In this document: positions 1-64,000 of the stretch, in pieces
Layout: each line of letters starts with the position of its first letter
How positions within the stretch are numbered: the first letter of the stretch is position 1
The notes under the pieces: generated by a model
The model's database searches: none
Seen by the model: only the letters and a program-made list of their open reading frames with translations
What the model was told of the DNA's origin: nothing
Made by a program: the position numbers and the translations under genes
NCBI RefSeq assembly: GCF_025153455.1
Contig: NZ_JANZNT010000002.1
Coordinates: 124,001-188,000 of the forward strand
Source: Sphingomonas sp. BGYR3
GTDB taxonomy: Bacteria; Pseudomonadota; Alphaproteobacteria; Sphingomonadales; Sphingomonadaceae
DNA: 64,000 nucleotides
Direction of reading: 5' to 3'

Positions 1-31
1 CGGGCAGGACGGCGTGGATGGGCAGGGTCAT
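1..31 (-). CDS. hrpB: 5' end of a gene, probably ATP-dependent helicase HrpB (runs off the window)
   Basis: Only the first ten codons lie in the window. Reading leftward from the ATG at 29-31 they give MTLPIHAVLP. This matches the usual HrpB start, in which an (I/V)xAVLP segment directly precedes the Walker A region. HrpB is a DEAH-box helicase of uncertain cellular role. No Walker motif is visible here, so the call rests on ten residues and on an ATG placed just after an open intergenic stretch. Another protein with a similar start cannot be excluded. Confidence 0.4.
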   Translation of the reverse strand, partial: MTLPIHAVLP

Positions 32-239
32 TTCAGGCGGTCACAGGGGCGGAAGGTGGCAAAGGTGATGCCATGTCGGCAGTAACATGCCCCCGTGCGA
101 TCCGCGCACTGGGGTGTACGGGATCGGGCCGGGAGCGGACGGTGCGGGACATGGACGCGCTTATGACGGAATATGCCGGGGTAGGACAGATCGGGGCAGG
201 ACAGGCCGGGGCGGGCGAACCCGGCCGTCCCCATCCCCC
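32..239. other. intergenic stretch with short G-rich direct repeats
   Basis: Lies between the M16 peptidase stop and the putative hrpB start; both genes point left. It holds imperfect repeats of the pattern GGGGnAGGACAG around 176-215 and a related GGCAGGACGG at 3-12. No convincing small gene, terminator or promoter was seen; the short open frames here have no recognisable sequence. Confidence 0.3.
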
Positions 240-3107
240 TTATTTCAGCGGCGGGACCATCACCGGCTTGCCATAGCCAAGCGCCTCCAGCCGCCCGGCC
301 TGGGTCGCGGCATCGCCGACCACGACGACGATCATCTTGTCCGTATCGAGATAGGTGCGGGCGATCCGCTGAACCGTTGGCTTGTCCAGCGCAGCCAGCG
401 CCGCATTTTCGCGCGCGACATAATCGGCGGGCAGGCCATCGTCGCCGATCCGGGCGAGCAGGCCAAGTTTTGCCGCCGGCGTTTCGAACGATCGCGCCCG
501 CGCCTTGGCCAGCGATTCGCGGGTAAGGGCAAGGTCGGCGTCGGTATAGGTCGCACCATAATCGCGCATGATGTCGCGCATCAGCGTGGCGGATTCCAGC
601 GTAACGTTCGCGCGGACGGGGGCGCTCAACTGAACCCGGCCGCCGGTGCTGTCGCCGTCGAACCGCGATCCGGCGGAATAGGTATAGCCTTTCCCCTCCC
701 GCAATTCCTGGGTCAGGCGAGAGGCAAAGCCGCCGCCGCCAAGGATGAAGTTGCTGGCATAGCCTGGGAAGAAATCCGGGGCATTTCGCGCGACACCGGG
801 CCGGGCAAACAGGATTGCGGACTGTTTCGCGCCGGGCACGTCATAGAAATAGACCTGCGTCCTTGCGGGTGCTGCAAAGCTGATGCTGCCCAGCGGTTTC
901 GGCGCGGTGGTTGTCGTCCAGGCCGCGGCAAGCGGGGCAAAGGCGGCGGTCACCTGACCCTGGGTCACGGCGCCCGTCACGCGGATGCGCGATGCGCGCG
1001 GCGAATAGGTGTCCGCCATGAAGCGTTTCAGATCGTCCATGGTCAGCGCCGCGACCGAGGCGGGGGTGCCGCGCACGTCGTTGGCCAGCGCGCCCCGGCC
1101 ATAGATCACCCGCCGCGCGACCAGTTCGGCCAGTTCCTCCGGCTCTGCCCGCGACGCCTGAATACCCGCGGTTGCGGCGGCCCGGGCCAGTTCCAGCTCC
1201 GCCGGGTCCCAGCGCGGCCGGGTGAGCATTTCGCGGACCAGCGCGGCGGTGGCGTCGAAATTGCGGGCCAGCGTCGTGCCGGTGATGACCGTGCGTTCCT
1301 GATCCACATCGATGGACAGGCTGGCCCCCAGTGCCTTCAGCGCGTTGAGGAATTCCTCGCGCGTCCGGTCCCGGGTGCCGCGCATCAGCATGTCGGCGAC
1401 CAGGCTGGCCGCTCCGGGCTTTGCCGGATCGTCGCGCAGCTGGCCGCCGTCGATCGCGATCTGGAATGCGACGACCGGCAGTTCGCGGTCCTCGATCCCC
1501 GAAACGCCCATGCCGTTGGCCAGCGTGCCGTTCCAGATGGCGGGGGTGGCGACCACGGGCGGCGGTCCAAAGGGCGGCTCCACGCTACGGTCGATGCGCG
1601 ACGGGGTGCGCGGCACCTCGGCACGGTCGGCGGTCTGATCCACGGCGGCTTCCGCGCCCTGAACGATCGCCTCCTCCGCCTCCACGACGGCGGTGGATGC
1701 ACCGGTCAGGGCCAGCTTTTCCTGCCCCTTTGGCACGGAACCGATTTCCAGCCGGGGGCGGCCGGCGATGTAGCGATCCAGCGCGGCCATGATGTCGGCC
1801 GGTGTCGTCGCTCTCAGCCGGGCAAGATAGCCATCGACCATGTCGGGACGGCGCGACAGGGTTTCGGATTCGGCGATCATCTGAACCTTGCCGCTGACGC
1901 TGCCGATCTGCTGGTACAGGCCGGCCTCTCGCGTCGCCTTGATCCGCTCCAGGCGTTCGGCACTGATCCCCTCGCGCTTGAACCGGGCGATCCCGGCGTC
2001 GATGGCGGCGGACAGCTTGTCCAGCGGCACGCCGTCGAACCCGCGCGCGATGATGATGGCCATGCCGGCCATCTGATTGTCGAACACAAAGCCGTCGATC
2101 GATTCGCTCAGCTTCTGTTCCTCCACGATCGCGCGATAGATCGGGCCATCCGGCGCTTCGGTCAGCGCGGCGAACATCAGCTCGCTGGTGGCGGTGTCCG
2201 GCGTTCCTTCGGCCGAGGTGGGCCAGAATACGGAAAGCTGGGGCAGGGGCGCGAAATTGTCGACATGGGTCAGCCGCTTTGTCGCGGGCAGCATGGCAAG
2301 CCGCGGCTGCGGAACGTCGGTCGCCTGACCACGCGCGATTTCGCCGAAATAGCGGTCGACCCAGACGCGGACCTGTGCGGGGTCGAAATCGCCGGAGATC
2401 ACCAGGCTGACATTGTTCGGCACATACCAGCGGCGGTAAAAAGCGCGGACATCGTCAATCGTGGCGGCGGACAGATCGGCAAGCGAGCCGATGGTCGTCC
2501 AGCTATAGGGATGATCCGGCGGGAACAGCGCGGCCTGGGCAATCGGCAACACCTGACCATAAGGGACATTGTCGTTGCGTTGCCGCTTCTCGTTCTTGAC
2601 GACCTCGATCTCCTTGGCGACCACGGCAGGGGTCACGGTGTTGATGAAGAAACCGAGCTTGTCCGCTTCGGCCCACAGCATCTTTTCCAGGGCATCGCTG
2701 GGCACCGTTTGCAGATAGACCGTCTGATCGAGATTGGTGTAGCCGTTCGCGCCTTCGCCGCCGACCCGCGCCGACAGCTTGTCGAGGCCGCCCGGACCCA
2801 GATTTTCGGAATTGAGGAAGAACAGATGCTCGAACAGATGGGCAAAGCCCGTCCGGCCGGGCACTTCGCGCCCCGAACCGACATGGGCGACCAGCGCGAC
2901 CGCGACCACGGGATCGGATTTGTCGACGTTCATCACCACGCGCAGCCCGTTGGGCAGGGTGTAGCTGTCGGTCGGGATCAGCGCAGGCGCGGCGGCGGCA
3001 GGGGCGGGGGCAGCGGATGCAGGCTGCGTCGCGGTCTGGGCGAGGGCAGGCGGCGCGGCCAGCGCGGCGGCAAGCGCCAGCAGGGCGGCGGAACGACGAT
3101 AGGACAT
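240..3107 (-). CDS. secreted M16 family (pitrilysin/insulinase-type) zinc peptidase, two-domain
   Basis: Of 955 residues, the first 23 or so form a Sec signal peptide (hydrophobic run ending ALAQ), so the product is exported to the periplasm. The inverted zinc motif HLFEH is at residues 90-94. The third zinc ligand is expected among the glutamates at 166-173 in the EIEVVKNE segment. The second half (about 540-955) is another M16 fold without HxxEH, as is normal for the inactive partner domain, and carries the R/Y segment around GGGGFASRLTQELREGKGYTY. Members degrade small peptides or process secreted proteins; the substrate is unknown. The ATG at 3107 places the signal peptide at the N-terminus. 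A tRNA gene lies upstream on the same strand. Confidence 0.93.
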   Translation of the reverse strand: MSYRRSAALLALAAALAAPPALAQTATQPASAAPAPAAAAPALIPTDSYTLPNGLRVVMNVDKSDPVVAVALVAHVGSGREVPGRTGFAHLFEHLFFLNSENLGPGGLDKLSARVGGEGANGYTNLDQTVYLQTVPSDALEKMLWAEADKLGFFINTVTPAVVAKEIEVVKNEKRQRNDNVPYGQVLPIAQAALFPPDHPYSWTTIGSLADLSAATIDDVRAFYRRWYVPNNVSLVISGDFDPAQVRVWVDRYFGEIARGQATDVPQPRLAMLPATKRLTHVDNFAPLPQLSVFWPTSAEGTPDTATSELMFAALTEAPDGPIYRAIVEEQKLSESIDGFVFDNQMAGMAIIIARGFDGVPLDKLSAAIDAGIARFKREGISAERLERIKATREAGLYQQIGSVSGKVQMIAESETLSRRPDMVDGYLARLRATTPADIMAALDRYIAGRPRLEIGSVPKGQEKLALTGASTAVVEAEEAIVQGAEAAVDQTADRAEVPRTPSRIDRSVEPPFGPPPVVATPAIWNGTLANGMGVSGIEDRELPVVAFQIAIDGGQLRDDPAKPGAASLVADMLMRGTRDRTREEFLNALKALGASLSIDVDQERTVITGTTLARNFDATAALVREMLTRPRWDPAELELARAAATAGIQASRAEPEELAELVARRVIYGRGALANDVRGTPASVAALTMDDLKRFMADTYSPRASRIRVTGAVTQGQVTAAFAPLAAAWTTTTAPKPLGSISFAAPARTQVYFYDVPGAKQSAILFARPGVARNAPDFFPGYASNFILGGGGFASRLTQELREGKGYTYSAGSRFDGDSTGGRVQLSAPVRANVTLESATLMRDIMRDYGATYTDADLALTRESLAKARARSFETPAAKLGLLARIGDDGLPADYVARENAALAALDKPTVQRIARTYLDTDKMIVVVVGDAATQAGRLEALGYGKPVMVPPLK

Positions 3108-3242
3108 GAGCGACTCTCCCCTGGCGACCGGTCGCCGATGGCGGGGACGCTATCGGGCGGTTTCGGGGAAGTCGAGCGGGGAAGGGGAATGTCGCTGCGG
3201 CCAAGCCGCCTCGTCGATCGCTGGCTGGGCCAGCGTTGGCCG

Positions 3243-3290
3243 AGCCTTGCGCGTGACACGAAGCAGCAGTGCTGCTTCGCTCGCAAGGCT
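3243..3290. terminator. nested perfect palindromes next to the tRNA 3' end
   Basis: Two inverted repeats are nested. The outer arms are AGCCTTGCG (3243-3251) and CGCAAGGCT (3282-3290). Inside them is a ten-base perfect palindrome arm, CGAAGCAGCA / TGCTGCTTCG, separated by one base. The structure begins at the last base of the tRNA on the minus strand, so it would be in the transcript just past the CCA end. A transcription stop or processing signal is the simple reading; there is no U-run. Confidence 0.45.
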
Positions 3291-3365
3291 GGTGGGCGCT
3301 GACGGGCTCGAACCGCCGACCCTCTCGGTGTAAACGAGATGCTCTACCAACTGAGCTAAGCGCCC
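3290..3365 (-). tRNA. tRNA-Val (anticodon UAC)
   Basis: On the minus strand the sequence folds as a full 76-nt cloverleaf. The acceptor GGGCGCT pairs with AGCGCCC, the D arm is TAGCTCAGTTGGTAGAGC, the anticodon stem TCTCG/CGAGA encloses the loop TTTACAC, and the T arm contains GGTTCGAGCCC. Loop positions 34-36 read TAC, which decodes GUA (valine). The 3' CCA is encoded (TGG at 3290-3292 on the plus strand). No integrase gene adjoins it. Confidence 0.97.
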
Positions 3366-3429
3366 GGCCGTGCCGGAAGGGGGGTCCCTTAGGCCAAGCG
3401 GCGCGCGGCGGCAAGATGCCGGGCGGGGA

Positions 3430-4329
3430 TCAGGGGATCGGCAGCCCCTGTTCCGCCAGCGTGCCAAGCAGGCGGCGCATCCGGATGCCGGCATCCGTGC
3501 CGAGCTTCACATAGCTGCGTCGCCGGTCAAGGGCATCCGCCTCGCGCACCAGCAGGCCCTGCTGCGTCATCTGCCCGATCCAGCGCAACGCGGTGGTCGA
3601 TGGGACGGCAGCGGCGATGCACAGACTGGAAACCGGGACGCGGCGATGCTCCATTTCCGCCAGCAACAGATCGAGCATCATGTCCCATGCCGGATCGCCG
3701 AACAGGTCGGCCGGAAAATAGCGTTCACGAAGGCGGCGGGCGCGGATCGCGGCTTTCAGGTCGCTGGCGGTGACCGCACGCACCGGGGCGGCATCCGCAT
3801 CGGGCGGCGGGCCGGCATAGTCGCGCCGCCGGTCGGCCAGCGCGGCGCGATCCTGGGCGAGGTCAGCCAGCACGCTGGCCATGCGCGCAACCTCTTCGTT
3901 CAGGCGGCGCAGCTGCGCCTCCATTTCGTCGCCGCCTTCGCGCACCGGGGTCCGCCCGTACCACACGGCCAGCCGGACGGCGGCCAGCCGGTCCGCATCG
4001 TCGGGATCGCACAGCAGGGCAGCGCCGCTGTCCCCCGCCAGCGTCATCAGGTGATCGATGGCGTCGAGCGGGGCGGACATGACCCAGCCGCGCCCCGGCG
4101 TGCCGGCCATGGCCAGCATCGCATCCGCCGCATCCGGCGACAGCCCGGCAATGTCGACAAAACAGGGCGCGCCCGGCGGCACCGGGCCATCGTCCACCGA
4201 CCGGGCGACCGCGTCGATCCCGGCGCGGGCCAGCAGATCGACGGTCAGCCGCGCCTCTGCCGACGGGCCAAGGACATGAACCCGATCCGCCGCGTGCAGA
4301 TCAGCCGCAAACAGAGGCGCACCCCTCAT
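3430..4329 (-). CDS. winged-helix DNA-binding protein (MarR-like C-terminal domain)
   Basis: The protein has 299 residues. The last hundred or so contain a MarR-type winged helix: a segment around ADLFGDPAWDMMLDLLLAE, then SSLCIAAAVPSTTALRWIGQ as the probable recognition helix region, and a wing near EADALDRRRSYVKL. The N-terminal part looks like a Rossmann-like or receiver-like segment without obvious catalytic residues. A short coiled coil is likely around EMEAQLRRLNEEVARMASVL. Its ATG overlaps the TGA of the upstream membrane-protein gene by four bases (ATGA), so the two are probably translationally coupled. The target promoters are unknown. This architecture is common in sphingomonads as an uncharacterised regulator. 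Confidence 0.75.
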   Translation of the reverse strand: MRGAPLFAADLHAADRVHVLGPSAEARLTVDLLARAGIDAVARSVDDGPVPPGAPCFVDIAGLSPDAADAMLAMAGTPGRGWVMSAPLDAIDHLMTLAGDSGAALLCDPDDADRLAAVRLAVWYGRTPVREGGDEMEAQLRRLNEEVARMASVLADLAQDRAALADRRRDYAGPPPDADAAPVRAVTASDLKAAIRARRLRERYFPADLFGDPAWDMMLDLLLAEMEHRRVPVSSLCIAAAVPSTTALRWIGQMTQQGLLVREADALDRRRSYVKLGTDAGIRMRRLLGTLAEQGLPIP

Positions 4330-5213
4330 GCGTAGATTTCCGCCAGATCGTCATGGTCGTCGGGCTTTACCTGAACCAGCGCGTCGGAAATCCCGGCCGC
4401 CATCGACACGATCCACGCGGTGCTGACGATGCCGCCCAGTATCCAGGCAATGACGCTGACCACAGTGATCGACGAAAAACGCTCGATCAGCAGGTTCTGC
4501 ATCTGTTGGGGGTCGCTGCCGGGCACGAGCGCGGTCATCAGGCCACCGAACTGGATCGCGCTGACAATCTGTCCCGCGACGCTGAGCCCGATGGCAAGGA
4601 CCAGCGCGGCACCGAACATCGGCCAGAACCGCCCCTTTGACAGTCGCCATGCCTCTCCCAGCGCAATCCGCCGATCGGCCACCACCATCGGCCAGGCCAG
4701 CGCCAGCCGTACGCCGATGAAGATGAAGGCGACAAAGGCGAGCAGCATGGCGCCAAAGGTCAGCAGCACCGCGCCAGGCCCGGGCGATCCGCCGGACGCG
4801 CCGGCAATGCCCGCAGTGATGCCAAGCGGCAGGAAAATGCCGATCATCAGCGCCCCGGAGATCAGCGCCGTGACAATGCCGAGCAGCAGCAGCCGCCCTT
4901 CATCCGCGCCAAGGCGCAGAAAGGCAAAGGCGCTGTTTCCGGGATAGAAAACCGCGCGATAAGCCGCGGCCCAGATCAGCAACTGAACGATCATCACCCC
5001 GAACTGGACCGCGTACAGCGTGCCGACACCGCTGAATACCGCCATCGGATCGGCCCCCGGATTGCCGGCGGACAGGATCGATCCGAACATCGAGGCCATA
5101 CCGAACTGCGAGATTGCCGCCAGCGCGATGTTGATGATGACCCAGATCGCCACCGCAAAAGGCTGTGCCTGAACCAGCCGAAACCCGGCGCCCAAAATCC
5201 TGCCGACGTCCAT
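4326..5213 (-). CDS. multi-pass inner-membrane protein of unknown function
   Basis: 295 residues with about six hydrophobic segments. They include AIWVIINIALAAISQFGMAS near 23-42, VQFGVMIVQLLIWAAAY in the second quarter, LLLGIVTALISGALMIGIFL in the middle, and a last one near VVSVIAWILGGIVSTAWIV. The layout (DVGRILGAGFRL start, paired helices, a SKGRFWPMFGAAL segment before the final helices) resembles the membrane domain of glycerophosphodiester phosphodiesterase-like or YciC-like proteins. It has no enzymatic domain. The stop overlaps the start of the winged-helix gene, suggesting a two-gene operon. The function cannot be assigned from sequence alone. Confidence 0.7.
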   Translation of the reverse strand: MDVGRILGAGFRLVQAQPFAVAIWVIINIALAAISQFGMASMFGSILSAGNPGADPMAVFSGVGTLYAVQFGVMIVQLLIWAAAYRAVFYPGNSAFAFLRLGADEGRLLLLGIVTALISGALMIGIFLPLGITAGIAGASGGSPGPGAVLLTFGAMLLAFVAFIFIGVRLALAWPMVVADRRIALGEAWRLSKGRFWPMFGAALVLAIGLSVAGQIVSAIQFGGLMTALVPGSDPQQMQNLLIERFSSITVVSVIAWILGGIVSTAWIVSMAAGISDALVQVKPDDHDDLAEIYA

Positions 5214-5281
5214 TATTCCCCCCGATGCTGCTGTCCGTCAGGCTAGCAGCAGAGGCGGCCGGGGCAAGCCGGATATGCGCG

Positions 5282-6694
5282 TCAGTCCAGCGACTTGACG
5301 ATTTCCTCGACCATCTTTTTCGCGTCCGCCAGCAACATCATGGTGTTGTCGCGATAGAACACCTCGTTATCCACCCCGGCATAGCCGACGCCGCCCATGC
5401 TGCGCTTGATGAACAGCACCGTCTTGGCCTTTTCCACATCAAGCACGGGCATGCCGTAAATGGGGCTGGACTTGTCGGTCTTGGCCGCCGGGTTGGTGAC
5501 GTCGTTCGCGCCGATGACAAAGGCGATGTCGGTCTGAGCGAATTCGCTATTGATGTCCTCCAGCTCGAACACCTCGTCATAGGGGACGTTCGCTTCGGCC
5601 AGCAGGACGTTCATATGGCCCGGCATCCGGCCTGCGACGGGGTGGATCGCGTATTTCACGCGGACGCCATGTTCCTTCAGCTTGTCGCCCATTTCGCGAA
5701 GGGCATGCTGAGCCTGGGCCACGGCCATGCCGTATCCGGGGACGATGATGACCTGTTCCGCCTGGCTCATCAGGAAGGCCGCGTCCTCGGCGCTGCCGCG
5801 CTTCCACGGCCGGTCGACCGCCGCCGCGCCGGCAGGGCCGCTGTCGGTCGCGCCGAAGCCGCCCGCGATCACGCTGATGAAGCTGCGGTTCATCGCCTTG
5901 CACATGATGTAGGACAGGATCGCGCCGGACGATCCCACCAGCGCGCCGGTGATGATCATGGCGGTGTTGCCAAGGGTGAAGCCCATCGCCGCGGCTGCCC
6001 AGCCGGAATAGCTGTTCAGCATCGACACGACGACCGGCATGTCTGCCCCGCCGATCGGGATGATCAGCAGGAAACCGATGGCAAAGGACAGGACGAGGAT
6101 CGTCCAGAACACCCACTGGCTCTGGTCCTGAGTGAAATAGCCGACCAGCGCGACAATGGCCGCAAGTGTGCCAAGGTTGATGACGTGGCGCGCGGGCAGC
6201 AGGATCGGCTTGCCGCCCATATTGCCGTTGAGTTTCAGGAACGCGATGACCGAACCGGAAAAGGTGATCGCGCCGATGGCGACGCCAAGACCGAGTTCGA
6301 TGCGGCTGACCGTCGCGATCTGGCCCGCGGCATCGGCAATGCCGAACGCATCGGGGTTCAGGTAAGCGGCGGCACCGACCAGCACGGCGGCCAGGCCGAC
6401 CAGGCTGTGGAAACCGGCAACCAGCTGCGGCATGTCCGTCATCGCGATCCGGCGCGCGGTGACGATGCCGATGGCCGCACCGATGCCGATGGCGATCAGG
6501 ATTTCGGGCAGCGCGGCGATCTCATGCGTGATCAGCGTAGTGACCACCGCGATCGTCATACCGATCATGCCATAGCGATTGCCCGCGCGGCTGGTCGACG
6601 GGCTGGAAAGGCCACGCAGCGCGAGGATGAAGCAGACGCCCGCCACCAGATAGGCGAGCGCGACCCATGGATTGATTGGTGCGGCCTCGTGCAT
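5282..6694 (-). CDS. pntB: NAD(P) transhydrogenase beta subunit
   Basis: 470 residues from the ATG at 6694. This start gives the expected MHEAAPINPW N-terminus, and an upstream in-frame ATG would run into pntAb. The first 270 residues are the proton-translocating membrane domain dII, with helices such as LPEILIAIGIGAAIGIVTAR and VFWTILVLSFAIGFLLIIPI. The last 180 are the NADP-binding domain dIII: VIIVPGYGMAVAQAQHAL, the AIHPVAGRMPGHMNVLLAEA region and the FVIGANDVTNPAA segment are classic. With PntAa and PntAb it transfers hydride from NADH to NADP+, driven by the proton gradient. The gene follows pntAb by four bases and is last in the operon. Confidence 0.97.
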   Translation of the reverse strand: MHEAAPINPWVALAYLVAGVCFILALRGLSSPSTSRAGNRYGMIGMTIAVVTTLITHEIAALPEILIAIGIGAAIGIVTARRIAMTDMPQLVAGFHSLVGLAAVLVGAAAYLNPDAFGIADAAGQIATVSRIELGLGVAIGAITFSGSVIAFLKLNGNMGGKPILLPARHVINLGTLAAIVALVGYFTQDQSQWVFWTILVLSFAIGFLLIIPIGGADMPVVVSMLNSYSGWAAAAMGFTLGNTAMIITGALVGSSGAILSYIMCKAMNRSFISVIAGGFGATDSGPAGAAAVDRPWKRGSAEDAAFLMSQAEQVIIVPGYGMAVAQAQHALREMGDKLKEHGVRVKYAIHPVAGRMPGHMNVLLAEANVPYDEVFELEDINSEFAQTDIAFVIGANDVTNPAAKTDKSSPIYGMPVLDVEKAKTVLFIKRSMGGVGYAGVDNEVFYRDNTMMLLADAKKMVEEIVKSLD

Positions 6695-6698
6695 GGGC

Positions 6699-6977
6699 TC
6701 AGCCCTTCTTCTTGTACATGGCGAGCATCCGCTCGGTGACGGCGAACCCGCCAAAGATGTTGATGCTGGCCAGCACTACGCCGAGCAGGCCCAGCCATTT
6801 CGCCACCGGCGACCCCGCAGCCGCGGATGCGATCAGTGCGCCGACGATGATGACCGAGGAGATCGCGTTCGTCACCGCCATCAGCGGCGTGTGCAGCGCG
6901 GGCGTAACCGACCAGACGACATAATAGCCCACGAAACAGGCCATGACGAAGATCGACAGGATCGAGATGAAGTCCAT
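6699..6977 (-). CDS. pntAb: NAD(P) transhydrogenase alpha subunit, membrane part (PntA2)
   Basis: 92 residues starting MDFISILSIF, with three hydrophobic segments: ISILSIFVMACFVGYYVVWS, then LMAVTNAISSVIIVGALIAS, then WLGLLGVVLASINIFGG. It ends ERMLAMYKKKG, as in split alpha subunits of alphaproteobacteria. It forms part of the proton channel with PntB. A longer in-frame start at 7016 would translate palindrome sequence and is rejected. A GGGAG ribosome site lies ten bases before the ATG, between that ATG and the inserted DUF559 element, so the element left the translation signal of this gene intact. Confidence 0.95.
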   Translation of the reverse strand: MDFISILSIFVMACFVGYYVVWSVTPALHTPLMAVTNAISSVIIVGALIASAAAGSPVAKWLGLLGVVLASINIFGGFAVTERMLAMYKKKG

Positions 6978-6981
6978 GGGT

Positions 6982-7371
6982 TCAAGCTCCCAATCGATCC
7001 TCCCCATGCATCGCATGGGGAGGGGGACCGCTCGCCGCAGGCGAGGGGTGGAGGGGCGATGCCCAAGCCATGATGGCCTCGGCTGTGTGGTCGGGGTCGG
7101 AAAGCACGTCGCGGGCCGGGATGCGGAGAACCGTCAGTCCCTTGCCCCGTAGAAAGTCATCACGCCGCCGGTCGTGATCCAGACGATTGGCATGAGCCTT
7201 GCCATCGATTTCGACGACCAGCCGGGCCGCAGGGCAGTAAAAATCAAGGACATAGGGCGGCAACGGATGCTGGCGGCGGAATTTGGCCCCCAGCGAACGG
7301 CGCCTAAGCGCACGCCACAGCAGGACCTCCGGCAAGCTCATCGACCGCCGCAGCATCCGGGCGCGATGCAC
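6982..7371 (-). CDS. DUF559 vsr-like endonuclease-domain protein, inserted in the pnt operon
   Basis: Starting at the GTG at 7371 (AGGA ribosome site just before it), the product has 129 residues. It shows the DUF559 pattern: RARMLRR near the start, LLWRALRRRSLGAKFRRQHP at 17-36, then VLDFYCP with Asp43 and VVEIDGKAH with Glu54 and Asp56. This is a PD-(D/E)XK-like arrangement related to very-short-patch repair nucleases. The biochemical role of DUF559 is not established. The frame is also open upstream to an ATG at 7446 that overlaps the pntAa stop, but those extra residues come from the flanking palindrome. The C-terminal 25 or so residues are likewise repeat-encoded. It separates pntAa from pntAb, which are normally adjacent. 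Confidence 0.85.
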   Translation of the reverse strand: MHRARMLRRSMSLPEVLLWRALRRRSLGAKFRRQHPLPPYVLDFYCPAARLVVEIDGKAHANRLDHDRRRDDFLRGKGLTVLRIPARDVLSDPDHTAEAIMAWASPLHPSPAASGPPPHAMHGEDRLGA

Positions 7372-7432
7372 TGTTCCTGCCCCTCCACCGCGCTGCGCGC
7401 GGTCCCCCTCCCCATGCGGGGCATGGGGAGGA
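6998..7432. mobile_element. inverted-repeat-bounded DUF559 element
   Basis: About 435 bp with matching ends in inverted orientation. The left end runs 6998-7057 and the right end 7379-7432. Each end holds an outer hairpin with the same ten-base arms (CTCCCCATGC / GCATGGGGAG; loops at 7010-7012 and 7418-7420). Then come GGGGACCGC, a smaller six-base hairpin whose sequence differs between ends but pairs in both (7031-7045, 7388-7402), and the inner motif GGTGGAGGGGC facing the gene. Different bases with kept pairing suggest selection for structure. The DUF559 gene fills the interior. Mobility is inferred from the structure and from its position inside a conserved operon. Confidence 0.65.
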
Positions 7433-7442
7433 CCCTGCATGG

Positions 7443-8567
7443 TCATGAGGCCAGCAGCCTTTCGTTCACGACCTTGCCGCCATGCGTGAGGCGGATGGCG
7501 GTGCCGATTTCCTCATCCAGCACGGGCTTGCCGGCTTCCTTGTCCCAGAAGGCGGACAGGAAGTTGAACAGGTTGCGGCTGAACAGGGCGCTGGCGTCGG
7601 CGGCCAGGCGGCTGGCGACGTTCTTGTGGCCGACGATCTTCACGCCGTGGATCGTCACCACTTCGCCAGCGACCGAGCCCTCGACATTGCCGCCGCTCTC
7701 CACGGCCAGGTCGACGATGACGCTGCCCGGCCGCATCGATGCGATCTGCGCGTCGGAAATCAGGCGCGGGGCCGGGCGGCCGGGGATCAGCGCGGTGGTG
7801 ATGACGATGTCCTGCTTGGCGATGTGCGACGATACCAGTTCGGCCTGTGCCGCCTTATATTCGTCGCTCATTTCGGTGGCATAGCCGCCCGAACCTTCGC
7901 CCTCGATGCCCTTCACCGCTTCGACGAAGATCGGCTTGGCACCCAGCGACAGGATCTGTTCCTTGGTCGCGGAGCGGACGTCGGTTGCAGACACCTGCGC
8001 GCCCAGGCGGCGGGCGGTGGCAATCGCCTGAAGCCCCGCGACGCCGACGCCCATCACGAACACGCGCGCGGCCGAAACGGTGCCCGCCGCCGTCATCATC
8101 ATCGGAAAGGCGCGGCCATATTCGGCGGCCGCGTCCAGCACCGCCTTGTACCCCGACAGGTTCGCCTGCGACGACAGGATGTCCATGCTTTGTGCGCGCG
8201 TGATGCGCGGCATGAATTCCATGGCCAGCGCCTCGATCCCCAGCGCGGCATAGGCGTCGACGCGCGCACGCTCGCCAAAGGGATTGAGACCGGCGGCCAG
8301 CCAGGCGCCGGATTTGATGCCCGACAGGCTGTCGGGTGCCGGACCCTGAATGCCCAGCAGAATGTCGGCGTCCGCGATCACGCCCGCCCGCGGGGCCAGG
8401 GTGGCGCCGGCATCGGCATAGGCCGAATCGGCAATGGCGGCGCCGTTGCCGGCCCCCTGTTCCACCGTCACCGTCGCGCCGAGGCCGACGAATTTCTTGA
8501 CGGTTTCAGGCGTCGCTGCAACGCGCGCCTCGCCCGGAGCGGTTTCCCGCAGGACGCCGATCTTCAC
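7443..8567 (-). CDS. pntAa: NAD(P) transhydrogenase alpha subunit, soluble part (PntA1)
   Basis: 374 residues. This is the NAD(H)-binding domain dI, built like alanine dehydrogenase: MKIGVLRETAPGEARVAATP at the start, the hydride-transfer region near MPRITRAQSMDILSSQANLS, and the Rossmann loop VMGVGVAGLQAIATARRLGA in the middle. The start codon is GTG, one base after the stop of the CoxIV-like gene (TGA-C-GTG), so translation is probably coupled. In many alphaproteobacteria pntAb follows directly. Here the DUF559 element intervenes, and the pntAa stop overlaps the upstream ATG of that frame. Confidence 0.97.
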   Translation of the reverse strand: MKIGVLRETAPGEARVAATPETVKKFVGLGATVTVEQGAGNGAAIADSAYADAGATLAPRAGVIADADILLGIQGPAPDSLSGIKSGAWLAAGLNPFGERARVDAYAALGIEALAMEFMPRITRAQSMDILSSQANLSGYKAVLDAAAEYGRAFPMMMTAAGTVSAARVFVMGVGVAGLQAIATARRLGAQVSATDVRSATKEQILSLGAKPIFVEAVKGIEGEGSGGYATEMSDEYKAAQAELVSSHIAKQDIVITTALIPGRPAPRLISDAQIASMRPGSVIVDLAVESGGNVEGSVAGEVVTIHGVKIVGHKNVASRLAADASALFSRNLFNFLSAFWDKEAGKPVLDEEIGTAIRLTHGGKVVNERLLAS

Positions 8568-8568
8568 G

Positions 8569-8694
8569 TCAGGCGATCAGCCAGACGACGAAAGCGGCGA
8601 TGGCAACGGTGATGCCCGTGCCGATTTTCACCATGCGCATGAACCCGTCATAGGTTTGCTGGTGAGCCCCGGTATTGCTGCTGTTTCCAGCCAT
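8569..8694 (-). CDS. aa3-type cytochrome c oxidase subunit IV-like small membrane protein
   Basis: 41 codons, reading MAGNSSNTGAHQQTYDGFMR, then a short basic segment and a single helix ending AIAAFVVWLIA. The HQQTYDGFMRMVKIGT pattern is that of the bacterial aa3-type oxidase subunit IV family (CoxIV), whose members are about 45 residues with one membrane helix. It is first in the transhydrogenase operon and abuts pntAa with one base between, not an oxidase operon. This fits reports of CoxIV-like peptides next to pnt genes in sphingomonad genomes; whether it serves the oxidase or the transhydrogenase is open. Confidence 0.85.
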   Translation of the reverse strand: MAGNSSNTGAHQQTYDGFMRMVKIGTGITVAIAAFVVWLIA

Positions 8695-8892
8695 AGATCA
8701 TCCCCTAAATCGGTCCGGATAGTTGGTCCTGCGCCTGTCCTAGCGGCGCAGTCCGTCCGGCTCAAGGTTCGCCTTGCCGCCCCGCGCCCGCAGCGTCAAC
8801 CAACCGCTGGGGCAGGTGGGCTTAAGAGCAGCTTTACCCATTGCCCCTAGGGTCATCGTCCTGAACCGGGACAAGAGGGGACCCAACCGGCC

Positions 8893-10320
8893 ATGAATCG
8901 CAACGGCCAGCGCCTGTTGATGCTGATCGACGACGAGCCTGCGCAGCGCAGGTTGATCGCCGCAATCGCCGCACGTCGCGGGTGGCGCACGCTGTTTGCG
9001 GGCGATCCCGAAACGGCGCTGGCGACGCTGGGCACGCCGGACGGCATGATGCTGGATGCGATCATCATCGACAGCTGGGCACAGGAACTGGATGCCGGCG
9101 CGCTGATCGCCGAACTGCGCGCCAACCGGCCGCAACTGCCGATCATGGTGCTGACCGCCAACAGCTCTGTCGCAGCCGCCGTGGGGGCCATGCGGTCGGG
9201 CGCGACCGATTTCCTGGTCAAGCCGCTGGCGTCCGAACGGCTGCTGGCGGCGCTGGATGCCGCCGTGGGCGCGCGCACGGCGGGCGAATTGCGCCCGCTG
9301 ACCGAAAAGCTGTCGGCGCAGCTGGGGTTCGACGAAATCGTGGGGTCCGCGCCCGCATTCCGGACTGCGCTCGCTATCGCGGCGAAATCCGCCCGATCGC
9401 GCGTCCCCGTGCTGATCGAGGGGGAAAGCGGCGTCGGCAAGGAAGTGGTGGCAGAGGCGATCCATGCCGCCAGCCCCCGTGCGCGCAAGCCGATCGTGCG
9501 CGTCAATTGCGGCGCGATCCCCGCGAACCTCGTCGAAAGCGAGCTGTTCGGCCATGAAAAGGGCGCGTTCACCGGTGCGTTCGAACGCAAGATCGGCCGG
9601 TTTCAGGAAGCCGATGGCGGCACCCTGTTCCTGGACGAAGTGGGCGAAATGCCGATCGAGGCGCAGGTCAAGCTGCTGCGCGCGATCCAGTCGGGCGAGA
9701 TCCAGCCGCTGGGCGCGCGGCACAGTTTTGTCGTCGATGTCCGCGTGATTGCGGCGACCAACAAGTCGCTGCCCGAAGAGATCGAGGCCGGGCGGTTCCG
9801 CGAGGACCTGTATTACCGGTTGAACGTGGTTCAGGTGACGATCCCGCCGCTGCGCGAGCGATTGGGCGATATCCCGGCGCTGGCCCGGCACCTGCTGGCG
9901 CGGATTGCGGAGCAGCCGGGGCTGCGCCCGCTGGGCATCACGGACGAGGCGCTGGCGCTGCTGGCGACGTACGACTGGCCGGGCAATGTCCGCCAGTTTC
10001 AGAACGCGTTGTTCCGCGCATCCGTGCTGTGCGAGGGCGATGCGCTGACCCGCGCCGATTTCCCGCAGATCGCTCAGCTGGCTGCGGGCGGACAGACGGC
10101 TCAGCCCGGCCACCGCGTCCATGCCAATTCGGGCGGCGTCACGCTGTTCACCCCCGATGGCAATCTGCGCGCGCTGGAGGAGATCGAGGCGGATGTGATC
10201 CGGCTGGCGATCGGCCATTATCGCGGGCGGATGACCGAAGTGGCGCGGCGGCTGGGGATCGGGCGGTCCACCCTGTACCGCAAGCTGGGCGAGCTGGGCA
10301 TCGATCAAAGCGCGGCCTGA
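8893..10320 (+). CDS. sigma-54-dependent response regulator (NtrC family)
   Basis: 475 residues in three domains. A receiver occupies 1-125, with acidic pocket Asp13-Asp14, probable phospho-acceptor Asp60 and Lys110. The AAA+ domain (about 145-380) has Walker A GESGVGKE at 177-184, the sigma-54 loop GAFTGA at 224-229 and Walker B GGTLFLDE at 242-249. The C-terminus is a Fis-type helix-turn-helix ending MTEVARRLGIGRSTLYRKLG. The intact GAFTGA means it should activate sigma-54 promoters on phosphorylation. No histidine kinase is adjacent, so its partner is elsewhere. It is divergent from the CoxIV-pnt operon across a 198-bp region in which I saw no clear TGGCAC/TTGC sigma-54 promoter. Confidence 0.93.
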   Translation: MNRNGQRLLMLIDDEPAQRRLIAAIAARRGWRTLFAGDPETALATLGTPDGMMLDAIIIDSWAQELDAGALIAELRANRPQLPIMVLTANSSVAAAVGAMRSGATDFLVKPLASERLLAALDAAVGARTAGELRPLTEKLSAQLGFDEIVGSAPAFRTALAIAAKSARSRVPVLIEGESGVGKEVVAEAIHAASPRARKPIVRVNCGAIPANLVESELFGHEKGAFTGAFERKIGRFQEADGGTLFLDEVGEMPIEAQVKLLRAIQSGEIQPLGARHSFVVDVRVIAATNKSLPEEIEAGRFREDLYYRLNVVQVTIPPLRERLGDIPALARHLLARIAEQPGLRPLGITDEALALLATYDWPGNVRQFQNALFRASVLCEGDALTRADFPQIAQLAAGGQTAQPGHRVHANSGGVTLFTPDGNLRALEEIEADVIRLAIGHYRGRMTEVARRLGIGRSTLYRKLGELGIDQSAA

Positions 10321-10405
10321 CCGCGCGTCCCCCTTGACCCGCGCCGATGCGCGGCGACAAAAGCCCCCCGATGCGGCGTTCCGCCGATGGGGAGCAGGAT
10401 CCACA

Positions 10406-12439
10406 ATGAAGCCCGTTTTCATGCTGCTGCTGGGCGCAGGCCTGACGCTTGGCGCGCCGGCCACTGCCCAGCGCGCGGTGACGCCCGACGATATCGCCCG
10501 GCTGGCGCGGGTGGAGGACCCGGACGTCGATCCGGCGGGACAATGGGTCGCATACAGCGTCCAGACGACCGACCTGGACGCGGACCGGACCGACAAGCAT
10601 CTGTGGATGACCCGGTGGGACGGCAGCGGATCGGTGCAGCTGACCGGGCGCAAGGGCGAGCGGGAATCAAAGCCGCGGTTCAGCCCGGATGGCCGCTACC
10701 TCGCGTTCCTGTCGGGCCGCGCGGCAGAGGACGACAAGGACGGCGATGCCCTGTGGCTGATGCCGCGCGCGGGCGGCGAGGGCGAGAAGCTGCCCGGCAT
10801 CAAGGGGTCGGTCGATGATTTCGCCTGGTCGCCCGACGGCAAGCGGCTGGCGCTGATCGTCACCGACCCGGAGCCCGAGGCCGATGCAAAGGCGGACGGG
10901 AAGGCGGACGACAAGGCCAAGGACCGGCCAAAGCCGATCGTGATCGACCGGTTTCAGTTCAAGCAGGATTATGTCGGCTATCTGGGCAAGCAGCGGCAGC
11001 GGCTGTGGCTGTATGATCTGGCGACGCGGACGGCCCGGCGGCTGACCACCGGCAATTTCGACGAAAGTCTGCCCGCATGGTCGCCCGATGGCACGCGCAT
11101 CGCCTTTGCCTCCAACCGCGCGGCCGATCCAGACCGGACGCACGACAGCAACCTGTTCGTCGTGACCGTGGGCGACAAGCCCGCCGATCCAAAGGTGCTG
11201 ACGACATATGAGGGCGCGGACGCCGATGTCGGCGGCGACAGCTATCCGGCGTGGAGCCCGGACGGGCGCAGCATCGCCTATATCCAGGGCGGGCCGGTGA
11301 TGCTGATCGGTTATGGCGTACAGGTGCTGGCGGTGGTGCCGTCGGCAGGCGGGGCGGCGCGGGTGCTGACGCCCGAGCTGGACCGCAACGTCACCCGGCC
11401 GGTGTGGAGCCCGGATGGCCAGTCCATCCGCTTTCAGGTGGAGGATGACGGCAATGTCCGCATTGCCGAAGTGGCGGCGGTCGGCGGCGACGTGCGCGAC
11501 GTGGCGCGGGTGACGGGAACGTTCGGCGCGATGGATGCCGGACCCGGCGGGGCGCTGGTCGCGCTGCATTCCAACCCCGCGCTGCCGGACGAGGTGTTCG
11601 CGATCGAGGGTGGCAAGCCGCGCCAACTGTCGCGTCATAACGAGGCGTGGCTGAAATCCGTCAAGCTGGCCAAGGTGGAGCCGACGCGCTTTACGTCGGC
11701 CGACGGGACGGACGTGCACGGGTTCCTGATCACGCCGCCGGACGCGCCAAAGGGCCGCCGCCTGCCGACGATCCTGTATAACCATGGCGGCCCGCAGGCG
11801 CAGTTCGATGCCGGGTTCGACATTGGCTGGCAGGTGCTGGCTGGCGCGGGATACGCCATCGTGTCCACCAACCCGCGCGGCAGCACCGGAAGGGGCCAGG
11901 CGTTCGCGGCTGCGCTCTATGCCGATTGGGGCGGCCCGGCCGTGCCCGACGCGCTGGCCGGGGTGGACGATGCGGTCAAGCGCGGCATTGCCGATCCGCA
12001 GCGCCTGTACATCGGCGGTTGGTCCTATGGCGGCATGCTGACCAATTACGTCATCGCCAGCGACACCCGGTTCAAGGCGGCGGTAAGCGGGGCGAGCATT
12101 TCCAACGTGCTGGCCGGATATGGGACCGACCATTATATCCGCGATTACGAGACGGAGCTGGGCACGCCCTGGGCCAATACCGATGTGTGGATGAAGAACA
12201 GCTATCCGTTCTACAAGGCCGACCGGATCAGGACGCCGACCCTGTTCATGGTGGGCGAAAAGGACCTGAACGTCCCCGCGCTGAACAGCGAGCAGATGTA
12301 TCAGGCGCTAAGCAGCCTGAAGATCGAAACGCAGCTGATCGTTTATCCCGGCCAGTTCCACGGGATTACCCGGCCCAGTTTCCTGAAGGACCGGATGGAG
12401 CGGTGGCTCGCCTGGTTCAAGGCGCATGGCGGAGTGTGA
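10406..12439 (+). CDS. secreted S9 family prolyl oligopeptidase / acylaminoacyl peptidase
   Basis: 677 residues from the ATG at 10406, which is preceded by GGAG and yields a signal peptide ending APATAQ. An earlier in-frame start would hide this signal. The N-terminal two thirds is a beta-propeller with repeated SPDG blades (for example WSPDGKRLALIV and WSPDGTRIAFASNR). The C-terminal alpha/beta hydrolase carries GGWSYGGML with nucleophile Ser540, Asp620 in GEKDLNVP and His652 in QFHGIT. It should cleave short peptides in the periplasm. An acid/Lys-rich insert (about residues 160-180) is species-specific padding. It converges with the ABC1-kinase gene. Confidence 0.93.
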   Translation: MKPVFMLLLGAGLTLGAPATAQRAVTPDDIARLARVEDPDVDPAGQWVAYSVQTTDLDADRTDKHLWMTRWDGSGSVQLTGRKGERESKPRFSPDGRYLAFLSGRAAEDDKDGDALWLMPRAGGEGEKLPGIKGSVDDFAWSPDGKRLALIVTDPEPEADAKADGKADDKAKDRPKPIVIDRFQFKQDYVGYLGKQRQRLWLYDLATRTARRLTTGNFDESLPAWSPDGTRIAFASNRAADPDRTHDSNLFVVTVGDKPADPKVLTTYEGADADVGGDSYPAWSPDGRSIAYIQGGPVMLIGYGVQVLAVVPSAGGAARVLTPELDRNVTRPVWSPDGQSIRFQVEDDGNVRIAEVAAVGGDVRDVARVTGTFGAMDAGPGGALVALHSNPALPDEVFAIEGGKPRQLSRHNEAWLKSVKLAKVEPTRFTSADGTDVHGFLITPPDAPKGRRLPTILYNHGGPQAQFDAGFDIGWQVLAGAGYAIVSTNPRGSTGRGQAFAAALYADWGGPAVPDALAGVDDAVKRGIADPQRLYIGGWSYGGMLTNYVIASDTRFKAAVSGASISNVLAGYGTDHYIRDYETELGTPWANTDVWMKNSYPFYKADRIRTPTLFMVGEKDLNVPALNSEQMYQALSSLKIETQLIVYPGQFHGITRPSFLKDRMERWLAWFKAHGGV

Positions 12440-12451
12440 CGGCGGCGGACC

Positions 12452-13789
12452 TCAGCCGGGCACGCGGTCGCGCCAGGCGGCGACCATGGATTTGACATCG
12501 ACCCGTGCCCGAAGCCGCGCGGCGAGCAGGGCGGTGCCGCTGATCTTGCGCTGAGCGAACAGGGTTTCGATGGGCGGCAGGTGCCAGACGGCGCGGTCGG
12601 CGGCGACGGCCATCCCCTGTTCGCGCAGGGCATGGACGACGGCGCGGTCGGCAAAGTCGAACGGCCCGTCACGACCAAGCTCGCCCATCACCGCATCGAT
12701 CATCTGTCGCACCGTTTCGGGATGTCGTTCGACGAGCGGCTGCGACATAAAGCCCGCCGCCAGTGACGCCTCGCGCACCCGGTCGGCATCGCCATCCAGC
12801 CCGGCCATCAGCATCCGGTGATAGCCGAGCGCCGTGGCCGTTGTCACGGGCCGGGCCGCGCCGAAATCGAGCAGCACCAGTCGGCCCGTTTCCGGCTGAA
12901 CCCGGTAATTGGCGAAATTGGGATCGGTCTGCATCCAGCCGAATTCGAACAGTTCGCGCAGGACCAGGTCGATGAGGTTGGTCATCAGCCGGTCGCGCAC
13001 CGCCTGATCCGCATCCTCCATCCGTTCGATGGACACCCCCTCGACATAGGTCATGGCGAGCACGTGGTCGGCGGTGAATTCCGTATCCAGCGCGGGCACA
13101 ACATAGCGGTCGTCGCCGTCGAGCAGCGCGCGGAACCGCTCCATCTGCTCGCCCTCGCGCAGGTAATCCGCCTCTTCGTGCAGCTGTCGCTTGGCCTCGG
13201 CCAGCAGCATGTCCAGGTCGATCGTGTCGGGCAACAGGCCGGTCAGGCGCAGCAGGGTGGCGACATTGTCGACATCGCTGTCGATGCTTTCGCGCACGCC
13301 GGGATACTGGACCTTGATCGCAAGATCGCGCCCGTCACGGGTGGTGGCCCGGTGCACCTGACCGATCGAGGCCGCAGCGATGGGCCGCGCGCCGAACCGG
13401 GCAAATCGGGTGCGCCAGTCCCGGCCCCAATGCTGGGCCAGCACCCGCTGAAGCTGTTCGGGCGGCATATGCTGGGCATCCGCCCGCAGCCGGGCGAGAA
13501 TGTCAGTCAGTTCCTGTGGCAGCACATCGCCCGCGTCCATCGAGACGAGCTGCCCCAGCTTCATCGCCGCGCCGCGCAGCTGGGCCAGCTGTTTCGTGAC
13601 GCGCATCGCATTGGCCGGGGTCAGCAACAGATCGGTGCGGCTGGGCCGCTTTCCGGCCGCAAGCTGGCGTGCGCCCTCTGCCAGCATCCCGCCCGCGACG
13701 CCGCCAGCCAGCGCGCCGAAGCGGGAAAGGCGGGCGATGCGCCCTTGCGGTACTGCGCGGCCGCGCTCGTCAACGGGGTTGCTTGCCAT
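12452..13789 (-). CDS. ABC1/AarF family atypical kinase (UbiB-like)
   Basis: 445 residues. ABC1 hallmarks are present: the MKLGQLVSMD segment (KxGQ) near 97-106, the Ala-rich nucleotide loop AAASIGQVHRAT, a Lys in LAIKVQYPGV, and the metal-binding DFGAARPV late in the protein. UbiB-type proteins are ATPases needed for ubiquinone synthesis or lipid handling at the membrane. This gene is away from ubiE/coq genes and lacks the C-terminal membrane helices typical of UbiB, so it is probably a stand-alone AarF-type paralogue. It is downstream of the DUF2306 gene on the same strand, 59 bases away. Confidence 0.9.
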   Translation of the reverse strand: MASNPVDERGRAVPQGRIARLSRFGALAGGVAGGMLAEGARQLAAGKRPSRTDLLLTPANAMRVTKQLAQLRGAAMKLGQLVSMDAGDVLPQELTDILARLRADAQHMPPEQLQRVLAQHWGRDWRTRFARFGARPIAAASIGQVHRATTRDGRDLAIKVQYPGVRESIDSDVDNVATLLRLTGLLPDTIDLDMLLAEAKRQLHEEADYLREGEQMERFRALLDGDDRYVVPALDTEFTADHVLAMTYVEGVSIERMEDADQAVRDRLMTNLIDLVLRELFEFGWMQTDPNFANYRVQPETGRLVLLDFGAARPVTTATALGYHRMLMAGLDGDADRVREASLAAGFMSQPLVERHPETVRQMIDAVMGELGRDGPFDFADRAVVHALREQGMAVAADRAVWHLPPIETLFAQRKISGTALLAARLRARVDVKSMVAAWRDRVPG

Positions 13790-13848
13790 GGTGCGGATAT
13801 GGGGGCCGATCCGCCACCCGCAACACGGGCTTTGTGCCGTGTTGCCGT

Positions 13849-14400
13849 TCAGCCGAACAGCCAGGCGCCCATCATCCGGTCCCCGGCAAAGCTGAACAGT
13901 CCGGCCAGGAACAGGCCGCCGAAATACAGGCCGGCAAGGTGAAAGCGGTGCTTGTCGATCCGGCCGGTGCGCGCGGCATGGACCGAGCGGACGGCACCGA
14001 TGATCGTCATCGGCACGAACAGGTGGATGAGGCTGAAGTCGCCATGATTGACGTGCCGGATGAAGATGGCGGAAATCGCGGTGACAATCATCAGCATCAC
14101 CCAGATGCGTCCCAGCTGCTTGTGCAGCGGGCTACCCTTTCGCGCGATCAGGATATAGAGGCCCAGCGGCGCGGCAGGCACCACGGTGATGACGTGGATC
14201 ATCACGGCCAGGCTTTTCCACGACGAGTGTTCAGGCGCGAGGCCCAGCATCGCCCGGCCGACCGCCGCCAGTGCCATGACGGAGATGATCGTGGCCGAAG
14301 CGATCAGGCCCCAGCGGACCAGCGGCGGATAATCCATTGCCACGGAACGGGCGGTGCGCGGCGTGGCGGGCGAGCGGGAAAGGGCGGTTGCGGTCGTCAT
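13849..14400 (-). CDS. DUF2306 family membrane protein
   Basis: 183 residues from the ATG at 14400; an earlier in-frame ATG at 14457 adds a basic tail and is less likely. Four or five membrane segments are seen, including RWGLIASATIISVMALAAVG, VMIHVITVVPAAPLGLYILI, WVMLMIVTAISAIFI and LFVPMTIIGAVRSVHAAR. His residues HKQLGRIWV and FIRHVNHGDFSLIH are typical of DUF2306. The function is unknown. It faces away from a membrane-anchored LytTR regulator, a pairing that suggests it is that regulator's target. Confidence 0.75.
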   Translation of the reverse strand: MTTATALSRSPATPRTARSVAMDYPPLVRWGLIASATIISVMALAAVGRAMLGLAPEHSSWKSLAVMIHVITVVPAAPLGLYILIARKGSPLHKQLGRIWVMLMIVTAISAIFIRHVNHGDFSLIHLFVPMTIIGAVRSVHAARTGRIDKHRFHLAGLYFGGLFLAGLFSFAGDRMMGAWLFG

Positions 14401-14519
14401 GGCTTGGCTCCGTCTTGGATGACGGGGCCGGTTTGCCAGCGGGCATTTCGCGGGCAAGCACGGGTGCGCGGATGGTGCAGCGCGTGCGTCAATCGCGCGG
14501 AAAAGCGGTGTTTTTCCCC

Positions 14520-14534
14520 TTCACGAAGCGTGAA
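14520..14534. promoter_or_regulatory. inverted repeat in front of the LytTR gene
   Basis: Perfect six-base arms TTCACG and CGTGAA with a three-base centre, 20 bases before the LytTR start and in the divergent region with the DUF2306 gene. LytTR proteins usually bind short repeats, so autoregulation or control of the neighbour is plausible but not shown. Confidence 0.35.
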
Positions 14535-14554
14535 ATGGCAGCCATGGTCGCGTC

Positions 14555-15364
14555 ATGCCATCGGCCCGCCAGATCCTGATCGACCTGACCATCCTGATCG
14601 TGATCGGCGTTGCCATGGCGTTGATCGGGCCGTTCGGCAGCTTTCGCGCGTCCTTTGCCTGGCGGCTGGTCTATTGGTGCGGTGTCATCGTGGCCGGTTA
14701 CGCCTTTTACCGCCCTGCGGGGAGCATCGCGGCATGGCTGTCGCCGCGATTGCAGGTGCCGGAATGGACCATGTGGGTCGCCGCGTGCGTCGCGGGCACC
14801 GTGCCGATGTCGGCCGTGGTCTGGCTGACCGGATGGCATGGCGGCACGATGCGGATGCCGTCGCTGGAAGAGGCGGTGGCTCTATATGGCCAAGTGCTGG
14901 TGATCGGCACCATCGTCACCATGATCTTTTTCCTGATCGCGCAGCAGCAGCGGGCGCGCCGGGCGCTGGCCAGTGTCGACATCGAAGCATCGCCAGTCGC
15001 GGCCCCCTTGCCAGCGTCTTTGCCAGCGTCCCCGGCGCCGCCATCCGGCCCGGCCGCACCGTTCCTGGACCGGTTGCCGCCGCGGCTGGGGCGCGTACTG
15101 ATCGCGCTGGAGATGGAGGATCATTATGTGCGGGCGCATACCGCCAGCGGCAGCGACCTGATCCTGATGCGGATGCGCGACGCCGTCGCTGAACTGGACG
15201 GCATGGACGGGGCGCAGGTGCATCGCAGCTGGTGGGTGGCGCGGGCGGCAGTAACCGGCGTGCGGCGCGAGGGCCGCAATCTGCGGCTGACGCTGACCGG
15301 CGGACTGGAAGCGCCGGTGGCGCGGGGCAAGGCCGCCGAGCTTGAGGCGGCAGGCTGGTTCTGA
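14555..15364 (+). CDS. membrane-bound LytTR-domain transcriptional regulator
   Basis: 269 residues. Four membrane helices occupy the first 130 (for example ILIDLTILIVIGVAMALIG and VLVIGTIVTMIFFLIAQ). An Ala/Pro-rich linker covers about 140-170. The C-terminal LytTR DNA-binding domain (about 170-269) has the family features LIALEMEDHYVRAHTASGS, MRMRDAVAEL and VHRSWWVAR. This is the one-component LytTR architecture common in sphingomonads and xanthomonads, without receiver or kinase. It probably senses a membrane signal and controls the divergent DUF2306 gene. It converges with folP, with four bases between the stops. Confidence 0.88.
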   Translation: MPSARQILIDLTILIVIGVAMALIGPFGSFRASFAWRLVYWCGVIVAGYAFYRPAGSIAAWLSPRLQVPEWTMWVAACVAGTVPMSAVVWLTGWHGGTMRMPSLEEAVALYGQVLVIGTIVTMIFFLIAQQQRARRALASVDIEASPVAAPLPASLPASPAPPSGPAAPFLDRLPPRLGRVLIALEMEDHYVRAHTASGSDLILMRMRDAVAELDGMDGAQVHRSWWVARAAVTGVRREGRNLRLTLTGGLEAPVARGKAAELEAAGWF

Positions 15365-15368
15365 CCCG

Positions 15369-16493
15369 TCAGCCGGGGCGGCCGACCAGCGCATGATCGC
15401 GGCATCCGCGCCAGACGCGGACCGCCTGAACCGTTTCCGGCACGTCATGGACGCGCAACAGCTGGCAACCCGCCTCTGCCCCCCTGATCGCCAGCGCGAC
15501 GGAGCCGCCGAGCCGGCGGTCCACCGGCGCCTCGTTATCCAGCGCGCCGATCAGCCGCTTGCGGCTGGCCCCCAGCATCACGGGACAGCCAAGACCATGG
15601 AACAGCGTCAGCCCGTTGAGCAGGGCCAGATTGTCGGTCAGCCCCTTGCCGAACCCTATGCCCGGATCAATCAGGATGTTCGACCGCTGAATACCGCGCG
15701 CGCTGACGGCGGCGATCCGCGCCTCCAGCCAGTCATACACGTCGATCAGCGGATCGGCATAACCGGAGCCGCCGTGCGGCCCGCTCGCCGGATCGGGCGA
15801 GTGCATCAGGATGACGGGACAGCCGGCCGCCGCCACGACCTCGACCGCGCGCTCGTCATAGGCAAGGGCGGCGACGTCGTTGATGATGTGCGCCCCGGCG
15901 GCAAGCGCTGCCTCCATCACCGCGGCCTTGCGGGTATCGATCGACAGGGCGGCGCCGGATGCCGCCAGCCGTTCGATCACCGGGACAACGCGCTTGATCT
16001 CGTCCCCTTCCCACACGGTGGTAGCGCCCGGCCGGGTGGATTCGCCGCCAATGTCGATCAGCGCAGCACCCGCCGCGCTCATGTCATAGGCGGCCTGGGC
16101 CAGGGCAGCGGGGTCATCGCCATGCGCGCCGCCATCGGAAAAGCTGTCGGGCGTGACGTTCAGGATTCCGGCGACCAGCGGCTGATCGAGGCGCAGCATC
16201 CGTTCGCCCGCGCGGATAACCGGGCGGGGGGCGGAGATCGCGGCGGCAAGCGTGCGGAGCCGTTCGGCCTGACCATCGGGCAGACCGGCGATCAGGCCGG
16301 GCAGTTCCTCCACACGGACCAGCATCTGCGCGATCCGGCGACCCTGCTGGACCGCAATCAGCTCATAGGCGGAAAACCAGGACAGCCCCCCGGCCAGCCG
16401 GGCAACCTGTCCATCCAGCCCGATGGGGCTGTCGATAAAGGCAGTGGGGCGAAGATAGAGCCGCGCATCGGCGGGCAGGCTGTTGAGCGTCAT
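15369..16493 (-). CDS. folP: dihydropteroate synthase (folate synthesis)
   Basis: 374 residues, about 95 longer at the N-terminus than the enterobacterial enzyme. The catalytic TIM barrel begins at 109 with GILNVTPDSFSDGG (109-122), the pterin/PPi loop signature. It continues with DIGGESTRPGATTV, SIDTRKAAVMEAALAAGAHI, INDVAALAYD and the terminal VHDVPETVQAVRVW. It condenses p-aminobenzoate with hydroxymethyl-dihydropterin diphosphate and is the sulfonamide target. The N-terminal extension (RLYLRPTAFIDSPIGLDGQV and following) is seen in other alphaproteobacterial FolP proteins and has no assigned role. Confidence 0.96.
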   Translation of the reverse strand: MTLNSLPADARLYLRPTAFIDSPIGLDGQVARLAGGLSWFSAYELIAVQQGRRIAQMLVRVEELPGLIAGLPDGQAERLRTLAAAISAPRPVIRAGERMLRLDQPLVAGILNVTPDSFSDGGAHGDDPAALAQAAYDMSAAGAALIDIGGESTRPGATTVWEGDEIKRVVPVIERLAASGAALSIDTRKAAVMEAALAAGAHIINDVAALAYDERAVEVVAAAGCPVILMHSPDPASGPHGGSGYADPLIDVYDWLEARIAAVSARGIQRSNILIDPGIGFGKGLTDNLALLNGLTLFHGLGCPVMLGASRKRLIGALDNEAPVDRRLGGSVALAIRGAEAGCQLLRVHDVPETVQAVRVWRGCRDHALVGRPG

Positions 16494-16532
16494 GCCCGCT
16501 GCCTTAGCGCAGAGGCCAAGCGTTGCGCCAAG

Positions 16533-16562
16533 AAAAAGGGGCGGGCCCGATCAGGCCCGCCC
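16533..16562 (-). terminator. rho-independent terminator after the outer-membrane barrel gene
   Basis: Nine-base stem GGGCGGGCC (16539-16547) / GGCCCGCCC (16554-16562) with a six-base loop, followed on the minus strand by TTTTTCTT. It lies nine bases past the barrel-protein stop and just before the folP start, so it insulates folP from that transcript. Confidence 0.85.
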
Positions 16563-16571
16563 TGCAAGCGA

Positions 16572-17345
16572 TCAGTTGCCGCCGCCAAAGGCGATGCGGA
16601 CACCGCCGCCGACGATCGACTGGCGCGATTCCACGCCCAGCGTCGCGGGCAGCAGCGAAACGTCGGTCTGCGCCCGGTCCGGCGTCGCGCGCCAGGTGTA
16701 CTGGGCGAACACTTCGAGGTTGTTGTTCAGCTTGTAGGTCGCGCCGCCCATCAGCTGATAGGCAAAGCGGGTCTGCTTGTCGTTGACGACCTCGACGCCC
16801 GACGGCTGATAATCGACATCGACCTGCATCGCGCCCAGACCGACGCCGAAATAGGGCTGGAACCGGCCGGTGCTGTTGATGTCGTAATAGAGGTTGCCGA
16901 AGCCGTAGATCGTCTTCACGCTGCCCGGGTCGGTGGCGAGGATCGCACCGACGGTCGGGTTGGTGGCCAGAGCGGGGCCACGGGTCAGCACGGCGACGTT
17001 GGCGCCGTCGATCACTGCGCCGCCAGCGGCCAGGTTGCGGTGGCTGTCCACCTTGCTGTCGGAATAGCCGCCTTCGAATTCGATGCGCAGGCCGCCGTCA
17101 AAGCGGTAGCCCAGCTGGCCCGACACGTCATAGCCGGTGTTGAAATCCGTTTCCCAACCCAGCGAGGTGCCGGCCGGGATGGCGCCGAAATCGGTGGTGG
17201 CGGGAACGGTGGTGGTGAACTCACCCTGGTTGGTCGAGCTCTGGTCGAGCGTCGCACCGCCGCGGACACCGATATAGACCTGGGCGGCGGCGGGGGCAGC
17301 CGGGATCAGGGCGATCGGAGCGGCAAGGAGAAGGAGCTTACGCAT
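16572..17345 (-). CDS. outer-membrane beta-barrel protein
   Basis: 257 residues. The signal peptide MRKLLLLAAPIALIPAAPAA is followed by Gln and a typical barrel start (VYIGVRGGATLDQ). Alternating amphipathic strands follow, for example DVSGQLGYRFDGGLRIEFEG and LEVFAQYTWRATPDRAQTDV. The last strand ends in a short Gly-rich tail after VRIAFGG. The YFGVGLGAMQVDVDYQ strand places it in the OmpA-like/OmpW-like eight-strand barrel group. There is no peptidoglycan-binding domain. A longer start upstream is ruled out because the signal peptide would be buried. It is probably a single-gene unit with its own terminator. Confidence 0.85.
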   Translation of the reverse strand: MRKLLLLAAPIALIPAAPAAAQVYIGVRGGATLDQSSTNQGEFTTTVPATTDFGAIPAGTSLGWETDFNTGYDVSGQLGYRFDGGLRIEFEGGYSDSKVDSHRNLAAGGAVIDGANVAVLTRGPALATNPTVGAILATDPGSVKTIYGFGNLYYDINSTGRFQPYFGVGLGAMQVDVDYQPSGVEVVNDKQTRFAYQLMGGATYKLNNNLEVFAQYTWRATPDRAQTDVSLLPATLGVESRQSIVGGGVRIAFGGGN

Positions 17346-17478
17346 GGAACGGGTCCTCTTGTCAGATATGCTTTTGGCGCAATCAGCATTCAGGCGGCCA
17401 TTGGCCGGCCAGGCTGATCGAGCGCACAACGACATTCCGACCCGCTGGTTTCACGGATTTCACCGCAAAAGCGATGCG

Positions 17479-17496
17479 AGCCACAGCAGCGTGGCT
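17479..17496 (-). terminator. possible terminator after ccrM
   Basis: Stem AGCCAC (17479-17484) / GTGGCT (17491-17496), six-base loop, 18 bases past the ccrM stop. A short T-run (CTTTTG) follows a few bases later on the minus strand. The stem is weak, so the call is tentative. Confidence 0.35.
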
Positions 17497-17513
17497 TTGC
17501 TGCAACAGTGGCC

Positions 17514-18662
<1,149 letters not shown>

Positions 18663-18690
18663 TCAGAGGCCGGACAAGGCCCCAAGTCGG

Positions 18691-18831
18691 GAGTCCCCGT
18701 CAAGCGCGCAATGGTTAACGAAAAGCGCGGGGATTCCATGCGGTTCCGGGCGATTCCTGCCATGATGGCAGATATTGAGTCCGCGGGTTGTCCACAGCCC
18801 CAAGGGATTGGGGGTGTGACCGAAAAGACTC
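18691..18831 (-). promoter_or_regulatory. GANTC cluster in the ccrM upstream region
   Basis: Five GANTC sites fall within 141 bases: 18691 (GAGTC), 18732 (GATTC), 18752 (GATTC), 18777 (GAGTC) and 18827 (GACTC). Chance predicts about half a site in this length. A TTGTCCACA at 18788-18796 differs from the DnaA box TTATCCACA by one base. In Caulobacter, methylation of GANTC sites near the ccrM promoter represses it; the same feedback is inferred here. No full CtrA box (TTAA-N7-TTAA) was found, only one half site (GTTAAC near 18714). Confidence 0.6.
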
Positions 18832-18853
18832 AATCGGCGGGCAGGAATGATTT

Positions 18854-19420
18854 TCACAGCAATATCGCCTGGGCAACCGGCGCAAAGCTGCGGCGATGGA
18901 GCGGGGTGGGGCCAAGCGTGCGGAGCGCGGCCAGATGCGCGGCGCTGCCATAGCCCTTGTTCCTGGCCCAGCCATAGCCGGGATGGACGGCATCAGCCGC
19001 TTTCATCATCCGGTCGCGCGTCACCTTTGCGATGATGCTGGCCGCGGAGATGCACGGTTCGATGGCGTCGCCCCCGATGATCGCGCGGGATCGCCAGCGC
19101 CAGTCCGGGCAGCGATTGCCGTCGACCAGCACCTCTGTCGGATCGACGCCGAGCGCGGCGACGGCGCGTTCCATCGCCAGCATCGTTGCCCACAGGATGT
19201 TGAGCCGGTCGATCTCCTCCACCTCGGCAATGCCGACGCCCACCGTGCATTGGTCGCGGATCCGGTCGAACAGCGCCTCTCGCCGGCGCTCGGTCAGTTT
19301 CTTGCTGTCATCCAGCCCGGCAATGCCGCCCGGACACAGGATGACGGCGGCGGCGACCACCGGCCCGGCCAGCGGCCCGCGCCCCGCCTCGTCCACCCCG
19401 GCAACAAGGGGGGCGGTCAT
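18854..19420 (-). CDS. rnhB: ribonuclease HII
   Basis: 188 residues starting [20 protein letters not shown]. Asp10-Glu11 and Asp at DGNRCPDW are the expected metal-binding acids. The segments [19 protein letters not shown] and [17 protein letters not shown] are family signatures. It removes ribonucleotides from DNA and RNA primers. The ATG at 19418-19420 overlaps the TGA of the ThiD-VOC gene by four bases, so this is the correct start, and the frame upstream belongs to that gene in another phase. ccrM lies 209 bases downstream. Confidence 0.96.
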
Positions 19421-20586
19421 TCCGGCGTGGCGGCAAGGCGCCAGGGCGGGAAACGGCGCATTTCCCCCGCCTGATACAGGCAGACGGGGTTGCCGGCCGG
19501 ATCGTTCAGCCGCGCCTCTCGCCAGCCCCAGCGTTCGTCGACCGGCTCCTGCGTCACCTGAACCCCCTGTGCCCGCAGATAGGACAGGGTCATGTCGAGA
19601 TCGGCACATTCGAAATAGAGCATCGCGCGCGTCCCCATCTTTTCGGGCCGTTCCAGCGACAGGGTGGTGCCGCCATCGCTTTCGAACCGGGCATATTTGC
19701 CGGGGGTCGACACGATCTGATTGAGGCCGAGCATCCGGTAGAAATGTTCCGCCGCCGCGATATCGGCGACCGGTACGGTGATCTGGTTCATCACCGGGGC
19801 ATAGGGCGAGGCGCCAAGGTCGAGCCGGACGCTGGCATGGCCCATCGGCCCGTGGCCGCCGCCAAGGCCGGGCGCATCCTGCATCGCCAGACGGACGAAC
19901 AGCCGGGCGCGTTCCACCGCGCGGGGCAGATCCCATTCCTTGGCCAGTTCGGTGGCCAGCGCGCTGGACAGAGTGCAGCCGGTGCCATGGGTCGCCATGC
20001 TGTCGATGCGCGGCGCGGCGAAGGCGATTTCCGGCGGGCCGGATGCGGCGGGCTGAAACAGCCGGTCGGTCACGGTTGCGCCGTCGCCATGCCCGCCCTT
20101 GACCAGGACGGCGGTGCCGTGGGCCGCGACCAATGCCGCCGCATCGCCGCCCAGCGCCCGCAATTCGGGCAGGTTGGGGGTGGTGACGCTGGCGACCTGC
20201 ATCAGCCGTTCAAAGGCGCCGATGGTGGCATCGTCGGCCAGTGCCGCGCCGCTGGTGGCGACCATCACGGGGTCGAACACGATCGGGATGCCGCGCAGGT
20301 CCGCCAGCCGGTTGGCGACGGCAAGGGCGGTGCGGGCCGAGCCGATCATGCCGATCTTGACCGCATCGACGCCAATGTCGCGCACCACGCTGTCGATCTG
20401 GGCCACCACCATGTCGGCGGGGACGGCGTGGACGGCATCGACGCCCAGCGTATTCTGCGCCGTGATCGCGGTGATGGCGGTCATCGCATGGCCGCCGAGC
20501 ATGGTGACGGTTTTGATATCCGCCTGAATGCCCGCGCCGCCGCCGCTGTCGGACCCAGCGATGATGAGGATGCGGGGGATGCTCAT
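19417..20586 (-). CDS. thiD: HMP/HMP-P kinase ThiD fused to a C-terminal VOC (glyoxalase-like) domain
   Basis: 389 residues. Residues 1-260 are Thi[21 protein letters not shown] at the N-terminus, [11 protein letters not shown] in the middle, the VLVKGGHG strand and the catalytic [13 protein letters not shown]. ThiD phosphorylates hydroxymethylpyrimidine twice in thiamine synthesis. From about 262 there is a second domain ([55 protein letters not shown]), a single VOC/glyoxalase-bleomycin-resistance unit with several possible metal ligands. No stop or frameshift separates the two, so this is a real fusion. The partner domain's substrate is unknown. The stop overlaps rnhB. Confidence 0.93.
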
Positions 20587-20590
20587 CGGA

Positions 20591-20613
20591 TGACAGTTTT
20601 GACAGAATGACAG
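20591..20613 (-). promoter_or_regulatory. three tandem CTGTCA motifs before thiD
   Basis: TGACAG occurs at 20591, 20600 and 20608 (CTGTCA on the gene strand), spaced nine and eight bases, starting five bases upstream of the thiD ATG. The roughly even spacing suggests a binding site or a short slipped repeat. No regulator is known to me for this motif. Confidence 0.3.
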
Positions 20614-20841
20614 TGGTTTTCGAACGACGCGCCAGTGACGCGACGGTCAGGCGACAGCGGCGCGATGCCAGCGATGGCGGCACGCGACGGGCAGGGCAGT
20701 GGCAAGGACATGGCCAAGCCATGCCATATCGGGGCGGGGGTAGGAAAGGGTGAGCGGACGGGAAGTGGGTTGTCACAGCTTGCGTCGGTAGGGCCGCGCG
20801 ATAGGCTTTGGCCGGTTACTCCTCCTGTCACCGGAGATCCG

Positions 20842-21765
20842 ATGATTCTGCGTGCCTGCATCCCTGCCGCTGTCCTTATGTCCGCCGCTTGTCCGGTTGC
20901 CGCGATTGCCCCGGAAGCGGAGCGGCGGGCAATCGAGGTGCGCAGCGGCGAGACGGTCGAGATGGTGGTCAACGGCCAACCGGTGCGGTTTCGCATGGTG
21001 CCGGAGGCGATTTCGGTGCCCACCGTCAATGCCGATACGGCCCAGCGCATCGCGCTTAAGCCCAGCCTGATCGGATATATCTATGTCATCGGGCCGGAGC
21101 GCATCGGCTTTAACACCGACAAGGTCCAATATGGGGAGGGCGAGGGGGCGTTCCGCGTCCGTACTGCGTTCAGCCAGCGGCAATTGGTGACGGGCGCGGA
21201 CGGGATCGCCGGGCCGGAGACGTTTCCGTTCGGCCGAACCCGGTTCATCCTGCGCGATCCGCAGCCGGGCGACCGGGCGATCACCTTTCCCCTCGACCGC
21301 AAGATGGGCGACAGCCAGACCAGCGTCCGCATCGATGTGGGCGGCCGCCCGGTCTATGCCGCGTTCAGCATCGACCGGGCCGAAAGCCTGGTCACCGCCA
21401 CCGCCGGCCGGTGGATCGCCGATGCCAATGGCGGGTTTTTCGACGGCGATGCGCGCGCCGCACCGATCCTGTACGGGGTGTCACGCCCGGTCCGTCCGCT
21501 GAAGCTGCAACGCCCGCTGATGCTGGGCGAGCTTGAGGTCCGCAATCTGGCGGTGCGGGTGTCGGACATCGGCAATGCGCGGGGAATTGCAGAGGGTGCC
21601 GCACCGGAAGAGGACCCGAACGAGATCGTCGTTGTCGGTGACAGCAAGCGCAAGGTGCCCAATCAGCGGCTGTATATCGGCATGGATTCGATCGGGCATT
21701 GCGCGTCGATCGATTACGACTTTACGGCGGGCACCGTGACGCTGATGTGTCCGCCCCGGTCCTGA
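20842..21765 (+). CDS. secreted protein of unknown function, possibly a degenerate aspartic-protease-like fold
   Basis: 307 residues from the ATG at 20842 (GGAG eight bases before it). A short signal peptide is likely (LRACIPAAVLMSAACPVAA). No catalytic motif is recognised. The C-terminal part (LQRPLMLGELEVRNLAVRVS, a disordered Glu/Asp linker, then RLYIGMDSIGHCASIDYDF) has the rhythm of retropepsin-like proteins, in which a strand precedes a final GxDxL loop. The next gene, convergent, is a clear member of that group. The DTG triads are absent, so if related it is inactive. Two Cys near the C-terminus could form a disulfide. Treat as hypothetical. Confidence 0.6.
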   Translation: MILRACIPAAVLMSAACPVAAIAPEAERRAIEVRSGETVEMVVNGQPVRFRMVPEAISVPTVNADTAQRIALKPSLIGYIYVIGPERIGFNTDKVQYGEGEGAFRVRTAFSQRQLVTGADGIAGPETFPFGRTRFILRDPQPGDRAITFPLDRKMGDSQTSVRIDVGGRPVYAAFSIDRAESLVTATAGRWIADANGGFFDGDARAAPILYGVSRPVRPLKLQRPLMLGELEVRNLAVRVSDIGNARGIAEGAAPEEDPNEIVVVGDSKRKVPNQRLYIGMDSIGHCASIDYDFTAGTVTLMCPPRS

Positions 21766-21793
21766 ACGCCGGGCGGGACGATGGCCGGCCGGG

Positions 21794-22690
21794 TCATGCC
21801 GGACACAGGGCCACCCGGCTGCTGCGCTGATCGATCAGCAGGGTGAAGTGTTGAAGCGCGTACGCACCGACGAGCAGTTCGGGGAAGCGGTCCGACACGC
21901 GCACCTCGATATCCGACAGGGTGGCGGCGCCGATGCGGAACGGCCCCTTCATGACGGCGCGGCCGGTGCTGATCGACCCGTTGGTCAGCCGCCCCTCGCC
22001 AGCCGCCGTCACGGTGCCGCCGTCGATGCGGTCGAACAGCGGCTTTGGCAGGACGAACGCGACGTTCGCGCCGGTATCCAGATTGCCCTGAACCACCGTG
22101 TCGCCGATGCGGACGGGGACGCGGAACGCGCGTTCGTATCGCAGGACGCCCGGATCGTCCGAACCCAGCGACAGGGCGCGGGTGAAGGTCAGGCGGCGGG
22201 CGGGATAATCGATGATCAGCAACCCGTCCTCGAAAAAGGCGCGGCCGAGGATGCCGGCAAAGGCGGCGTCCGCGCTCATCCGGCTGGCATAATCGCGGGT
22301 GATGACGTCGATATCGCGGCGGACAAGGCCGCCCAGCTCGACCGAGGCGAGGCGGACGGTGTCGACCGACGCCGTGGTCACCCCGTCCGACGACTGGCCC
22401 GATCCCGTGACCGAGAGGCCGAGGTCCCGGACCAGCGCGGCATCGGCGCGGCCCATGCCGCTGGCCCCGGTATCGACCGCGAAATTGTGCGGCCCGGTGC
22501 CGTTGACCATGGCCGAGACATAGATGCGGCCATCGACGACGCGGAAAGGCACGCTGAACAAGGCATCGGCGGCGGCGGCGGCGCGGGCCGGGGCGCAGGC
22601 GGCGGGCGGGGCGGCGGGTTCCGCGCGCGGCGGCTGATCCTGAACCAGGGCGGCGAGCGCCGCGCCCATGCGGATCATCGTGCCGATCAT
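21794..22690 (-). CDS. secreted retropepsin-like aspartic protease
   Basis: 298 residues. The N-terminus (IRMGAALAALVQDQPP) is weakly signal-like and followed by an Ala/Pro-rich linker. Two catalytic-type motifs are present: AVDTGASG with Asp73 and NLDTGANV with Asp205. Each is followed by the expected hydrophobic strand and a GILGRAFFEDGLLIIDYPAR or LVGAYALQHFTLLIDQRSSR element. The protein thus looks like a two-lobed protease within one chain, whereas viral retropepsins dimerise. The ATG at 22690 has a strong GGAAGGGAGGGG site upstream. The substrate is unknown. Confidence 0.85.
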   Translation of the reverse strand: MIGTMIRMGAALAALVQDQPPRAEPAAPPAACAPARAAAAADALFSVPFRVVDGRIYVSAMVNGTGPHNFAVDTGASGMGRADAALVRDLGLSVTGSGQSSDGVTTASVDTVRLASVELGGLVRRDIDVITRDYASRMSADAAFAGILGRAFFEDGLLIIDYPARRLTFTRALSLGSDDPGVLRYERAFRVPVRIGDTVVQGNLDTGANVAFVLPKPLFDRIDGGTVTAAGEGRLTNGSISTGRAVMKGPFRIGAATLSDIEVRVSDRFPELLVGAYALQHFTLLIDQRSSRVALCPA

Positions 22691-22708
22691 CCGTCCCCTC
22701 CCTTCCGG

Positions 22709-22732
22709 TGTGTATTGCCTGAATAATACACA
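22709..22732. promoter_or_regulatory. perfect inverted repeat, probable operator of the protease gene
   Basis: Arms TGTGTATT (22709-22716) and AATACACA (22725-22732) with an eight-base spacer, centred about 30 bases before the protease ATG and clear of its ribosome site. The AT-rich arms stand out in a GC-rich region. A dimeric repressor site overlapping the promoter is the natural reading; the regulator is not identified. Confidence 0.5.
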
Positions 22733-22763
22733 AAGGGTGGCGGAGCGCAATGGCGGGCGGTGC

Positions 22764-22988
22764 CTAGCCCGTGAAGTGACGGGTGGTGCTGGCCGGATGG
22801 CGTTTCAGCGCATCGCCGGTGCGCGTTGGGCGATCCATCAGTTCGCCGCCGCAGTTCGGGCAGCGTTCGTCCAGCGCATCGGCACATTCGGTGCAAAAGG
22901 TACATTCGAACGAACAGATGAACGCGCCCGGCCGGGCGGGCGGCAGATCGGTGCCGCAGCGTTCGCAATCGGGGCGCATGTCGAGCAT
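22764..22988 (-). CDS. DUF1272 small zinc-ribbon-like protein
   Basis: 74 residues starting MLDMRPDCERCGTDLPP. Four CxxC-type pairs (CERC, CSFECTFC, CTEC, CPNC) would bind two zinc ions. ICSFECTFCTECAD is the DUF1272 signature; members are typically 60-80 residues and uncharacterised. The tail after GGELMDRP is variable. No partner gene is obvious; the palindrome/DUF559 block begins just upstream. Confidence 0.85.
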   Translation of the reverse strand: MLDMRPDCERCGTDLPPARPGAFICSFECTFCTECADALDERCPNCGGELMDRPTRTGDALKRHPASTTRHFTG

Positions 22989-23036
22989 GGGGTCACGGAT
23001 AGGGCAAATCCGGAACGACGAGAAGAAGGAAGAAGG

Positions 23037-23139
23037 CCCTCACCCAACCCTCTCCCGCAAGCGGGAGAGGGCTATGGCTGGCGGCGCGGATGGTCCGCAA
23101 AAGCCCTCTCCCGTCTACGGGAGAGGGTTGGGTGAGGGC
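23037..23139. repeat. paired palindromic repeat of the CCCTCACCCAACC family (solo element)
   Basis: Two copies in inverted orientation. The first (23037-23073) is CCCTCACCCAA then an 11-base hairpin CCCTCTCCCGC / GCGGGAGAGGG. The second (about 23101-23139) is the reverse: hairpin CCCTCTCCCG / CGGGAGAGGG with loop TCTA, then TTGGGTGAGGGC. About 28 unrelated bases lie between. The second copy also forms the 3' boundary of the DUF559 gene, whose stop codon falls in the hairpin loop. Confidence 0.85.
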
Positions 23140-23492
23140 GTTTTCTTTGACCCCTCGAGCTTGGCGAGGATCGTCGCAAGGACGCCGTCCGGGTTTTCCA
23201 ACACGTCGTGGTTCCAGAAGCGGAGCAGCGCGTAGTCTGCTGCTTCCAGTGCCTTGGAGCGGGCTGCGTCGCGTTCGGGGCTGTGCTGGCCGCCGTCCAG
23301 TTCCACGATCACGCGATGTTCGGCGCAGAGAAAGTCCACGATGAACGGGCCGACCGTCGCCTGACGCCGGAACTTGTAGCCGCCAAGCTGCCGGTTGCGC
23401 AGGGATTGCCAGAGGCGTTGTTCCACATCGGTCGCTTCGCGGCGCAGGCGGGCGGCGTGGGGACTGGTCGGGCCGATCGCGGGCATCGACAA
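23115..23492 (-). CDS. second DUF559 vsr-like endonuclease-domain protein
   Basis: 125 residues. DUF559 features are AARLRREATDVEQRLWQSLR near the start, GGYKFRRQATVGPFIVDFLC with Asp53, VIVELDGGQH with Glu64 and Asp66, and LLRFWNHDVLENPDGVL. The acids match a PD-(D/E)XK-like site. The TAG stop is inside the hairpin loop of the adjoining palindrome, so the C-terminal PSPNPLP is repeat-encoded. A third palindrome copy lies 19 bases before the start. It shares the family but not the close sequence of the copy in the pnt operon, so the two are old paralogues or separate arrivals. Confidence 0.88.
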   Translation of the reverse strand: MSMPAIGPTSPHAARLRREATDVEQRLWQSLRNRQLGGYKFRRQATVGPFIVDFLCAEHRVIVELDGGQHSPERDAARSKALEAADYALLRFWNHDVLENPDGVLATILAKLEGSKKTPSPNPLP

Positions 23493-23510
23493 ATGGTATA
23501 GGGAAGAAGG

Positions 23511-23547
23511 CCCTCACCCAACCCTCTCCCGCGAGCGGGAGAGGGCT
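23511..23547. repeat. palindromic repeat bounding the second DUF559 gene
   Basis: CCCTCACCCAA followed by the 11-base hairpin CCCTCTCCCGC / GCGGGAGAGGG (loop GA) and CTT. It is nearly identical to the copy at 23037-23073 and inverted relative to the one at the gene's 3' end; the same GAAGAAGG precedes both. It lies eight bases past the glmM stop and may also act as that gene's terminator. Confidence 0.85.
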
Positions 23548-23555
23548 TTCCCCGC

Positions 23556-24896
23556 TTACGCCGCGGCTGATCGTACGGCGTCGCAGATGCGGTCGACCAC
23601 TGCCTCAACCTGTGCGGCGTCGTCGCCTTCGGCCATTACGCGGATGACGGGTTCGGTGCCGGACGGGCGGATGACCAGGCGGCCCTTGCCCGACAATTCG
23701 GCCTCTGCTGCGGCGATGATGTCGCGCACGCTGGCTGCCTCCAGCGGCTTGCCACCGGAAAAGCGGACATTCTTGAGCAGTTGCGGCACGGGGTCGAAGC
23801 GGTGCAGCACCTGGCTGGCCGGGGCGCCGGCCCGCTTGAGTTCGGCCAGCACCTGAAGCGCGGCAACCAGGCCGTCGCCGGTGGTGGCATAATCGGACAG
23901 GATGATATGGCCGGATTGTTCGCCGCCGACATTGAAGCCGGACCCGCGCATCTCCTCCAGCACATAGCGGTCGCCCACGCGCGTGCGGGCCAGCGAAAGG
24001 CCGGACCGGTCGAGGTGCCGTTCAAGGCCAAGGTTCGACATGACCGTGGCAACAAGGCCGCCGCCCGCCAGCCGGCCGTCGCGCGCCCAGCCATCGGCGA
24101 TGGTCGCCATCAGCTGATCCCCGTCGACCACATGGCCCTGTTCGTCGCACACGATCAGCCGGTCGGCATCGCCGTCCAGCGCAATCCCGATATCCGCGCC
24201 GGACGCGACGACGGTTTCGCACATCGTGTGCGGATAGGTGGAGCCGATGCGGTCGTTGATGTTCTTGCCATTCGGATTGACGCCGATGGCGATGATTTCA
24301 GCGCCCAGTTCCCACAAGGTGGTGGGCGCGACCTGATAGGCGGCACCATTGGCGCAATCGATCACGACTTTCAGCCCGTCGAGGGTCAGCGTGTCTGGAA
24401 AGGTCGCCTTGGCAAAATGGATATAGCGGCCGCGCGCATCCTCGATCCGGCGGGCGCGGCCGATTTCGCTGGACGCGATCAGCGGAATGTCGCTGTCGAT
24501 CAGTGCCTCGATCGCCAGTTCGTCGGCATCGGACAGTTTGTAGCCGTCCGGCCCGAACAGCTTGATCCCGTTATCGGCATAGGGGTTGTGGCTGGCCGAG
24601 ATCATCACGCCCATGTCGGCGCGCATCGACCGGGTCAGCATCGCCACCGCCGGGGTCGGCATCGGGCCGACCATCACGACATCGGTTCCCATGCTGGTAA
24701 AGCCGGCGACCAGCGCGCTTTCCAGCATATAGCCGGACAGGCGCGTATCTTTGCCAATCACGACGCGGTGGCGGTGATCGCCGCGGCGGAAATGCGCGCC
24801 CGCCGCCATGCCGACCTGCATCGCCATGCGCGCGGTCATCGCCCCTGCATTGGTTGCGCCCCGGATACCGTCGGTGCCGAAATATTTCCTTGCCAT
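23556..24896 (-). CDS. glmM: phosphoglucosamine mutase
   Basis: 446 residues starting [20 protein letters not shown]. The phosphorylated serine is Ser102 in [13 protein letters not shown]. The metal loop [16 protein letters not shown] and the sugar loop [20 protein letters not shown] are intact, and the phosphate-binding [12 protein letters not shown] closes the protein. It converts glucosamine-6-phosphate to glucosamine-1-phosphate for UDP-GlcNAc and cell-wall synthesis. The ATG six codons inside a longer open frame matches the family start. In many alphaproteobacteria glmM is near folP or ftsH; here folP is 7 kb away. Confidence 0.97.
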
Positions 24897-24968
24897 CGCG
24901 CGAGCCTGCTCCACCTTGCCGCCATGCGTTGCGGTGCGTCATAGCGCGCACATCAATAAAGGGCGAGT

Positions 24969-26252
24969 ATGTCACAGGCGACACGAATATTGGCGGCGCT
25001 GATCCTGGGCCTGGTGCTCGGGGTGTTCATGGCGGCAGAGGCACCGGGCGGTGCGGCGGCGGTCAACAGCGTGGCCGAACCGGTGGGCCGGGCGTGGCTG
25101 AACGGATTGCAGATGACGGTCGTGCCGCTGGTCATCGCGTTGCTGGTCACCGGCATTGCCGCGACGGCGGAGGCAGCAAAGGCGGGCCGGATCGCGGCGC
25201 GGACCATCGTGACCTGCGTCACCCTGTTGTGGCTGAGTTCGTCGGTCGGCGCGGCCGTGACGCTGGGCCTGTTGAAGCTGTTCCCGCTGGGCGAGACGGC
25301 GGCGGCGGCGCTGAAATCCACCTTTGCCGGGGCGGAGCCGGTCGGCGATGTGCCGCCATTTTCCGAGTTTCTGGTCGCCATCGTGCCGACCAACGTGCTG
25401 GGCGCGGCGGTGAATGACGCGTTCCTGCCGCTGATCCTGTTCACCACCGTATTCGCCTTTGCCGTCACGCGCCTGCCGGAGCCGCCGCGCTTGACCCTGA
25501 CCGGGTTTTTTCAGGCGGTGGCGGACACGATGCTGATCATGATCGGGTGGGTGCTGTGGCTGGCCCCGATCGGCGTTGCGGCGCTGGCGTTCCGGGTCGG
25601 CGCGACGGCGGGCACGGCGGCGGTCGGTGCGCTGATCCACTATGTCCTGATCGTGGGGGGTACGGGCCTGATCCTGTCCCTGTTCGGCTATCCGCTGGCG
25701 GTGTTCGGCGGGCGGATGAAGCTGGGCCGCTTTGCCCGCGCGATCCTGCCCGCACAGGTCGTGGCGCTGTCCACCCAGTCGTCGCTGGCATCGCTGCCCG
25801 CGATGCTGCGCGCGTCGGAGGGGCTGGGCATTCCCGTGGCGCGGTCGGGCGTCATCCTGCCGCTGGCGGTCGCGATTTTCCGCTATACCGGGCCGTGCAT
25901 GAACCTGGCGGTCGCGATTTACGTCGCCCATGTGTTCGGCGTCGAGCTGACCCCGGCGCAGCTGGCGGCGGGGATCGCGGCGGCGGCGATCACTACGATG
26001 GGGGCGGTCAGCCTGCCCGGCACGATCAGCTTCATCAGTTCGATCGCGCCGATCGCGGTGGCCATGGGCCTGCCGGTCGAGCCGCTGGCGCTGCTGGTCG
26101 CGGTCGAGATGCTGCCCGATATCGTGCGGACCATCGGCAATGTGACGGCGGACGTGGCCGTGACGGCGACGGTCAGCGCGCGCGCCGGCGGTGCGGAGGA
26201 TGGCGACGAGCGGACCGAGGCGGACGCGATCCTGGCGGGCAGCCAGGGGTGA
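24969..26252 (+). CDS. dicarboxylate/amino acid:cation symporter (SDF/DAACS family)
   Basis: 427 residues with about ten membrane segments. The family signature is seen: AVNDAFLPLILFTTVFAFAV, the serine-rich hairpin ALSTQSSLASLPAML, and the conserved transport helices with GPCMNLAVAIYVAHVFG and TTMGAVSLPGTISFISSIAP. These transporters import C4-dicarboxylates, glutamate or similar with Na+ or H+. The exact substrate cannot be told, and the usual NMDGT-like motif is replaced here by a GPCMNLA form. It is divergent from glmM and convergent with gor. Confidence 0.92.
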   Translation: MSQATRILAALILGLVLGVFMAAEAPGGAAAVNSVAEPVGRAWLNGLQMTVVPLVIALLVTGIAATAEAAKAGRIAARTIVTCVTLLWLSSSVGAAVTLGLLKLFPLGETAAAALKSTFAGAEPVGDVPPFSEFLVAIVPTNVLGAAVNDAFLPLILFTTVFAFAVTRLPEPPRLTLTGFFQAVADTMLIMIGWVLWLAPIGVAALAFRVGATAGTAAVGALIHYVLIVGGTGLILSLFGYPLAVFGGRMKLGRFARAILPAQVVALSTQSSLASLPAMLRASEGLGIPVARSGVILPLAVAIFRYTGPCMNLAVAIYVAHVFGVELTPAQLAAGIAAAAITTMGAVSLPGTISFISSIAPIAVAMGLPVEPLALLVAVEMLPDIVRTIGNVTADVAVTATVSARAGGAEDGDERTEADAILAGSQG

Positions 26253-26257
26253 GGGCA

Positions 26258-26273
26258 GGGGGCCGACGCCCCC
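26258..26273. terminator. hairpin between convergent genes (symporter and gor)
   Basis: Stem GGGGGC / GCCCCC with a four-base loop, six bases after the symporter stop. No U-run on either strand, so termination is only likely. Confidence 0.4.
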
Positions 26274-26294
26274 CCCCGCCGCTTCGTCAGCGCA

Positions 26295-27641
26295 TTAGCG
26301 CATCAGCACCAGTTCCTCGGCCATGGTCGGGTGGATGGCGACGGTTGCGTCGAAATCCGCCTTGGTCAGCCCCGCCTTGACCGCGACGGCCGCGGCCTGA
26401 AGGATTTCGGGGGCGTCGGGGCCGATGATGTGGATGCCAAGGATGCGGCCGCTCTCCGCTTCGCACACCATCTTGTACAGCGCGCGTTCGTTGCGGCCGG
26501 CCAGCACGTTCTTCATGGCGCGGAAGTCGCTGGCATAGACCTTGACCGTGCCATATTTCAGCTTTGCCTGCCCCTCGGTCAGGCCGACGGCGGCGATGGG
26601 CGGATGGCTGAATACCGCGCTGGGGATGCAGTCATAATCCACGCGCGTCGGCTTGTTGCCATACACGCTGTCGGCAAAGGCCTGACCCTCGCGGATCGCG
26701 ACGGGGGTCAGCTGAACCCGGTCGGTGACGTCGCCCACGGCATAGATGCTGGGGCAGGCGGTACGGTTGTCCTCATCCACCGGGATCGCGCCGTTTTCGG
26801 CCAGGGTGATGCCGACCGCGTCCAGCCCCAGTCCCGCCGAATTGGGCACGCGGCCGGTGGCGAACATCACGCAATCGACATCGATATCCGGATGGCCGCT
26901 CATGCTGACGCGCAGGGTGCCGTCGGCCAGTTTCTCGATCCCCCGGAAGCTGGCGTTGAAGCGGAACTGGATCCCCTTCATCATGCTGATCTGCAACAGC
27001 CGGTCGCGGATCTGTTCGTCATAGCCGCGCAGGATCATGTCGGAGCGGTTCATCAGCGTGACCTCCGCCCCGAATTCGTTGAAGATGCCGGCAAATTCGT
27101 TGGCGATATAGCCAGCACCGGCGATCAGGATGCGGCGGGGCACGGCGGGCAGGTGAAATGCCTCGTTCGAGGTGATGCCATGTTCGGCGCCCGGACAATC
27201 CGGCACGTGCGGCCGCGCGCCGACCGCGATCAGGATGCGTTCCGCCGTGATGGTGCGGCCCGAGGCGAGCGTCACTTCATTGGGGCCGGACACGGTGGCG
27301 CGTTCGCCGATCACCGTCACATTGTTGCTTTCCAGCGTGTTGGTGTAGGCGCCGTTGATCCGGTCAACCTCCTTGAACACGTTGGCGGTCAGCCGCTGCC
27401 AGTCAAAGGCCACGTCCTTTGGCACGTCCCAGCCAAATTCGCGGGCATCGCGCAGATCCTCGGCAAAATGCGCGCCGTAAACGAGCAGCTTTTTGGGCAC
27501 GCAGCCCCGGATGACGCAGGTGCCGCCGACGCGATATTCCTCGGCAATCGCGACGCGCGTGCCATAGGCGCCGGCAACGCGGGCCGCCCGCACGCCGCCC
27601 GAACCCGCGCCGATGACGAAAAGGTCGTAGTCGAATGCCAT
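26295..27641 (-). CDS. gor: glutathione-disulfide reductase
   Basis: 448 residues, a class I flavin disulfide reductase. The FAD-binding start is DYDLFVIGAGSGGVRAARVA, the redox-active pair is Cys42/Cys47 in TCVIRGCVPKK, the NADP loop is GAGYIANEFAGIFNEFG, and the C-terminal catalytic His-Glu is in VAIHPTMAEELVLMR. The TCVIRGCVPKK form and the HPTxAEE tail favour glutathione reductase over lipoamide dehydrogenase (which has CLNxGC). It regenerates glutathione with NADPH in the cytosol, which couples functionally to the transhydrogenase elsewhere in this window. The start at 27641 drops a ten-residue upstream extension. Confidence 0.93.
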   Translation of the reverse strand: MAFDYDLFVIGAGSGGVRAARVAGAYGTRVAIAEEYRVGGTCVIRGCVPKKLLVYGAHFAEDLRDAREFGWDVPKDVAFDWQRLTANVFKEVDRINGAYTNTLESNNVTVIGERATVSGPNEVTLASGRTITAERILIAVGARPHVPDCPGAEHGITSNEAFHLPAVPRRILIAGAGYIANEFAGIFNEFGAEVTLMNRSDMILRGYDEQIRDRLLQISMMKGIQFRFNASFRGIEKLADGTLRVSMSGHPDIDVDCVMFATGRVPNSAGLGLDAVGITLAENGAIPVDEDNRTACPSIYAVGDVTDRVQLTPVAIREGQAFADSVYGNKPTRVDYDCIPSAVFSHPPIAAVGLTEGQAKLKYGTVKVYASDFRAMKNVLAGRNERALYKMVCEAESGRILGIHIIGPDAPEILQAAAVAVKAGLTKADFDATVAIHPTMAEELVLMR

Positions 27642-27701
27642 GAATTGTCCCCGGTGGATAAGGCCCGCCACTTAGGGTGCCGGGTGCCCGTCCGCTACCC
27701 G

Positions 27702-29195
27702 TCAGCCCAGCGCGCGGGCAATCAGGGCGTTGGTGCTGGCATCGAAATCAAGATCGCCGGCATCGGCGGCCTTGGCCATTTCCTTGCCCAGCTCCACCCC
27801 GAACTGGTCGAACGCATTGATGCCGAGCAGCACGGCGTTGACGAAGGTGCGGTGTTCGTAAAACGCGATGAGCGCGCCCAGCGTGCGCGGGTCGAGCGTA
27901 TCGAGCAGGATGGTCGAGGACGGCCGGTCGCCGGGATAGGCGCGGGCGGCATCGGCATTGGCCCGGCCCGCCATCAGTGCGGCCCCTTGGGCAAAGCAGT
28001 TGAGCAGCAGCTGGCGATGATGCGCCTCTGCCAGCGTGTCGCCCGGTTCGATGACCGCGATGAATTCAACGGGCACGATATGCGTGCCCTGATGCAGCAA
28101 CTGGAACACCGCGTGCTGGGCATCGGTGCCGACCCCGCCCCAGGTGATGGGCGCGGTGGCGCGGGTGACGGGCGTGCCGTCCGCCGTCACGCCCTTGCCA
28201 TTCGATTCCATCTCAAGCTGCTGAAGATAGCTGGGCAGCAGGCGGAGCCGTTCGTCATAGGCAAAGACCGCGCGGGTCGCGCAGCCCTTGACCTGCGTAT
28301 AATAGAGGTCGGCAAAGGCGGCGAGGACGGGGGCGTTGCGCTCCACCGGGCTGAGGCGGAAATGGCGGTCCATTTCGGCCGCGCCCTCCAGCAGTTCCTC
28401 GAACGCAGTCCAGCCAAGGCCGAGCGCGGCGGGAAAGCCGAGCGACGACCACAGCGAATAGCGGCCGCCCACGCTTTCCGAAAAGGGCAGGATGCGGGTT
28501 TCGTCGACGCCCCAGGCCACAGCCTTGTCCGGCGCGGCGGTCAGCGCGATGATCCGGCCATAGGGATCGGCAACCCCGCCCTCCGTCATCCAGCCAAGCG
28601 CGCTTTCGGCGTTGAGCAGGGTTTCGGTGGTCGTGAACGTCTTTGACGCGACCAGGATCAGCGTGGCGGCGGGATCGAACCGCTTCACCGCCTCTTCCAG
28701 GGCAAGGCCGTCGACATTGGACACGATGGCCACGTCATAGCGGCCGGCATCGCGGCCAAGCGCATCGACGATCAGGTCCGGGCCAAGGGCCGAACCGCCA
28801 ATGCCGATGTGCAGGATGTGCCGGACCGGGCCGAGCGCCTCTGCCTCGATCGCGTCGATCAGCGCGCGCATCCGCGACTGAAACCCGCGTGCGCGCGCCA
28901 CGCTGTCGGGGTTGCCTTCGCCGCGTTCGGCGGTGTGTTCGACGGCGCGCCCTTCCGTCACGTTGACGACCGCGCCGCTGAACAGCGCATCGCGCGCGGC
29001 CGTCAGGCCTGCTGCGTCGGCCAGCCCGGCAAAGGCGGACAGGGCGGCATCGTCCAGATGCGTTTTGGACCAGTCGAAATGGAGGCCGGCGACCCCGAGG
29101 CTGAGATGGTCGACGCGCGCCGGATCGGCGGCGAACAGATCGGCCAGCGGGCGCGGCGAAAGCGCGTCGACGGCAGCCCAAGCGGAATCGGTCAT
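27702..29195 (-). CDS. pgi: glucose-6-phosphate isomerase
   Basis: 497 residues from the ATG at 29195 with GGAAGGGA before it. A second in-frame ATG five codons upstream overlaps that ribosome site and is less likely. PGI signatures are present: the sugar-phosphate loop HIGIGGSALGPDLIVDALG, ASKTFTTTETLLNAESALGW, and the C-terminal FDQFGVELGKEMAK. It interconverts glucose-6-phosphate and fructose-6-phosphate. It is slightly shorter than the 549-residue E. coli enzyme, as usual in this group. It is divergent from lepB; a very long antisense open frame extends beyond it but is a shadow of lepB-rnc-era. Confidence 0.96.
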   Translation of the reverse strand: MTDSAWAAVDALSPRPLADLFAADPARVDHLSLGVAGLHFDWSKTHLDDAALSAFAGLADAAGLTAARDALFSGAVVNVTEGRAVEHTAERGEGNPDSVARARGFQSRMRALIDAIEAEALGPVRHILHIGIGGSALGPDLIVDALGRDAGRYDVAIVSNVDGLALEEAVKRFDPAATLILVASKTFTTTETLLNAESALGWMTEGGVADPYGRIIALTAAPDKAVAWGVDETRILPFSESVGGRYSLWSSLGFPAALGLGWTAFEELLEGAAEMDRHFRLSPVERNAPVLAAFADLYYTQVKGCATRAVFAYDERLRLLPSYLQQLEMESNGKGVTADGTPVTRATAPITWGGVGTDAQHAVFQLLHQGTHIVPVEFIAVIEPGDTLAEAHHRQLLLNCFAQGAALMAGRANADAARAYPGDRPSSTILLDTLDPRTLGALIAFYEHRTFVNAVLLGINAFDQFGVELGKEMAKAADAGDLDFDASTNALIARALG

Positions 29196-29297
29196 GTCGG
29201 TCCCTTCCATTGTCCGAGCGCGCCTTAGCGTCGGCTTGCGCGGCTTTCCACCGGAAAGGCGGCTTGACGCACCGCCGCCCGCCCGCGATGGAGGGCC

Positions 29298-30107
29298 ATG
29301 CCGCACGCATCCCGATCCGCCGCCGTCCGGGCGGGCAAGCGTTCCGAACTGGTCGATACGCTGTTGTTCCTGGTCAAGCTGATCGTGCTGGTCGTGATCG
29401 TGCGCAGTTTCCTGTTTTCGCCGTTCAGCATCCCGTCGGGGTCGATGCTGCCGCGGCTGCTGGTCGGTGATTACCTGTTCATCACAAAATGGAACTATGG
29501 CTATTCCCGCTATTCGCTGCCCTATGGCGTGCCGCTGATTTCCGGGCGCATCCTGTCGACCATGCCGGAACGGGGCGATGTGGTGGTGTTCAAGGCGCCG
29601 CCGCTGGCCAAGGATGACTGGATCAAGCGGGTCATCGGCCTGCCCGGCGATACCGTCCAGATGCGGGGCGGCACGCTGATCCTGAACGGACGGGCGGTGC
29701 CAAAGGACCGGATCGCCGATTTCACCGTGCCGGTCAGCCCGAACAGCCGGTGCGCGGAACCCATGATGGATACCGATGCGACGGGGCAGCAATTCTGCCG
29801 ATATCCGCAGTTTCTGGAAACGCTGCCGGGCGGGCGCAGCTATCGCGTGCTGGATCAGGGGTTTGCCCCCGCCGCCGATGATACGCCCGTGTACACCGTG
29901 CCCGCGGGTCACGTGTTCCTGATGGGCGACAACCGCGATGATTCGATGGACAGCCGGTTCGCCAGCGGGATCGGGTTCGTACCGCTGGAAAACCTTGAGG
30001 GGCGGGCGGCCGTCACCTTCTGGTCCACCGACGGGTCGGCGGAATGGATCAAGCCGTGGACATGGGTAAGCGCCGCCCGCTTCGAGCGGATCGGCGAGGG
30101 TTTTTAG
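29298..30107 (+). CDS. lepB: signal peptidase I
   Basis: 269 residues. One membrane helix (TLLFLVKLIVLVVIVRSFLF, 21-40) is followed by the periplasmic catalytic domain. Nucleophile Ser49 is in FSIPSGSMLPRLLVGD and general base Lys110 in DDWIKRVIGLPGD. The GDNRDDSMDSR box near the C-terminus completes the family pattern. It removes Sec/Tat signal peptides after export. It leads the conserved lepB-rnc-era operon; the rnc GTG follows its stop by three bases. Confidence 0.97.
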   Translation: MPHASRSAAVRAGKRSELVDTLLFLVKLIVLVVIVRSFLFSPFSIPSGSMLPRLLVGDYLFITKWNYGYSRYSLPYGVPLISGRILSTMPERGDVVVFKAPPLAKDDWIKRVIGLPGDTVQMRGGTLILNGRAVPKDRIADFTVPVSPNSRCAEPMMDTDATGQQFCRYPQFLETLPGGRSYRVLDQGFAPAADDTPVYTVPAGHVFLMGDNRDDSMDSRFASGIGFVPLENLEGRAAVTFWSTDGSAEWIKPWTWVSAARFERIGEGF

Positions 30108-30110
30108 GCC

Positions 30111-30776
30111 GTGACGAGCGCGGCGGAATGGATTGCCGCAACCTTTGGCGTTGCGGACAGGCTGGCCGATTTCGAGCGGGCGCTGACGCATGGCAGCCAG
30201 GCGGCGGCGAATTACGAACGGCTGGAGTTCCTGGGCGACCGGGTGCTGGGGCTGGCGATGGCGACGTGGCTGTACGAACGCTTTCCCGCCGAGCCGGAGG
30301 GGGCGTTGTCGCGGCGGTTCAATGCGCTGGTCACGGGCGCTGTCTGCGCCGATGTGGCGCGCGGGCTGGGCGTCGTGCCGCATCTGAGGCTGGGCAAGCA
30401 GGCGCGGGACGACGGCGCGGCGCAGAGCGACAATGTGCTGGGCGATGTGATGGAGGCGCTGATCGGGGCGCTGTATCTGGCGCGCGGGTTCGATGCGGCG
30501 GCGGCGTTCGTCCGCGCCGCATGGGCCGACCGGATCGAGACGCAGGTCAAGGCGCCGCGCCATCCCAAATCGGCGTTGCAGGAATGGGCGGCGGCGCATC
30601 AGCGGCGGCCGCCGGAATACAGCCTGGTCGAGCGCAGCGGGCCGCAGCACGCGCCGCGCTTCATCGTCCGGGTCACCATTGGCAAGCTGGCCGAAGCGAC
30701 GGGCGAGGGGACGAGCAAGCAGGAGGCGGAAACGGCCGCTGCTGCTGCGCTGTTGGCCGAGCTGGAACAAGAATGA
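30111..30776 (+). CDS. rnc: ribonuclease III
   Basis: 221 residues with a GTG start. The catalytic signature ERLEFLGDRVLGL is at 37-49 and the second acidic site is in SDNVLGDVMEALIGALYLA. The C-terminal double-stranded RNA-binding domain (about 150-221) includes PEYSLVERSGPQHAPRF and GEGTSKQEAETAAAAALLAE. It processes rRNA precursors and structured mRNAs. Tightly packed between lepB and era. Confidence 0.97.
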   Translation: MTSAAEWIAATFGVADRLADFERALTHGSQAAANYERLEFLGDRVLGLAMATWLYERFPAEPEGALSRRFNALVTGAVCADVARGLGVVPHLRLGKQARDDGAAQSDNVLGDVMEALIGALYLARGFDAAAAFVRAAWADRIETQVKAPRHPKSALQEWAAAHQRRPPEYSLVERSGPQHAPRFIVRVTIGKLAEATGEGTSKQEAETAAAAALLAELEQE

Positions 30777-30785
30777 TGGAAATCG

Positions 30786-31685
30786 ATGGATTCTGAACAG
30801 AAATGCGGCCTGGTGGCTGTGCTGGGTGCGCCCAATGCGGGCAAATCGACGCTGGTCAACGCGCTGGTCGGCCAGAAGGTCGCGATCGTCAGCCCCAAGG
30901 CGCAGACGACGCGCGCCCGGTTGATGGGCATTGCCATCGAAGGGTCGACGCAGCTGATCCTGGTCGACACGCCCGGCATCTTTGCCCCCGAACGCCGGCT
31001 GGACCGGGCGATGGTCGCCGCGGCATGGGGCGGGGCCGAGGGGGCGGACGCCATCGCACTGGTCGTCGATGCCAAGGGCGGCCTGCCCGAACGGGTCATG
31101 GAGATCGTGGACGGCATTGCCGCGCGGCCGGAGCCCAAGATCCTGGTCCTGAACAAGGTCGACATTGCCGACAAGCCGCGATTGCTGACCCATGCCCAGC
31201 GGCTGAACGAGCGGCTGGCGTTCGACGAGACGTTCTTTGTTTCCGCCACCAGCGGCGACGGGGTGGCCGAGATGAAGGCCGCGCTGGCCGCCCGGATGCC
31301 GGCGGGGCCGTGGCATTTCCCCGAGGACCAGGTGTCGGACGCGACCGACCGGATGCTGGCCGCCGAGGTGACGCGCGAGCAGATCTACCTGCAACTGCAC
31401 GCCGAACTGCCCTATGCCAGCGCCATCGAGACCGAGAAATATTCGGAGCGCGAGGACGGGTCGGTCGAAATCCACCAGCAGATCTTTGTCGCCCGCGACA
31501 CGCAGCGCGCCATCGTGCTGGGCAAGGGCGGGCAGCGGATCAAGGAGATCGGCGCGCGCGCCCGCGCCGAGCTGGAGCGGATCATGGGCGTTCGCGTTCA
31601 CCTGTACCTGCATGTCAAGGTGAACCCTCGGTGGGAGGAGGATCGCAGCCTGTACCGGGACATCGGGCTGGACTGGGTGGATTAA
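30786..31685 (+). CDS. era: GTPase Era (30S ribosome assembly)
   Basis: 299 residues. G1 is GAPNAGKST, with the switch region TTRARLMGI, G3 DTPG and G4 NKVD. The C-terminal KH domain contains VLGKGGQRIKEIGARARAEL. Era binds the 3' end of 16S rRNA during small-subunit maturation. The ATG at 30786 gives MDSEQKCGLVAVLG, a normal length and start. It converges with the oxygenase-like gene, nine bases apart. Confidence 0.97.
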   Translation: MDSEQKCGLVAVLGAPNAGKSTLVNALVGQKVAIVSPKAQTTRARLMGIAIEGSTQLILVDTPGIFAPERRLDRAMVAAAWGGAEGADAIALVVDAKGGLPERVMEIVDGIAARPEPKILVLNKVDIADKPRLLTHAQRLNERLAFDETFFVSATSGDGVAEMKAALAARMPAGPWHFPEDQVSDATDRMLAAEVTREQIYLQLHAELPYASAIETEKYSEREDGSVEIHQQIFVARDTQRAIVLGKGGQRIKEIGARARAELERIMGVRVHLYLHVKVNPRWEEDRSLYRDIGLDWVD

Positions 31686-31694
31686 GCCAGCTTC

Positions 31695-32309
31695 CTATCC
31701 CGCGGCGAAGAACATCAGCATCACGAGCCGGCCATTGTCCGCCCGGTCGCCAAAGCCGGGCGCGCTGTTGTGGAACATCCAGGGCGAAAACAGGATCAGC
31801 CGGTTGTAGCGCATGGGCGCGGTGAACGTCTTTTCCCACTTTGCCGGTTTCAGCGTGTCGGCATTGACCACCTGTTCCACCAGATCGTCGGGATGGGCGA
31901 ACCCGGCGCGCACCACCCCGTCCAGCGTCGGCGGCACCCGGTCCAGCCCGGTGCGGCGGTGGCGAAAGAAATCGGTGCCGCCCCGGCAATCCTGATCCCG
32001 GTTGAGATAAAGGATGCCGGAATAGAAGCACGGATCGACATGAACGCCCGACAGCCCGCGATCCCCGCGCAGCGTCAGGCGGCAATGCCCGTGGCTGGTC
32101 CCTGGCGCAGGGCGCACGGGCGCACCGATGATGCGCCCCACGGTTTCGTCCAGCCCCGGAATGGCAAGCGCCCGGTCGGACAAGAGGCCGGGATAATTCC
32201 CGTCCTTTCCCGCCGGATCATAGCCAAGCCGCAGCGCAGCCGCCCGGGCATCATCCGGATTGGCGAGGAAATCATCGATGATGAGAAAGGAGGGCACGGT
32301 CACCGCCAT
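31695..32309 (-). CDS. DUF6445 family protein, 2OG-Fe(II)-oxygenase-like
   Basis: 204 residues from the ATG at 32309; a longer frame upstream has no family sequence. The double-stranded beta-helix pattern is visible: the HxD pair in GVHVDPCFYSGILYLN, the distal His in FSPWMFHNSAPGFG and an Arg in the last strand (NGRLVMLMFF). These are the iron and 2-oxoglutarate ligands expected of such enzymes. The substrate is unknown. The family often occurs in sphingomonads and caulobacters near tryptophan-halogenase or TonB genes, but none is here. Confidence 0.7.
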   Translation of the reverse strand: MAVTVPSFLIIDDFLANPDDARAAALRLGYDPAGKDGNYPGLLSDRALAIPGLDETVGRIIGAPVRPAPGTSHGHCRLTLRGDRGLSGVHVDPCFYSGILYLNRDQDCRGGTDFFRHRRTGLDRVPPTLDGVVRAGFAHPDDLVEQVVNADTLKPAKWEKTFTAPMRYNRLILFSPWMFHNSAPGFGDRADNGRLVMLMFFAAG

Positions 32310-32401
32310 AGACCTATCGCGGGCGAGGTGCGGGGGAAAGGGTGTGCCGCGACCTGTCGGCGCGGGGATGGACCATGCGCGGCATTGGGCATGGGGCAGG
32401 G

Positions 32402-32425
32402 TTGACTTGTCCAGAAGATTGTCCA
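32402..32425 (+). promoter_or_regulatory. promoter/operator of the toxin-antitoxin pair
   Basis: A TTGACT (-35-like) at 32402-32407 is overlapped by two direct TTGTCCA repeats (32407-32413 and 32419-32425), twelve bases apart, about one helical turn. Antitoxins of the Phd/YefM type repress their own operon by binding repeats at this place. A -10 box is not clear. Confidence 0.4.
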
Positions 32426-32436
32426 TGTTTCGGCCC

Positions 32437-32685
32437 ATGGACGCCGTCAGCTATTCCGAAGCGCGCGAGAACCTGAAAGCGATGATCGACAAGGTCGTCG
32501 CCGACCGTGCGCCGCTGGCCATCACGCGCCAGCGCGGCGAGGGCGCGGTGCTGATTTCCGCAAGCGAATGGGCATCCATTGAAGAGACGCTGTATCTGCT
32601 GCGCTCTCCGAAAAACGCCGAGCGATTGCTGGAAGCGGTGCGCGGGTTTGAAAGCGGCGAAGCGCCGGGCATCCCGTTTCCGTGA
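32437..32685 (+). CDS. YefM/Phd family antitoxin
   Basis: 82 residues from the ATG at 32437 (an alternative ATG at 32425 would add four residues). The N-terminus DAVSYSEARENLKAMIDKVV, then APLAITRQRGEGAVLISASE and WASIEETLYLLRSPKNAERL, is the YefM pattern: a Phd/YefM DNA-binding fold plus a C-terminal helix that blocks the toxin. The stop overlaps the toxin GTG by four bases, the normal coupled arrangement. Confidence 0.93.
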   Translation: MDAVSYSEARENLKAMIDKVVADRAPLAITRQRGEGAVLISASEWASIEETLYLLRSPKNAERLLEAVRGFESGEAPGIPFP

Positions 32686-32948
32686 AGGTTTCGTTCTGGC
32701 CGACGGCGTGGGACGATTACCGCCATTGGCAGGAGCATGACCCCAAGCTGACCGACAAGATCAACGCATTGATCGAGGAATGTCGGCGGCACCCGTTCAA
32801 GGGGACGGGCAAGCCGGAACCGCTGGGTGGCAACCTATCCGGATGGTGGTCCCGGCGGATCAACCATGAACACCGGCTGGTCTATCGCGTGGCGGGGAGC
32901 GGCAAGGATCAGGAACTGCAGGTCGCCCAGTGCCGATATCATTATTAA
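32682..32948 (+). CDS. YoeB/Txe family mRNA-interferase toxin
   Basis: 88 residues with a GTG start. RelE-fold sequence: FWPTAWDDYRHWQEHDPKL, then IEECRRHPFKGTGKPEPLGG, WWSRRINHEHRLVYRV and the terminal CRYHY. The family active site (Glu in the KPEPL loop, Arg in the HRLVYRV strand, and His-Tyr at the C-terminus) is intact. YoeB cleaves ribosome-bound mRNA when YefM is degraded. It borders the AT-rich GIY-YIG gene. Confidence 0.94.
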   Translation: MKVSFWPTAWDDYRHWQEHDPKLTDKINALIEECRRHPFKGTGKPEPLGGNLSGWWSRRINHEHRLVYRVAGSGKDQELQVAQCRYHY

Positions 32949-32973
32949 GGGGGGCTATGTCCCTAGAAGTCGT

Positions 32974-33915
32974 TCAATACACATTATCAGGAATAACTAT
33001 CTGTAGTTCAGGATCACTTTGCGCGATTTTCCATTCAGCGTAAGTTCGTTTTGTTCCTTTCAACTTCCACTCAGTACGGCCATTTGCGTTCCGGTCCAGC
33101 ACGACAGCGGCCGCTGCAGAAGGACTATTAAACGAGAATGGCGCGTTAAATCGATAAAGGCCTTCTCCATTATCCTGCAATAAACCTTTAGCAATCAACG
33201 ATGCTCTCAAGGTCGAATAAGTGTTTGACTGAAAACCTGAATCTTTGAGCGCTAAAGAGCCCTCTAAGACAATAAATTCTCCATCTTCCTCGACTGCGTC
33301 AGCTGCGGCGCCCGCCTTATGACGGATCTCAAATTTGATCTCGCCATAAGTACGCTGTTCGAGAGGAGCCAGAATTTGTACCGCCGCTTTTGGTTGAGGC
33401 TTCAACAAATCTAGCCCGATCACAGGCAAAATAACCTGCAGGTTCAGCAGGAACTGTTCCATGTTGGCTTGATCAGCTTCGGGTAGACGCCGCCTCGAGC
33501 CAGACGGCTGCGTCCCGTTATCAAGCTCTACCCGTTTTGCTGAGGCAGCCATCTCAATCAGACGAGCTTCAAGATACTCGACATGGCCCTTAGACAAATC
33601 GTCGTCACTTGTCGTCACCGCGATCGCGGTTTCCCAAAACCCGCGTTGACCAGCGCTCTGTTTAATGCGCTCCACAACACTATTTGCGGATCCGATATAT
33701 GCTCGTGTGCCACCTTGTCGCTGAGGATCAGGGCCATGAAGAATGTAGATACCTGTTCGATCAAGCTCAGGCCTCGCAAGCAATGCGCCAAAAGTCGAAT
33801 CGGTCGCAACAAAAGTAAGGCCAGTCCAGCCATGGATCGTTGCTTTACGTAGGCCGTTCGGCGTTCCGTTCACGAGAAATAGTTGGATTGTTCGTCCGAA
33901 CTGCGTGTCAGACAT
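32974..33915 (-). CDS. GIY-YIG nuclease-fold protein with C-terminal DUF4357 domain
   Basis: 313 residues. A GIY-YIG domain occupies about 50-135: RTGIYILHGPDP supplies the first motif, TRAYIGSANSVVERIKQSA the second, and a Glu in HVEYLEARLIEMA the catalytic acid. A DUF4357 domain at the C-terminus has GFQSNTYSTLRASLIAKGLL and FSFNSPSAAAAVVLDRNANG. The combination occurs in accessory regions, probably as defence or selfish nucleases; the role is unproven. The gene is about half A+T, in sharp contrast to its neighbours. Its ribosome site (GAGGA) overlaps the stop of the duplicated thiC tail twelve bases upstream, so the two arrived or were joined together. Confidence 0.85.
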   Translation of the reverse strand: MSDTQFGRTIQLFLVNGTPNGLRKATIHGWTGLTFVATDSTFGALLARPELDRTGIYILHGPDPQRQGGTRAYIGSANSVVERIKQSAGQRGFWETAIAVTTSDDDLSKGHVEYLEARLIEMAASAKRVELDNGTQPSGSRRRLPEADQANMEQFLLNLQVILPVIGLDLLKPQPKAAVQILAPLEQRTYGEIKFEIRHKAGAAADAVEEDGEFIVLEGSLALKDSGFQSNTYSTLRASLIAKGLLQDNGEGLYRFNAPFSFNSPSAAAAVVLDRNANGRTEWKLKGTKRTYAEWKIAQSDPELQIVIPDNVY

Positions 33916-33927
33916 AGATATCGATCC

Positions 33928-34056
33928 TCAATTATGCTCGCGCCCGGTCTCGATATAAATCTTGCTTATTTCTGCCATGCCGGCAAGGGCTGCAGCTTTG
34001 CTGGCGGCGGCGGTTTCTGCGCCGGTGGGGCCGGTGATGAGGAAGTCACCGACGCT
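33928..34056 (-). pseudogene. diverged second copy of the thiC 3' end
   Basis: Read on the minus strand this gives [20 protein letters not shown], then [20 protein letters not shown], then HN and TGA. The real thiC ends [40 protein letters not shown] and nine further residues. The central part (about 33974-34034) is nearly base-identical to thiC. The terminal part is AT-rich and diverged with mostly conservative changes, so this is not a recent tandem duplication. It lacks the rest of thiC. Either it is the displaced 3' end left by an integration, or a foreign thiC tail carried in with the GIY-YIG gene. Confidence 0.8.
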
Positions 34057-34102
34057 AATCTTTTAGCCGGCACGCGCGCAAATTCGCGTCCGCTCCGCCG
34101 TC

Positions 34103-34615
34103 CTACTCCTTCGGCTCCGCCGGTTCGACCACATCCAAGTTCCGTTCCCAGCCTTCATTCTGGAGGACCAGGGTCTGGATGGCGACGGCGTTTCCGTTGG
34201 CGTCGAGGTCGGGCATGGCGGTGTATTCCGAGGGCCAGCAGCGATAGAGGCGATAGGCGGTGGCGACCTGGCCCGCTTCGTTCATCAGTTCGATGACGAT
34301 ATCCTTGCGGAAATCGGCCAGCGCCATTTCGTCGCCCGCCCCGGCGTCCAGCCGGTGGACGCGATTGGCCCATGCTTCGAATTCCGTATCGTGGGTGACG
34401 CCGCGTTCGATGGTGACGGGTTCGTAGCGGGTGATGCCTGGCGAGCGGCGGGGGCGGGACGGGTCGCCGCCCTCGCGATGTTCGACCACTTCGGTGATTC
34501 GGCGCAGCGCGCTGATTTTCGAGATGCCGGCGACGACGCGGCCGTCCCATTTCACGCGGAACTTGAAGCCCTTGTAAGGATCGAAGCGGTTCGGATTGAC
34601 GGTGAACTGCGGCAT
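34103..34615 (-). CDS. contractile-tail tube protein (T4 gp19 / eCIS Pvc1-like)
   Basis: 170 residues from the ATG at 34615, preceded by AAGGGGGG (a GTG two codons upstream is possible). The sequence FTVNPNRFDPYKGFKFRVKW, ISKISALRRITEVVEHREGG, ITRYEPVTIERGVTHDTEFE and VIELMNEAGQVATAYRLYRC matches the tail-tube family of T4-like phages and extracellular contractile injection systems. It would stack as hexamers to form the inner tube. No sheath, baseplate, spike, AAA ATPase or toxin gene is present nearby, so it cannot assemble alone unless other parts are elsewhere in the genome. Confidence 0.8.
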   Translation of the reverse strand: MPQFTVNPNRFDPYKGFKFRVKWDGRVVAGISKISALRRITEVVEHREGGDPSRPRRSPGITRYEPVTIERGVTHDTEFEAWANRVHRLDAGAGDEMALADFRKDIVIELMNEAGQVATAYRLYRCWPSEYTAMPDLDANGNAVAIQTLVLQNEGWERNLDVVEPAEPKE

Positions 34616-34753
34616 GAGCACCCCCCTTGTGCTGCGGTTGCCGGGGGATGAGGCGTGAGCTGGGCGCGCGAGTCAATCGCCGCGTGCTGCCCCCGCCATG
34701 CCGGTCTCGCCGAGGGGCCGGGGCAGGGGGCCGCTGTGCCCGATGTGCCGCGC

Positions 34754-35203
34754 TCAGGCGGCGGCGATGCCGCGCACGGACAGCGCCAGCCAGGGTTGCA
34801 TCGGCAACGGACCCAGCGTGGCCCAGAGGGCGGCGCAGCTGTCCAGCGGCAGGGGATCGATGCTGAACCGAAGCGGCGGTCCCTTGCCCGCAACGCCCGC
34901 GCCATTGCCGAGTGCGGCGGCTAGCGCACCCAGTGCCCGATGCGTTTCCGCGCCGTCCGTGCCGGCTACCGCGATCAGATAGCGGGCGGTCAGCAAGCTG
35001 GCGGGGCGATCGGCGGCGGGGCCATCGGGACGCCGCCGGTTGGTGCTGCTGGCGTCGGGTTCGACCTGAACCAGCCAGAGCGCGACCGAGAGCGTCTCAC
35101 CGGCCGCAGGACCGGGCGGGCCGATGCGGACGTCCGCACCCGGCACCGCGGCGCGGGCAAGGTCGGCCAGCGCCAGCGTGGCGGCGGCGATGCCGGCGGT
35201 CAT
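34754..35203 (-). CDS. Pvc16/DUF4255-like tail tube terminator protein
   Basis: 149 residues. It follows the DUF4255 outline: an N-terminal helix (GIAAATLALADLARAAV), a strand LSVALWLVQVEPD in place of the usual LYLY segment, then ASLLTARYLIAVAGTDGAET, HRALGALAAALG, a FSIDPLPLDSCAALWATLG segment and a final strand. In injection systems Pvc16 caps the tube and sheath. It lies 138 bases upstream of the tube gene on the same strand, which supports the assignment. The sequence is Ala-rich and divergent, so the confidence is moderate. Confidence 0.65.
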   Translation of the reverse strand: MTAGIAAATLALADLARAAVPGADVRIGPPGPAAGETLSVALWLVQVEPDASSTNRRRPDGPAADRPASLLTARYLIAVAGTDGAETHRALGALAAALGNGAGVAGKGPPLRFSIDPLPLDSCAALWATLGPLPMQPWLALSVRGIAAA

Positions 35204-35262
35204 GGGGCCGTGATCCGGTTGCCGTGCGCCATTCTTCCCTCCGTCCCATGGCTCGCCCCCGG

Positions 35263-37421
<2,159 letters not shown>

Positions 37422-37429
37422 TCAAGCGC

Positions 37430-37522
37430 TCCGCTCCCTACGCCGGTGTCAGCCGGATCAGGTTCAGCGGGTCGATGGCTGCTGCCATCCTCTCAAGCGC
37501 GCATCAGCGCTCCCCCGGGGAT
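37430..37522 (-). ncRNA. TPP riboswitch (THI element) upstream of thiC
   Basis: On the minus strand the leader reads CGGGGGAGCGC ... TGAGA, then a variable hairpin (GATGGC/GCCATC), then ACCCGCTGAACCTGATCCGG and CACCGGCGTAGGGAGCGG. These are the conserved THI-box blocks in the right order. It ends about 48 bases before the thiC ATG, close enough for control at translation. TPP binding would shut off thiC and the coupled small gene. Confidence 0.95.
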
Positions 37523-37562
37523 GGCATGGCTTGTAGCAGAGCGATGGCGGCGGCGTAAGGGG

Positions 37563-38063
37563 TCAGCGCAGGATCTTGTCGGCCAGAATCCACGCCCAGA
37601 CGAGCAGCGTCGATGCCCCGCCCGCAACGGTCCAGCGTACCGCGAGGCCGAGCAGCCGCGTCTGGCCGTCGATGGAGCGGACATAGGCGGCGAGCATCCG
37701 CTGGCGCAGCGCCTCGCCCTCCAATCCGTCGCCGTCCACTTCCTCGCCGATCAGGACCGCGCGCAGGACAAAGACGCTGGAGATGACAAGCGGCAGAATG
37801 CCGATCAGCGAGGCGATCGTCTCGACGGGCTGGCTGGGCGCATCCAGGCTGAGCGGTGCGCCTGGCGATGCGCTGACCGGATGGGTGCCGATGGTGATCA
37901 TCAGCGCGTTGAAGGCGAGCATGGCGCCAAGCCGGACCGACAGGTCGAGGTCGCGCCCCTCAAGATAGCGCAGGTCCGCCTGAAATCCGTCGGCGCAATC
38001 CTCCTCCCGCATCGACTGGAATGCGCGGAGGGGCGTGCGGATGCTGGTCGGGCGACGGGCCAT
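37563..38063 (-). CDS. small membrane protein of unknown function
   Basis: 166 residues. An N-terminal charged region (ADLRYLEGRDLDLSVRLG) precedes three hydrophobic segments: AMLAFNALMITIGT, SLIGILPLVISSVFVLRAVL and WTVAGGASTLLVWAWIL. A membrane effector of the two- or three-helix type (for example DUF5706/Pycsar effectors) has a similar outline, but I see no diagnostic residues and no nucleotide cyclase nearby. It follows the MipA-type gene on the same strand. Unknown. Confidence 0.65.
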   Translation of the reverse strand: MARRPTSIRTPLRAFQSMREEDCADGFQADLRYLEGRDLDLSVRLGAMLAFNALMITIGTHPVSASPGAPLSLDAPSQPVETIASLIGILPLVISSVFVLRAVLIGEEVDGDGLEGEALRQRMLAAYVRSIDGQTRLLGLAVRWTVAGGASTLLVWAWILADKILR

Positions 38064-38086
38064 GTCGCCCGATTAGCAAGCCGGGA

Positions 38087-38941
38087 TCAGAAGGTATAGG
38101 TGAGGCCGAGGCCGGCGATCCACTGATCCGCCTTGCCCGCCTCTGCCACGATGGGCGAGCGTTTGAAGTCGCCGAGCATCTGATAGCGGCCGACGACGCC
38201 GACCAGGCTGAGCCCGCCGGTCAGGTCGCCGGTCAGCGACTGGACGGCAAGCGCGTTGACGCCCCAGCGTTTCCAGCCCGAACCTGCCTGGCTGTAGGGG
38301 GACAGGCCGCTGGCGGCGGCGCCCGCCTGGCTGATGTCGAAATAATAGTCGCCATAACCCTTGCCCACATAATCGGCGAGGACGGAGATGCCGACAAAGT
38401 TCTTGGTCGACAATGGCGTGCCATATTCGATGGTCGGGGTGACGATGTAGCTGCCATGCGAGCCGGCGACATCGGTGGAAACCGAGACGCGGGCGGACAG
38501 GATGTCATAATCCGACGTGATCACGCCCGTCTTGGTGACGCCGACCCAGCCGCCGAGTTCCACCGCGGTCTTGAGCTTGCCCAGCGCCTCGACCTGCGGA
38601 TCCTTGATCAGCGTCGTGCGGTCGAGCCGCAGGCCGAGCGTCGGCCCGGCGCCGATATCGATGCCGTTCGGATTGCCCTGATCCCGGATCGCGTCGACGA
38701 ACAGCATCGGCCCGCGCGAGAAGAACGAGAATCGCGACACCTGACCCCGCAGCACGAATTCGGGGATGACGATATTTTCGTCCGACCCTTCATAGCTGGG
38801 CACGGTGATGATGCCCGTACCGATCGACAGGGTGTCGCGATTCGGATCGAGGTCAGGCGCGCCGGCGCCGCCTTCCTGAGCGAGAGCGGGGGCAGCGGAA
38901 AGGATCAGCGCGCACAGCGCACCGGACAGGGCGACCTTCAT
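38087..38941 (-). CDS. MipA/OmpV family outer-membrane protein
   Basis: 284 residues. The signal peptide (MKVALSGALCALILSAAPAL, then AQ) is followed by strand pairs characteristic of MipA/OmpV: GTGIITVPSYEGSDENIVIP, a segment ending RGPMLFVDAIRD, then GPTLGLRLDR and VELGGWVGVT. The C-terminus GLGLTYTF ends in the aromatic residue expected of a porin-like barrel. MipA is linked to murein synthesis complexes, while other members are general porins. The ATG at 38941 is preferred over one 15 codons upstream because it places the signal peptide first. Confidence 0.88.
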   Translation of the reverse strand: MKVALSGALCALILSAAPALAQEGGAGAPDLDPNRDTLSIGTGIITVPSYEGSDENIVIPEFVLRGQVSRFSFFSRGPMLFVDAIRDQGNPNGIDIGAGPTLGLRLDRTTLIKDPQVEALGKLKTAVELGGWVGVTKTGVITSDYDILSARVSVSTDVAGSHGSYIVTPTIEYGTPLSTKNFVGISVLADYVGKGYGDYYFDISQAGAAASGLSPYSQAGSGWKRWGVNALAVQSLTGDLTGGLSLVGVVGRYQMLGDFKRSPIVAEAGKADQWIAGLGLTYTF

Positions 38942-39010
38942 GACGGGAACAGACTCCAACGGTTTCAGGCGCGTAACGCCCCGCACTGCACCACGGTTCC
39001 GCGCGGCGTG

Positions 39011-39442
39011 TCAGAACATGTAACGGATGCGCACATCCTGTTCGTTCCGGGTGCCCGTCGCCAGTTCGAACTGGGCCGAGGAAAAGCGCGGCGGGCCGAA
39101 CCGGATGGCGGGATTGCGCGAAAACCCGAACCCTTCGCGCGGGATGCCGGCAAAGGTATCGAGTTTCGCATTGCCGTTTTCATCGTGGATGACCGACAGG
39201 GCATAGCGGCCGCCCGACAGTCCGTCGAACCGCACCGAGCGTTCGGAGGCCGCGACGCTGCGCGTCACCGCATGCTTGTCATCCAGACAGCCGGGAAAAT
39301 TGTCGGGGTCCGCGGTCAGGCACAGGCGCAGCATCCCCTTTTCCGAGCGGAGCTTGCCGATTTCCACGTCCAGACGGCCCACGGGCGATGCGCCGGGCAA
39401 AAGGCTGACCAAAATCAGCGCCGCTCCTGCGCGGCGTGCCAT
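39011..39442 (-). CDS. secreted DUF2141 protein
   Basis: 143 residues from the ATG at 39442, 19 bases after the desaturase gene. A signal-type N-terminus (ARRAGAALILVSLLPGASP) is present. The DUF2141 pattern follows: LDVEIGKLRSEKGMLRLCLT, VRFDGLSGGRYALSVIHDEN and GNAKLDTFAGIPREGFGFSR, with the conserved HDENGNxKLD loop and PxEGFGFSxN. The family is a periplasmic beta-sandwich of unknown role, often beside carotenoid or lipid genes, which fits the adjoining desaturase-type gene. Starts further upstream would overlap that gene. Confidence 0.85.
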   Translation of the reverse strand: MARRAGAALILVSLLPGASPVGRLDVEIGKLRSEKGMLRLCLTADPDNFPGCLDDKHAVTRSVAASERSVRFDGLSGGRYALSVIHDENGNAKLDTFAGIPREGFGFSRNPAIRFGPPRFSSAQFELATGTRNEQDVRIRYMF

Positions 39443-39461
39443 CCGGTGTCCAAATCCGGCG

Positions 39462-40253
39462 TCAGCCCATTCCCGTCCCAATTGCGCCCCCATCATTCCC
39501 AGACGCCGCCATCCCCCGACGCGGTGTCCGCTGTTTGAACTCACCCAGGCCGTGATCCGTGCCACAGAGCCGGTCCCAGAACCTGAAGTATAATCCGTAA
39601 TTGCAACCATATCGTTCATGATGCCGCTGGTGATGTGAAGCCGTGATCAGCCACTTCCCCAATGGCCCATCCCAGATGAACCGGGGGAAAACCTCCCAGC
39701 CCATGTGATTGGTGACGCCCATAACGGTCATGATCGACAGCACAAGCGCCAGCGCGCCGACATGGATCGGAATTGCGAAGACCAGTGCCGGAATCACGAT
39801 GGCCCCGGTCAGCGCCTCAACGGGATGAAAAGCCATTGCAGCCCAGGCAGTTGGCGGGCGACTTTGATGATGGACGGCATGGGCGATGCGGAACCATTTC
39901 GGCTGATGCATCCAGCGATGGGTCCAGTAGAACCAAGTGTCGTGCGCGAACAGATAGGCAAGCACGCTGACCGGCAGATACCAGAGCGGGTAATCGGCCA
40001 CGTCCGTGTAAATCCGCGTCCAGCCGCGATTTTGCCAGCCCCAGGCGACAATGCCCGCCGGCACGCCGTAAATGGCGGCGGAGGCGAGCGACCATTTGAT
40101 CTCCCTGACGATCTGTTTGTCGAGACCGGCATAGAGGCCCGGAAACTTGATCCGCGTCGCCAATGCAAATCCGCCGGACGCGGCCAGATAGCGCAGCCCG
40201 ACAATCACCGTCATGGCAAGGGCGGACAGAAAGATGGCGAGCGCAATCGACAT
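39462..40253 (-). CDS. sterol desaturase/fatty acid hydroxylase family membrane di-iron protein
   Basis: 263 residues with several membrane helices (for example IALAIFLSALAMTVIVGLRY and LTGAIVIPALVFAIPIHVGA). The three His clusters of the family are present: HDTWFYWTHRWMH, HAVHHQSRPP and SHHQRHHERYG. They bind the two iron atoms that insert hydroxyl groups or double bonds in lipid, sterol or carotenoid substrates. The substrate cannot be read from sequence. It is upstream of the DUF2141 gene and probably in the same transcript. Confidence 0.9.
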   Translation of the reverse strand: MSIALAIFLSALAMTVIVGLRYLAASGGFALATRIKFPGLYAGLDKQIVREIKWSLASAAIYGVPAGIVAWGWQNRGWTRIYTDVADYPLWYLPVSVLAYLFAHDTWFYWTHRWMHQPKWFRIAHAVHHQSRPPTAWAAMAFHPVEALTGAIVIPALVFAIPIHVGALALVLSIMTVMGVTNHMGWEVFPRFIWDGPLGKWLITASHHQRHHERYGCNYGLYFRFWDRLCGTDHGLGEFKQRTPRRGMAASGNDGGAIGTGMG

Positions 40254-40547
40254 TGCACAGCAGCATAGCGCCGCTGGCAGCGCGATGCCATGCCCATCTG
40301 ATGCGATAACCGGCCGCTATGACGGTCGTCGCAAATGACCCCATTCGATCATCGGCATGGACGAACAGTCCGCCGCCATATCCAGTGCCGTCGTAATACA
40401 CGGAATACAAAGCATAATTGCCGAACAGCTCTGAGCTTTCATTGATCAGTTAAATGGGATGCAAAATCCGCAATTCGCAAATCGCGGCATTGAACCATTC
40501 TTTAACCCGATTTCCGGATCATGAATGCGCAATCATGAGGAACGGCC
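40254..40547. other. divergent intergenic region between desaturase and MHYT-GGDEF-EAL genes
   Basis: 294 bases without a gene, noticeably AT-richer than its surroundings from about 40390 on. Promoters for both flanking genes must lie here. TCATGA occurs twice (40517 and 40533) just before the cyclase gene, and AGGAA precedes its ATG. No terminator or known operator was recognised. Confidence 0.4.
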
Positions 40548-42878
40548 ATGTTCAACGTTCTGGAGTGTATTGGCGTACAGCATGACCAGCGGCTGGTCGC
40601 CGTTGCAGCGGGCATCTGGATCATCGGCAGCATCACGCTGTTTTTATTGCTGCGACGTTCGGCGGAATGTGTCGAGCGGCGGCGGCGACAATGGGTCGCG
40701 GTCGCTGCGCTGGCGGCAGGGGTCGGCATCTGGGCGACGCATTTCGTCGCCATGCTGGCCTATCGCGGCATCGTGCCCGTGGGCTATGATGTGGGCATCA
40801 CCGCGCTGTCGGTAGGAGTTGCCGTCGCGTTCTTCTGGACCGCGCTTAGCGTGCTGGGCCGACGGCCGACCGGCGGGCGGTCATTGATGGCCGGACTGAT
40901 GGCGACACTGGGCGTCGCGGCGATGCACTTTACCGGCATGGCGGCGATCATTGCACCGGTCCGCATCGCCTATGACCCCGTGCCGATCGTGGTCGCCGCA
41001 CTGGTCGGGACGGCGGCGTTTTCCGCATCCTTCATCGCCTTTGCCCGGATGAGAGGCTGGTGGCGGATCACGGTGCCGGCGGCGGGCGCGATCCTGGCCG
41101 TTGTCGCGCTGCATTTCACCGCCATGTCGGCGACCGTCATGTCCTATGACCCGGCAAGGGGACACATCGTCGCGCCGCAGGATGTTGCATGGCTGGTCCC
41201 CGCCATCGTTGCGGCGACGCTTGGCCTGATCCTGCTGGTGCTGGCCGGCGCGCTGGTCGACCGGTTGCTGACCGACATGCACGGCCTGACCGAGGCGAGC
41301 CTGGAGGGGCTGGCCATCGTGTCGCGCGGGCGGATCGTCGAGGTGAACCGCAGGCTGGCCCAGATGATGGGCGACAGCCCGCGGGCGATGATCGGCACCG
41401 CGCCCGACCACTGGATCGAGGCGGCGGACGGCCATCCGATCACCGCCGAACGCGCGGCCAGTTTCGAGGGGCGGGCGCTGACCGCGCAGCACCCCGACGA
41501 GGTGCTGGAAATCGCGGTGCACGGCATCGAATATCGCGGGCGGCCGTGCCAGGTGTTTGCGGTGCGCGACCTGACCGAACGCAAGCGGTCGCAGCGTCAG
41601 ATCGAGCATATGGCATCGCATGATTCGCTGACCGGACTGCCCAACCGCGCGCATCTGGAGCGGGTGCTGAACGAACGGATCGCCCGGGGCGAGGGCGGCT
41701 TTGCCCTGCTGGCGCTGGACCTGGACCGGTTCAAGGCGGTGAACGACGTGTTCGGCCATGCGGCGGGCGACGAGGTGCTGCGCCGGGTGGCGGCGATCCT
41801 GAACGATTGTGTGCGCGACGGCGACCTGATCGCGCGGATCGGCGGCGACGAATTCGTGATGCTGCAGGCGGATACCGAGCGCGAGGGCGATGCGCATGTG
41901 CTGGCCCGCCGGGTGCTGAAACGGTTTGCGTCCGATATGGACCCGGCGCGCGATCCGATGGCGGTGGGGGTCAGCATCGGCGTGGCGATGTTCCCCGGCG
42001 ACGGGGACGCGGCCGAAAGCCTGCGCAACAATGCCGATGTCGCGCTGTACCACGCCAAGGAAGGCGGGCGCGGACGCGTGTGCTTTTTCAACGGCGAGAT
42101 GGACAAGATGGTGCGCGAGCGCCGCCAGCTTGAGCACGATCTGCGCCAGGCAATGGTGCAGCATCAGTTCCGGCTGGCGTTCCAGCCGCTGGTATCGACC
42201 ACGCGCGGGCTGGTGATGGGGTATGAGGCGCTGATCCGGTGGGACCACCCCGAACGCGGCGAGGTGCCGCCCGAAACCTTTATCCCCGTGGCCGAGGAAA
42301 TCGGCGCGATCGTGCCGATCGGCGAATGGGTGCTGCGCGAGGCGTGCCGACAGGCCGCGACCTGGGAACAGGACCTGACCATCGCGGTCAATGTGTCGCC
42401 CGTGCAGTTTCAGCTGGCCAACCTGGCCGGGGTGGTGCGCGATGCCGTGTTCCAGGCCGGGCTGGACCCCAAGCGGCTGGAGCTGGAGGTGACGGAAAGC
42501 GCGCTGCTGCGCAACCGGGCGACGACGCTGGCCACGCTGCACGAGATCAAGGCGATGGGCGTGCGGATCGCGATGGACGATTTCGGCACCGGCTATTCGT
42601 CGCTGAGCAACCTGCAGAGCTTTCCGTTCGACAAGATCAAGATCGACCGGAGTTTCGTGTCCAGCGTCACCGACGACGATGCCGCGCGGTCGATCGTGCG
42701 GGCGATCGTCGGCCTGGGCCGCAGCCTCAACCTGCCCGTCGTGGCGGAAGGCGTGGAGACCGAGGCGCAGCGCCGCATGGTGATGGAGGAAGGCTGCCCA
42801 CAGGCGCAGGGGTTCCTTTATGGCGAGCCGACCAGCGTGCCGGGCGCACGGATGCCGCAACTGCGCGTGGTGAGTTGA
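40548..42878 (+). CDS. MHYT-GGDEF-EAL c-di-GMP turnover protein
   Basis: 776 residues. Seven or so membrane helices in the first 250 carry three MHYT-type motifs (ATHFVAM, MHFTGMAAI, LHFTAMSAT), thought to bind copper and sense O2, CO or NO. A PAS-like region (about 250-345) follows. The GGDEF domain has an intact RIGGDEFVML (about residue 430) and the EAL domain has YEALIRWDHP (about 560), DDFGTGYSSLSNL and FDKIKIDRSFV. Both active sites look complete, so net synthesis or breakdown cannot be predicted. C-di-GMP often sets pilus and biofilm behaviour; a Tad pilus operon is in the window. Confidence 0.94.
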   Translation: MFNVLECIGVQHDQRLVAVAAGIWIIGSITLFLLLRRSAECVERRRRQWVAVAALAAGVGIWATHFVAMLAYRGIVPVGYDVGITALSVGVAVAFFWTALSVLGRRPTGGRSLMAGLMATLGVAAMHFTGMAAIIAPVRIAYDPVPIVVAALVGTAAFSASFIAFARMRGWWRITVPAAGAILAVVALHFTAMSATVMSYDPARGHIVAPQDVAWLVPAIVAATLGLILLVLAGALVDRLLTDMHGLTEASLEGLAIVSRGRIVEVNRRLAQMMGDSPRAMIGTAPDHWIEAADGHPITAERAASFEGRALTAQHPDEVLEIAVHGIEYRGRPCQVFAVRDLTERKRSQRQIEHMASHDSLTGLPNRAHLERVLNERIARGEGGFALLALDLDRFKAVNDVFGHAAGDEVLRRVAAILNDCVRDGDLIARIGGDEFVMLQADTEREGDAHVLARRVLKRFASDMDPARDPMAVGVSIGVAMFPGDGDAAESLRNNADVALYHAKEGGRGRVCFFNGEMDKMVRERRQLEHDLRQAMVQHQFRLAFQPLVSTTRGLVMGYEALIRWDHPERGEVPPETFIPVAEEIGAIVPIGEWVLREACRQAATWEQDLTIAVNVSPVQFQLANLAGVVRDAVFQAGLDPKRLELEVTESALLRNRATTLATLHEIKAMGVRIAMDDFGTGYSSLSNLQSFPFDKIKIDRSFVSSVTDDDAARSIVRAIVGLGRSLNLPVVAEGVETEAQRRMVMEEGCPQAQGFLYGEPTSVPGARMPQLRVVS

Positions 42879-42887
42879 AGCGAGGAC

Positions 42888-44375
42888 TCAGCTTGCCGGG
42901 ACGATGAAGAGTTCGCCGTCGGAATCGAGGATCAAAACCGAACCGTCGGTCCCGTTGACGATTGCCCGGGGTGAATTGATCGTCCCCAGATTGGGCGTGA
43001 AATCCGCCGTGCGTCGCTTGACGGCCGTCAACAGGAGCGGCGTCGCGGCGTTCAGGCGGTCGGCCGGTGCCGAAAAAATCGCTCCGCTGGCGTCGGCGAA
43101 CACATAATGGTCGGCGATCGAGGCGATGGACCGCGGTCCCATCGCCCCGCCGATGACCGGACCGGTGATGCCCGGCAGGACGGCGGCCTGATATCGAATG
43201 ACGGGATCGACCAGATTGGCTGGCGGGGTTCCGCCGATGACCGTGGTGCCTTCCCTGAATGGCCAGCCGAAATTGCGACCGCCAGTTCCGGGCGTGTAGA
43301 AATTGACTTCCTGCTGGCCGGTGGTGGCGGCATCGGCAAATATCAGGGCGCCATTGAACGCTGCGCCGCCATTGGGCGACTTGATCCCCCTTGCCACGAT
43401 CGAGCGGGTAAAAAAACTGATCGTAGCGCCAGCGTACGGATCGGGGTTCGGCGCGATGCGCAACAGTTTGCCGAGCCAGCTTTGATCGTTTTGAGCATTG
43501 CTGGAGCCTGCGCCAGTCAGTTCGGCATCACCGATCAACGCCAGCACCCCGTCAGGCCCGTCCCTGCCGAGCCAGCCACCGCCCCGATAATTCTGGGCCG
43601 GCTGAGCGAGTACGGGGCCGAAATTGGACGGGACATAGGGGCCGGCCGGATTGCGGAGATACCAGTTGACGATCAGCGACCCTTGCGGCGTCAGGTACAT
43701 GGCAAAGAAACTGCCATCCGCCGGATAGCGGTTGGTGGGCGTGATCGCCAACAGGCCGTCCGGTGCGATGTTGCCGATCTGAACCAGCGGTTCGACAGCC
43801 CCCGTCTGCAGATTGTACCGGGATACAGCGCCGCCGCGGTCGCCGATCAACAGTTCGGTTTCGTTGATCGGCGCGATTGCCGTGATGTTGGTCAGCCCCT
43901 GATCGATCCGACGCACGGCAATGCCTTCCGCCAGGTTGGTCACGGTAACGGTCAGTATCTGCGCGGTCGTTGCGCGCCCATCGCTTGCAGTCAGGGTGAG
44001 CCGATATTCGTTATCGAAATTGGCATCGCCCGGTTCGTCGAAATCGGGCGGCGTCAGGAACGCCAGTTCGCCGTTCAGCGTCAGGGCAAATCTGGACGCA
44101 TCATCGCCGGCGAGGGTGAAGGTGACGGTATCCCCATCCGCATCGGTGGCGGCAGCACGATACACGACGCCGACACTGTTTTCGGCCACGGACGCGCTGG
44201 TCGCCGAGGTGAAGGCCGGTGCCCGATTGGCCGGTGGAGGTGCAGGCGCTGGCACGCCCGCCGATCCACCGGAGCCGCCTCCGCCGCATGCAGCAGTCAT
44301 GCAAAGCAAGATGGACGCCGACGCCGAATACACCATTCGCGCGACGCGTGCCTGCCGCCTGTTCCGTGCAATCAT
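42888..44375 (-). CDS. cadherin-like lipoprotein with PQQ-glucose-dehydrogenase-type propeller
   Basis: 495 residues from the ATG at 44375 (AAGGGGGG before it). A lipobox is seen in LLCMTAACGGGG, so the protein is lipid-anchored. A cadherin/Ig-like module follows (AFTSATSASVAENSVGVVYR, TDADGDTVTFTLAGDD, EYRLTLTASDG). The remainder resembles the soluble sugar-dehydrogenase propeller (LLIGDRGGAVSRYN, GWLGRDGPDGVLALIGDAEL, GRNFGWPFREGTTVIGG). Whether it binds PQQ or acts as an adhesin-like sensor is unknown. G+C is lower than in the neighbours. Confidence 0.8.
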   Translation of the reverse strand: MIARNRRQARVARMVYSASASILLCMTAACGGGGSGGSAGVPAPAPPPANRAPAFTSATSASVAENSVGVVYRAAATDADGDTVTFTLAGDDASRFALTLNGELAFLTPPDFDEPGDANFDNEYRLTLTASDGRATTAQILTVTVTNLAEGIAVRRIDQGLTNITAIAPINETELLIGDRGGAVSRYNLQTGAVEPLVQIGNIAPDGLLAITPTNRYPADGSFFAMYLTPQGSLIVNWYLRNPAGPYVPSNFGPVLAQPAQNYRGGGWLGRDGPDGVLALIGDAELTGAGSSNAQNDQSWLGKLLRIAPNPDPYAGATISFFTRSIVARGIKSPNGGAAFNGALIFADAATTGQQEVNFYTPGTGGRNFGWPFREGTTVIGGTPPANLVDPVIRYQAAVLPGITGPVIGGAMGPRSIASIADHYVFADASGAIFSAPADRLNAATPLLLTAVKRRTADFTPNLGTINSPRAIVNGTDGSVLILDSDGELFIVPAS

Positions 44376-44489
44376 CAATGCCCCCCTTACGCCACCCAGC
44401 GAGCCGGACCGCAACGATATTATCCGTCATCCCTCATTGGCAATAGTGTGATCGTCCGATTCGAATAATGAACGATGGTGGCCTAGTTG

Positions 44490-44600
44490 TTATATTTGGG
44501 AGGTACGGGGCGCCGCAGAACAGCAACCAGAAGATTGCGTTGATGTTGGAGCGGTTATGTTTGCGCAGCCTGCAAGGCGGGTGAAGAGTTTGCCTTGGGC
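44490..44600 (-). pseudogene. possible IS5-type transposase remnant in a gene-free stretch
   Basis: The interval 44376-44774 has no intact gene and is AT-richer than average. On the minus strand one frame reads RKHNRSNINAIFWLLFCGAP, close to the N-terminal segment of IS5-group transposases (DNRxxINAIxWxxRTGAPWRDLP). The conserved WRDLP does not follow, and the surrounding frames are broken. No terminal repeats or target duplication were found. The rest of the interval holds nothing I recognise. Confidence 0.35.
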
Positions 44601-44774
44601 GGACAACTGCAGCGAGACATAGCCGCTCAGTTCTCCAGCGGTCGCCAGTGCAGGGGCTGACTGCGCATAGTCGCCCAATCGAGGTGCGGTGCAATCAGAG
44701 CGGTAGCGGATCGCCAGCGCATCCTTTCATGCCATCCCGCCCCGCGGCCATGCCGAGCCAGTTTTTCCTCCCGC

Positions 44775-45248
44775 TTAATTCCCCATGCCTGCGAAGGGGT
44801 TCTGGCCGGCCTCCAGCATCATTGCGGCGAGTGCGCCGAGGTCGAGGCGGGCGACAAGAGCCATGAGGCCGCCGGCGACCTGGGGGTCGGACAGGCGCTC
44901 CTGAAGCGCGAGCTGGGCGATGCGGGAAAAGCCCTGTTGCAGGGCGGCCTGGCCGCCGGTGCGGACGGCGGCGGTCATTTCCGCCTTGCAATCGGTGAAG
45001 GCGAGCCGGTTGAACACGACCGCCGCGGCCTGTGTCGCGGCCTCGCGCTTCGCCGGTGTCACCTGCGCCAGATCGGCGAGATCGGGGCTGAGCGAGGCGA
45101 CGGCGAAGGTCCAGCGGACCATGGCCGTGCGATCCGCCCGCGTCGTCTTTGCCGACAGGCAGCGGTCGAGCGCCGCCGCCTGCTGACCCTGCGCGGCGGC
45201 AGGGGTGGCGAGGGTGAGTGCCAGTGTGGCGAGCAAGGCCCGCGCCAA
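44775..45248 (-). CDS. secreted Ala-rich protein of unknown function
   Basis: 157 residues if started at the TTG at 45248 (G-rich ribosome-site-like run just before). That gives a signal peptide ARALLATLALTLATPAAAQ. The frame remains open to an ATG at 45329, but those 27 codons come from a palindromic repeat and the region past the DUF885 stop. The mature part is helical (DRCLSAKTTRADRTAMVRWT, KREAATQAAAVVFNRLAFTD) with two Cys that could pair. No family is recognised. It follows the DUF885 peptidase gene and may share its transcript. Confidence 0.6.
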   Translation of the reverse strand: MARALLATLALTLATPAAAQGQQAAALDRCLSAKTTRADRTAMVRWTFAVASLSPDLADLAQVTPAKREAATQAAAVVFNRLAFTDCKAEMTAAVRTGGQAALQQGFSRIAQLALQERLSDPQVAGGLMALVARLDLGALAAMMLEAGQNPFAGMGN

Positions 45249-45252
45249 TCCG

Positions 45253-45297
45253 CCCCCTCCGCCGCCATTTCGCGGCACCTCCCCCTGGCGGGGGAGG
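45253..45297. repeat. single palindromic repeat unit (CCTCCCCC type)
   Basis: Hairpin CCTCCCCC (45278-45285) / GGGGGAGG (45290-45297) with loop TGGC, then a weaker CCGC/GCGG pair and the run CCCCCTCC, giving the same outer-hairpin/inner-hairpin/G-rich-tail plan as one end of the DUF559 element. It sits just after the DUF885 stop and overlaps the possible N-terminus of the next gene. Confidence 0.65.
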
Positions 45298-45304
45298 ATC
45301 GATT

Positions 45305-47122
45305 TTACGCTTTTACCGATGCGATCCATGCGTTCACCTGTTCTTCCAGCACATCCAGCGGCACGGCGCCGCCGGACAGGATCACTTCATGGAAATCCCG
45401 GATGTCGAATTTGGATCCAAGCTGGGTTTCCGCTTTCTTGCGCAGCTCGGCGATCTTGAGCTGGCCGATCATGTAGCTGGTCGCCTGACCCGGATTGTTG
45501 ATGTAGCGGTTGACCTCGCGCTCGACATCGCCCTTTGAAATCGAGCTGTTGTCGAGGAAATACTGGACCGCCTGTTCGCGGGTCCAGCGTTTGGAATGAA
45601 GGCCCGTGTCGGTGACGAGGCGAATGGCGCGCCACATCTGAAGCGAGAGCATCCCGAATTCGGAATAGGGGTCGGTATAGCCGCCCATCTCCTTGGCCAG
45701 CCGTTCCGTATAAAGGCCCCAACCTTCGGAATAGGCGGAATAGCCGCCGAACAGGCGGAAGCGGGGCAGGCCGGCAAGCTCCTGCTGCCGGGCGATCTGG
45801 AAATGGTGGCCCGGCGCGCCTTCATGGACGGAAATGCCCTCCATCTGGATCTTCTGCGTCTGGGTCATGTCAACGAGGTTGACGTAATAAATGCCGGGGC
45901 GCGAACCGTCCGGGGCGGGGCGGTTGTAAAAGGCGGTCGAGGCCGTCCCCTCGCGCCATTTTTCCACCGCGCGCACTTCCAGCGCCGCCTTGGGCAGGGT
46001 GCGGAAATATTCCGGCGCCTTGGCCATCATCCGCGCGATGACGGCGCGGGCGTCGGCCAAATACTGGTCACGGCCGGCCTGATCGTTCGAATAGCGGAAC
46101 TTGGGATCGGTGCGGATATATTCGAAAAACGCCTTGAGATCGCCGGTAAAGCCGACGCGGGTCTTGATCGCCTCCATCTCCTTGCGGATCGCGGCGACCT
46201 GATCGAGGCCGATCTGGTGGATCTGATCCGCCGTCAGGTCGGTCGTGGTGTAGGCGGACAGGCGCGCGTCGTAATAGGCCGCGCCGTTGGGCAGGCTCCA
46301 CGCGCCGTTATTGCCGGTCGCCTTGGGCTCGATTTCGTCGAGCACGGCGAACAGCGTGTCGAAACCGCGCTTGAACGGGCCGGTCAGTGCGGCCGACGCA
46401 TCGGCGATCAGCTTGTCCTTTTCCCCCTGCGGGATCGACAGTGCCGTCACCTTCTTGCGGAAATCGGCGAGCACCGTGCTGTCCTCTCCGCTGGCAAAGG
46501 GCGCGCCGACCAGCACCTTTTGCGCGTCGGCGCGGGCGGGGGCGAACACCATCTGCGGCGGCACGATGCCCTTTGCCGCCTGATCGCGCATTTCGGCCGC
46601 AACCTCGCGCATCACGCGATCGGTTTCCGCAATGCGGGCGATATAGGCGCGGGCGTCATCGGCGGTGTCGATGCGGTGGTTGTTGATGAGGAACACCGGA
46701 ATCTGGCCCGCGGGCGAGCCATTGGTGCTGACCGGAAAGCCATAATCGCGGAACTGATATTGCCGCCGCTGATTTTCGACCGACTTTTCATACAGGCGAT
46801 AGGACAGGCGGCCCTGCGGCGACAGCTTTGCCGGATCGAACTGGGCGCGCATCGCGGCCAGCGTTTCTTCGGCCAGCTTCATCCGCTTTTCGCCATCGGC
46901 GGGGGTGTAATCGTCAAGCTTGTCGTAATTGGTCTTGAGGCCGAGCGCGGTCTGCGTTTCCGGGCTGAGCGCCACGCCCTTGTCGAACGCGGCGTCGAGG
47001 AACGCGGTCAGGCGCGCATCCTCCGCCTGCGCCGTCGCCTGGGCGGCCGGTTCGGCGGGCGCGGCGGCCAGCATCAGCGGAGCGGCGGAAATCATCAGGA
47101 GCGGCAACAGCTTGCGCGACAT
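45305..47122 (-). CDS. DUF885 family secreted metallopeptidase-like protein
   Basis: 605 residues from the ATG at 47122. The signal peptide is MSRKLLPLLMISAAPLMLAA and following, so the product is periplasmic. DUF885 proteins share a zinc-peptidase-like fold. The motif VHEGAPGHHFQIARQQ (around residue 428) supplies His-Glu and His ligands. The downstream EGWGLYTERLAKEMGGY supplies the distal Glu. The C-terminus GQLKIAELRKKAETQLGSKF is also typical. Peptidase activity is likely but the substrates are unknown. Confidence 0.92.
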   Translation of the reverse strand: MSRKLLPLLMISAAPLMLAAAPAEPAAQATAQAEDARLTAFLDAAFDKGVALSPETQTALGLKTNYDKLDDYTPADGEKRMKLAEETLAAMRAQFDPAKLSPQGRLSYRLYEKSVENQRRQYQFRDYGFPVSTNGSPAGQIPVFLINNHRIDTADDARAYIARIAETDRVMREVAAEMRDQAAKGIVPPQMVFAPARADAQKVLVGAPFASGEDSTVLADFRKKVTALSIPQGEKDKLIADASAALTGPFKRGFDTLFAVLDEIEPKATGNNGAWSLPNGAAYYDARLSAYTTTDLTADQIHQIGLDQVAAIRKEMEAIKTRVGFTGDLKAFFEYIRTDPKFRYSNDQAGRDQYLADARAVIARMMAKAPEYFRTLPKAALEVRAVEKWREGTASTAFYNRPAPDGSRPGIYYVNLVDMTQTQKIQMEGISVHEGAPGHHFQIARQQELAGLPRFRLFGGYSAYSEGWGLYTERLAKEMGGYTDPYSEFGMLSLQMWRAIRLVTDTGLHSKRWTREQAVQYFLDNSSISKGDVEREVNRYINNPGQATSYMIGQLKIAELRKKAETQLGSKFDIRDFHEVILSGGAVPLDVLEEQVNAWIASVKA

Positions 47123-47230
47123 CAGGCAGCCCTTTTTGCATCGGGGTTTCGGGATGGGCGCGAAGCTGGCCGATTGTGGCGCGCGGGGCAAGGGGGTGTA
47201 TGCGTCCGCTAGGTCACTTCCGGCGGCAGG

Positions 47231-48229
47231 TCAGTCGTCCTCGTCCTCGAAGCCGACGAGATCGAGGGCGCGGGCCTTGATCTGGTGCGTCTGGCACCAG
47301 TGGACCAGCGCGTCCTCTCGCCCATGGGTCACCCAGACTTCCCGCGGGGCAACGTCGCGGATGGTAGTGGTGAGTTCGTCCCAGTCGGCATGGTCGGACA
47401 GGATGATGGGCAGTTCCACGTTGCGCTGGCGCGCGCGCTGACGCACCCGCATCCAGCCGGATGCCATGGCGGTCAGCGGATCGGGCAGTCGGCGGGACCA
47501 GCGGTCGTTCAGCGCCGACGGTGGGGCAAGCACGATGCGGCCGGCAAGGTCCGCCTTTGTCGCCTCGCTCGCCGGGCGCAGTTCGCCAAGATCGACGCCG
47601 TGGGCAACATACAGGTCGCACAATCGCTGCAGTGCGCCGTGCAGATACAGCGGATCGTCGAACCTCGCATCGCGCAGTTCGCGGATCACCCGCTGCGCCT
47701 TGCCCAGCGCATAGGCGCCGACCAGCACGCAGCGCGTCGGATCGGCGCGGACGGCGGCGATCAGCTTGGCAACCTCTGACGGCGTGTCGGGATGGACGAA
47801 GACGGGCAGGCCGAACGTCGCCTCTGTCACGAATACGTCGCAGGGGACGACTTCGAAGGGCGCGCAGGTGGGATCGGGGCGGCGTTTATAGTCGCCGGTG
47901 ACGACGACGCGCTCGCCGCGATGCTCCAGCACGATCTGGGCCGAGCCAAGGACGTGGCCGGCGGGGACGAAGCGGATATCCACCTCGCCCAACCGGACGG
48001 TGTCGCCATAGCCGACAGGATGGCCCGATTGTTCGCCATAGCGCACGCCCATGATGGCGAGGGTTTCGGGCGTGGCCCAGACCGCGCCATGCCCGCCGCG
48101 CGCATGATCGGCATGGCCGTGGGTGACGAGCGCGCGGGGCTTTGGCTGGCTGGGGTCGATCCACGCATCGGCGGCGGGGACGTAAATCCCCTCCGGTCGC
48201 GGGTCTATCCAGTCGCCGAGCCTTGCCAT
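47231..48229 (-). CDS. ligase-associated DNA exonuclease (metallo-beta-lactamase fold)
   Basis: 332 residues. The metal motif HGHADH is at 37-42, then PAGHVLGSAQIVLEHRGERV, TGDYKRRPDPTCAPFEVVP, the beta-CASP segment (DPTRCVLVGAYALGKAQRVI) and DHADWDELTTTIRDVAPREV with the last His. This is the exonuclease that usually sits with an ATP-dependent DNA ligase, a DEXH helicase and a PdeM-type phosphoesterase in a DNA-damage cluster. Here the ligase is absent and the helicase is divergent on the far side of a palindromic element. The ATG at 48229 excludes the repeat-encoded upstream frame. Confidence 0.92.
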   Translation of the reverse strand: MARLGDWIDPRPEGIYVPAADAWIDPSQPKPRALVTHGHADHARGGHGAVWATPETLAIMGVRYGEQSGHPVGYGDTVRLGEVDIRFVPAGHVLGSAQIVLEHRGERVVVTGDYKRRPDPTCAPFEVVPCDVFVTEATFGLPVFVHPDTPSEVAKLIAAVRADPTRCVLVGAYALGKAQRVIRELRDARFDDPLYLHGALQRLCDLYVAHGVDLGELRPASEATKADLAGRIVLAPPSALNDRWSRRLPDPLTAMASGWMRVRQRARQRNVELPIILSDHADWDELTTTIRDVAPREVWVTHGREDALVHWCQTHQIKARALDLVGFEDEDD

Positions 48230-48281
48230 GGGGGGGATATGGGGCGGGGCAGGGGTGTGGGGAAGGGTGGAAGGAAGAACA

Positions 48282-48375
48282 CCCTCACCCTTCCCACCGC
48301 CTGCGGCGGCGGGCCCCTTCCCTCTCCCGCAGGCGGGAGAGGGAGGTAGGCGCGTCAGCGCCGGAAGGGTGAGGG
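48282..48375. repeat. palindromic element without a gene (CCCTCACCCTTCC ends)
   Basis: 94 bases with perfect 13-base inverted ends CCCTCACCCTTCC (48282-48294) and GGAAGGGTGAGGG (48363-48375). Inside are three smaller palindromes: CCGCC..GGCGG, CCCTCTCCCGC..GCGGGAGAGGG and GGCGC..GCGCC. Its CCCTCACCC ends and CCCTCTCCCGC hairpin match the repeats around the second DUF559 gene, so it looks like a gene-less member of that family. It fills the gap between the divergent exonuclease and helicase genes. Confidence 0.85.
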
Positions 48376-48445
48376 CTTCTTCTTGCAGCCCGCATGGGTG
48401 AGCGCGGGGATTGGCGAAGCGGGGGGAAGGGGCCACATTGGGCGG

Positions 48446-50863
48446 GTGAGCGACCTATCCCCCATCCTGACCGACTGGTTCGCATCGCGGGGATGGGGGG
48501 TGCGGGACCATCAGTTGCGGATGCTGGCATCGGCGCGGGCGGGGCGGCACGCGCTGCTGGTCGCGCCAACGGGGGCGGGCAAGACCATGGCGGGGTTCCT
48601 GCCGGTGCTGGACGACCTGATCCGCGCGCCTGCGGTGGGGCTGCATACCCTCTATATCAGTCCGCTAAAGGCGCTGGCGGTGGATGTGCGGCGCAATCTG
48701 CTGGCGCCGATCGAGGACATGGCCCTGCCGATCCGGGTGGAGACGCGGACCGGCGATACGCCCAGCGACCGCAAGGCGCGGCAGCGGGCGCGGCCGCCGC
48801 AGATATTGCTGACCACGCCGGAATCGCTGAGTTTGCTGATCAGCTATCCCGACAGTTTCGAATTGCTGGCGGGCCTGAAGACCATCATCGTCGATGAGGT
48901 TCATGCGTTCGCCACCGGCAAGCGCGGCGACCTGTTGTCTCTCGCGATGAGCCGATTGCAGGCGATTGCGCCCGATGCGCGGCGGGTGGCGCTGTCCGCC
49001 ACGGTCGCCGATCCCGACGGGTATCGCGCCTGGCTGGCCCCGGATGGCGATATCGACGCGGTTGACCTGGTCGCCGGGGTTGAGGGGGCGGAGCCGGACA
49101 TCGCCATCCTGTTGCCCGAGGGGCGGGTGCCATGGTCCGGCCATTCGGGGCGATATGCCGCGCCGCAGGTGATGGCGGAGATCGAGACGCACGAAACCAG
49201 CATCGTGTTCTGCAACACCCGCGGTCTGGCCGAGCTGATCTTTCAGGAGTTGTGGAAGGTCAACGAGCTGAAGCTGCCGATCGGGGTGCATCACGGCAGC
49301 CTGTCGATCGAGGCGCGGCGCAAGGTGGAGGAAGCGATGGCGCGCGGCGAACTGCGCGCGCTGGTCGCCACGGCCAGCCTGGACCTGGGCGTCGATTGGG
49401 GCAATGTCGATTGCGTCATTCAGATGGGCGCGCCCAAGGGGTCGTCGCGCCTGTTGCAGCGGATCGGGCGGGCCAATCACCGGCTGGACGAACCATCGGA
49501 GGCGGTGCTGGTGCCGGGCAACCGGTTCGAATATCTGGAGGCGCGGGCGGCGCTGGATGCGGTGCGCGACGGCGAGCTGGACCCCGATATCTTTCGCCCC
49601 GGCGGGCTGGATGTGCTGGCCCAGCATCTGATGGCGTGCGCGTGCGCCGCGCCGTTCGATGCTGCACAGATGCTGCGCGAGGTGCAGTCGGCGCTGCCCT
49701 ATTCCGGGCTGGATGCAGAGACGTTCGACCGGGTGCTGGGGTTCATCGCCGATGGCGGCTATTCCCTGCGCGCCTATGACCGGTTCAAGCGGCTGATCCT
49801 CGACAAGTCGCTGGGGGGCAAGGACGGCCTGTGGCGGGTCAGCCATCCGCAGTTCGTGGCGCAGCACCGGCTGAATGCCGGGATCATCGTCGATGCCCCC
49901 GTGCTGGACGTGCGGTTCAAGAACGGGCGCAAGCTGGGCACGGTGGAGGAATATTTCGCTGCGTCGCTCAGCCCCGGCGACACGTTCTTCTTTGCCGGAA
50001 TCAGCCTGGAGGTGGAGCGGATGGACGCTGCCGAGCTGATCGTGCGGGCGACCAGCCGGCCGGCGCGCATCCCCACCTATGTCGGCGCGCGGATGCCGCT
50101 GTCCACCAACCTGGCCAACCGGGTCCGCCATTTCCTGCATGAGCCTGCGGAATGGGCGCGCTTTCCCGCCGATGTGCGCGAATGGCTGGAGATGCAGCAG
50201 CGGCGATCGCGGCTGCCCGAACCCGGCGAATTGCTGGTCGAAACCTTTCCGCGGGAGGGGCGGCATTATATGGTCGCCTATAGTTTCGAGGGGTGGAACG
50301 CGCACCAGTCGCTGGGGATGCTGATCACCCGGCGGATGGAGGCACAGGGGCTGAAGCCGCTGGGCTTCGTGTCCAATGATTATGCGCTGGCCTGTTATGG
50401 GCTGGAGCCGATCACCGATCCCGCCGCGCTGTTTTCGCGCGATATCCTGGAGGAGGAATTTGTCGACTGGGTGCAGGGGTCCTCGCTGCTGAAGCGGGCG
50501 TTCCGCGAAGTGGCGGTGATCGGCGGGCTGGTCGAGCGGCAGTTGCCGGGCAAGCGCAAGACGGGGCGGCAGGTGACGTTTTCCACCGACCTGATCTACG
50601 ACGTGCTGCGCCGGTACGAGCCGGGGCACCTGCTGCTGCAGGCGGCATGGGCGGATGCGCGGGCGCGGATGACCGATGTCGGGCGGCTGGCCGACCTGCT
50701 AGACCGGGCGGCGGGCACGATGCTGCACGTCGAACTGGACCGGATCAGCCCGCTGGCCGTGCCGGTCATCGTCCTGATCGGGCGGGAGAGCGTGGCGCAG
50801 GGATCGGTGGACGACGAACTGCTGATCGAGGCGGAGGCGCTGGCGGCCGAGGCGATGGCGTAA
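48446..50863 (+). CDS. ligase-associated DEXH-box helicase (Lhr-like)
   Basis: 805 residues with a GTG start (the upstream open frame is repeat sequence). Superfamily 2 motifs are APTGAGKTMAGFLPVLDDLI (Walker A), TTPESLSLLI, IVDEVHAF (DEVH), SATV, VFCNTRGLAELIFQELW and LLQRIGRANHRLDEP (motif VI). The C-terminal winged-helix/Lhr-core part follows with FNVSRGEA-type replacement TFPREGRHYMVAYSFEGWNA. It unwinds DNA in an interstrand-crosslink or damage response. The usual partner ligase and PdeM genes are not next to it; glyQ follows. Confidence 0.93.
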   Translation: MSDLSPILTDWFASRGWGVRDHQLRMLASARAGRHALLVAPTGAGKTMAGFLPVLDDLIRAPAVGLHTLYISPLKALAVDVRRNLLAPIEDMALPIRVETRTGDTPSDRKARQRARPPQILLTTPESLSLLISYPDSFELLAGLKTIIVDEVHAFATGKRGDLLSLAMSRLQAIAPDARRVALSATVADPDGYRAWLAPDGDIDAVDLVAGVEGAEPDIAILLPEGRVPWSGHSGRYAAPQVMAEIETHETSIVFCNTRGLAELIFQELWKVNELKLPIGVHHGSLSIEARRKVEEAMARGELRALVATASLDLGVDWGNVDCVIQMGAPKGSSRLLQRIGRANHRLDEPSEAVLVPGNRFEYLEARAALDAVRDGELDPDIFRPGGLDVLAQHLMACACAAPFDAAQMLREVQSALPYSGLDAETFDRVLGFIADGGYSLRAYDRFKRLILDKSLGGKDGLWRVSHPQFVAQHRLNAGIIVDAPVLDVRFKNGRKLGTVEEYFAASLSPGDTFFFAGISLEVERMDAAELIVRATSRPARIPTYVGARMPLSTNLANRVRHFLHEPAEWARFPADVREWLEMQQRRSRLPEPGELLVETFPREGRHYMVAYSFEGWNAHQSLGMLITRRMEAQGLKPLGFVSNDYALACYGLEPITDPAALFSRDILEEEFVDWVQGSSLLKRAFREVAVIGGLVERQLPGKRKTGRQVTFSTDLIYDVLRRYEPGHLLLQAAWADARARMTDVGRLADLLDRAAGTMLHVELDRISPLAVPVIVLIGRESVAQGSVDDELLIEAEALAAEAMA

Positions 50864-50955
50864 GGCACGGGCGCGGCGGCAGTCATTGACCGGGAAGGCC
50901 CCATGGCCCTAAGCGGCGCGGGACATTTTCCGCCGTTCGCGAATGGACCCCAGCC

Positions 50956-51849
50956 TTGGCACAGCCGCTCAGTTTCCAGCGCATGATCCTGACGCTCCAC
51001 GATTACTGGAGCCGTCACGGATGCCTTATCCTGCAACCCTATGACATGCGCATGGGGGCAGGCACGTTTCACACCGCAACGACGCTGCGCGCGCTGGGGC
51101 CGGAGCCGTGGAATGCCGCGTTCGTCCAGCCGTGCCGCCGCCCGACCGATGGCCGCTATGGCGAAAACCCCAACCGGTTGCAGCATTATTACCAGTATCA
51201 GGTGATCCTGAAGCCCAGCCCGGAAAACCTGCAGGAACTGTATCTGGGGTCGCTGTCCGAAATCGGCATCGACCCGCTCAGGCACGATATCCGGTTCGTC
51301 GAGGATGACTGGGAAAGCCCGACGCTGGGCGCATGGGGCCTGGGCTGGGAAGTGTGGTGCGACGGGATGGAGGTGACGCAGTTCACCTATTTCCAGCAGA
51401 TGGGCGGGTTCGACTGCAAGCCGGTGGCGGGCGAGCTGACCTATGGTCTGGAGCGGCTGGCCATGTACATCCAGAATGTCGACAGCGTGTATGACCTGGC
51501 GTTCAACGACGCGGGCGTGACCTATGGCGAGGTGTTCCTGGAAAACGAGCGCCAGATGTCGAAATATAATTTCGAGGTGGCGGACACCGAGACACTGTTC
51601 GAGGGATTTCGCAAGGCGGTGGCCGAATGCGAGAACTGCCTGACCCACAATGTGCCCATCGCGGCTTATGAACAGGCGATCGAGGCGAGCCACCTGTTCA
51701 ACCTGTTGCAGGCGCGCGGCGTCATAAGCGTGGCGGAGCGTCAGGCCTATATCGGCCGGGTCCGCGATCTGGCCAAGGGCAGCTGCGAGGCGCACATCAA
51801 GCACATGATGCCAGAATGGCAGGCGCAGTTTCCGGAGTGGACGCTGTGA
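50956..51849 (+). CDS. glyQ: glycyl-tRNA synthetase alpha subunit
   Basis: 297 residues with a TTG start, required because [20 protein letters not shown] is the normal GlyQ N-terminus and no ATG is available in frame at this place. Family sequence continues with [60 protein letters not shown] and [20 protein letters not shown]. The alpha subunit carries the aminoacylation active site and works as an alpha2-beta2 complex with GlyS. The glyS GTG overlaps its stop by four bases. Confidence 0.97.
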
Positions 51850-54083
51850 CCGATTTTCTGCTGGAGCTGCGGTCGGAGGAAATCCCGGCGCGGATGCAGG
51901 ATCGCGCGCGGGCCGATCTGGAAAAGCTGTTCGTCGCCGAGCTGGAGAAGGCGGGGCTGAAGGCCGGGGGCATCGTCACCTATGCCACGCCGCGCCGCCT
52001 GACGCTGATCGCGCGGGACTTGCCGGAGGCGACGGCCGCGCTGAGCGAGGAGCTGAAAGGCCCGCCCGCCGATGCGCCCGACGCTGCAGTCGAGGGGTTC
52101 CTGCGCAAGGCGGGGCTGACCCGCGACGCGCTGGAGACGCGGGACGTGAAGGGGCGGGCGACGCTGTTCGCGGTGATCGAACGGGCGGGGCGGCCGACCG
52201 CTGACCTGCTGGCCGAGGCGATCCCGGCGATCGTCCGCGCATTCCCGTGGCCCAAGTCGATGCGCTGGGGCGCGGCGTCGGTCTCGACCGAAAGCCTTCG
52301 CTGGGTGCGCCCGTTGCAGGGGATCGTCGCGCTGTTCGGGGATGCCGTGGTCGATTGCGAGGTGGCGGGCATCCGGTCGGGCCGTGAGACGATGGGCCAC
52401 CGGTTTCACCATGACGGCGTGGTTACCATCGGGTCGGCGCAGGATTATGCGGAGGCACTGCGCGCTGCCCATGTCATCGTCGATCAGGACGAGCGCCGGG
52501 CGATGATCCGCGCGCGCGCCGCAGAACTGGCGTCGGAGGCTGGCCTGACCCTGATCGAGGATGAGGGGCTGGTCGCGGAGAATGCGGGCCTGACCGAATG
52601 GCCGGTGCCGCTGATCGGCCGGTTCGATCCGGCGTTTCTGGACGTGCCGCCGGAGGTCATTCAGCTAACCGCACGGGTTAATCAGAAGTATTTCGTTTGT
52701 GCCGATACGGATGGCAAGCTGGCCAATGCGTTCGTGTGCACCGCGAACATCACGGCGAGCGATGGCGGGGCCAAGATCGTCGAGGGCAACCAGAAGGTGC
52801 TGGCCGCGCGATTGAGCGATGCGCGGTTCTTTTACGACACCGACCTGAAGGTGCCGCTGGAGAAGCAGGCGGAAAAGCTGGCCAAGATCGTGTTCCACGA
52901 AAAGCTGGGCACGGTGGCCGACAAGGTGGATCGCGTGGCGAAGCTGGCCCGCTGGCTGTGCGAGGAGGGGATCGTCCGTCCTTCACCCCTCCCCTTCAGG
53001 GGAGGGGCCGGGGGTGGGGGTGTCCCCCAAGCCGGATCGCCCGTGGGGCGCCCCCACCCCAACCCCTCCCCTGAAGGGGAGGGGCTGAGCCAGGAACAGC
53101 TGGCCGACCTTGCCGAACGGGCGGCGCGGCTGTGCAAGGCGGACCTGGTCACCGGGATGGTCGGCGAGTTTCCGGAACTGCAAGGCCTGATGGGCGGATA
53201 TTACGCCGCCGCGCAGGGCGAGCACCCCGCGGTCGCAGCGGCGATCCGCGACCATTACAAGCCGGTCGGGCAGGGCGACGATGTGCCCACCGATCCGGTG
53301 ACGGTGGCAGTTTCGCTGGCGGACAAGCTGGATACGTTAATGTGCTTCTTTGCCATTGGCGAGAAGCCAACTGGCTCGAAAGATCCCTTTGCGCTTCGTC
53401 GTGCAGCGCTAAGTGTCATTCGCTCGGTGCTGGCAAACAACATTCGGTTTAGCCTTGACGATTCGCTTGAGACAATGACCGACGTAATCGCGTCAGGCAG
53501 GACGGATGGCGAACGGCAAGCGCGGCGAGATGAATTAGATGGCATTCTTCTGAATGAGATTGCGACTGGCGATGCCGGTTTGGTTTGGTTCTTCGCCGAC
53601 CGCCTCAAGGTCCAGCAGCGCGAAGCCGGCGTCCGGCACGATCTGATCGACGCGGTGTTCGCGTTGGGCGGGGAGGATGATCTCGTCCGGTTGCTGGCCC
53701 GTGTCCATGCGCTGCAGGCGTTTATGGGGACCGAGGATGGGGCGAACCTGCTGGCGGGATACAAGCGCGCGGCGAACATCCTGAAGAAGGAGGGCGGCGT
53801 GCCGGAAGGTGCGGGGACCAATCCGTCGCCTGCACCGGCCGAAGCCGCGCTGATCGCGGCGCTGGATGCGGCGGAGCCGCTGGCGGCGGCTGCGGTGGCG
53901 GAGGAGCGGTTTGGCGATGCGATGGCGGCGCTGGCCAGCCTGCGCGCGCCGATCGATACGTTCTTTACCGATGTGATCGTCAACGACCCCGATCCGGCGA
54001 TCCGCGCGGCGCGGCTGGCGCTGCTGGCGCGGATGCGGGATGCGGTCCACGCCGTCGCCGACTTCAGCCGGATCGAGGGATAG
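51846..54083 (+). CDS. glyS: glycyl-tRNA synthetase beta subunit with an in-frame palindromic insertion
   Basis: 745 residues, GTG start at 51846 overlapping the glyQ stop. The N-terminus is [20 protein letters not shown], followed by [20 protein letters not shown] and WLCEEGIV. It then departs from the family for about 35 residues (Pro/Gly-rich, roughly 379-413) before rejoining at [20 protein letters not shown]. The tRNA-binding C-terminus ([20 protein letters not shown]) is normal. The insertion is DNA of the palindrome family. A following stretch (about 53330-53600) is AT-richer than the rest, pointing to a recombined segment. The frame is kept throughout, so the protein is presumably functional. 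Confidence 0.95.
52986..53084. mobile_element. palindromic element inserted in frame within glyS
   Basis: 99 bases bounded by two copies of a hairpin in inverted orientation: CCCCTCCCC-TTCA-GGGGAGGGG (52986-53007) and CCCCTCCCC-TGAA-GGGGAGGGG (53063-53084). Each is followed inward by a G-rich tail (GGGGGTGGGGG or GGGGTGGGGG) like the DUF559 element ends. The length is a multiple of three and no stop is created in the frame used. The layout equals the other gene-less elements in the window but the sequence is a separate subfamily. Confidence 0.8.
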
Positions 54084-54127
54084 CGATATCATTGGTCGTG
54101 GTGTCCCGCTGCGACGCAACAAAATCA

Positions 54128-54143
54128 TTGCATACGAATGCAA
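54128..54143. promoter_or_regulatory. LacI-type operator candidate upstream of ppdK
   Basis: TTGCATACGAATGCAA: arms TTGCAT and ATGCAA pair perfectly, with a central CG as in LacI/GalR-family operators. It lies 88 bases before the ppdK start in a 147-base gene-free interval. A sugar or gluconeogenic repressor controlling ppdK is inferred, not shown. Confidence 0.45.
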
Positions 54144-54230
54144 GCTCTGGTGAAGGGGCGTGAAAGCGACGATGGACCAGAGCGGCGCAACCGCGCGGTG
54201 CCGACCAGAACAAGGGGCAGGAACAAGCAG

Positions 54231-56891
54231 ATGACCCAATATGTGTATCGCTTTGGCGGCGGCGTGTCGGATGGCGGCAAGGGGGACAAGAACCTGCTGG
54301 GCGGCAAGGGCGCGAACCTGGCCGAGATGGCGTCCATCGGCCTGCCTGTTCCGCCCGGCTTTACCATCGGCACGCCGATGTGCGCGGTCTATTACGACAA
54401 TGGCGAGCAGTTTCCCGACAGCGTGAAGGCAGAGGTCAAGGGCGGCATCGCCCATATCGAGGGGGTGACGGGCAAGACGTTCGGCAATCCGGCCGATCCG
54501 CTGCTGGTATCCGTCCGTTCGGGCGCGCGCGTGTCGATGCCGGGCATGATGGACACGGTGCTGAACCTGGGCCTGAATGACCAGACGGTCGAGGGGCTGG
54601 CGGCGACGAGCGGCGATGAACGCTTTGCCTGGGACAGCTATCGCCGGTTTATCCAGATGTATTCCGACGTCGTCCTTGGCCTGGACCATGGCCGGTTCGA
54701 GGAGGCGCTGGAGATCGCCAAGGAGGATAACGGCTTTTACCTGGACACCGACCTGTCGGCGGCGGACTGGAAGAAGCTGGTGGCCGAATACAAGGCCCTG
54801 GTCGAGGAGATGTGGGGCAAGCCGTTCCCGCAGGACGTGCACGACCAGTTGTGGGGCGCCATCGGCGCGGTGTTCGGATCGTGGCAGTCGGAACGGGCCA
54901 AGGTCTATCGCCGCCTCAATGACATTCCCGGCGACTGGGGCACCGCGGTCAATGTGCAGGCGATGGTGTTCGGCAACATGGGCGACACATCGGCCACGGG
55001 CGTTGCGTTCACGCGCGATCCGTCGACGGGGCACAATGCCTATTATGGCGAATTCCTGATCAACGCGCAGGGCGAGGATGTGGTGGCGGGGATCCGCACA
55101 CCGCAATATCTGACCAGGGCAGCGCGCGAGGGCGCGGGGGCCAAGCCGCTGTCGATGGAAGAGGCGATGCCCGAAACCTATGCCGAGCTGGCATCGGTGT
55201 TCGACCTGCTGGAACGGCATTACCGCGACATGCAGGATATCGAGTTCACCGTGGAGCGCGGCAAGCTGTGGATGCTACAGACCCGGTCGGGCAAGCGCAC
55301 GGCCAAGGCGGCGCTGAAGATCGCGGTGGACATGGCCAATGAAGGGCTGATTACCGAGGCGGAGGCGGTGGCGCGCGTCGACCCGTCGGCGCTGGACCAG
55401 TTGCTGCACCCGACGCTGGACCCGGCGGCACCGCGCGACGTGCTGACCAAGGGGCTGCCCGCATCGCCCGGCGCGGCAAGCGGCACGGTGGTGTTCGATG
55501 CCGACACGGCGGAACGGCACGCGGCGCTGGGCGAGAACGTCATCCTGGTCCGCATCGAAACCAGCCCGGAGGATATTCACGGGATGCACGCGGCGCGCGG
55601 CATCCTGACCGCGCGGGGCGGGATGACCAGCCATGCCGCCGTGGTCGCGCGCGGCATGGGCCGGCCGTGCGTGTCCGGCGCGGGCGCGCTGCAGATCGAC
55701 ACCAAGGCGCGGATGATGCGGGTGGGCGGCCGCGAGGTGAAGGAAGGCGACACCATCACCATCGACGGCGCGACCGGCGAAGTGATGGCGGGCGAGGTGC
55801 CGACGATCCAGCCCGAACTGGCCGGGGATTTCGGCACGTTGATGGTGTGGGCGGACCGGGTCCGCCGGCTGAAGGTGCGGGCGAACGCCGAAACGCCGCT
55901 GGATTGCCGCACCGCGCGCGATTTCGGGGCGGAGGGCGTCGGCCTGTGCCGCACCGAGCATATGTTCTTTGACGGCGCGCGGATCACCGCGGTGCGCCAG
56001 ATGATCCTGGCCGAGGACGAAAAGGGCCGCCGGGCCGCGCTGGACAAGCTGTTGCCCGAACAGCGGGCGGATTTCATCGAGATTTTCGAGGTGATGGCGG
56101 GCCTGCCCGTTACCATCCGGCTGCTCGATCCGCCGCTGCACGAGTTTCTGCCGCACGAGGAATCCGAATTTGCCGATGTGGCCGAGGCGGCGGGCGTGGG
56201 GATCGAGGCGCTGAAGCGGCGCGCGGCCGAACTGCACGAGGTGAACCCGATGCTGGGCCATCGCGGGTGCAGGCTGGGCGTTACCTATCCCGAAATCTAC
56301 GAAATGCAGGCGCGCGCGATTTTCGAGGCGGCGCTGGCGGTGGCGCAAAAGTCGGGCGCCGCGCCGATCCCGGAAGTGATGATCCCGCTGGTCGCGACGC
56401 GGCGCGAGCTGGAATTGATGAAGGCGGTGGTCGACCGGGTGGCCGAGGCCGTCTTTGCCGAGGCGGGGGCGCGGGTCGAGTATCTGGTCGGTACGATGAT
56501 CGAGCTGCCGCGTGCGGCGCTGAAGGCCGGGGAAATCGCCGAGGTGGGCGAATTTTTCAGCTTTGGCACCAACGACCTTACTCAGACGACGCTGGGCGTC
56601 AGCCGCGACGATGCCGCCCGGTTCCTGGGCGTATATGTCGACAAGGGCATTTATGCGCGCGATCCGTTCGTATCGCTGGACATCGAAGGGGTCGGCCAGC
56701 TGATCGAACTGGCCGCAGAGCGCGGGCGGGCGACGCGGCCCGACGTGAAGCTGGGCATTTGCGGCGAGCATGGCGGCGATCCGGCGAGCATCGCGTTCTG
56801 CGAGACGCTGGGCCTGGATTATGTGTCGGCCAGCCCGTACCGCGTGCCGATTGCGCGGCTGGCCGCGGCACAGGCGGCGCTGAAGCGATGA
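54231..56891 (+). CDS. ppdK: pyruvate, phosphate dikinase
   Basis: 886 residues from the ATG at 54231 (MTQYVYRFGGGVSDGGKGDK). The ATP-binding N-domain has LLGGKGANLAEMASIGLPVP and SVRSGARVSMPGMMDTVLNL. The phospho-His domain has GGMTSHAAVVARGMGRPCVS. The C-terminal PEP/pyruvate barrel has GLCRTEHMFF, then FFSFGTNDLTQTTLGVSRDD and KLGICGEHGGDP with the catalytic Cys. It interconverts pyruvate and phosphoenolpyruvate with ATP and phosphate, serving gluconeogenesis. A small membrane-protein gene overlaps its stop. An upstream in-frame ATG at 54138 falls on the palindromic operator and is rejected. Confidence 0.97.
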   Translation: MTQYVYRFGGGVSDGGKGDKNLLGGKGANLAEMASIGLPVPPGFTIGTPMCAVYYDNGEQFPDSVKAEVKGGIAHIEGVTGKTFGNPADPLLVSVRSGARVSMPGMMDTVLNLGLNDQTVEGLAATSGDERFAWDSYRRFIQMYSDVVLGLDHGRFEEALEIAKEDNGFYLDTDLSAADWKKLVAEYKALVEEMWGKPFPQDVHDQLWGAIGAVFGSWQSERAKVYRRLNDIPGDWGTAVNVQAMVFGNMGDTSATGVAFTRDPSTGHNAYYGEFLINAQGEDVVAGIRTPQYLTRAAREGAGAKPLSMEEAMPETYAELASVFDLLERHYRDMQDIEFTVERGKLWMLQTRSGKRTAKAALKIAVDMANEGLITEAEAVARVDPSALDQLLHPTLDPAAPRDVLTKGLPASPGAASGTVVFDADTAERHAALGENVILVRIETSPEDIHGMHAARGILTARGGMTSHAAVVARGMGRPCVSGAGALQIDTKARMMRVGGREVKEGDTITIDGATGEVMAGEVPTIQPELAGDFGTLMVWADRVRRLKVRANAETPLDCRTARDFGAEGVGLCRTEHMFFDGARITAVRQMILAEDEKGRRAALDKLLPEQRADFIEIFEVMAGLPVTIRLLDPPLHEFLPHEESEFADVAEAAGVGIEALKRRAAELHEVNPMLGHRGCRLGVTYPEIYEMQARAIFEAALAVAQKSGAAPIPEVMIPLVATRRELELMKAVVDRVAEAVFAEAGARVEYLVGTMIELPRAALKAGEIAEVGEFFSFGTNDLTQTTLGVSRDDAARFLGVYVDKGIYARDPFVSLDIEGVGQLIELAAERGRATRPDVKLGICGEHGGDPASIAFCETLGLDYVSASPYRVPIARLAAAQAALKR

Positions 56892-57082
56892 GCGAGCCAC
56901 AGCCCAATGTGACGCGCGGCGGATATGACCGCATCTATGGCCTGCACCCGTTCTTTTTCTGGGCGGCGGTATTGTTGCTGCAGGTGGCGTTCGTGGCGGT
57001 GATCGCGACGGCGCTGGTCGCGACGATCGACTGGACCGAGGATCTGATCTGGCCGGGTGGGCCGGAACTGCTGCCGTTCTGA
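56888..57082 (+). CDS. small single-helix membrane protein coupled to ppdK
   Basis: 64 residues. The ATG overlaps the ppdK stop by four bases (ATGA). A soluble start (SEPQPNVTRGGYDRIYGLHP) is followed by one helix (FFFWAAVLLLQVAFVAVIAT) and a short acidic/aromatic tail. No family is recognised. The coupling implies co-expression with ppdK. Confidence 0.6.
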   Translation: MSEPQPNVTRGGYDRIYGLHPFFFWAAVLLLQVAFVAVIATALVATIDWTEDLIWPGGPELLPF

Positions 57083-57089
57083 ACGACTA

Positions 57090-57110
57090 AGCGGGGCAAT
57101 CGTCCCCGCT
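57090..57110. terminator. hairpin between convergent ppdK and Tad operons
   Basis: AGCGGGG (57090-57096) / CCCCGCT (57104-57110), seven-base stem and loop, eight bases past the small-protein stop. No U-run; may serve both directions. Confidence 0.5.
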
Positions 57111-57172
57111 CGCAATGACGGCCGGGCTCATCCCGGCGGGTGCCGCCCCCGCACGGGACGGCGCCCGACCGA

Positions 57173-58171
57173 TCAGTTGCTGAGCAGCGCATCGTTGATC
57201 GAGCAGGCCGCCGGGCCAAGGATGACGACGAACAGCACCGGCAGGATGAACAGGATCAGCGGGATCGTCATGATCGCGGGCAGGCGCGCGGCCTTTTCCT
57301 CGGCCCGCATCATGCGTTCGTTTCGGAATTCGGCCGACAGCACGCGCAGCGCCGACGCAAGCGGGGTGCCGTATTTCTCGGTCTGGATCATGGTGGTCAC
57401 CACGCCCTTTACCGCATCCAGATCGATGCGCATGGCCAGGTTTTCGAACGCCTGCCGCCGGTCGGTCAGGAAGCCCAGCTCGATCGCGGTCAGGCTGAAT
57501 TCCTCGCCCAGTTCGGGATAGGCGCGGCCCAGTTCCTTTGCCACGCGGTGAAAGGCGGCATCGACGGTCAGACCGGCTTCGGCGCAGATGACCAGCAGGT
57601 CGAGCGCATCCGGCAGCCCCTTTCGGATCGCGTCGGACCGTTTCGTGATCTTGTTCTTCAGCCAGATGTCCGGCGCCTTGTAGGAACCGATAAAGGTGAT
57701 GGCGACCAGGCCATAGGCCTTGAGCGGCGACCAGTCGGAAAAGGCTTGGGTGCCATAGACCAGATACACGGCCGTGCCGCCCAGCACGATCGGCAGCACC
57801 AGGCGGCCGAAGATGATGGCGGGTGCCCATTCCTTGGTCCGGATACCGGCCTGAAGCAGGCGGCGTTGCGCGACCTTGACCTGATCGTCCTGCAGCACCT
57901 TCAGCCCGGAGAGCAGCGCCTTGATCCGGTCCGCCGTCTCGTGCTTTTGCACCAGCTTGGCGCGGCGCTTGGACGTGGAGGCGGTGATGCCCGCCTTCAG
58001 CTGTTCGCGCCGTTCGGTCAGCGCCTTGACCCGCTTGGCCATCGGATCGCGCACCGTGGTGGCGGCATAGATGGCGACCAGAACGGCCACTGCGGCAATG
58101 CCCGACAGGAAGGTGGCGACAAGGTAGATGTCGACGCCCAGAATGGTCGGCGAGGTGTTGGGATCCATCAT
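57173..58171 (-). CDS. tadC: Tad pilus inner-membrane protein TadC (GspF-like)
   Basis: 332 residues starting MMDPNTSPTILGVDIYLVAT. A type II secretion F domain lies in the second half, with the GLPDALDLLVICAEAGLTVD and FHRVAKELGRAYPELGEEF segments, and LALDLAV-like AMRIDLDAVKGVVTTMIQTE. Three or four helices anchor it. With TadB it forms the platform for pilus extension. It is the last gene of the operon; ten bases separate it from tadB. Confidence 0.93.
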   Translation of the reverse strand: MMDPNTSPTILGVDIYLVATFLSGIAAVAVLVAIYAATTVRDPMAKRVKALTERREQLKAGITASTSKRRAKLVQKHETADRIKALLSGLKVLQDDQVKVAQRRLLQAGIRTKEWAPAIIFGRLVLPIVLGGTAVYLVYGTQAFSDWSPLKAYGLVAITFIGSYKAPDIWLKNKITKRSDAIRKGLPDALDLLVICAEAGLTVDAAFHRVAKELGRAYPELGEEFSLTAIELGFLTDRRQAFENLAMRIDLDAVKGVVTTMIQTEKYGTPLASALRVLSAEFRNERMMRAEEKAARLPAIMTIPLILFILPVLFVVILGPAACSINDALLSN

Positions 58172-58181
58172 CGCTGCGCCC

Positions 58182-59159
58182 TCAAATCTCGAAGCTGACC
58201 ATCTTGGCCATGATAAAGGCCCCGATGGACATCCAGCACAGGCCGCCAAGCCCGGCGATGATCAACCGTTCGTCGACAAAGAACCGCTGCATGTAATCGC
58301 CCGAAATCATGTAGATGAGGCCGAACACGATGAAGGGCAGGGAGCCGACGATATAGGCCGATGCCTTTGATTCCGACGACATCGCCTTGATCTTCAGCTT
58401 CATCTGCATCCGCTGGCGCAGCACGGTGGCAAGGTTCGCCAGCGTTTCGGCCAGGTTACCGCCGGTTTCCCGCTGGATCGCGATGGTGATGACAAAGAAC
58501 TGGAATTCCGGCGTGCCAAGGCGGTCGGACGTTTCCTGAAGCGCCTGATCCATCGTCTTGCCGATCTTCATCTTGTCGGCGACGGCGCGAAATTCCTCAC
58601 CCACCGGGCCGTCCAGCTCCTGGCCCACGACGCCGATCGTCTCGGTGATCGGCAGACCGGAGCGCAGGCCGCGGACCAGCAGTTCGATGGCATCGGGAAA
58701 CTTGGCGTTGAACTTGGTCACGCGGCGCTTGATGACGAAACCAACCGCAAAGTGCGGCAGGCCGGCCCCCACGAACAGGCCGAGGAACAGCGCCAGCAGG
58801 ATCGGCAGCCCCTGAAGCCAGGCCAGCGCGGTGACGACGACCAGCAGCCCGGCGGTCACCATGCCATATTGGCCGACGGTCCATTTCTTGCCCGTCATCG
58901 CCAGGCGCTTGTTCAGCTCTGCCGGACGCGGCAGGAAGCGGCTGACGGCCAGGTCCATGCGCGTCGCGCCGACATTGGCGATCTTGCGCATCTGCGCTTC
59001 CATCGCCTTTTCGGGCACGAAGCCGGCATGGCGGGCGCGAAGCCCCGCCACGCGGCGGGAACTGGCCCGTGCCGCCGACGGCCCGCTGAAGGCAAGCACG
59101 ACAAGCAGCAGCATGAGCGCCATTCCGGCCCCAAGCACGATGATCGGCATTGCGTTCAT
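58182..59159 (-). CDS. tadB: Tad pilus inner-membrane protein TadB (GspF-like)
   Basis: 325 residues. The helix PIIVLGAGMALMLLLVVLAF opens the protein. The GspF domain in the middle has FPDAIELLVRGLRSGLPITE and FVITIAIQRETGGNLAETL. The helices SAYIVGSLPFIVFGLIYMIS and LIIAGLGGLCWMSIGAFIMA close it. The usual gene order is cpaE-cpaF-tadB-tadC; here only 63 bases, containing a CCCCGG/CCGGGG hairpin, separate it from cpaE. Confidence 0.93.
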   Translation of the reverse strand: MNAMPIIVLGAGMALMLLLVVLAFSGPSAARASSRRVAGLRARHAGFVPEKAMEAQMRKIANVGATRMDLAVSRFLPRPAELNKRLAMTGKKWTVGQYGMVTAGLLVVVTALAWLQGLPILLALFLGLFVGAGLPHFAVGFVIKRRVTKFNAKFPDAIELLVRGLRSGLPITETIGVVGQELDGPVGEEFRAVADKMKIGKTMDQALQETSDRLGTPEFQFFVITIAIQRETGGNLAETLANLATVLRQRMQMKLKIKAMSSESKASAYIVGSLPFIVFGLIYMISGDYMQRFFVDERLIIAGLGGLCWMSIGAFIMAKMVSFEI

Positions 59160-59222
59160 GCGTCATTCCCGTCCGTTGCCCAGCCCCGGCGCGCCTGTGC
59201 CGGAACCGGGGGAGTCCGCCGT

Positions 59223-60536
59223 TCAGGCGGCGGTCTTTTTCTTGCCCTTCAGCGCGACCAGCTTGCCCAGCAGCGAGGTGCCGGTGCCGCCGGCGCCGCC
59301 CTTGGCATCCTTTGCCCGTGCCTTGCCCTTGCCCGGTGCCGGCTCCGCTTCGGCGCCGGCATCGGTCACGCGGGTGATGTGCGTGGCCAGTTCGACAAGC
59401 GGTGCCGCGGTCTTGCCGCCCTTGCCCGCCTCCGCCAGCGACTTGCCCAGCTTGGCGGCGTTGGCGGCCAGTTTCTGATCGAACGGCACGACGAAATCGA
59501 CCTTGCGCTCGATCGACTGTTCGAAATCCTTGCGGCTGATCTCCAGCTGCGCGGCGGGCTGAACACGGTTGGCGACGATCACCATCTGCGTCTGCGGCGC
59601 GTTGGATTTGAACCAGGACAGGATGCGGATGGCATCGCGTGCGGCCGCCAGGGTGAATTCCGTCACCACCACCGCCATCTGAACGTCGGTCAGCAGGTGC
59701 GGATGCTGGACCAGCATGCCGCGCGGCAGATCGATGACGGTGCATTCGAACGCCGAGCGCATTTCCTCCTGAAGCTGATAAAAGGCGCCGCCATCGGTCA
59801 GCATCGGCGTGTTGATCGGCGCTTCGGCCGACAGCACGGCCAGCCGGTCGCTGGCGCGGACCATCGCGCGTTCGATGAACAGGCCGTCGATACGGCTGGG
59901 GTTTTCGATGGCGTCGGTCAGGCCGCGGCCGGGCTCAAGATCCAGCGCCAGCGCACCCGTGCCGAAATGCACGTCGAGATCGAGCATCGCGGTGGTGCGG
60001 CCCAGCTTTTCACTGAGCAGCCATGCCAGCGACGTGGCCAGCGTGGACGCGCCGGTGCCGCCGCGCGTGCCGATCACCGCCAGGCTGCAATGCGGCCGAT
60101 CCTCGGTCGGTTCCGCCGCTTTCGGGGCCGACAGGATCGCCTGAGCCGAGGCAAAGGCATCGCGCAGCATATCGGGGTTCAGCGGTTTCAGCAGGTAATC
60201 CTGAATGCCGCTGGCCACCAGATCGCGGTACAGGCGCACATCGTTCACCTGGCCCGCCGCGATAACGACGGTGCCGGGTTCGCATACTTCGGCAAGCGCG
60301 TTGATGTCGTTCAGCGGATCGCCGCTTTCCGACAGGTCGACGAACAGGACGTTGGGGCTGGCGGAAACCGACAGCGTCTGGACCGCGTTGCGCAGCCCGC
60401 CCTTGTTCACCTTTTCCGGCGGCCAGCCCATTTCGATGGCGACGGGGCGCAGCGCCTCTGCGGTGGTTTCGTCACACACAAAGGCCACGAAGGGATCGCG
60501 ATTGCCCGCGCGTGCGGGATTCCATGGCGCGTTCAT
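59223..60536 (-). CDS. cpaE: pilus assembly protein CpaE (TadZ)
   Basis: 437 residues. A receiver-like N-domain (FVAFVCDETTAEALRPVAIE, NVLFVDLSESGDPLNDINAL, LLKPLNPDMLRDAFASAQ) precedes a MinD/ParA-type ATPase domain with the altered P-loop GTRGGTGASTLATSLAWLLS, DLDVHFGTGALALDLEPGRG and DLPRGMLVQHPHLL. CpaE marks the pole at which the Tad machine assembles. A Lys/Ala-rich C-terminal tail follows. The ATG overlaps the cpaD stop by one base. Confidence 0.95.
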   Translation of the reverse strand: MNAPWNPARAGNRDPFVAFVCDETTAEALRPVAIEMGWPPEKVNKGGLRNAVQTLSVSASPNVLFVDLSESGDPLNDINALAEVCEPGTVVIAAGQVNDVRLYRDLVASGIQDYLLKPLNPDMLRDAFASAQAILSAPKAAEPTEDRPHCSLAVIGTRGGTGASTLATSLAWLLSEKLGRTTAMLDLDVHFGTGALALDLEPGRGLTDAIENPSRIDGLFIERAMVRASDRLAVLSAEAPINTPMLTDGGAFYQLQEEMRSAFECTVIDLPRGMLVQHPHLLTDVQMAVVVTEFTLAAARDAIRILSWFKSNAPQTQMVIVANRVQPAAQLEISRKDFEQSIERKVDFVVPFDQKLAANAAKLGKSLAEAGKGGKTAAPLVELATHITRVTDAGAEAEPAPGKGKARAKDAKGGAGGTGTSLLGKLVALKGKKKTAA

Positions 60537-61168
60537 TACTTGCCCCCCGTGGATTCGTTCTTGAGCCCGGCCGCGCCGGTCGATGGCGCCTTGCGATAGG
60601 TTTCGATGGCCTTGGCCGCGATCGCCGGATCGGTCGTGCCGCTGCCCGGCTGACCGCGCACCAGATCGGCCGGGTTGGCGATCATGGAGGCGAGGTTGCC
60701 GTTGATCGCGCAGCCATGGTTGGGATGGGTGTGGCCATCGCCATTGGTTGCGTCGAAATCGCGGAAATTGGGGCAGTTCGGCACACTGGCGCTGAACCGG
60801 CTGACAACGATTCGAGCCGTGCCGGGCGTGACCGCACCGGTGGTCACCGGCGCGACCGTTTCGACGAACAGGCCATAGCGTTGTGCCTGAGCCGACACCT
60901 GGGCGCGCACGCCCGGATCGCCGCTGGGGTCATCCAGCGCGACGCGGTCGCCATAGGCCACCTGAAGCGTGCGCATCCAGCCGTCCAGCCGGTCGATTTC
61001 GCCCGATGCCAGTCCCGACGGGCCGGTTGCCACGTCAAAGGCGTAATCCGCGCGGGTCACGACCGGCTGATTGACCGATTCAAGGCCGCGCGTCGCATCG
61101 TTGCAGCCCGCAAGCAGCACCAGCGCCGCAATCGCCGCCTGTGTCCGGAATGATGAAGGCTTGAACAT
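60536..61168 (-). CDS. cpaD: pilus assembly lipoprotein CpaD
   Basis: 210 residues from the ATG at 61168. Lipobox LLAGCN at about 18-23; lipid-anchored. The CpaD family pattern is RADYAFDVATGPSGLASGEI, then VALDDPSGDPGVRAQVSAQA and the C-terminal NCPNFRDFDATNGDGHTHPN with HGCAINGNLASMIANPADLV. It helps the CpaC secretin at the outer membrane. 20 bases from cpaC. Confidence 0.93.
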   Translation of the reverse strand: MFKPSSFRTQAAIAALVLLAGCNDATRGLESVNQPVVTRADYAFDVATGPSGLASGEIDRLDGWMRTLQVAYGDRVALDDPSGDPGVRAQVSAQAQRYGLFVETVAPVTTGAVTPGTARIVVSRFSASVPNCPNFRDFDATNGDGHTHPNHGCAINGNLASMIANPADLVRGQPGSGTTDPAIAAKAIETYRKAPSTGAAGLKNESTGGK

Positions 61169-61188
61169 GGTAACGATCCCTTCTGGCA

Positions 61189-62829
61189 TCAATTCGCGGC
61201 GGTGAAGCCGGGAGCGGCGGAAACCGGGCGGCCCTTGGCGGGCTTTGCCGGACCCTGGGCGGGCTGAACGTTGCGCTGCACCGGAAAGGCCGGGGGCAGG
61301 CCGGGGCCGGCGGGCAGCGCGGCGTTGGGCGCAGGCGTTGCCTGGGCACCGATGGCCGGTTCGCCGCCGCCCTGCGCCATGGTCGGCACCGGGCGCGGGG
61401 CGCCATCGCCGGTCGACAGCTGACCCAGCAGCACGCGGCCCAGATCGGTCGGCGCCTTGATCCCGTCGGTCGGCAGATGGATGTCCGCCATGTTGTTTAC
61501 CGGTTTGACCAGATACGGGGTCACCACGATCACAAGTTCGGTTTCGTTCCGTTGAAACGCGTTCGACCGGAACAGCGAGCCGATGATCGGGATGTCGCCA
61601 GCCCCAGGCGTTTTGTCGATCAGGTTATTGTGGGTGTTTTGCATAAGCCCACCGATCATCATCGACTGGCCGGATCCAAGTTCCACCGTCGTCTCGGCGC
61701 GCCGTGTCGTCAGCGCTGGGATCTGCGTGCCGCCGATCGTCACGGAACCCGCGGACGTCAGCTGCGATACTTCGGGCCGCACACGGAGTGAGATACGCCC
61801 GTCCGACAGGACGGTCGGAGTATAGGTCAGGCTGACACCATATTGTTTGTATTCGACCGCTACTGCGCCCAGCCCTTGGTTGACAAGAATTGGAATTTCG
61901 CCGCCAGCCAGGAAGCTCGACGTTTCGCCTGACAAAGCGGTCAGATTCGGGTTAGCCAACGTAGTCACCTGGCCGTTGATTTCTCCCAGGTCGAGCGCAC
62001 CAAGGATGTCCAGACCGAGAAACTTGGTCAGTCCGCCGATTGTTGTTCGCTGGCTGCCCTGGCTAATATTGGTGCCGGGAGTCAGTGTTGGCGTGCCGTC
62101 GATCGGGCTCGGGATGACGCTTTCCGGCGCGCTACCGACACCAAGACCCAGACGCGGGTCGAGATTGTAACTGGCTGCGGGATTGCGTCCGCTACCAATG
62201 CCAAACTTGAACCCGCCGGTGCTGTCGATGGTTGTCAGATTCATGCCGATATTCTTGGCAAAGTTGCGGTTCACCTCGGCGATCTTCACCTGCAGGTTGA
62301 CCTGAAGCGGTGTTGCGGTGTTGAGCCGCGAGAGCACCTGAGTCCCTTCGCCGATATAGGCTTTGACCAGCCGTTCCGCCTCCGCAACGTCGTTGGGATG
62401 TTTGACCGTGCCGGTGAGCAGCATGACGCCGTTCATCGCGGTGGCCGTGATCTGCGCATCAGGCATGGTGACCGCCAGCATTTCGGCAACGCTGGTGATG
62501 TTGTTGCCCACGCGGATCGTGGCGGAATAGACGACGCGGCCTGCCTTGTTGGTGGCATAGACCGTGGTCTGGCCCGGCGCCTTGCCGAACAGATAGATCT
62601 GTGTCGGCGAGCGGACCTGCACATCGGCGACCGCGTCATTGGCGACGAATAGGTCGGACATGGGCGCAGCCAGCGTGACCATCCGGCCCTGACCGGTCGG
62701 CACCTGAACCACGTCAGGCGTGGCGGCGACGGACTGGGCGGCGAGCGGCGCGGCGACAGGCGCGACGATCGTGGCGGCAAGGGCGACGATGCTGACGGCC
62801 CCCCGCGCGGCGTTGACGACGTATCCCAT
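61189..62829 (-). CDS. cpaC: pilus secretin CpaC (RcpA)
   Basis: 546 residues. A signal peptide is followed by a pilus N-domain (QVPTGQGRMVTLAAPMSDLF, VYATNKAGRVVYSATIRVGN), a BON-like segment and the secretin domain. The latter has LGLDILGALDLGEINGQVTT, LANPNLTALSGETSSFLAGG, IPILVNQGLGAVAVEYKQYG and the C-terminal GSGQSMMIGGLMQNTHNNLI. It forms the outer-membrane pore for the Flp pilus. A Pro/Ala-rich tail of about 100 residues follows. The middle (about 61590-62330) is AT-richer than both ends. It overlaps cpaB by one base. Confidence 0.95.
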   Translation of the reverse strand: MGYVVNAARGAVSIVALAATIVAPVAAPLAAQSVAATPDVVQVPTGQGRMVTLAAPMSDLFVANDAVADVQVRSPTQIYLFGKAPGQTTVYATNKAGRVVYSATIRVGNNITSVAEMLAVTMPDAQITATAMNGVMLLTGTVKHPNDVAEAERLVKAYIGEGTQVLSRLNTATPLQVNLQVKIAEVNRNFAKNIGMNLTTIDSTGGFKFGIGSGRNPAASYNLDPRLGLGVGSAPESVIPSPIDGTPTLTPGTNISQGSQRTTIGGLTKFLGLDILGALDLGEINGQVTTLANPNLTALSGETSSFLAGGEIPILVNQGLGAVAVEYKQYGVSLTYTPTVLSDGRISLRVRPEVSQLTSAGSVTIGGTQIPALTTRRAETTVELGSGQSMMIGGLMQNTHNNLIDKTPGAGDIPIIGSLFRSNAFQRNETELVIVVTPYLVKPVNNMADIHLPTDGIKAPTDLGRVLLGQLSTGDGAPRPVPTMAQGGGEPAIGAQATPAPNAALPAGPGLPPAFPVQRNVQPAQGPAKPAKGRPVSAAPGFTAAN

Positions 62830-63881
62830 TACTTGGTCCCCCCGACCGGAACTTCGGTCACGTTGTTGCCGCGAGCGACACGCACCACCGGCCCCCGCAC
62901 CACGGCGGGCGCGCCGCCGGGGAAGCTGGACTGGGGAGGCGGGGCCGCAGCAGCGGAAGCCCCTTCGGTCGCGGGCTTTCCAGGCACCGAGCTGCGCTGG
63001 AAGCGCGACACGTCGGCACCGGTGGAAAAGGTTGCCTTGCCCTCGATCGGCCGGCTGGCGGCGCGGGCCAGCATGGCCTTTTCCGCCTTGGGATCGTTGG
63101 ACTGCGGCACATCGATGTCGCCATTGGCGATCGCTTCCTCAAGCTCGCCCGCATTGTCGGCGATCGAGCGCAGCGACAGCGACAGGGTGCCCAGCGTCTG
63201 GGCAACGGCGATTTTCTCGGCGATCGTGGGCGTCGCCTCGACCGTGACCGAGGAATAGGTGTTGACGACGGTATTGCCCTTGTCGTCGGTTTCCTTGTCC
63301 GTGCTCTGGTCGGTGGCCAGCACGCGCAGGTTGCGCAGCACGGTTTCCGAAACCTTCAGCGGCGGGCCATCGCCGCCGCCGGGAACCGACTGGGTCAGCA
63401 CCAGGTCGACCCGGTCGCCCGGAAAGACGAATCCGGCAACCGCGCTTTGTGCGGACACCGGCACGGTGACGGCGCGCATGCCCGGGCCAAGCGCAGCGGC
63501 CAGGAAGCCGCGATCGCCCGGCTTGACCAGCGCGCCCTGCGCGATCGGCTGACCCGCCGGAATGGCGAAGCGCACGACCGTGCCCTGCAGCTTGGCAAGG
63601 TCGGTTTCCGGGCCTTCGACGAAATAGGCACCCTCGACCAGTTCAGCGGGCCAGGGTTGAAACTTCATGGCGGAGGCATCGAGGATCGTGCCGACCGGCA
63701 GTGCCTTGGTCGCCACCAGCACCTTTGGCCCGGTGACCGGGGCCGGTTGCGGGGCAGTAAGGCCGATGCTGGCCGTCGCCTGAGGCGCGGCCGATCCGAG
63801 AATCAGGCTGCGCGCCAGAAATGCAGTGAGCGCCGCGACGATCAGCGCGCCCACCAGAAGCATGATTTTCCGTCCGTCCAT
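62829..63881 (-). CDS. cpaB: pilus assembly protein CpaB (RcpC)
   Basis: 350 residues. One N-terminal helix (IMLLVGALIVAALTAFLARS), then an SAF domain (VLVATKALPVGTILDASAMK, GTVVRFAIPAGQPIAQGALV) and the CpaB/RcpC part (AVTVPVSAQSAVAGFVFPGD, RVDLVLTQSVPGG). It is periplasmic and modulates the secretin. It is the first gene of the visible operon; the pilin and cpaA genes expected upstream are beyond the window. Confidence 0.95.
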   Translation of the reverse strand: MDGRKIMLLVGALIVAALTAFLARSLILGSAAPQATASIGLTAPQPAPVTGPKVLVATKALPVGTILDASAMKFQPWPAELVEGAYFVEGPETDLAKLQGTVVRFAIPAGQPIAQGALVKPGDRGFLAAALGPGMRAVTVPVSAQSAVAGFVFPGDRVDLVLTQSVPGGGDGPPLKVSETVLRNLRVLATDQSTDKETDDKGNTVVNTYSSVTVEATPTIAEKIAVAQTLGTLSLSLRSIADNAGELEEAIANGDIDVPQSNDPKAEKAMLARAASRPIEGKATFSTGADVSRFQRSSVPGKPATEGASAAAAPPPQSSFPGGAPAVVRGPVVRVARGNNVTEVPVGGTK

Positions 63882-63908
63882 GACGCAAGCAGCCTTTCCG
63901 ATGCCGGT

Positions 63909-63924
63909 CCGGGATTTTTCCCGG
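63909..63924 (-). other. leader hairpin before cpaB
   Basis: Stem CCGGGA (63909-63914) / TCCCGG (63919-63924) with a four-base loop, 27 bases before the cpaB ATG and upstream of its GGAAAGG ribosome site. Could be a weak terminator of an upstream pilin transcript or an mRNA-stability element. Confidence 0.35.
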
Positions 63925-63974
63925 TCCGATCAGTCACCCAAAATGGTAAAAATTTGGTTCACTAAGGATCATCA

Positions 63975-63998
63975 GGGTCGCTGCAGCGATCGCGACCC
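63975..63998. other. inverted repeat at the window edge
   Basis: GGGTCGC (63975-63981) / GCGACCC (63992-63998) with a ten-base loop. It may belong to the terminator of a gene beyond the window on the minus strand; no U-run is present. Confidence 0.3.
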
Positions 63999-64000
63999 CA

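Follow-up and report, generated by a model that had tools for sequence, protein, structure and literature searches.

A DUF559 gene of Sphingomonas sp. BGYR3 was found to lie between two inverted, hairpin-bearing repeat ends inside the transhydrogenase operon, and the same arrangement accompanies most DUF559 genes of related genomes, each protein lineage tending to carry its own class of repeat. On balance, we think it probable that this is a REPtron-like element with an unrelated nuclease as its driver. Gene and repeats are strongly associated, and from this we infer that the DUF559 protein mobilises its repeats. The architecture, its recurrence, the cognate repeat classes, the class-specific copy number, and the presence or absence of the unit at given sites were all observed. 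The reading provides a working hypothesis for DUF559, still listed by Pfam as a domain of unknown function, and, if true, it would represent a second, independently evolved enzymatic solution for spreading palindromic repeats, one acting on an unusual DNA structure.

The window analysed here is a stretch of 64,000 nucleotides (contig NZ_JANZNT010000002.1, positions 124,001 to 188,000), in which the whole element, with no strand assigned to it, occupies positions 6998..7432, based on reading of the sequence and on repeat searches. Its inverted arms correspond to exactly 6998-7038 and 7392-7432, are 41 nt long and 90% complementary, and contain one 11-bp outer hairpin each. At the end upstream of the gene, all on the minus strand, the outer hairpin H1 (7407..7431, from the repeat search) is followed by a second hairpin (ACCGCGCGCAGCGCGGT, 7387..7403, read from the sequence) and by the tail GGAGGGG (7380..7386, from sequence and repeat search), which mirrors the H1 purine arm GGGGAGG. 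The downstream end repeats this order on the plus strand, with H1 at 6999..7023 (repeat search), a second hairpin with the inner stem CTCGCC/GGCGAG at 7027..7049 (sequence and DNA fold), and the tail GGAGGGG at 7050..7056 (sequence and repeat search). The G-rich inner tails of the two ends pair with each other over 11 nt (7047-7057 with 7379-7389), and DNA folding of the downstream end unit yielded a z of -3.95. The first-pass annotation had described a 435-bp unit with inverted ends, each a double hairpin plus a G-rich tail, around a DUF559 gene, and had remarked that the inner hairpins (7027-7049 and 7387-7403) are unlike in sequence yet paired at both ends; both descriptions are borne out by these arms, hairpins and tails. 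The longest DUF559 open reading frame (154 aa, 6982..7446, minus strand, from the ORF list and Pfam) covers the entire unit, and its final ~25 residues are therefore translated from repeat. Judging from the sequence, the gene likely starts at a GTG near 7371, and Pfam places the nuclease domain (residues 27-127) at 7066..7368 of the minus strand. As had also been noted, this frame separates pntAa, encoding transhydrogenase subunit alpha part 1 (7443..8567, from the ORF list and orthologues), from pntAb (6699..6977, from the ORF list and junction comparison), all three on the minus strand, with pntAb beginning at 6977, directly past the stop of the DUF559 frame. When a flank test of the same spacing was slid over 1045 positions of the window, the two strongest inverted flanks were those of its two DUF559 genes, the one described here and one near 23160.

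Pfam assigns the product to DUF559 (PF04480) with an E of 1.3e-29 and 102.7 bits, against a curated cut-off of 20.6. Its AlphaFold model has a pLDDT of 82.8 overall and above 90 over most of the domain, and in structure comparison this predicted model matched 3hrl (NGO0050; Z 14.0), the I-Bth0305I homing endonuclease domain, which is the nearest solved fold outside DUF559 (Z 11.3; profile E 3.4e-4), and Vsr (Z 10.0), with Holliday-junction nucleases as more distant fold matches than Vsr. The DUF559 sequence profile finds 3hrl at 8.5e-27 and 3r3p at 3.4e-4. As modelled, the predicted fold is that of a PD-(D/E)XK nuclease of the Vsr/EDxHD type, EDxHD being the label for I-Bth0305I-type homing endonucleases with the Vsr fold. 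The conserved acidic and histidine positions E40, D68, E79, D81, and H85 each recur in no fewer than 212 of the 217 DUF559 rows aligned, and dN/dS ranges between 0.07 and 0.23 in 14 close DUF559 pairs, so that the protein is best described as a putative nuclease under purifying selection. YcjD, the DUF559 protein of E. coli, was in fact assigned earlier to the PD-(D/E)XK superfamily (PMC1189080). The Caulobacter DUF559 protein VsrA (CCNA_02930), which likewise acts on the chromosome, was reported to be required for the SOS response in methylase-less cells and was interpreted as a mismatch repair protein (PMC12907096), unlike the repeat-linked role proposed here. A role in defence was also considered and was set aside, as PADLOC gave weak matches only (DpdF at 2.9e-7 over 74 residues).

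The ends of these elements obey a rule that ties each tail to its hairpin. In 355 end units, a G-rich tail lies beyond the first hairpin, separated from its purine arm by ~2-4 nt or by a second hairpin, and reads as the mirror image of that arm. Mirror matching of arm and tail was better than direct matching in 179 of the 278 units with asymmetric arms, tied in 88, and was worse in 11; counted by distinct arm sequence (63), 54 were for the mirror, 1 against, and 8 tied. A perfect mirror was seen in 42% of units with their own tail and in 9% with a swapped one, G positions scored alone matched fully in 283/349 units, and the tail base opposite an arm A, which did not enter the score, was A in 271 cases, T in 126, C in 12, and G in 3. 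Such pairing, with A opposite A or T, corresponds to the triads of a purine-motif intrastrand triplex, which is the structure predicted for these ends. Tails with short linkers also fit a G-quadruplex motif by eye, and of the two structures the triplex is favoured by the A-to-A/T rule. Paired TM-ECO repeats are reported to differ at their ends in a fixed CC/TT manner; as a rule for the present elements this was discarded, the difference being a tendency here (5 CC/TT and 13 TT/TT of 37 pairs). The triplex nature of such repeats (BoxC/TM) was already known. Their link to a DUF559 gene we did not find in the open-licence PMC literature, a result that does not prove its absence from print. In the accessible part of their text, Holder et al. 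(2015, PMC4666352) reported triplex motifs in >260 genomes and 23 such motifs in E. coli MG1655, and found that TM-ECO forms a stable triplex in vitro, whereas their footprinting in vivo did not support one; the text has no mention of endonuclease, RAYT or Sphingo. The BoxC, PIT, and TM-ECO repeats share with ours the hairpin, the mirror tail, and the inverted pairs; unlike the E. coli BoxC/TM sites, around which that portion of the paper describes no transposase or integrase remnants (PMC4666352), the repeats studied here are the ends of DUF559 units.

The expectation that DUF559 genes elsewhere would also be flanked by inverted palindromes held in the BGYR3 genome, where each of the seven DUF559 genes lies between inverted hairpins, unlike in sequence from gene to gene, with scores from 15 upward (threshold 14.5), and in its relatives, where 79/91 genes exceeded the 99th percentile of a positional null (1248 places drawn at random from 80 kb of the BGYR3 genome, 1% of which lie above it; DUF559 median 28, null maximum 16) and 12/91 had no clear inverted flanks. 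This sample of relatives came from 41 genomes, with 0 to 10 DUF559 matches per genome and several differing genes in one genome; 93/102 rows were kept, nine weak, long-frame or fragment rows being left out, and 2/93 at contig ends were then dropped. Direct flank-to-flank matches had a median of 13 and exceeded the inverted match in some elements, since the hairpins are palindromic and often in tandem. Flanks swapped between genomes had a median of 10 and a 99th percentile of 33.5, scoring high at times because repeat classes are common to several genomes. In the phylum sample, for which own-genus, weak, and fragment rows (64 kept) and then two genes at contig ends were left out, 39/62 genes were above the local 99% null of 13 and 23/62 were without clear inverted flanks, with a null maximum of 34 and 3/704 null positions at 18 or more. 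Of the loci from the best 80 named relatives, four being left out at contig ends, 55/76 were above the 99% null (null maximum 17 of 1459) and 21/76 had no clear inverted flanks; two named loci duplicate genus loci, and the DUF559 genes of two genus genomes show no difference, over the part compared, from those at the S. adhaesiva and S. citri loci. Eight further loci were tested in other groups: inverted flanks scored 102 in S. meliloti and 20 in Deinococcus, direct flank copies scored 75 in N. gonorrhoeae and 67 in Picosynechococcus, and no clear inverted pair was seen at the Photobacterium, P. aeruginosa, Synechocystis, and Azospirillum loci. The Pseudanabaena locus, inside a very long frame, was left out of the flank tests.

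Protein and repeat subfamily were also found to co-vary, as the first-pass annotation had suggested they might. On a tree of 188 DUF559 proteins, built on few columns and with many forks unresolved, the repeat class changed 59 times, against 122.4 when shuffled, and 0/200 shuffles were as low; relatedness inflates this test, and for this reason protein pairs were split by flanks and identity. Among pairs from different genomes with unrelated flanks, and leaving out pairs with class 'o', which is a mixture, the share with the same class rose from 18/775 below 35% identity, through 118/2953, 268/3744, 450/2060, 1026/2364, and 166/286 in the rising bins between 35% and 70%, to 10/12 at 70% identity or above. 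Within one genome, the corresponding values over rising identity bins were 0/9, 1/35, 1/29, 5/21, 9/21, 2/4, and 2/2, and both ends of an element belonged to one class in 98/118 cases. Copy number was class-specific as well. In 25 genus genomes, with an element's own ends removed and with statistics that ignore kinship, class A repeats had a median of 20 copies where a class A element was present (n=13) and of 2 where it was not (n=12; p 3e-4), and class D repeats a median of 8 with a class D element (n=9) and of 0 without (n=16; p 0.002); the cross-class tests were not significant (p 0.13 and 0.42), and class A and class D counts were uncorrelated. Over 150 phylum genomes, the generic repeat pattern was present in 19/31 genomes with clear DUF559 and in 8/119 without (Fisher 2.7e-10), the latter including 15 of the 46 genomes with DUF559 matches, whose best E was 2.9e-5 or weaker; with these weak matches counted as positive, the figures become 20/46 and 7/104. 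Most copies lack a gene. Among 150 listed class A units of six genomes, the tails point inward, as in the elements, in 46/46 neighbouring pairs less than 1 kb apart, of which 42 enclose 15-92 bp and four enclose 347-371 bp and are DUF559 elements.

The element is variable at the pntAa-pntAb junction; fixation there in all relatives, which the first-pass annotation had named as contrary to its reading, was not seen. Of 59 readable junctions, 17 hold DUF559, 18 are gaps of 13-186 bp, and 24 have other inserts, and a lone hairpin without tails is found in two other genomes (G017 and G070). By eye, the genus genomes have in this gap HicA/HicB-like pairs, PH-domain-like ORFs, secreted-like proteins, or nothing. 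The order pntAa-DUF559-pntAb recurs, with similar ends, on a plasmid of Sphingomonas parapaucimobilis. The element looks like an old resident of the operon with losses, the insertion itself appearing old because 15/17 pnt-site genes and one relocated gene form a cluster, with an SH-aLRT of 91 that falls short of the starred level (95), and every one of the 17 is oriented like the operon; a recent insertion was ruled out on these same grounds. In G017, the lone hairpin of the pnt site lies on contig C34 near 23800 and a DUF559 gene of the pnt lineage lies beside glyS (C23:206207), which looks like a candidate natural relocation.

A second slot with presence and absence is a codon position of glyS (glycyl-tRNA synthetase beta). 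In the window, a gene-less inverted pair (52986..53084, no strand assigned), of the class that flanks the DUF559 gene of locus L005, lies in frame inside glyS (ORF 51816-54083). In 29 loci including this one, drawn from the best 30 of 41 genomes with 1/30 left out, a choice that favours filled sites, three slots are empty (18 bp) and 26 have in-frame inserts of 90-195 bp, which belong to differing repeat classes and are in some cases unrelated to triplex-type repeats. In seven genomes outside these loci (G002, G013, G023, G046, G053, G054, and G056), matches stop at residue ~388 and resume at residues ~421-433, as in the empty ones. In-frame palindromes occur also in Rickettsia genes, and the repeats reshape proteins here too, the slot being filled in many of the relatives read. 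Other palindromes without a mirror tail were seen by eye in the same slot of G042, G055, and G009 (L337, L360, and L358). As to the mode of insertion, no target-site duplication was found at 19 gene-less class A pairs (one of 20 was left out, its second end being unmatched), the longest flank match averaging 1.8 against 2.3 for mismatched flanks.

The first-pass annotation had compared the unit with RAYT transposases and their REP sequences, a comparison that stands as an analogy and falls as a statement of membership, with no Y1 transposase in the BGYR3 genome (0 matches of PF01797, the gene being DUF559) and no GTAG foot (9/355 units carry GTAG/CTAC no further than 8 nt from the first hairpin, where even base use would give ~28). 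Like REP sequences with RAYT/TnpA-REP (REPtron, BIME, and REPIN), the elements have one small nuclease gene between palindromes of its own class, many gene-less inverted pairs, class-specific pairing, and patchy distribution, as described in PMC8266576, PMC6006769, and PMC3733652. The DUF559 gene is in fact flanked by its own repeat class with inverted pairs dispersed elsewhere, as in a REPtron; what sets it apart is a PD-(D/E)XK enzyme in place of HUH/Y1, no GTAG foot, and a mirror-image purine tail on the ends. As the defining enzyme and the foot are both absent here, we regard the unit by analogy of architecture as a REPtron analogue and not as a REPtron. Its gene-less pairs also share their ends with a gene-bearing unit, as MITEs and other non-autonomous elements do; in contrast to MITEs and classical IS, it has no target-site duplication that we found and no classical transposase.

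The minimal mobile unit would consist of one PD-(D/E)XK nuclease gene (DUF559) between two inverted ends, each made of a hairpin, often two, and of a purine tail that could form a triplex by folding back onto the first hairpin. The nuclease would recognise its own class of end, probably as single-stranded or extruded DNA, and would cut at or beside it. PD-(D/E)XK enzymes hydrolyse DNA without strand transfer, and for this reason we would leave copying to host repair or replication, which might give rise to new full units and, much more frequently, to inverted pairs lacking the gene; a loss running from one outer hairpin to the other would leave a single hairpin as a scar. Recognition, cutting, and copying driven by the DUF559 nuclease are in this sense deduced, and some of our results weaken the proposal. 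Two repeat-rich genomes have no DUF559 match, namely G129 (35 copies, complete genome) and G215 (115 copies, 87% complete), and in G024 we found 20 class A repeats but no class A element. E. coli has the repeats also without ycjD, and ycjD has no inverted flanks (see below). The lack of target-site duplication, the fact that the pnt insertions belong mostly to one old lineage, the unrelated palindromes in the glyS slot, the DUF559 genes that lack clear inverted flanks, and the occasional high scores of flanks swapped between genomes also speak against it.

These difficulties have to be weighed against what other explanations would leave aside. Repeats might pre-exist and spread otherwise, with the DUF559 gene as a homing parasite that lodged between two of them and spreads by cutting gene-less sites. 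The kinship of the fold to I-Bth0305I, and the filling of the same slots (pntAa-pntAb and glyS) in some species and not in others, would suit such a parasite; EDxHD homing endonucleases and Vsr (I-Bth0305I and E. coli Vsr) share the fold and conserved acidic/His residues with DUF559, which differs from them in lying between inverted hairpin repeats in intergenic positions, with no intron or intein noticed. Homing, however, is allelic, whereas DUF559 genes were found between inverted hairpins at many unrelated sites, and that class should track protein lineage and copy number the cognate class would be unexpected if another agent spread the repeats, which makes the homing alternative unlikely in our view. 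We are more doubtful still of a host function, in which DUF559 would be a structure-specific repair nuclease that resolves hairpins or triplexes where forks stall, with the repeats as its substrates and the linkage kept by selection. Purifying selection, a fold near Vsr and, more distantly, Holliday-junction nucleases, and the link of triplex repeats with genome instability in E. coli (PMC4666352) all agree with this idea, but host use alone does not explain why one genome should keep several differing DUF559 genes with a different class for each protein lineage.

A different transposase might move DUF559 units and gene-less pairs alike, an idea suggested by the fact that in most of the 25 genus genomes there are more repeats than DUF559 genes. 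We consider it very improbable, as the inverted pairs less than 1 kb apart among the listed units of six genomes contain DUF559 alone, and as a survey of the Y1/RAYT family was negative in the BGYR3 genome and in 23/25 genus genomes; RAYT as a mover is on these counts rejected in BGYR3 and unlikely in the genus, where 2/25 genomes have it. That short genes have ordinary GC-rich hairpins or terminators beside them, or lie between hairpins by chance, hardly deserves credence as an explanation. Hairpins are indeed common in this GC-rich DNA (464 kb contain 54 with an arm of at least 9, most of which do not resemble these repeats by eye), but the positional nulls, the arm-tail covariation, and the reversed-pattern controls, with zero matches except two in G129, contradict such an origin.

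A wider claim would be that DUF559 units are a separate kind of mobile element, with triplex ends and a Vsr/homing-type nuclease, independent of RAYT, and the missing source of the BoxC, PIT, and TM repeats of proteobacteria, cyanobacteria, and deinococci, with YcjD as the resident and partly decayed BoxC enzyme. We hold this tentatively, as a possibility just short of an even chance, having lowered our estimate because ycjD is without inverted flanks. A linked, class-matched nuclease is a candidate cause of triplex repeats whose origin was unexplained. In E. coli, the neighbours of ycjD are sapF and fabI (formerly envM, beside which the first BoxC was found), and a TM-type repeat lies ~200 bp downstream of the matched domain (L317, 2501-3040); no inverted flanks were detected by the flank test at this locus (score 9). 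The ycjD region was matched in 3365/5426 E. coli genomes and the repeat, at permissive search, in 5376. A 600-bp ycjD query at 80% coverage went unmatched in ~38% of complete E. coli genomes, and a 61-bp query for the ycjD-side repeat, at a permissive E of 1, hit a median of 19 places per genome. As a source of clean empty ycjD sites the species was abandoned, the best place of the ycjD-less rows among 60 spread rows covering the fabI side only and giving no precise empty site. A link to the eefABC region may exist, to judge from PMC12817139.

The window holds further repeat units. A second DUF559 element, found by profile and repeat searches, occupies 23104..23545 on the minus strand, with its gene in ORF 23115-23492 and ends of the other repeat class, and an extra repeat unit lies beside it at 23037-23071. 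At 48319..48344 (no strand assigned) there is a single palindrome, tailed on either side; within 48240-48460, it has a second hairpin and a tail on each side, as if two ends had fused at the outer hairpin.
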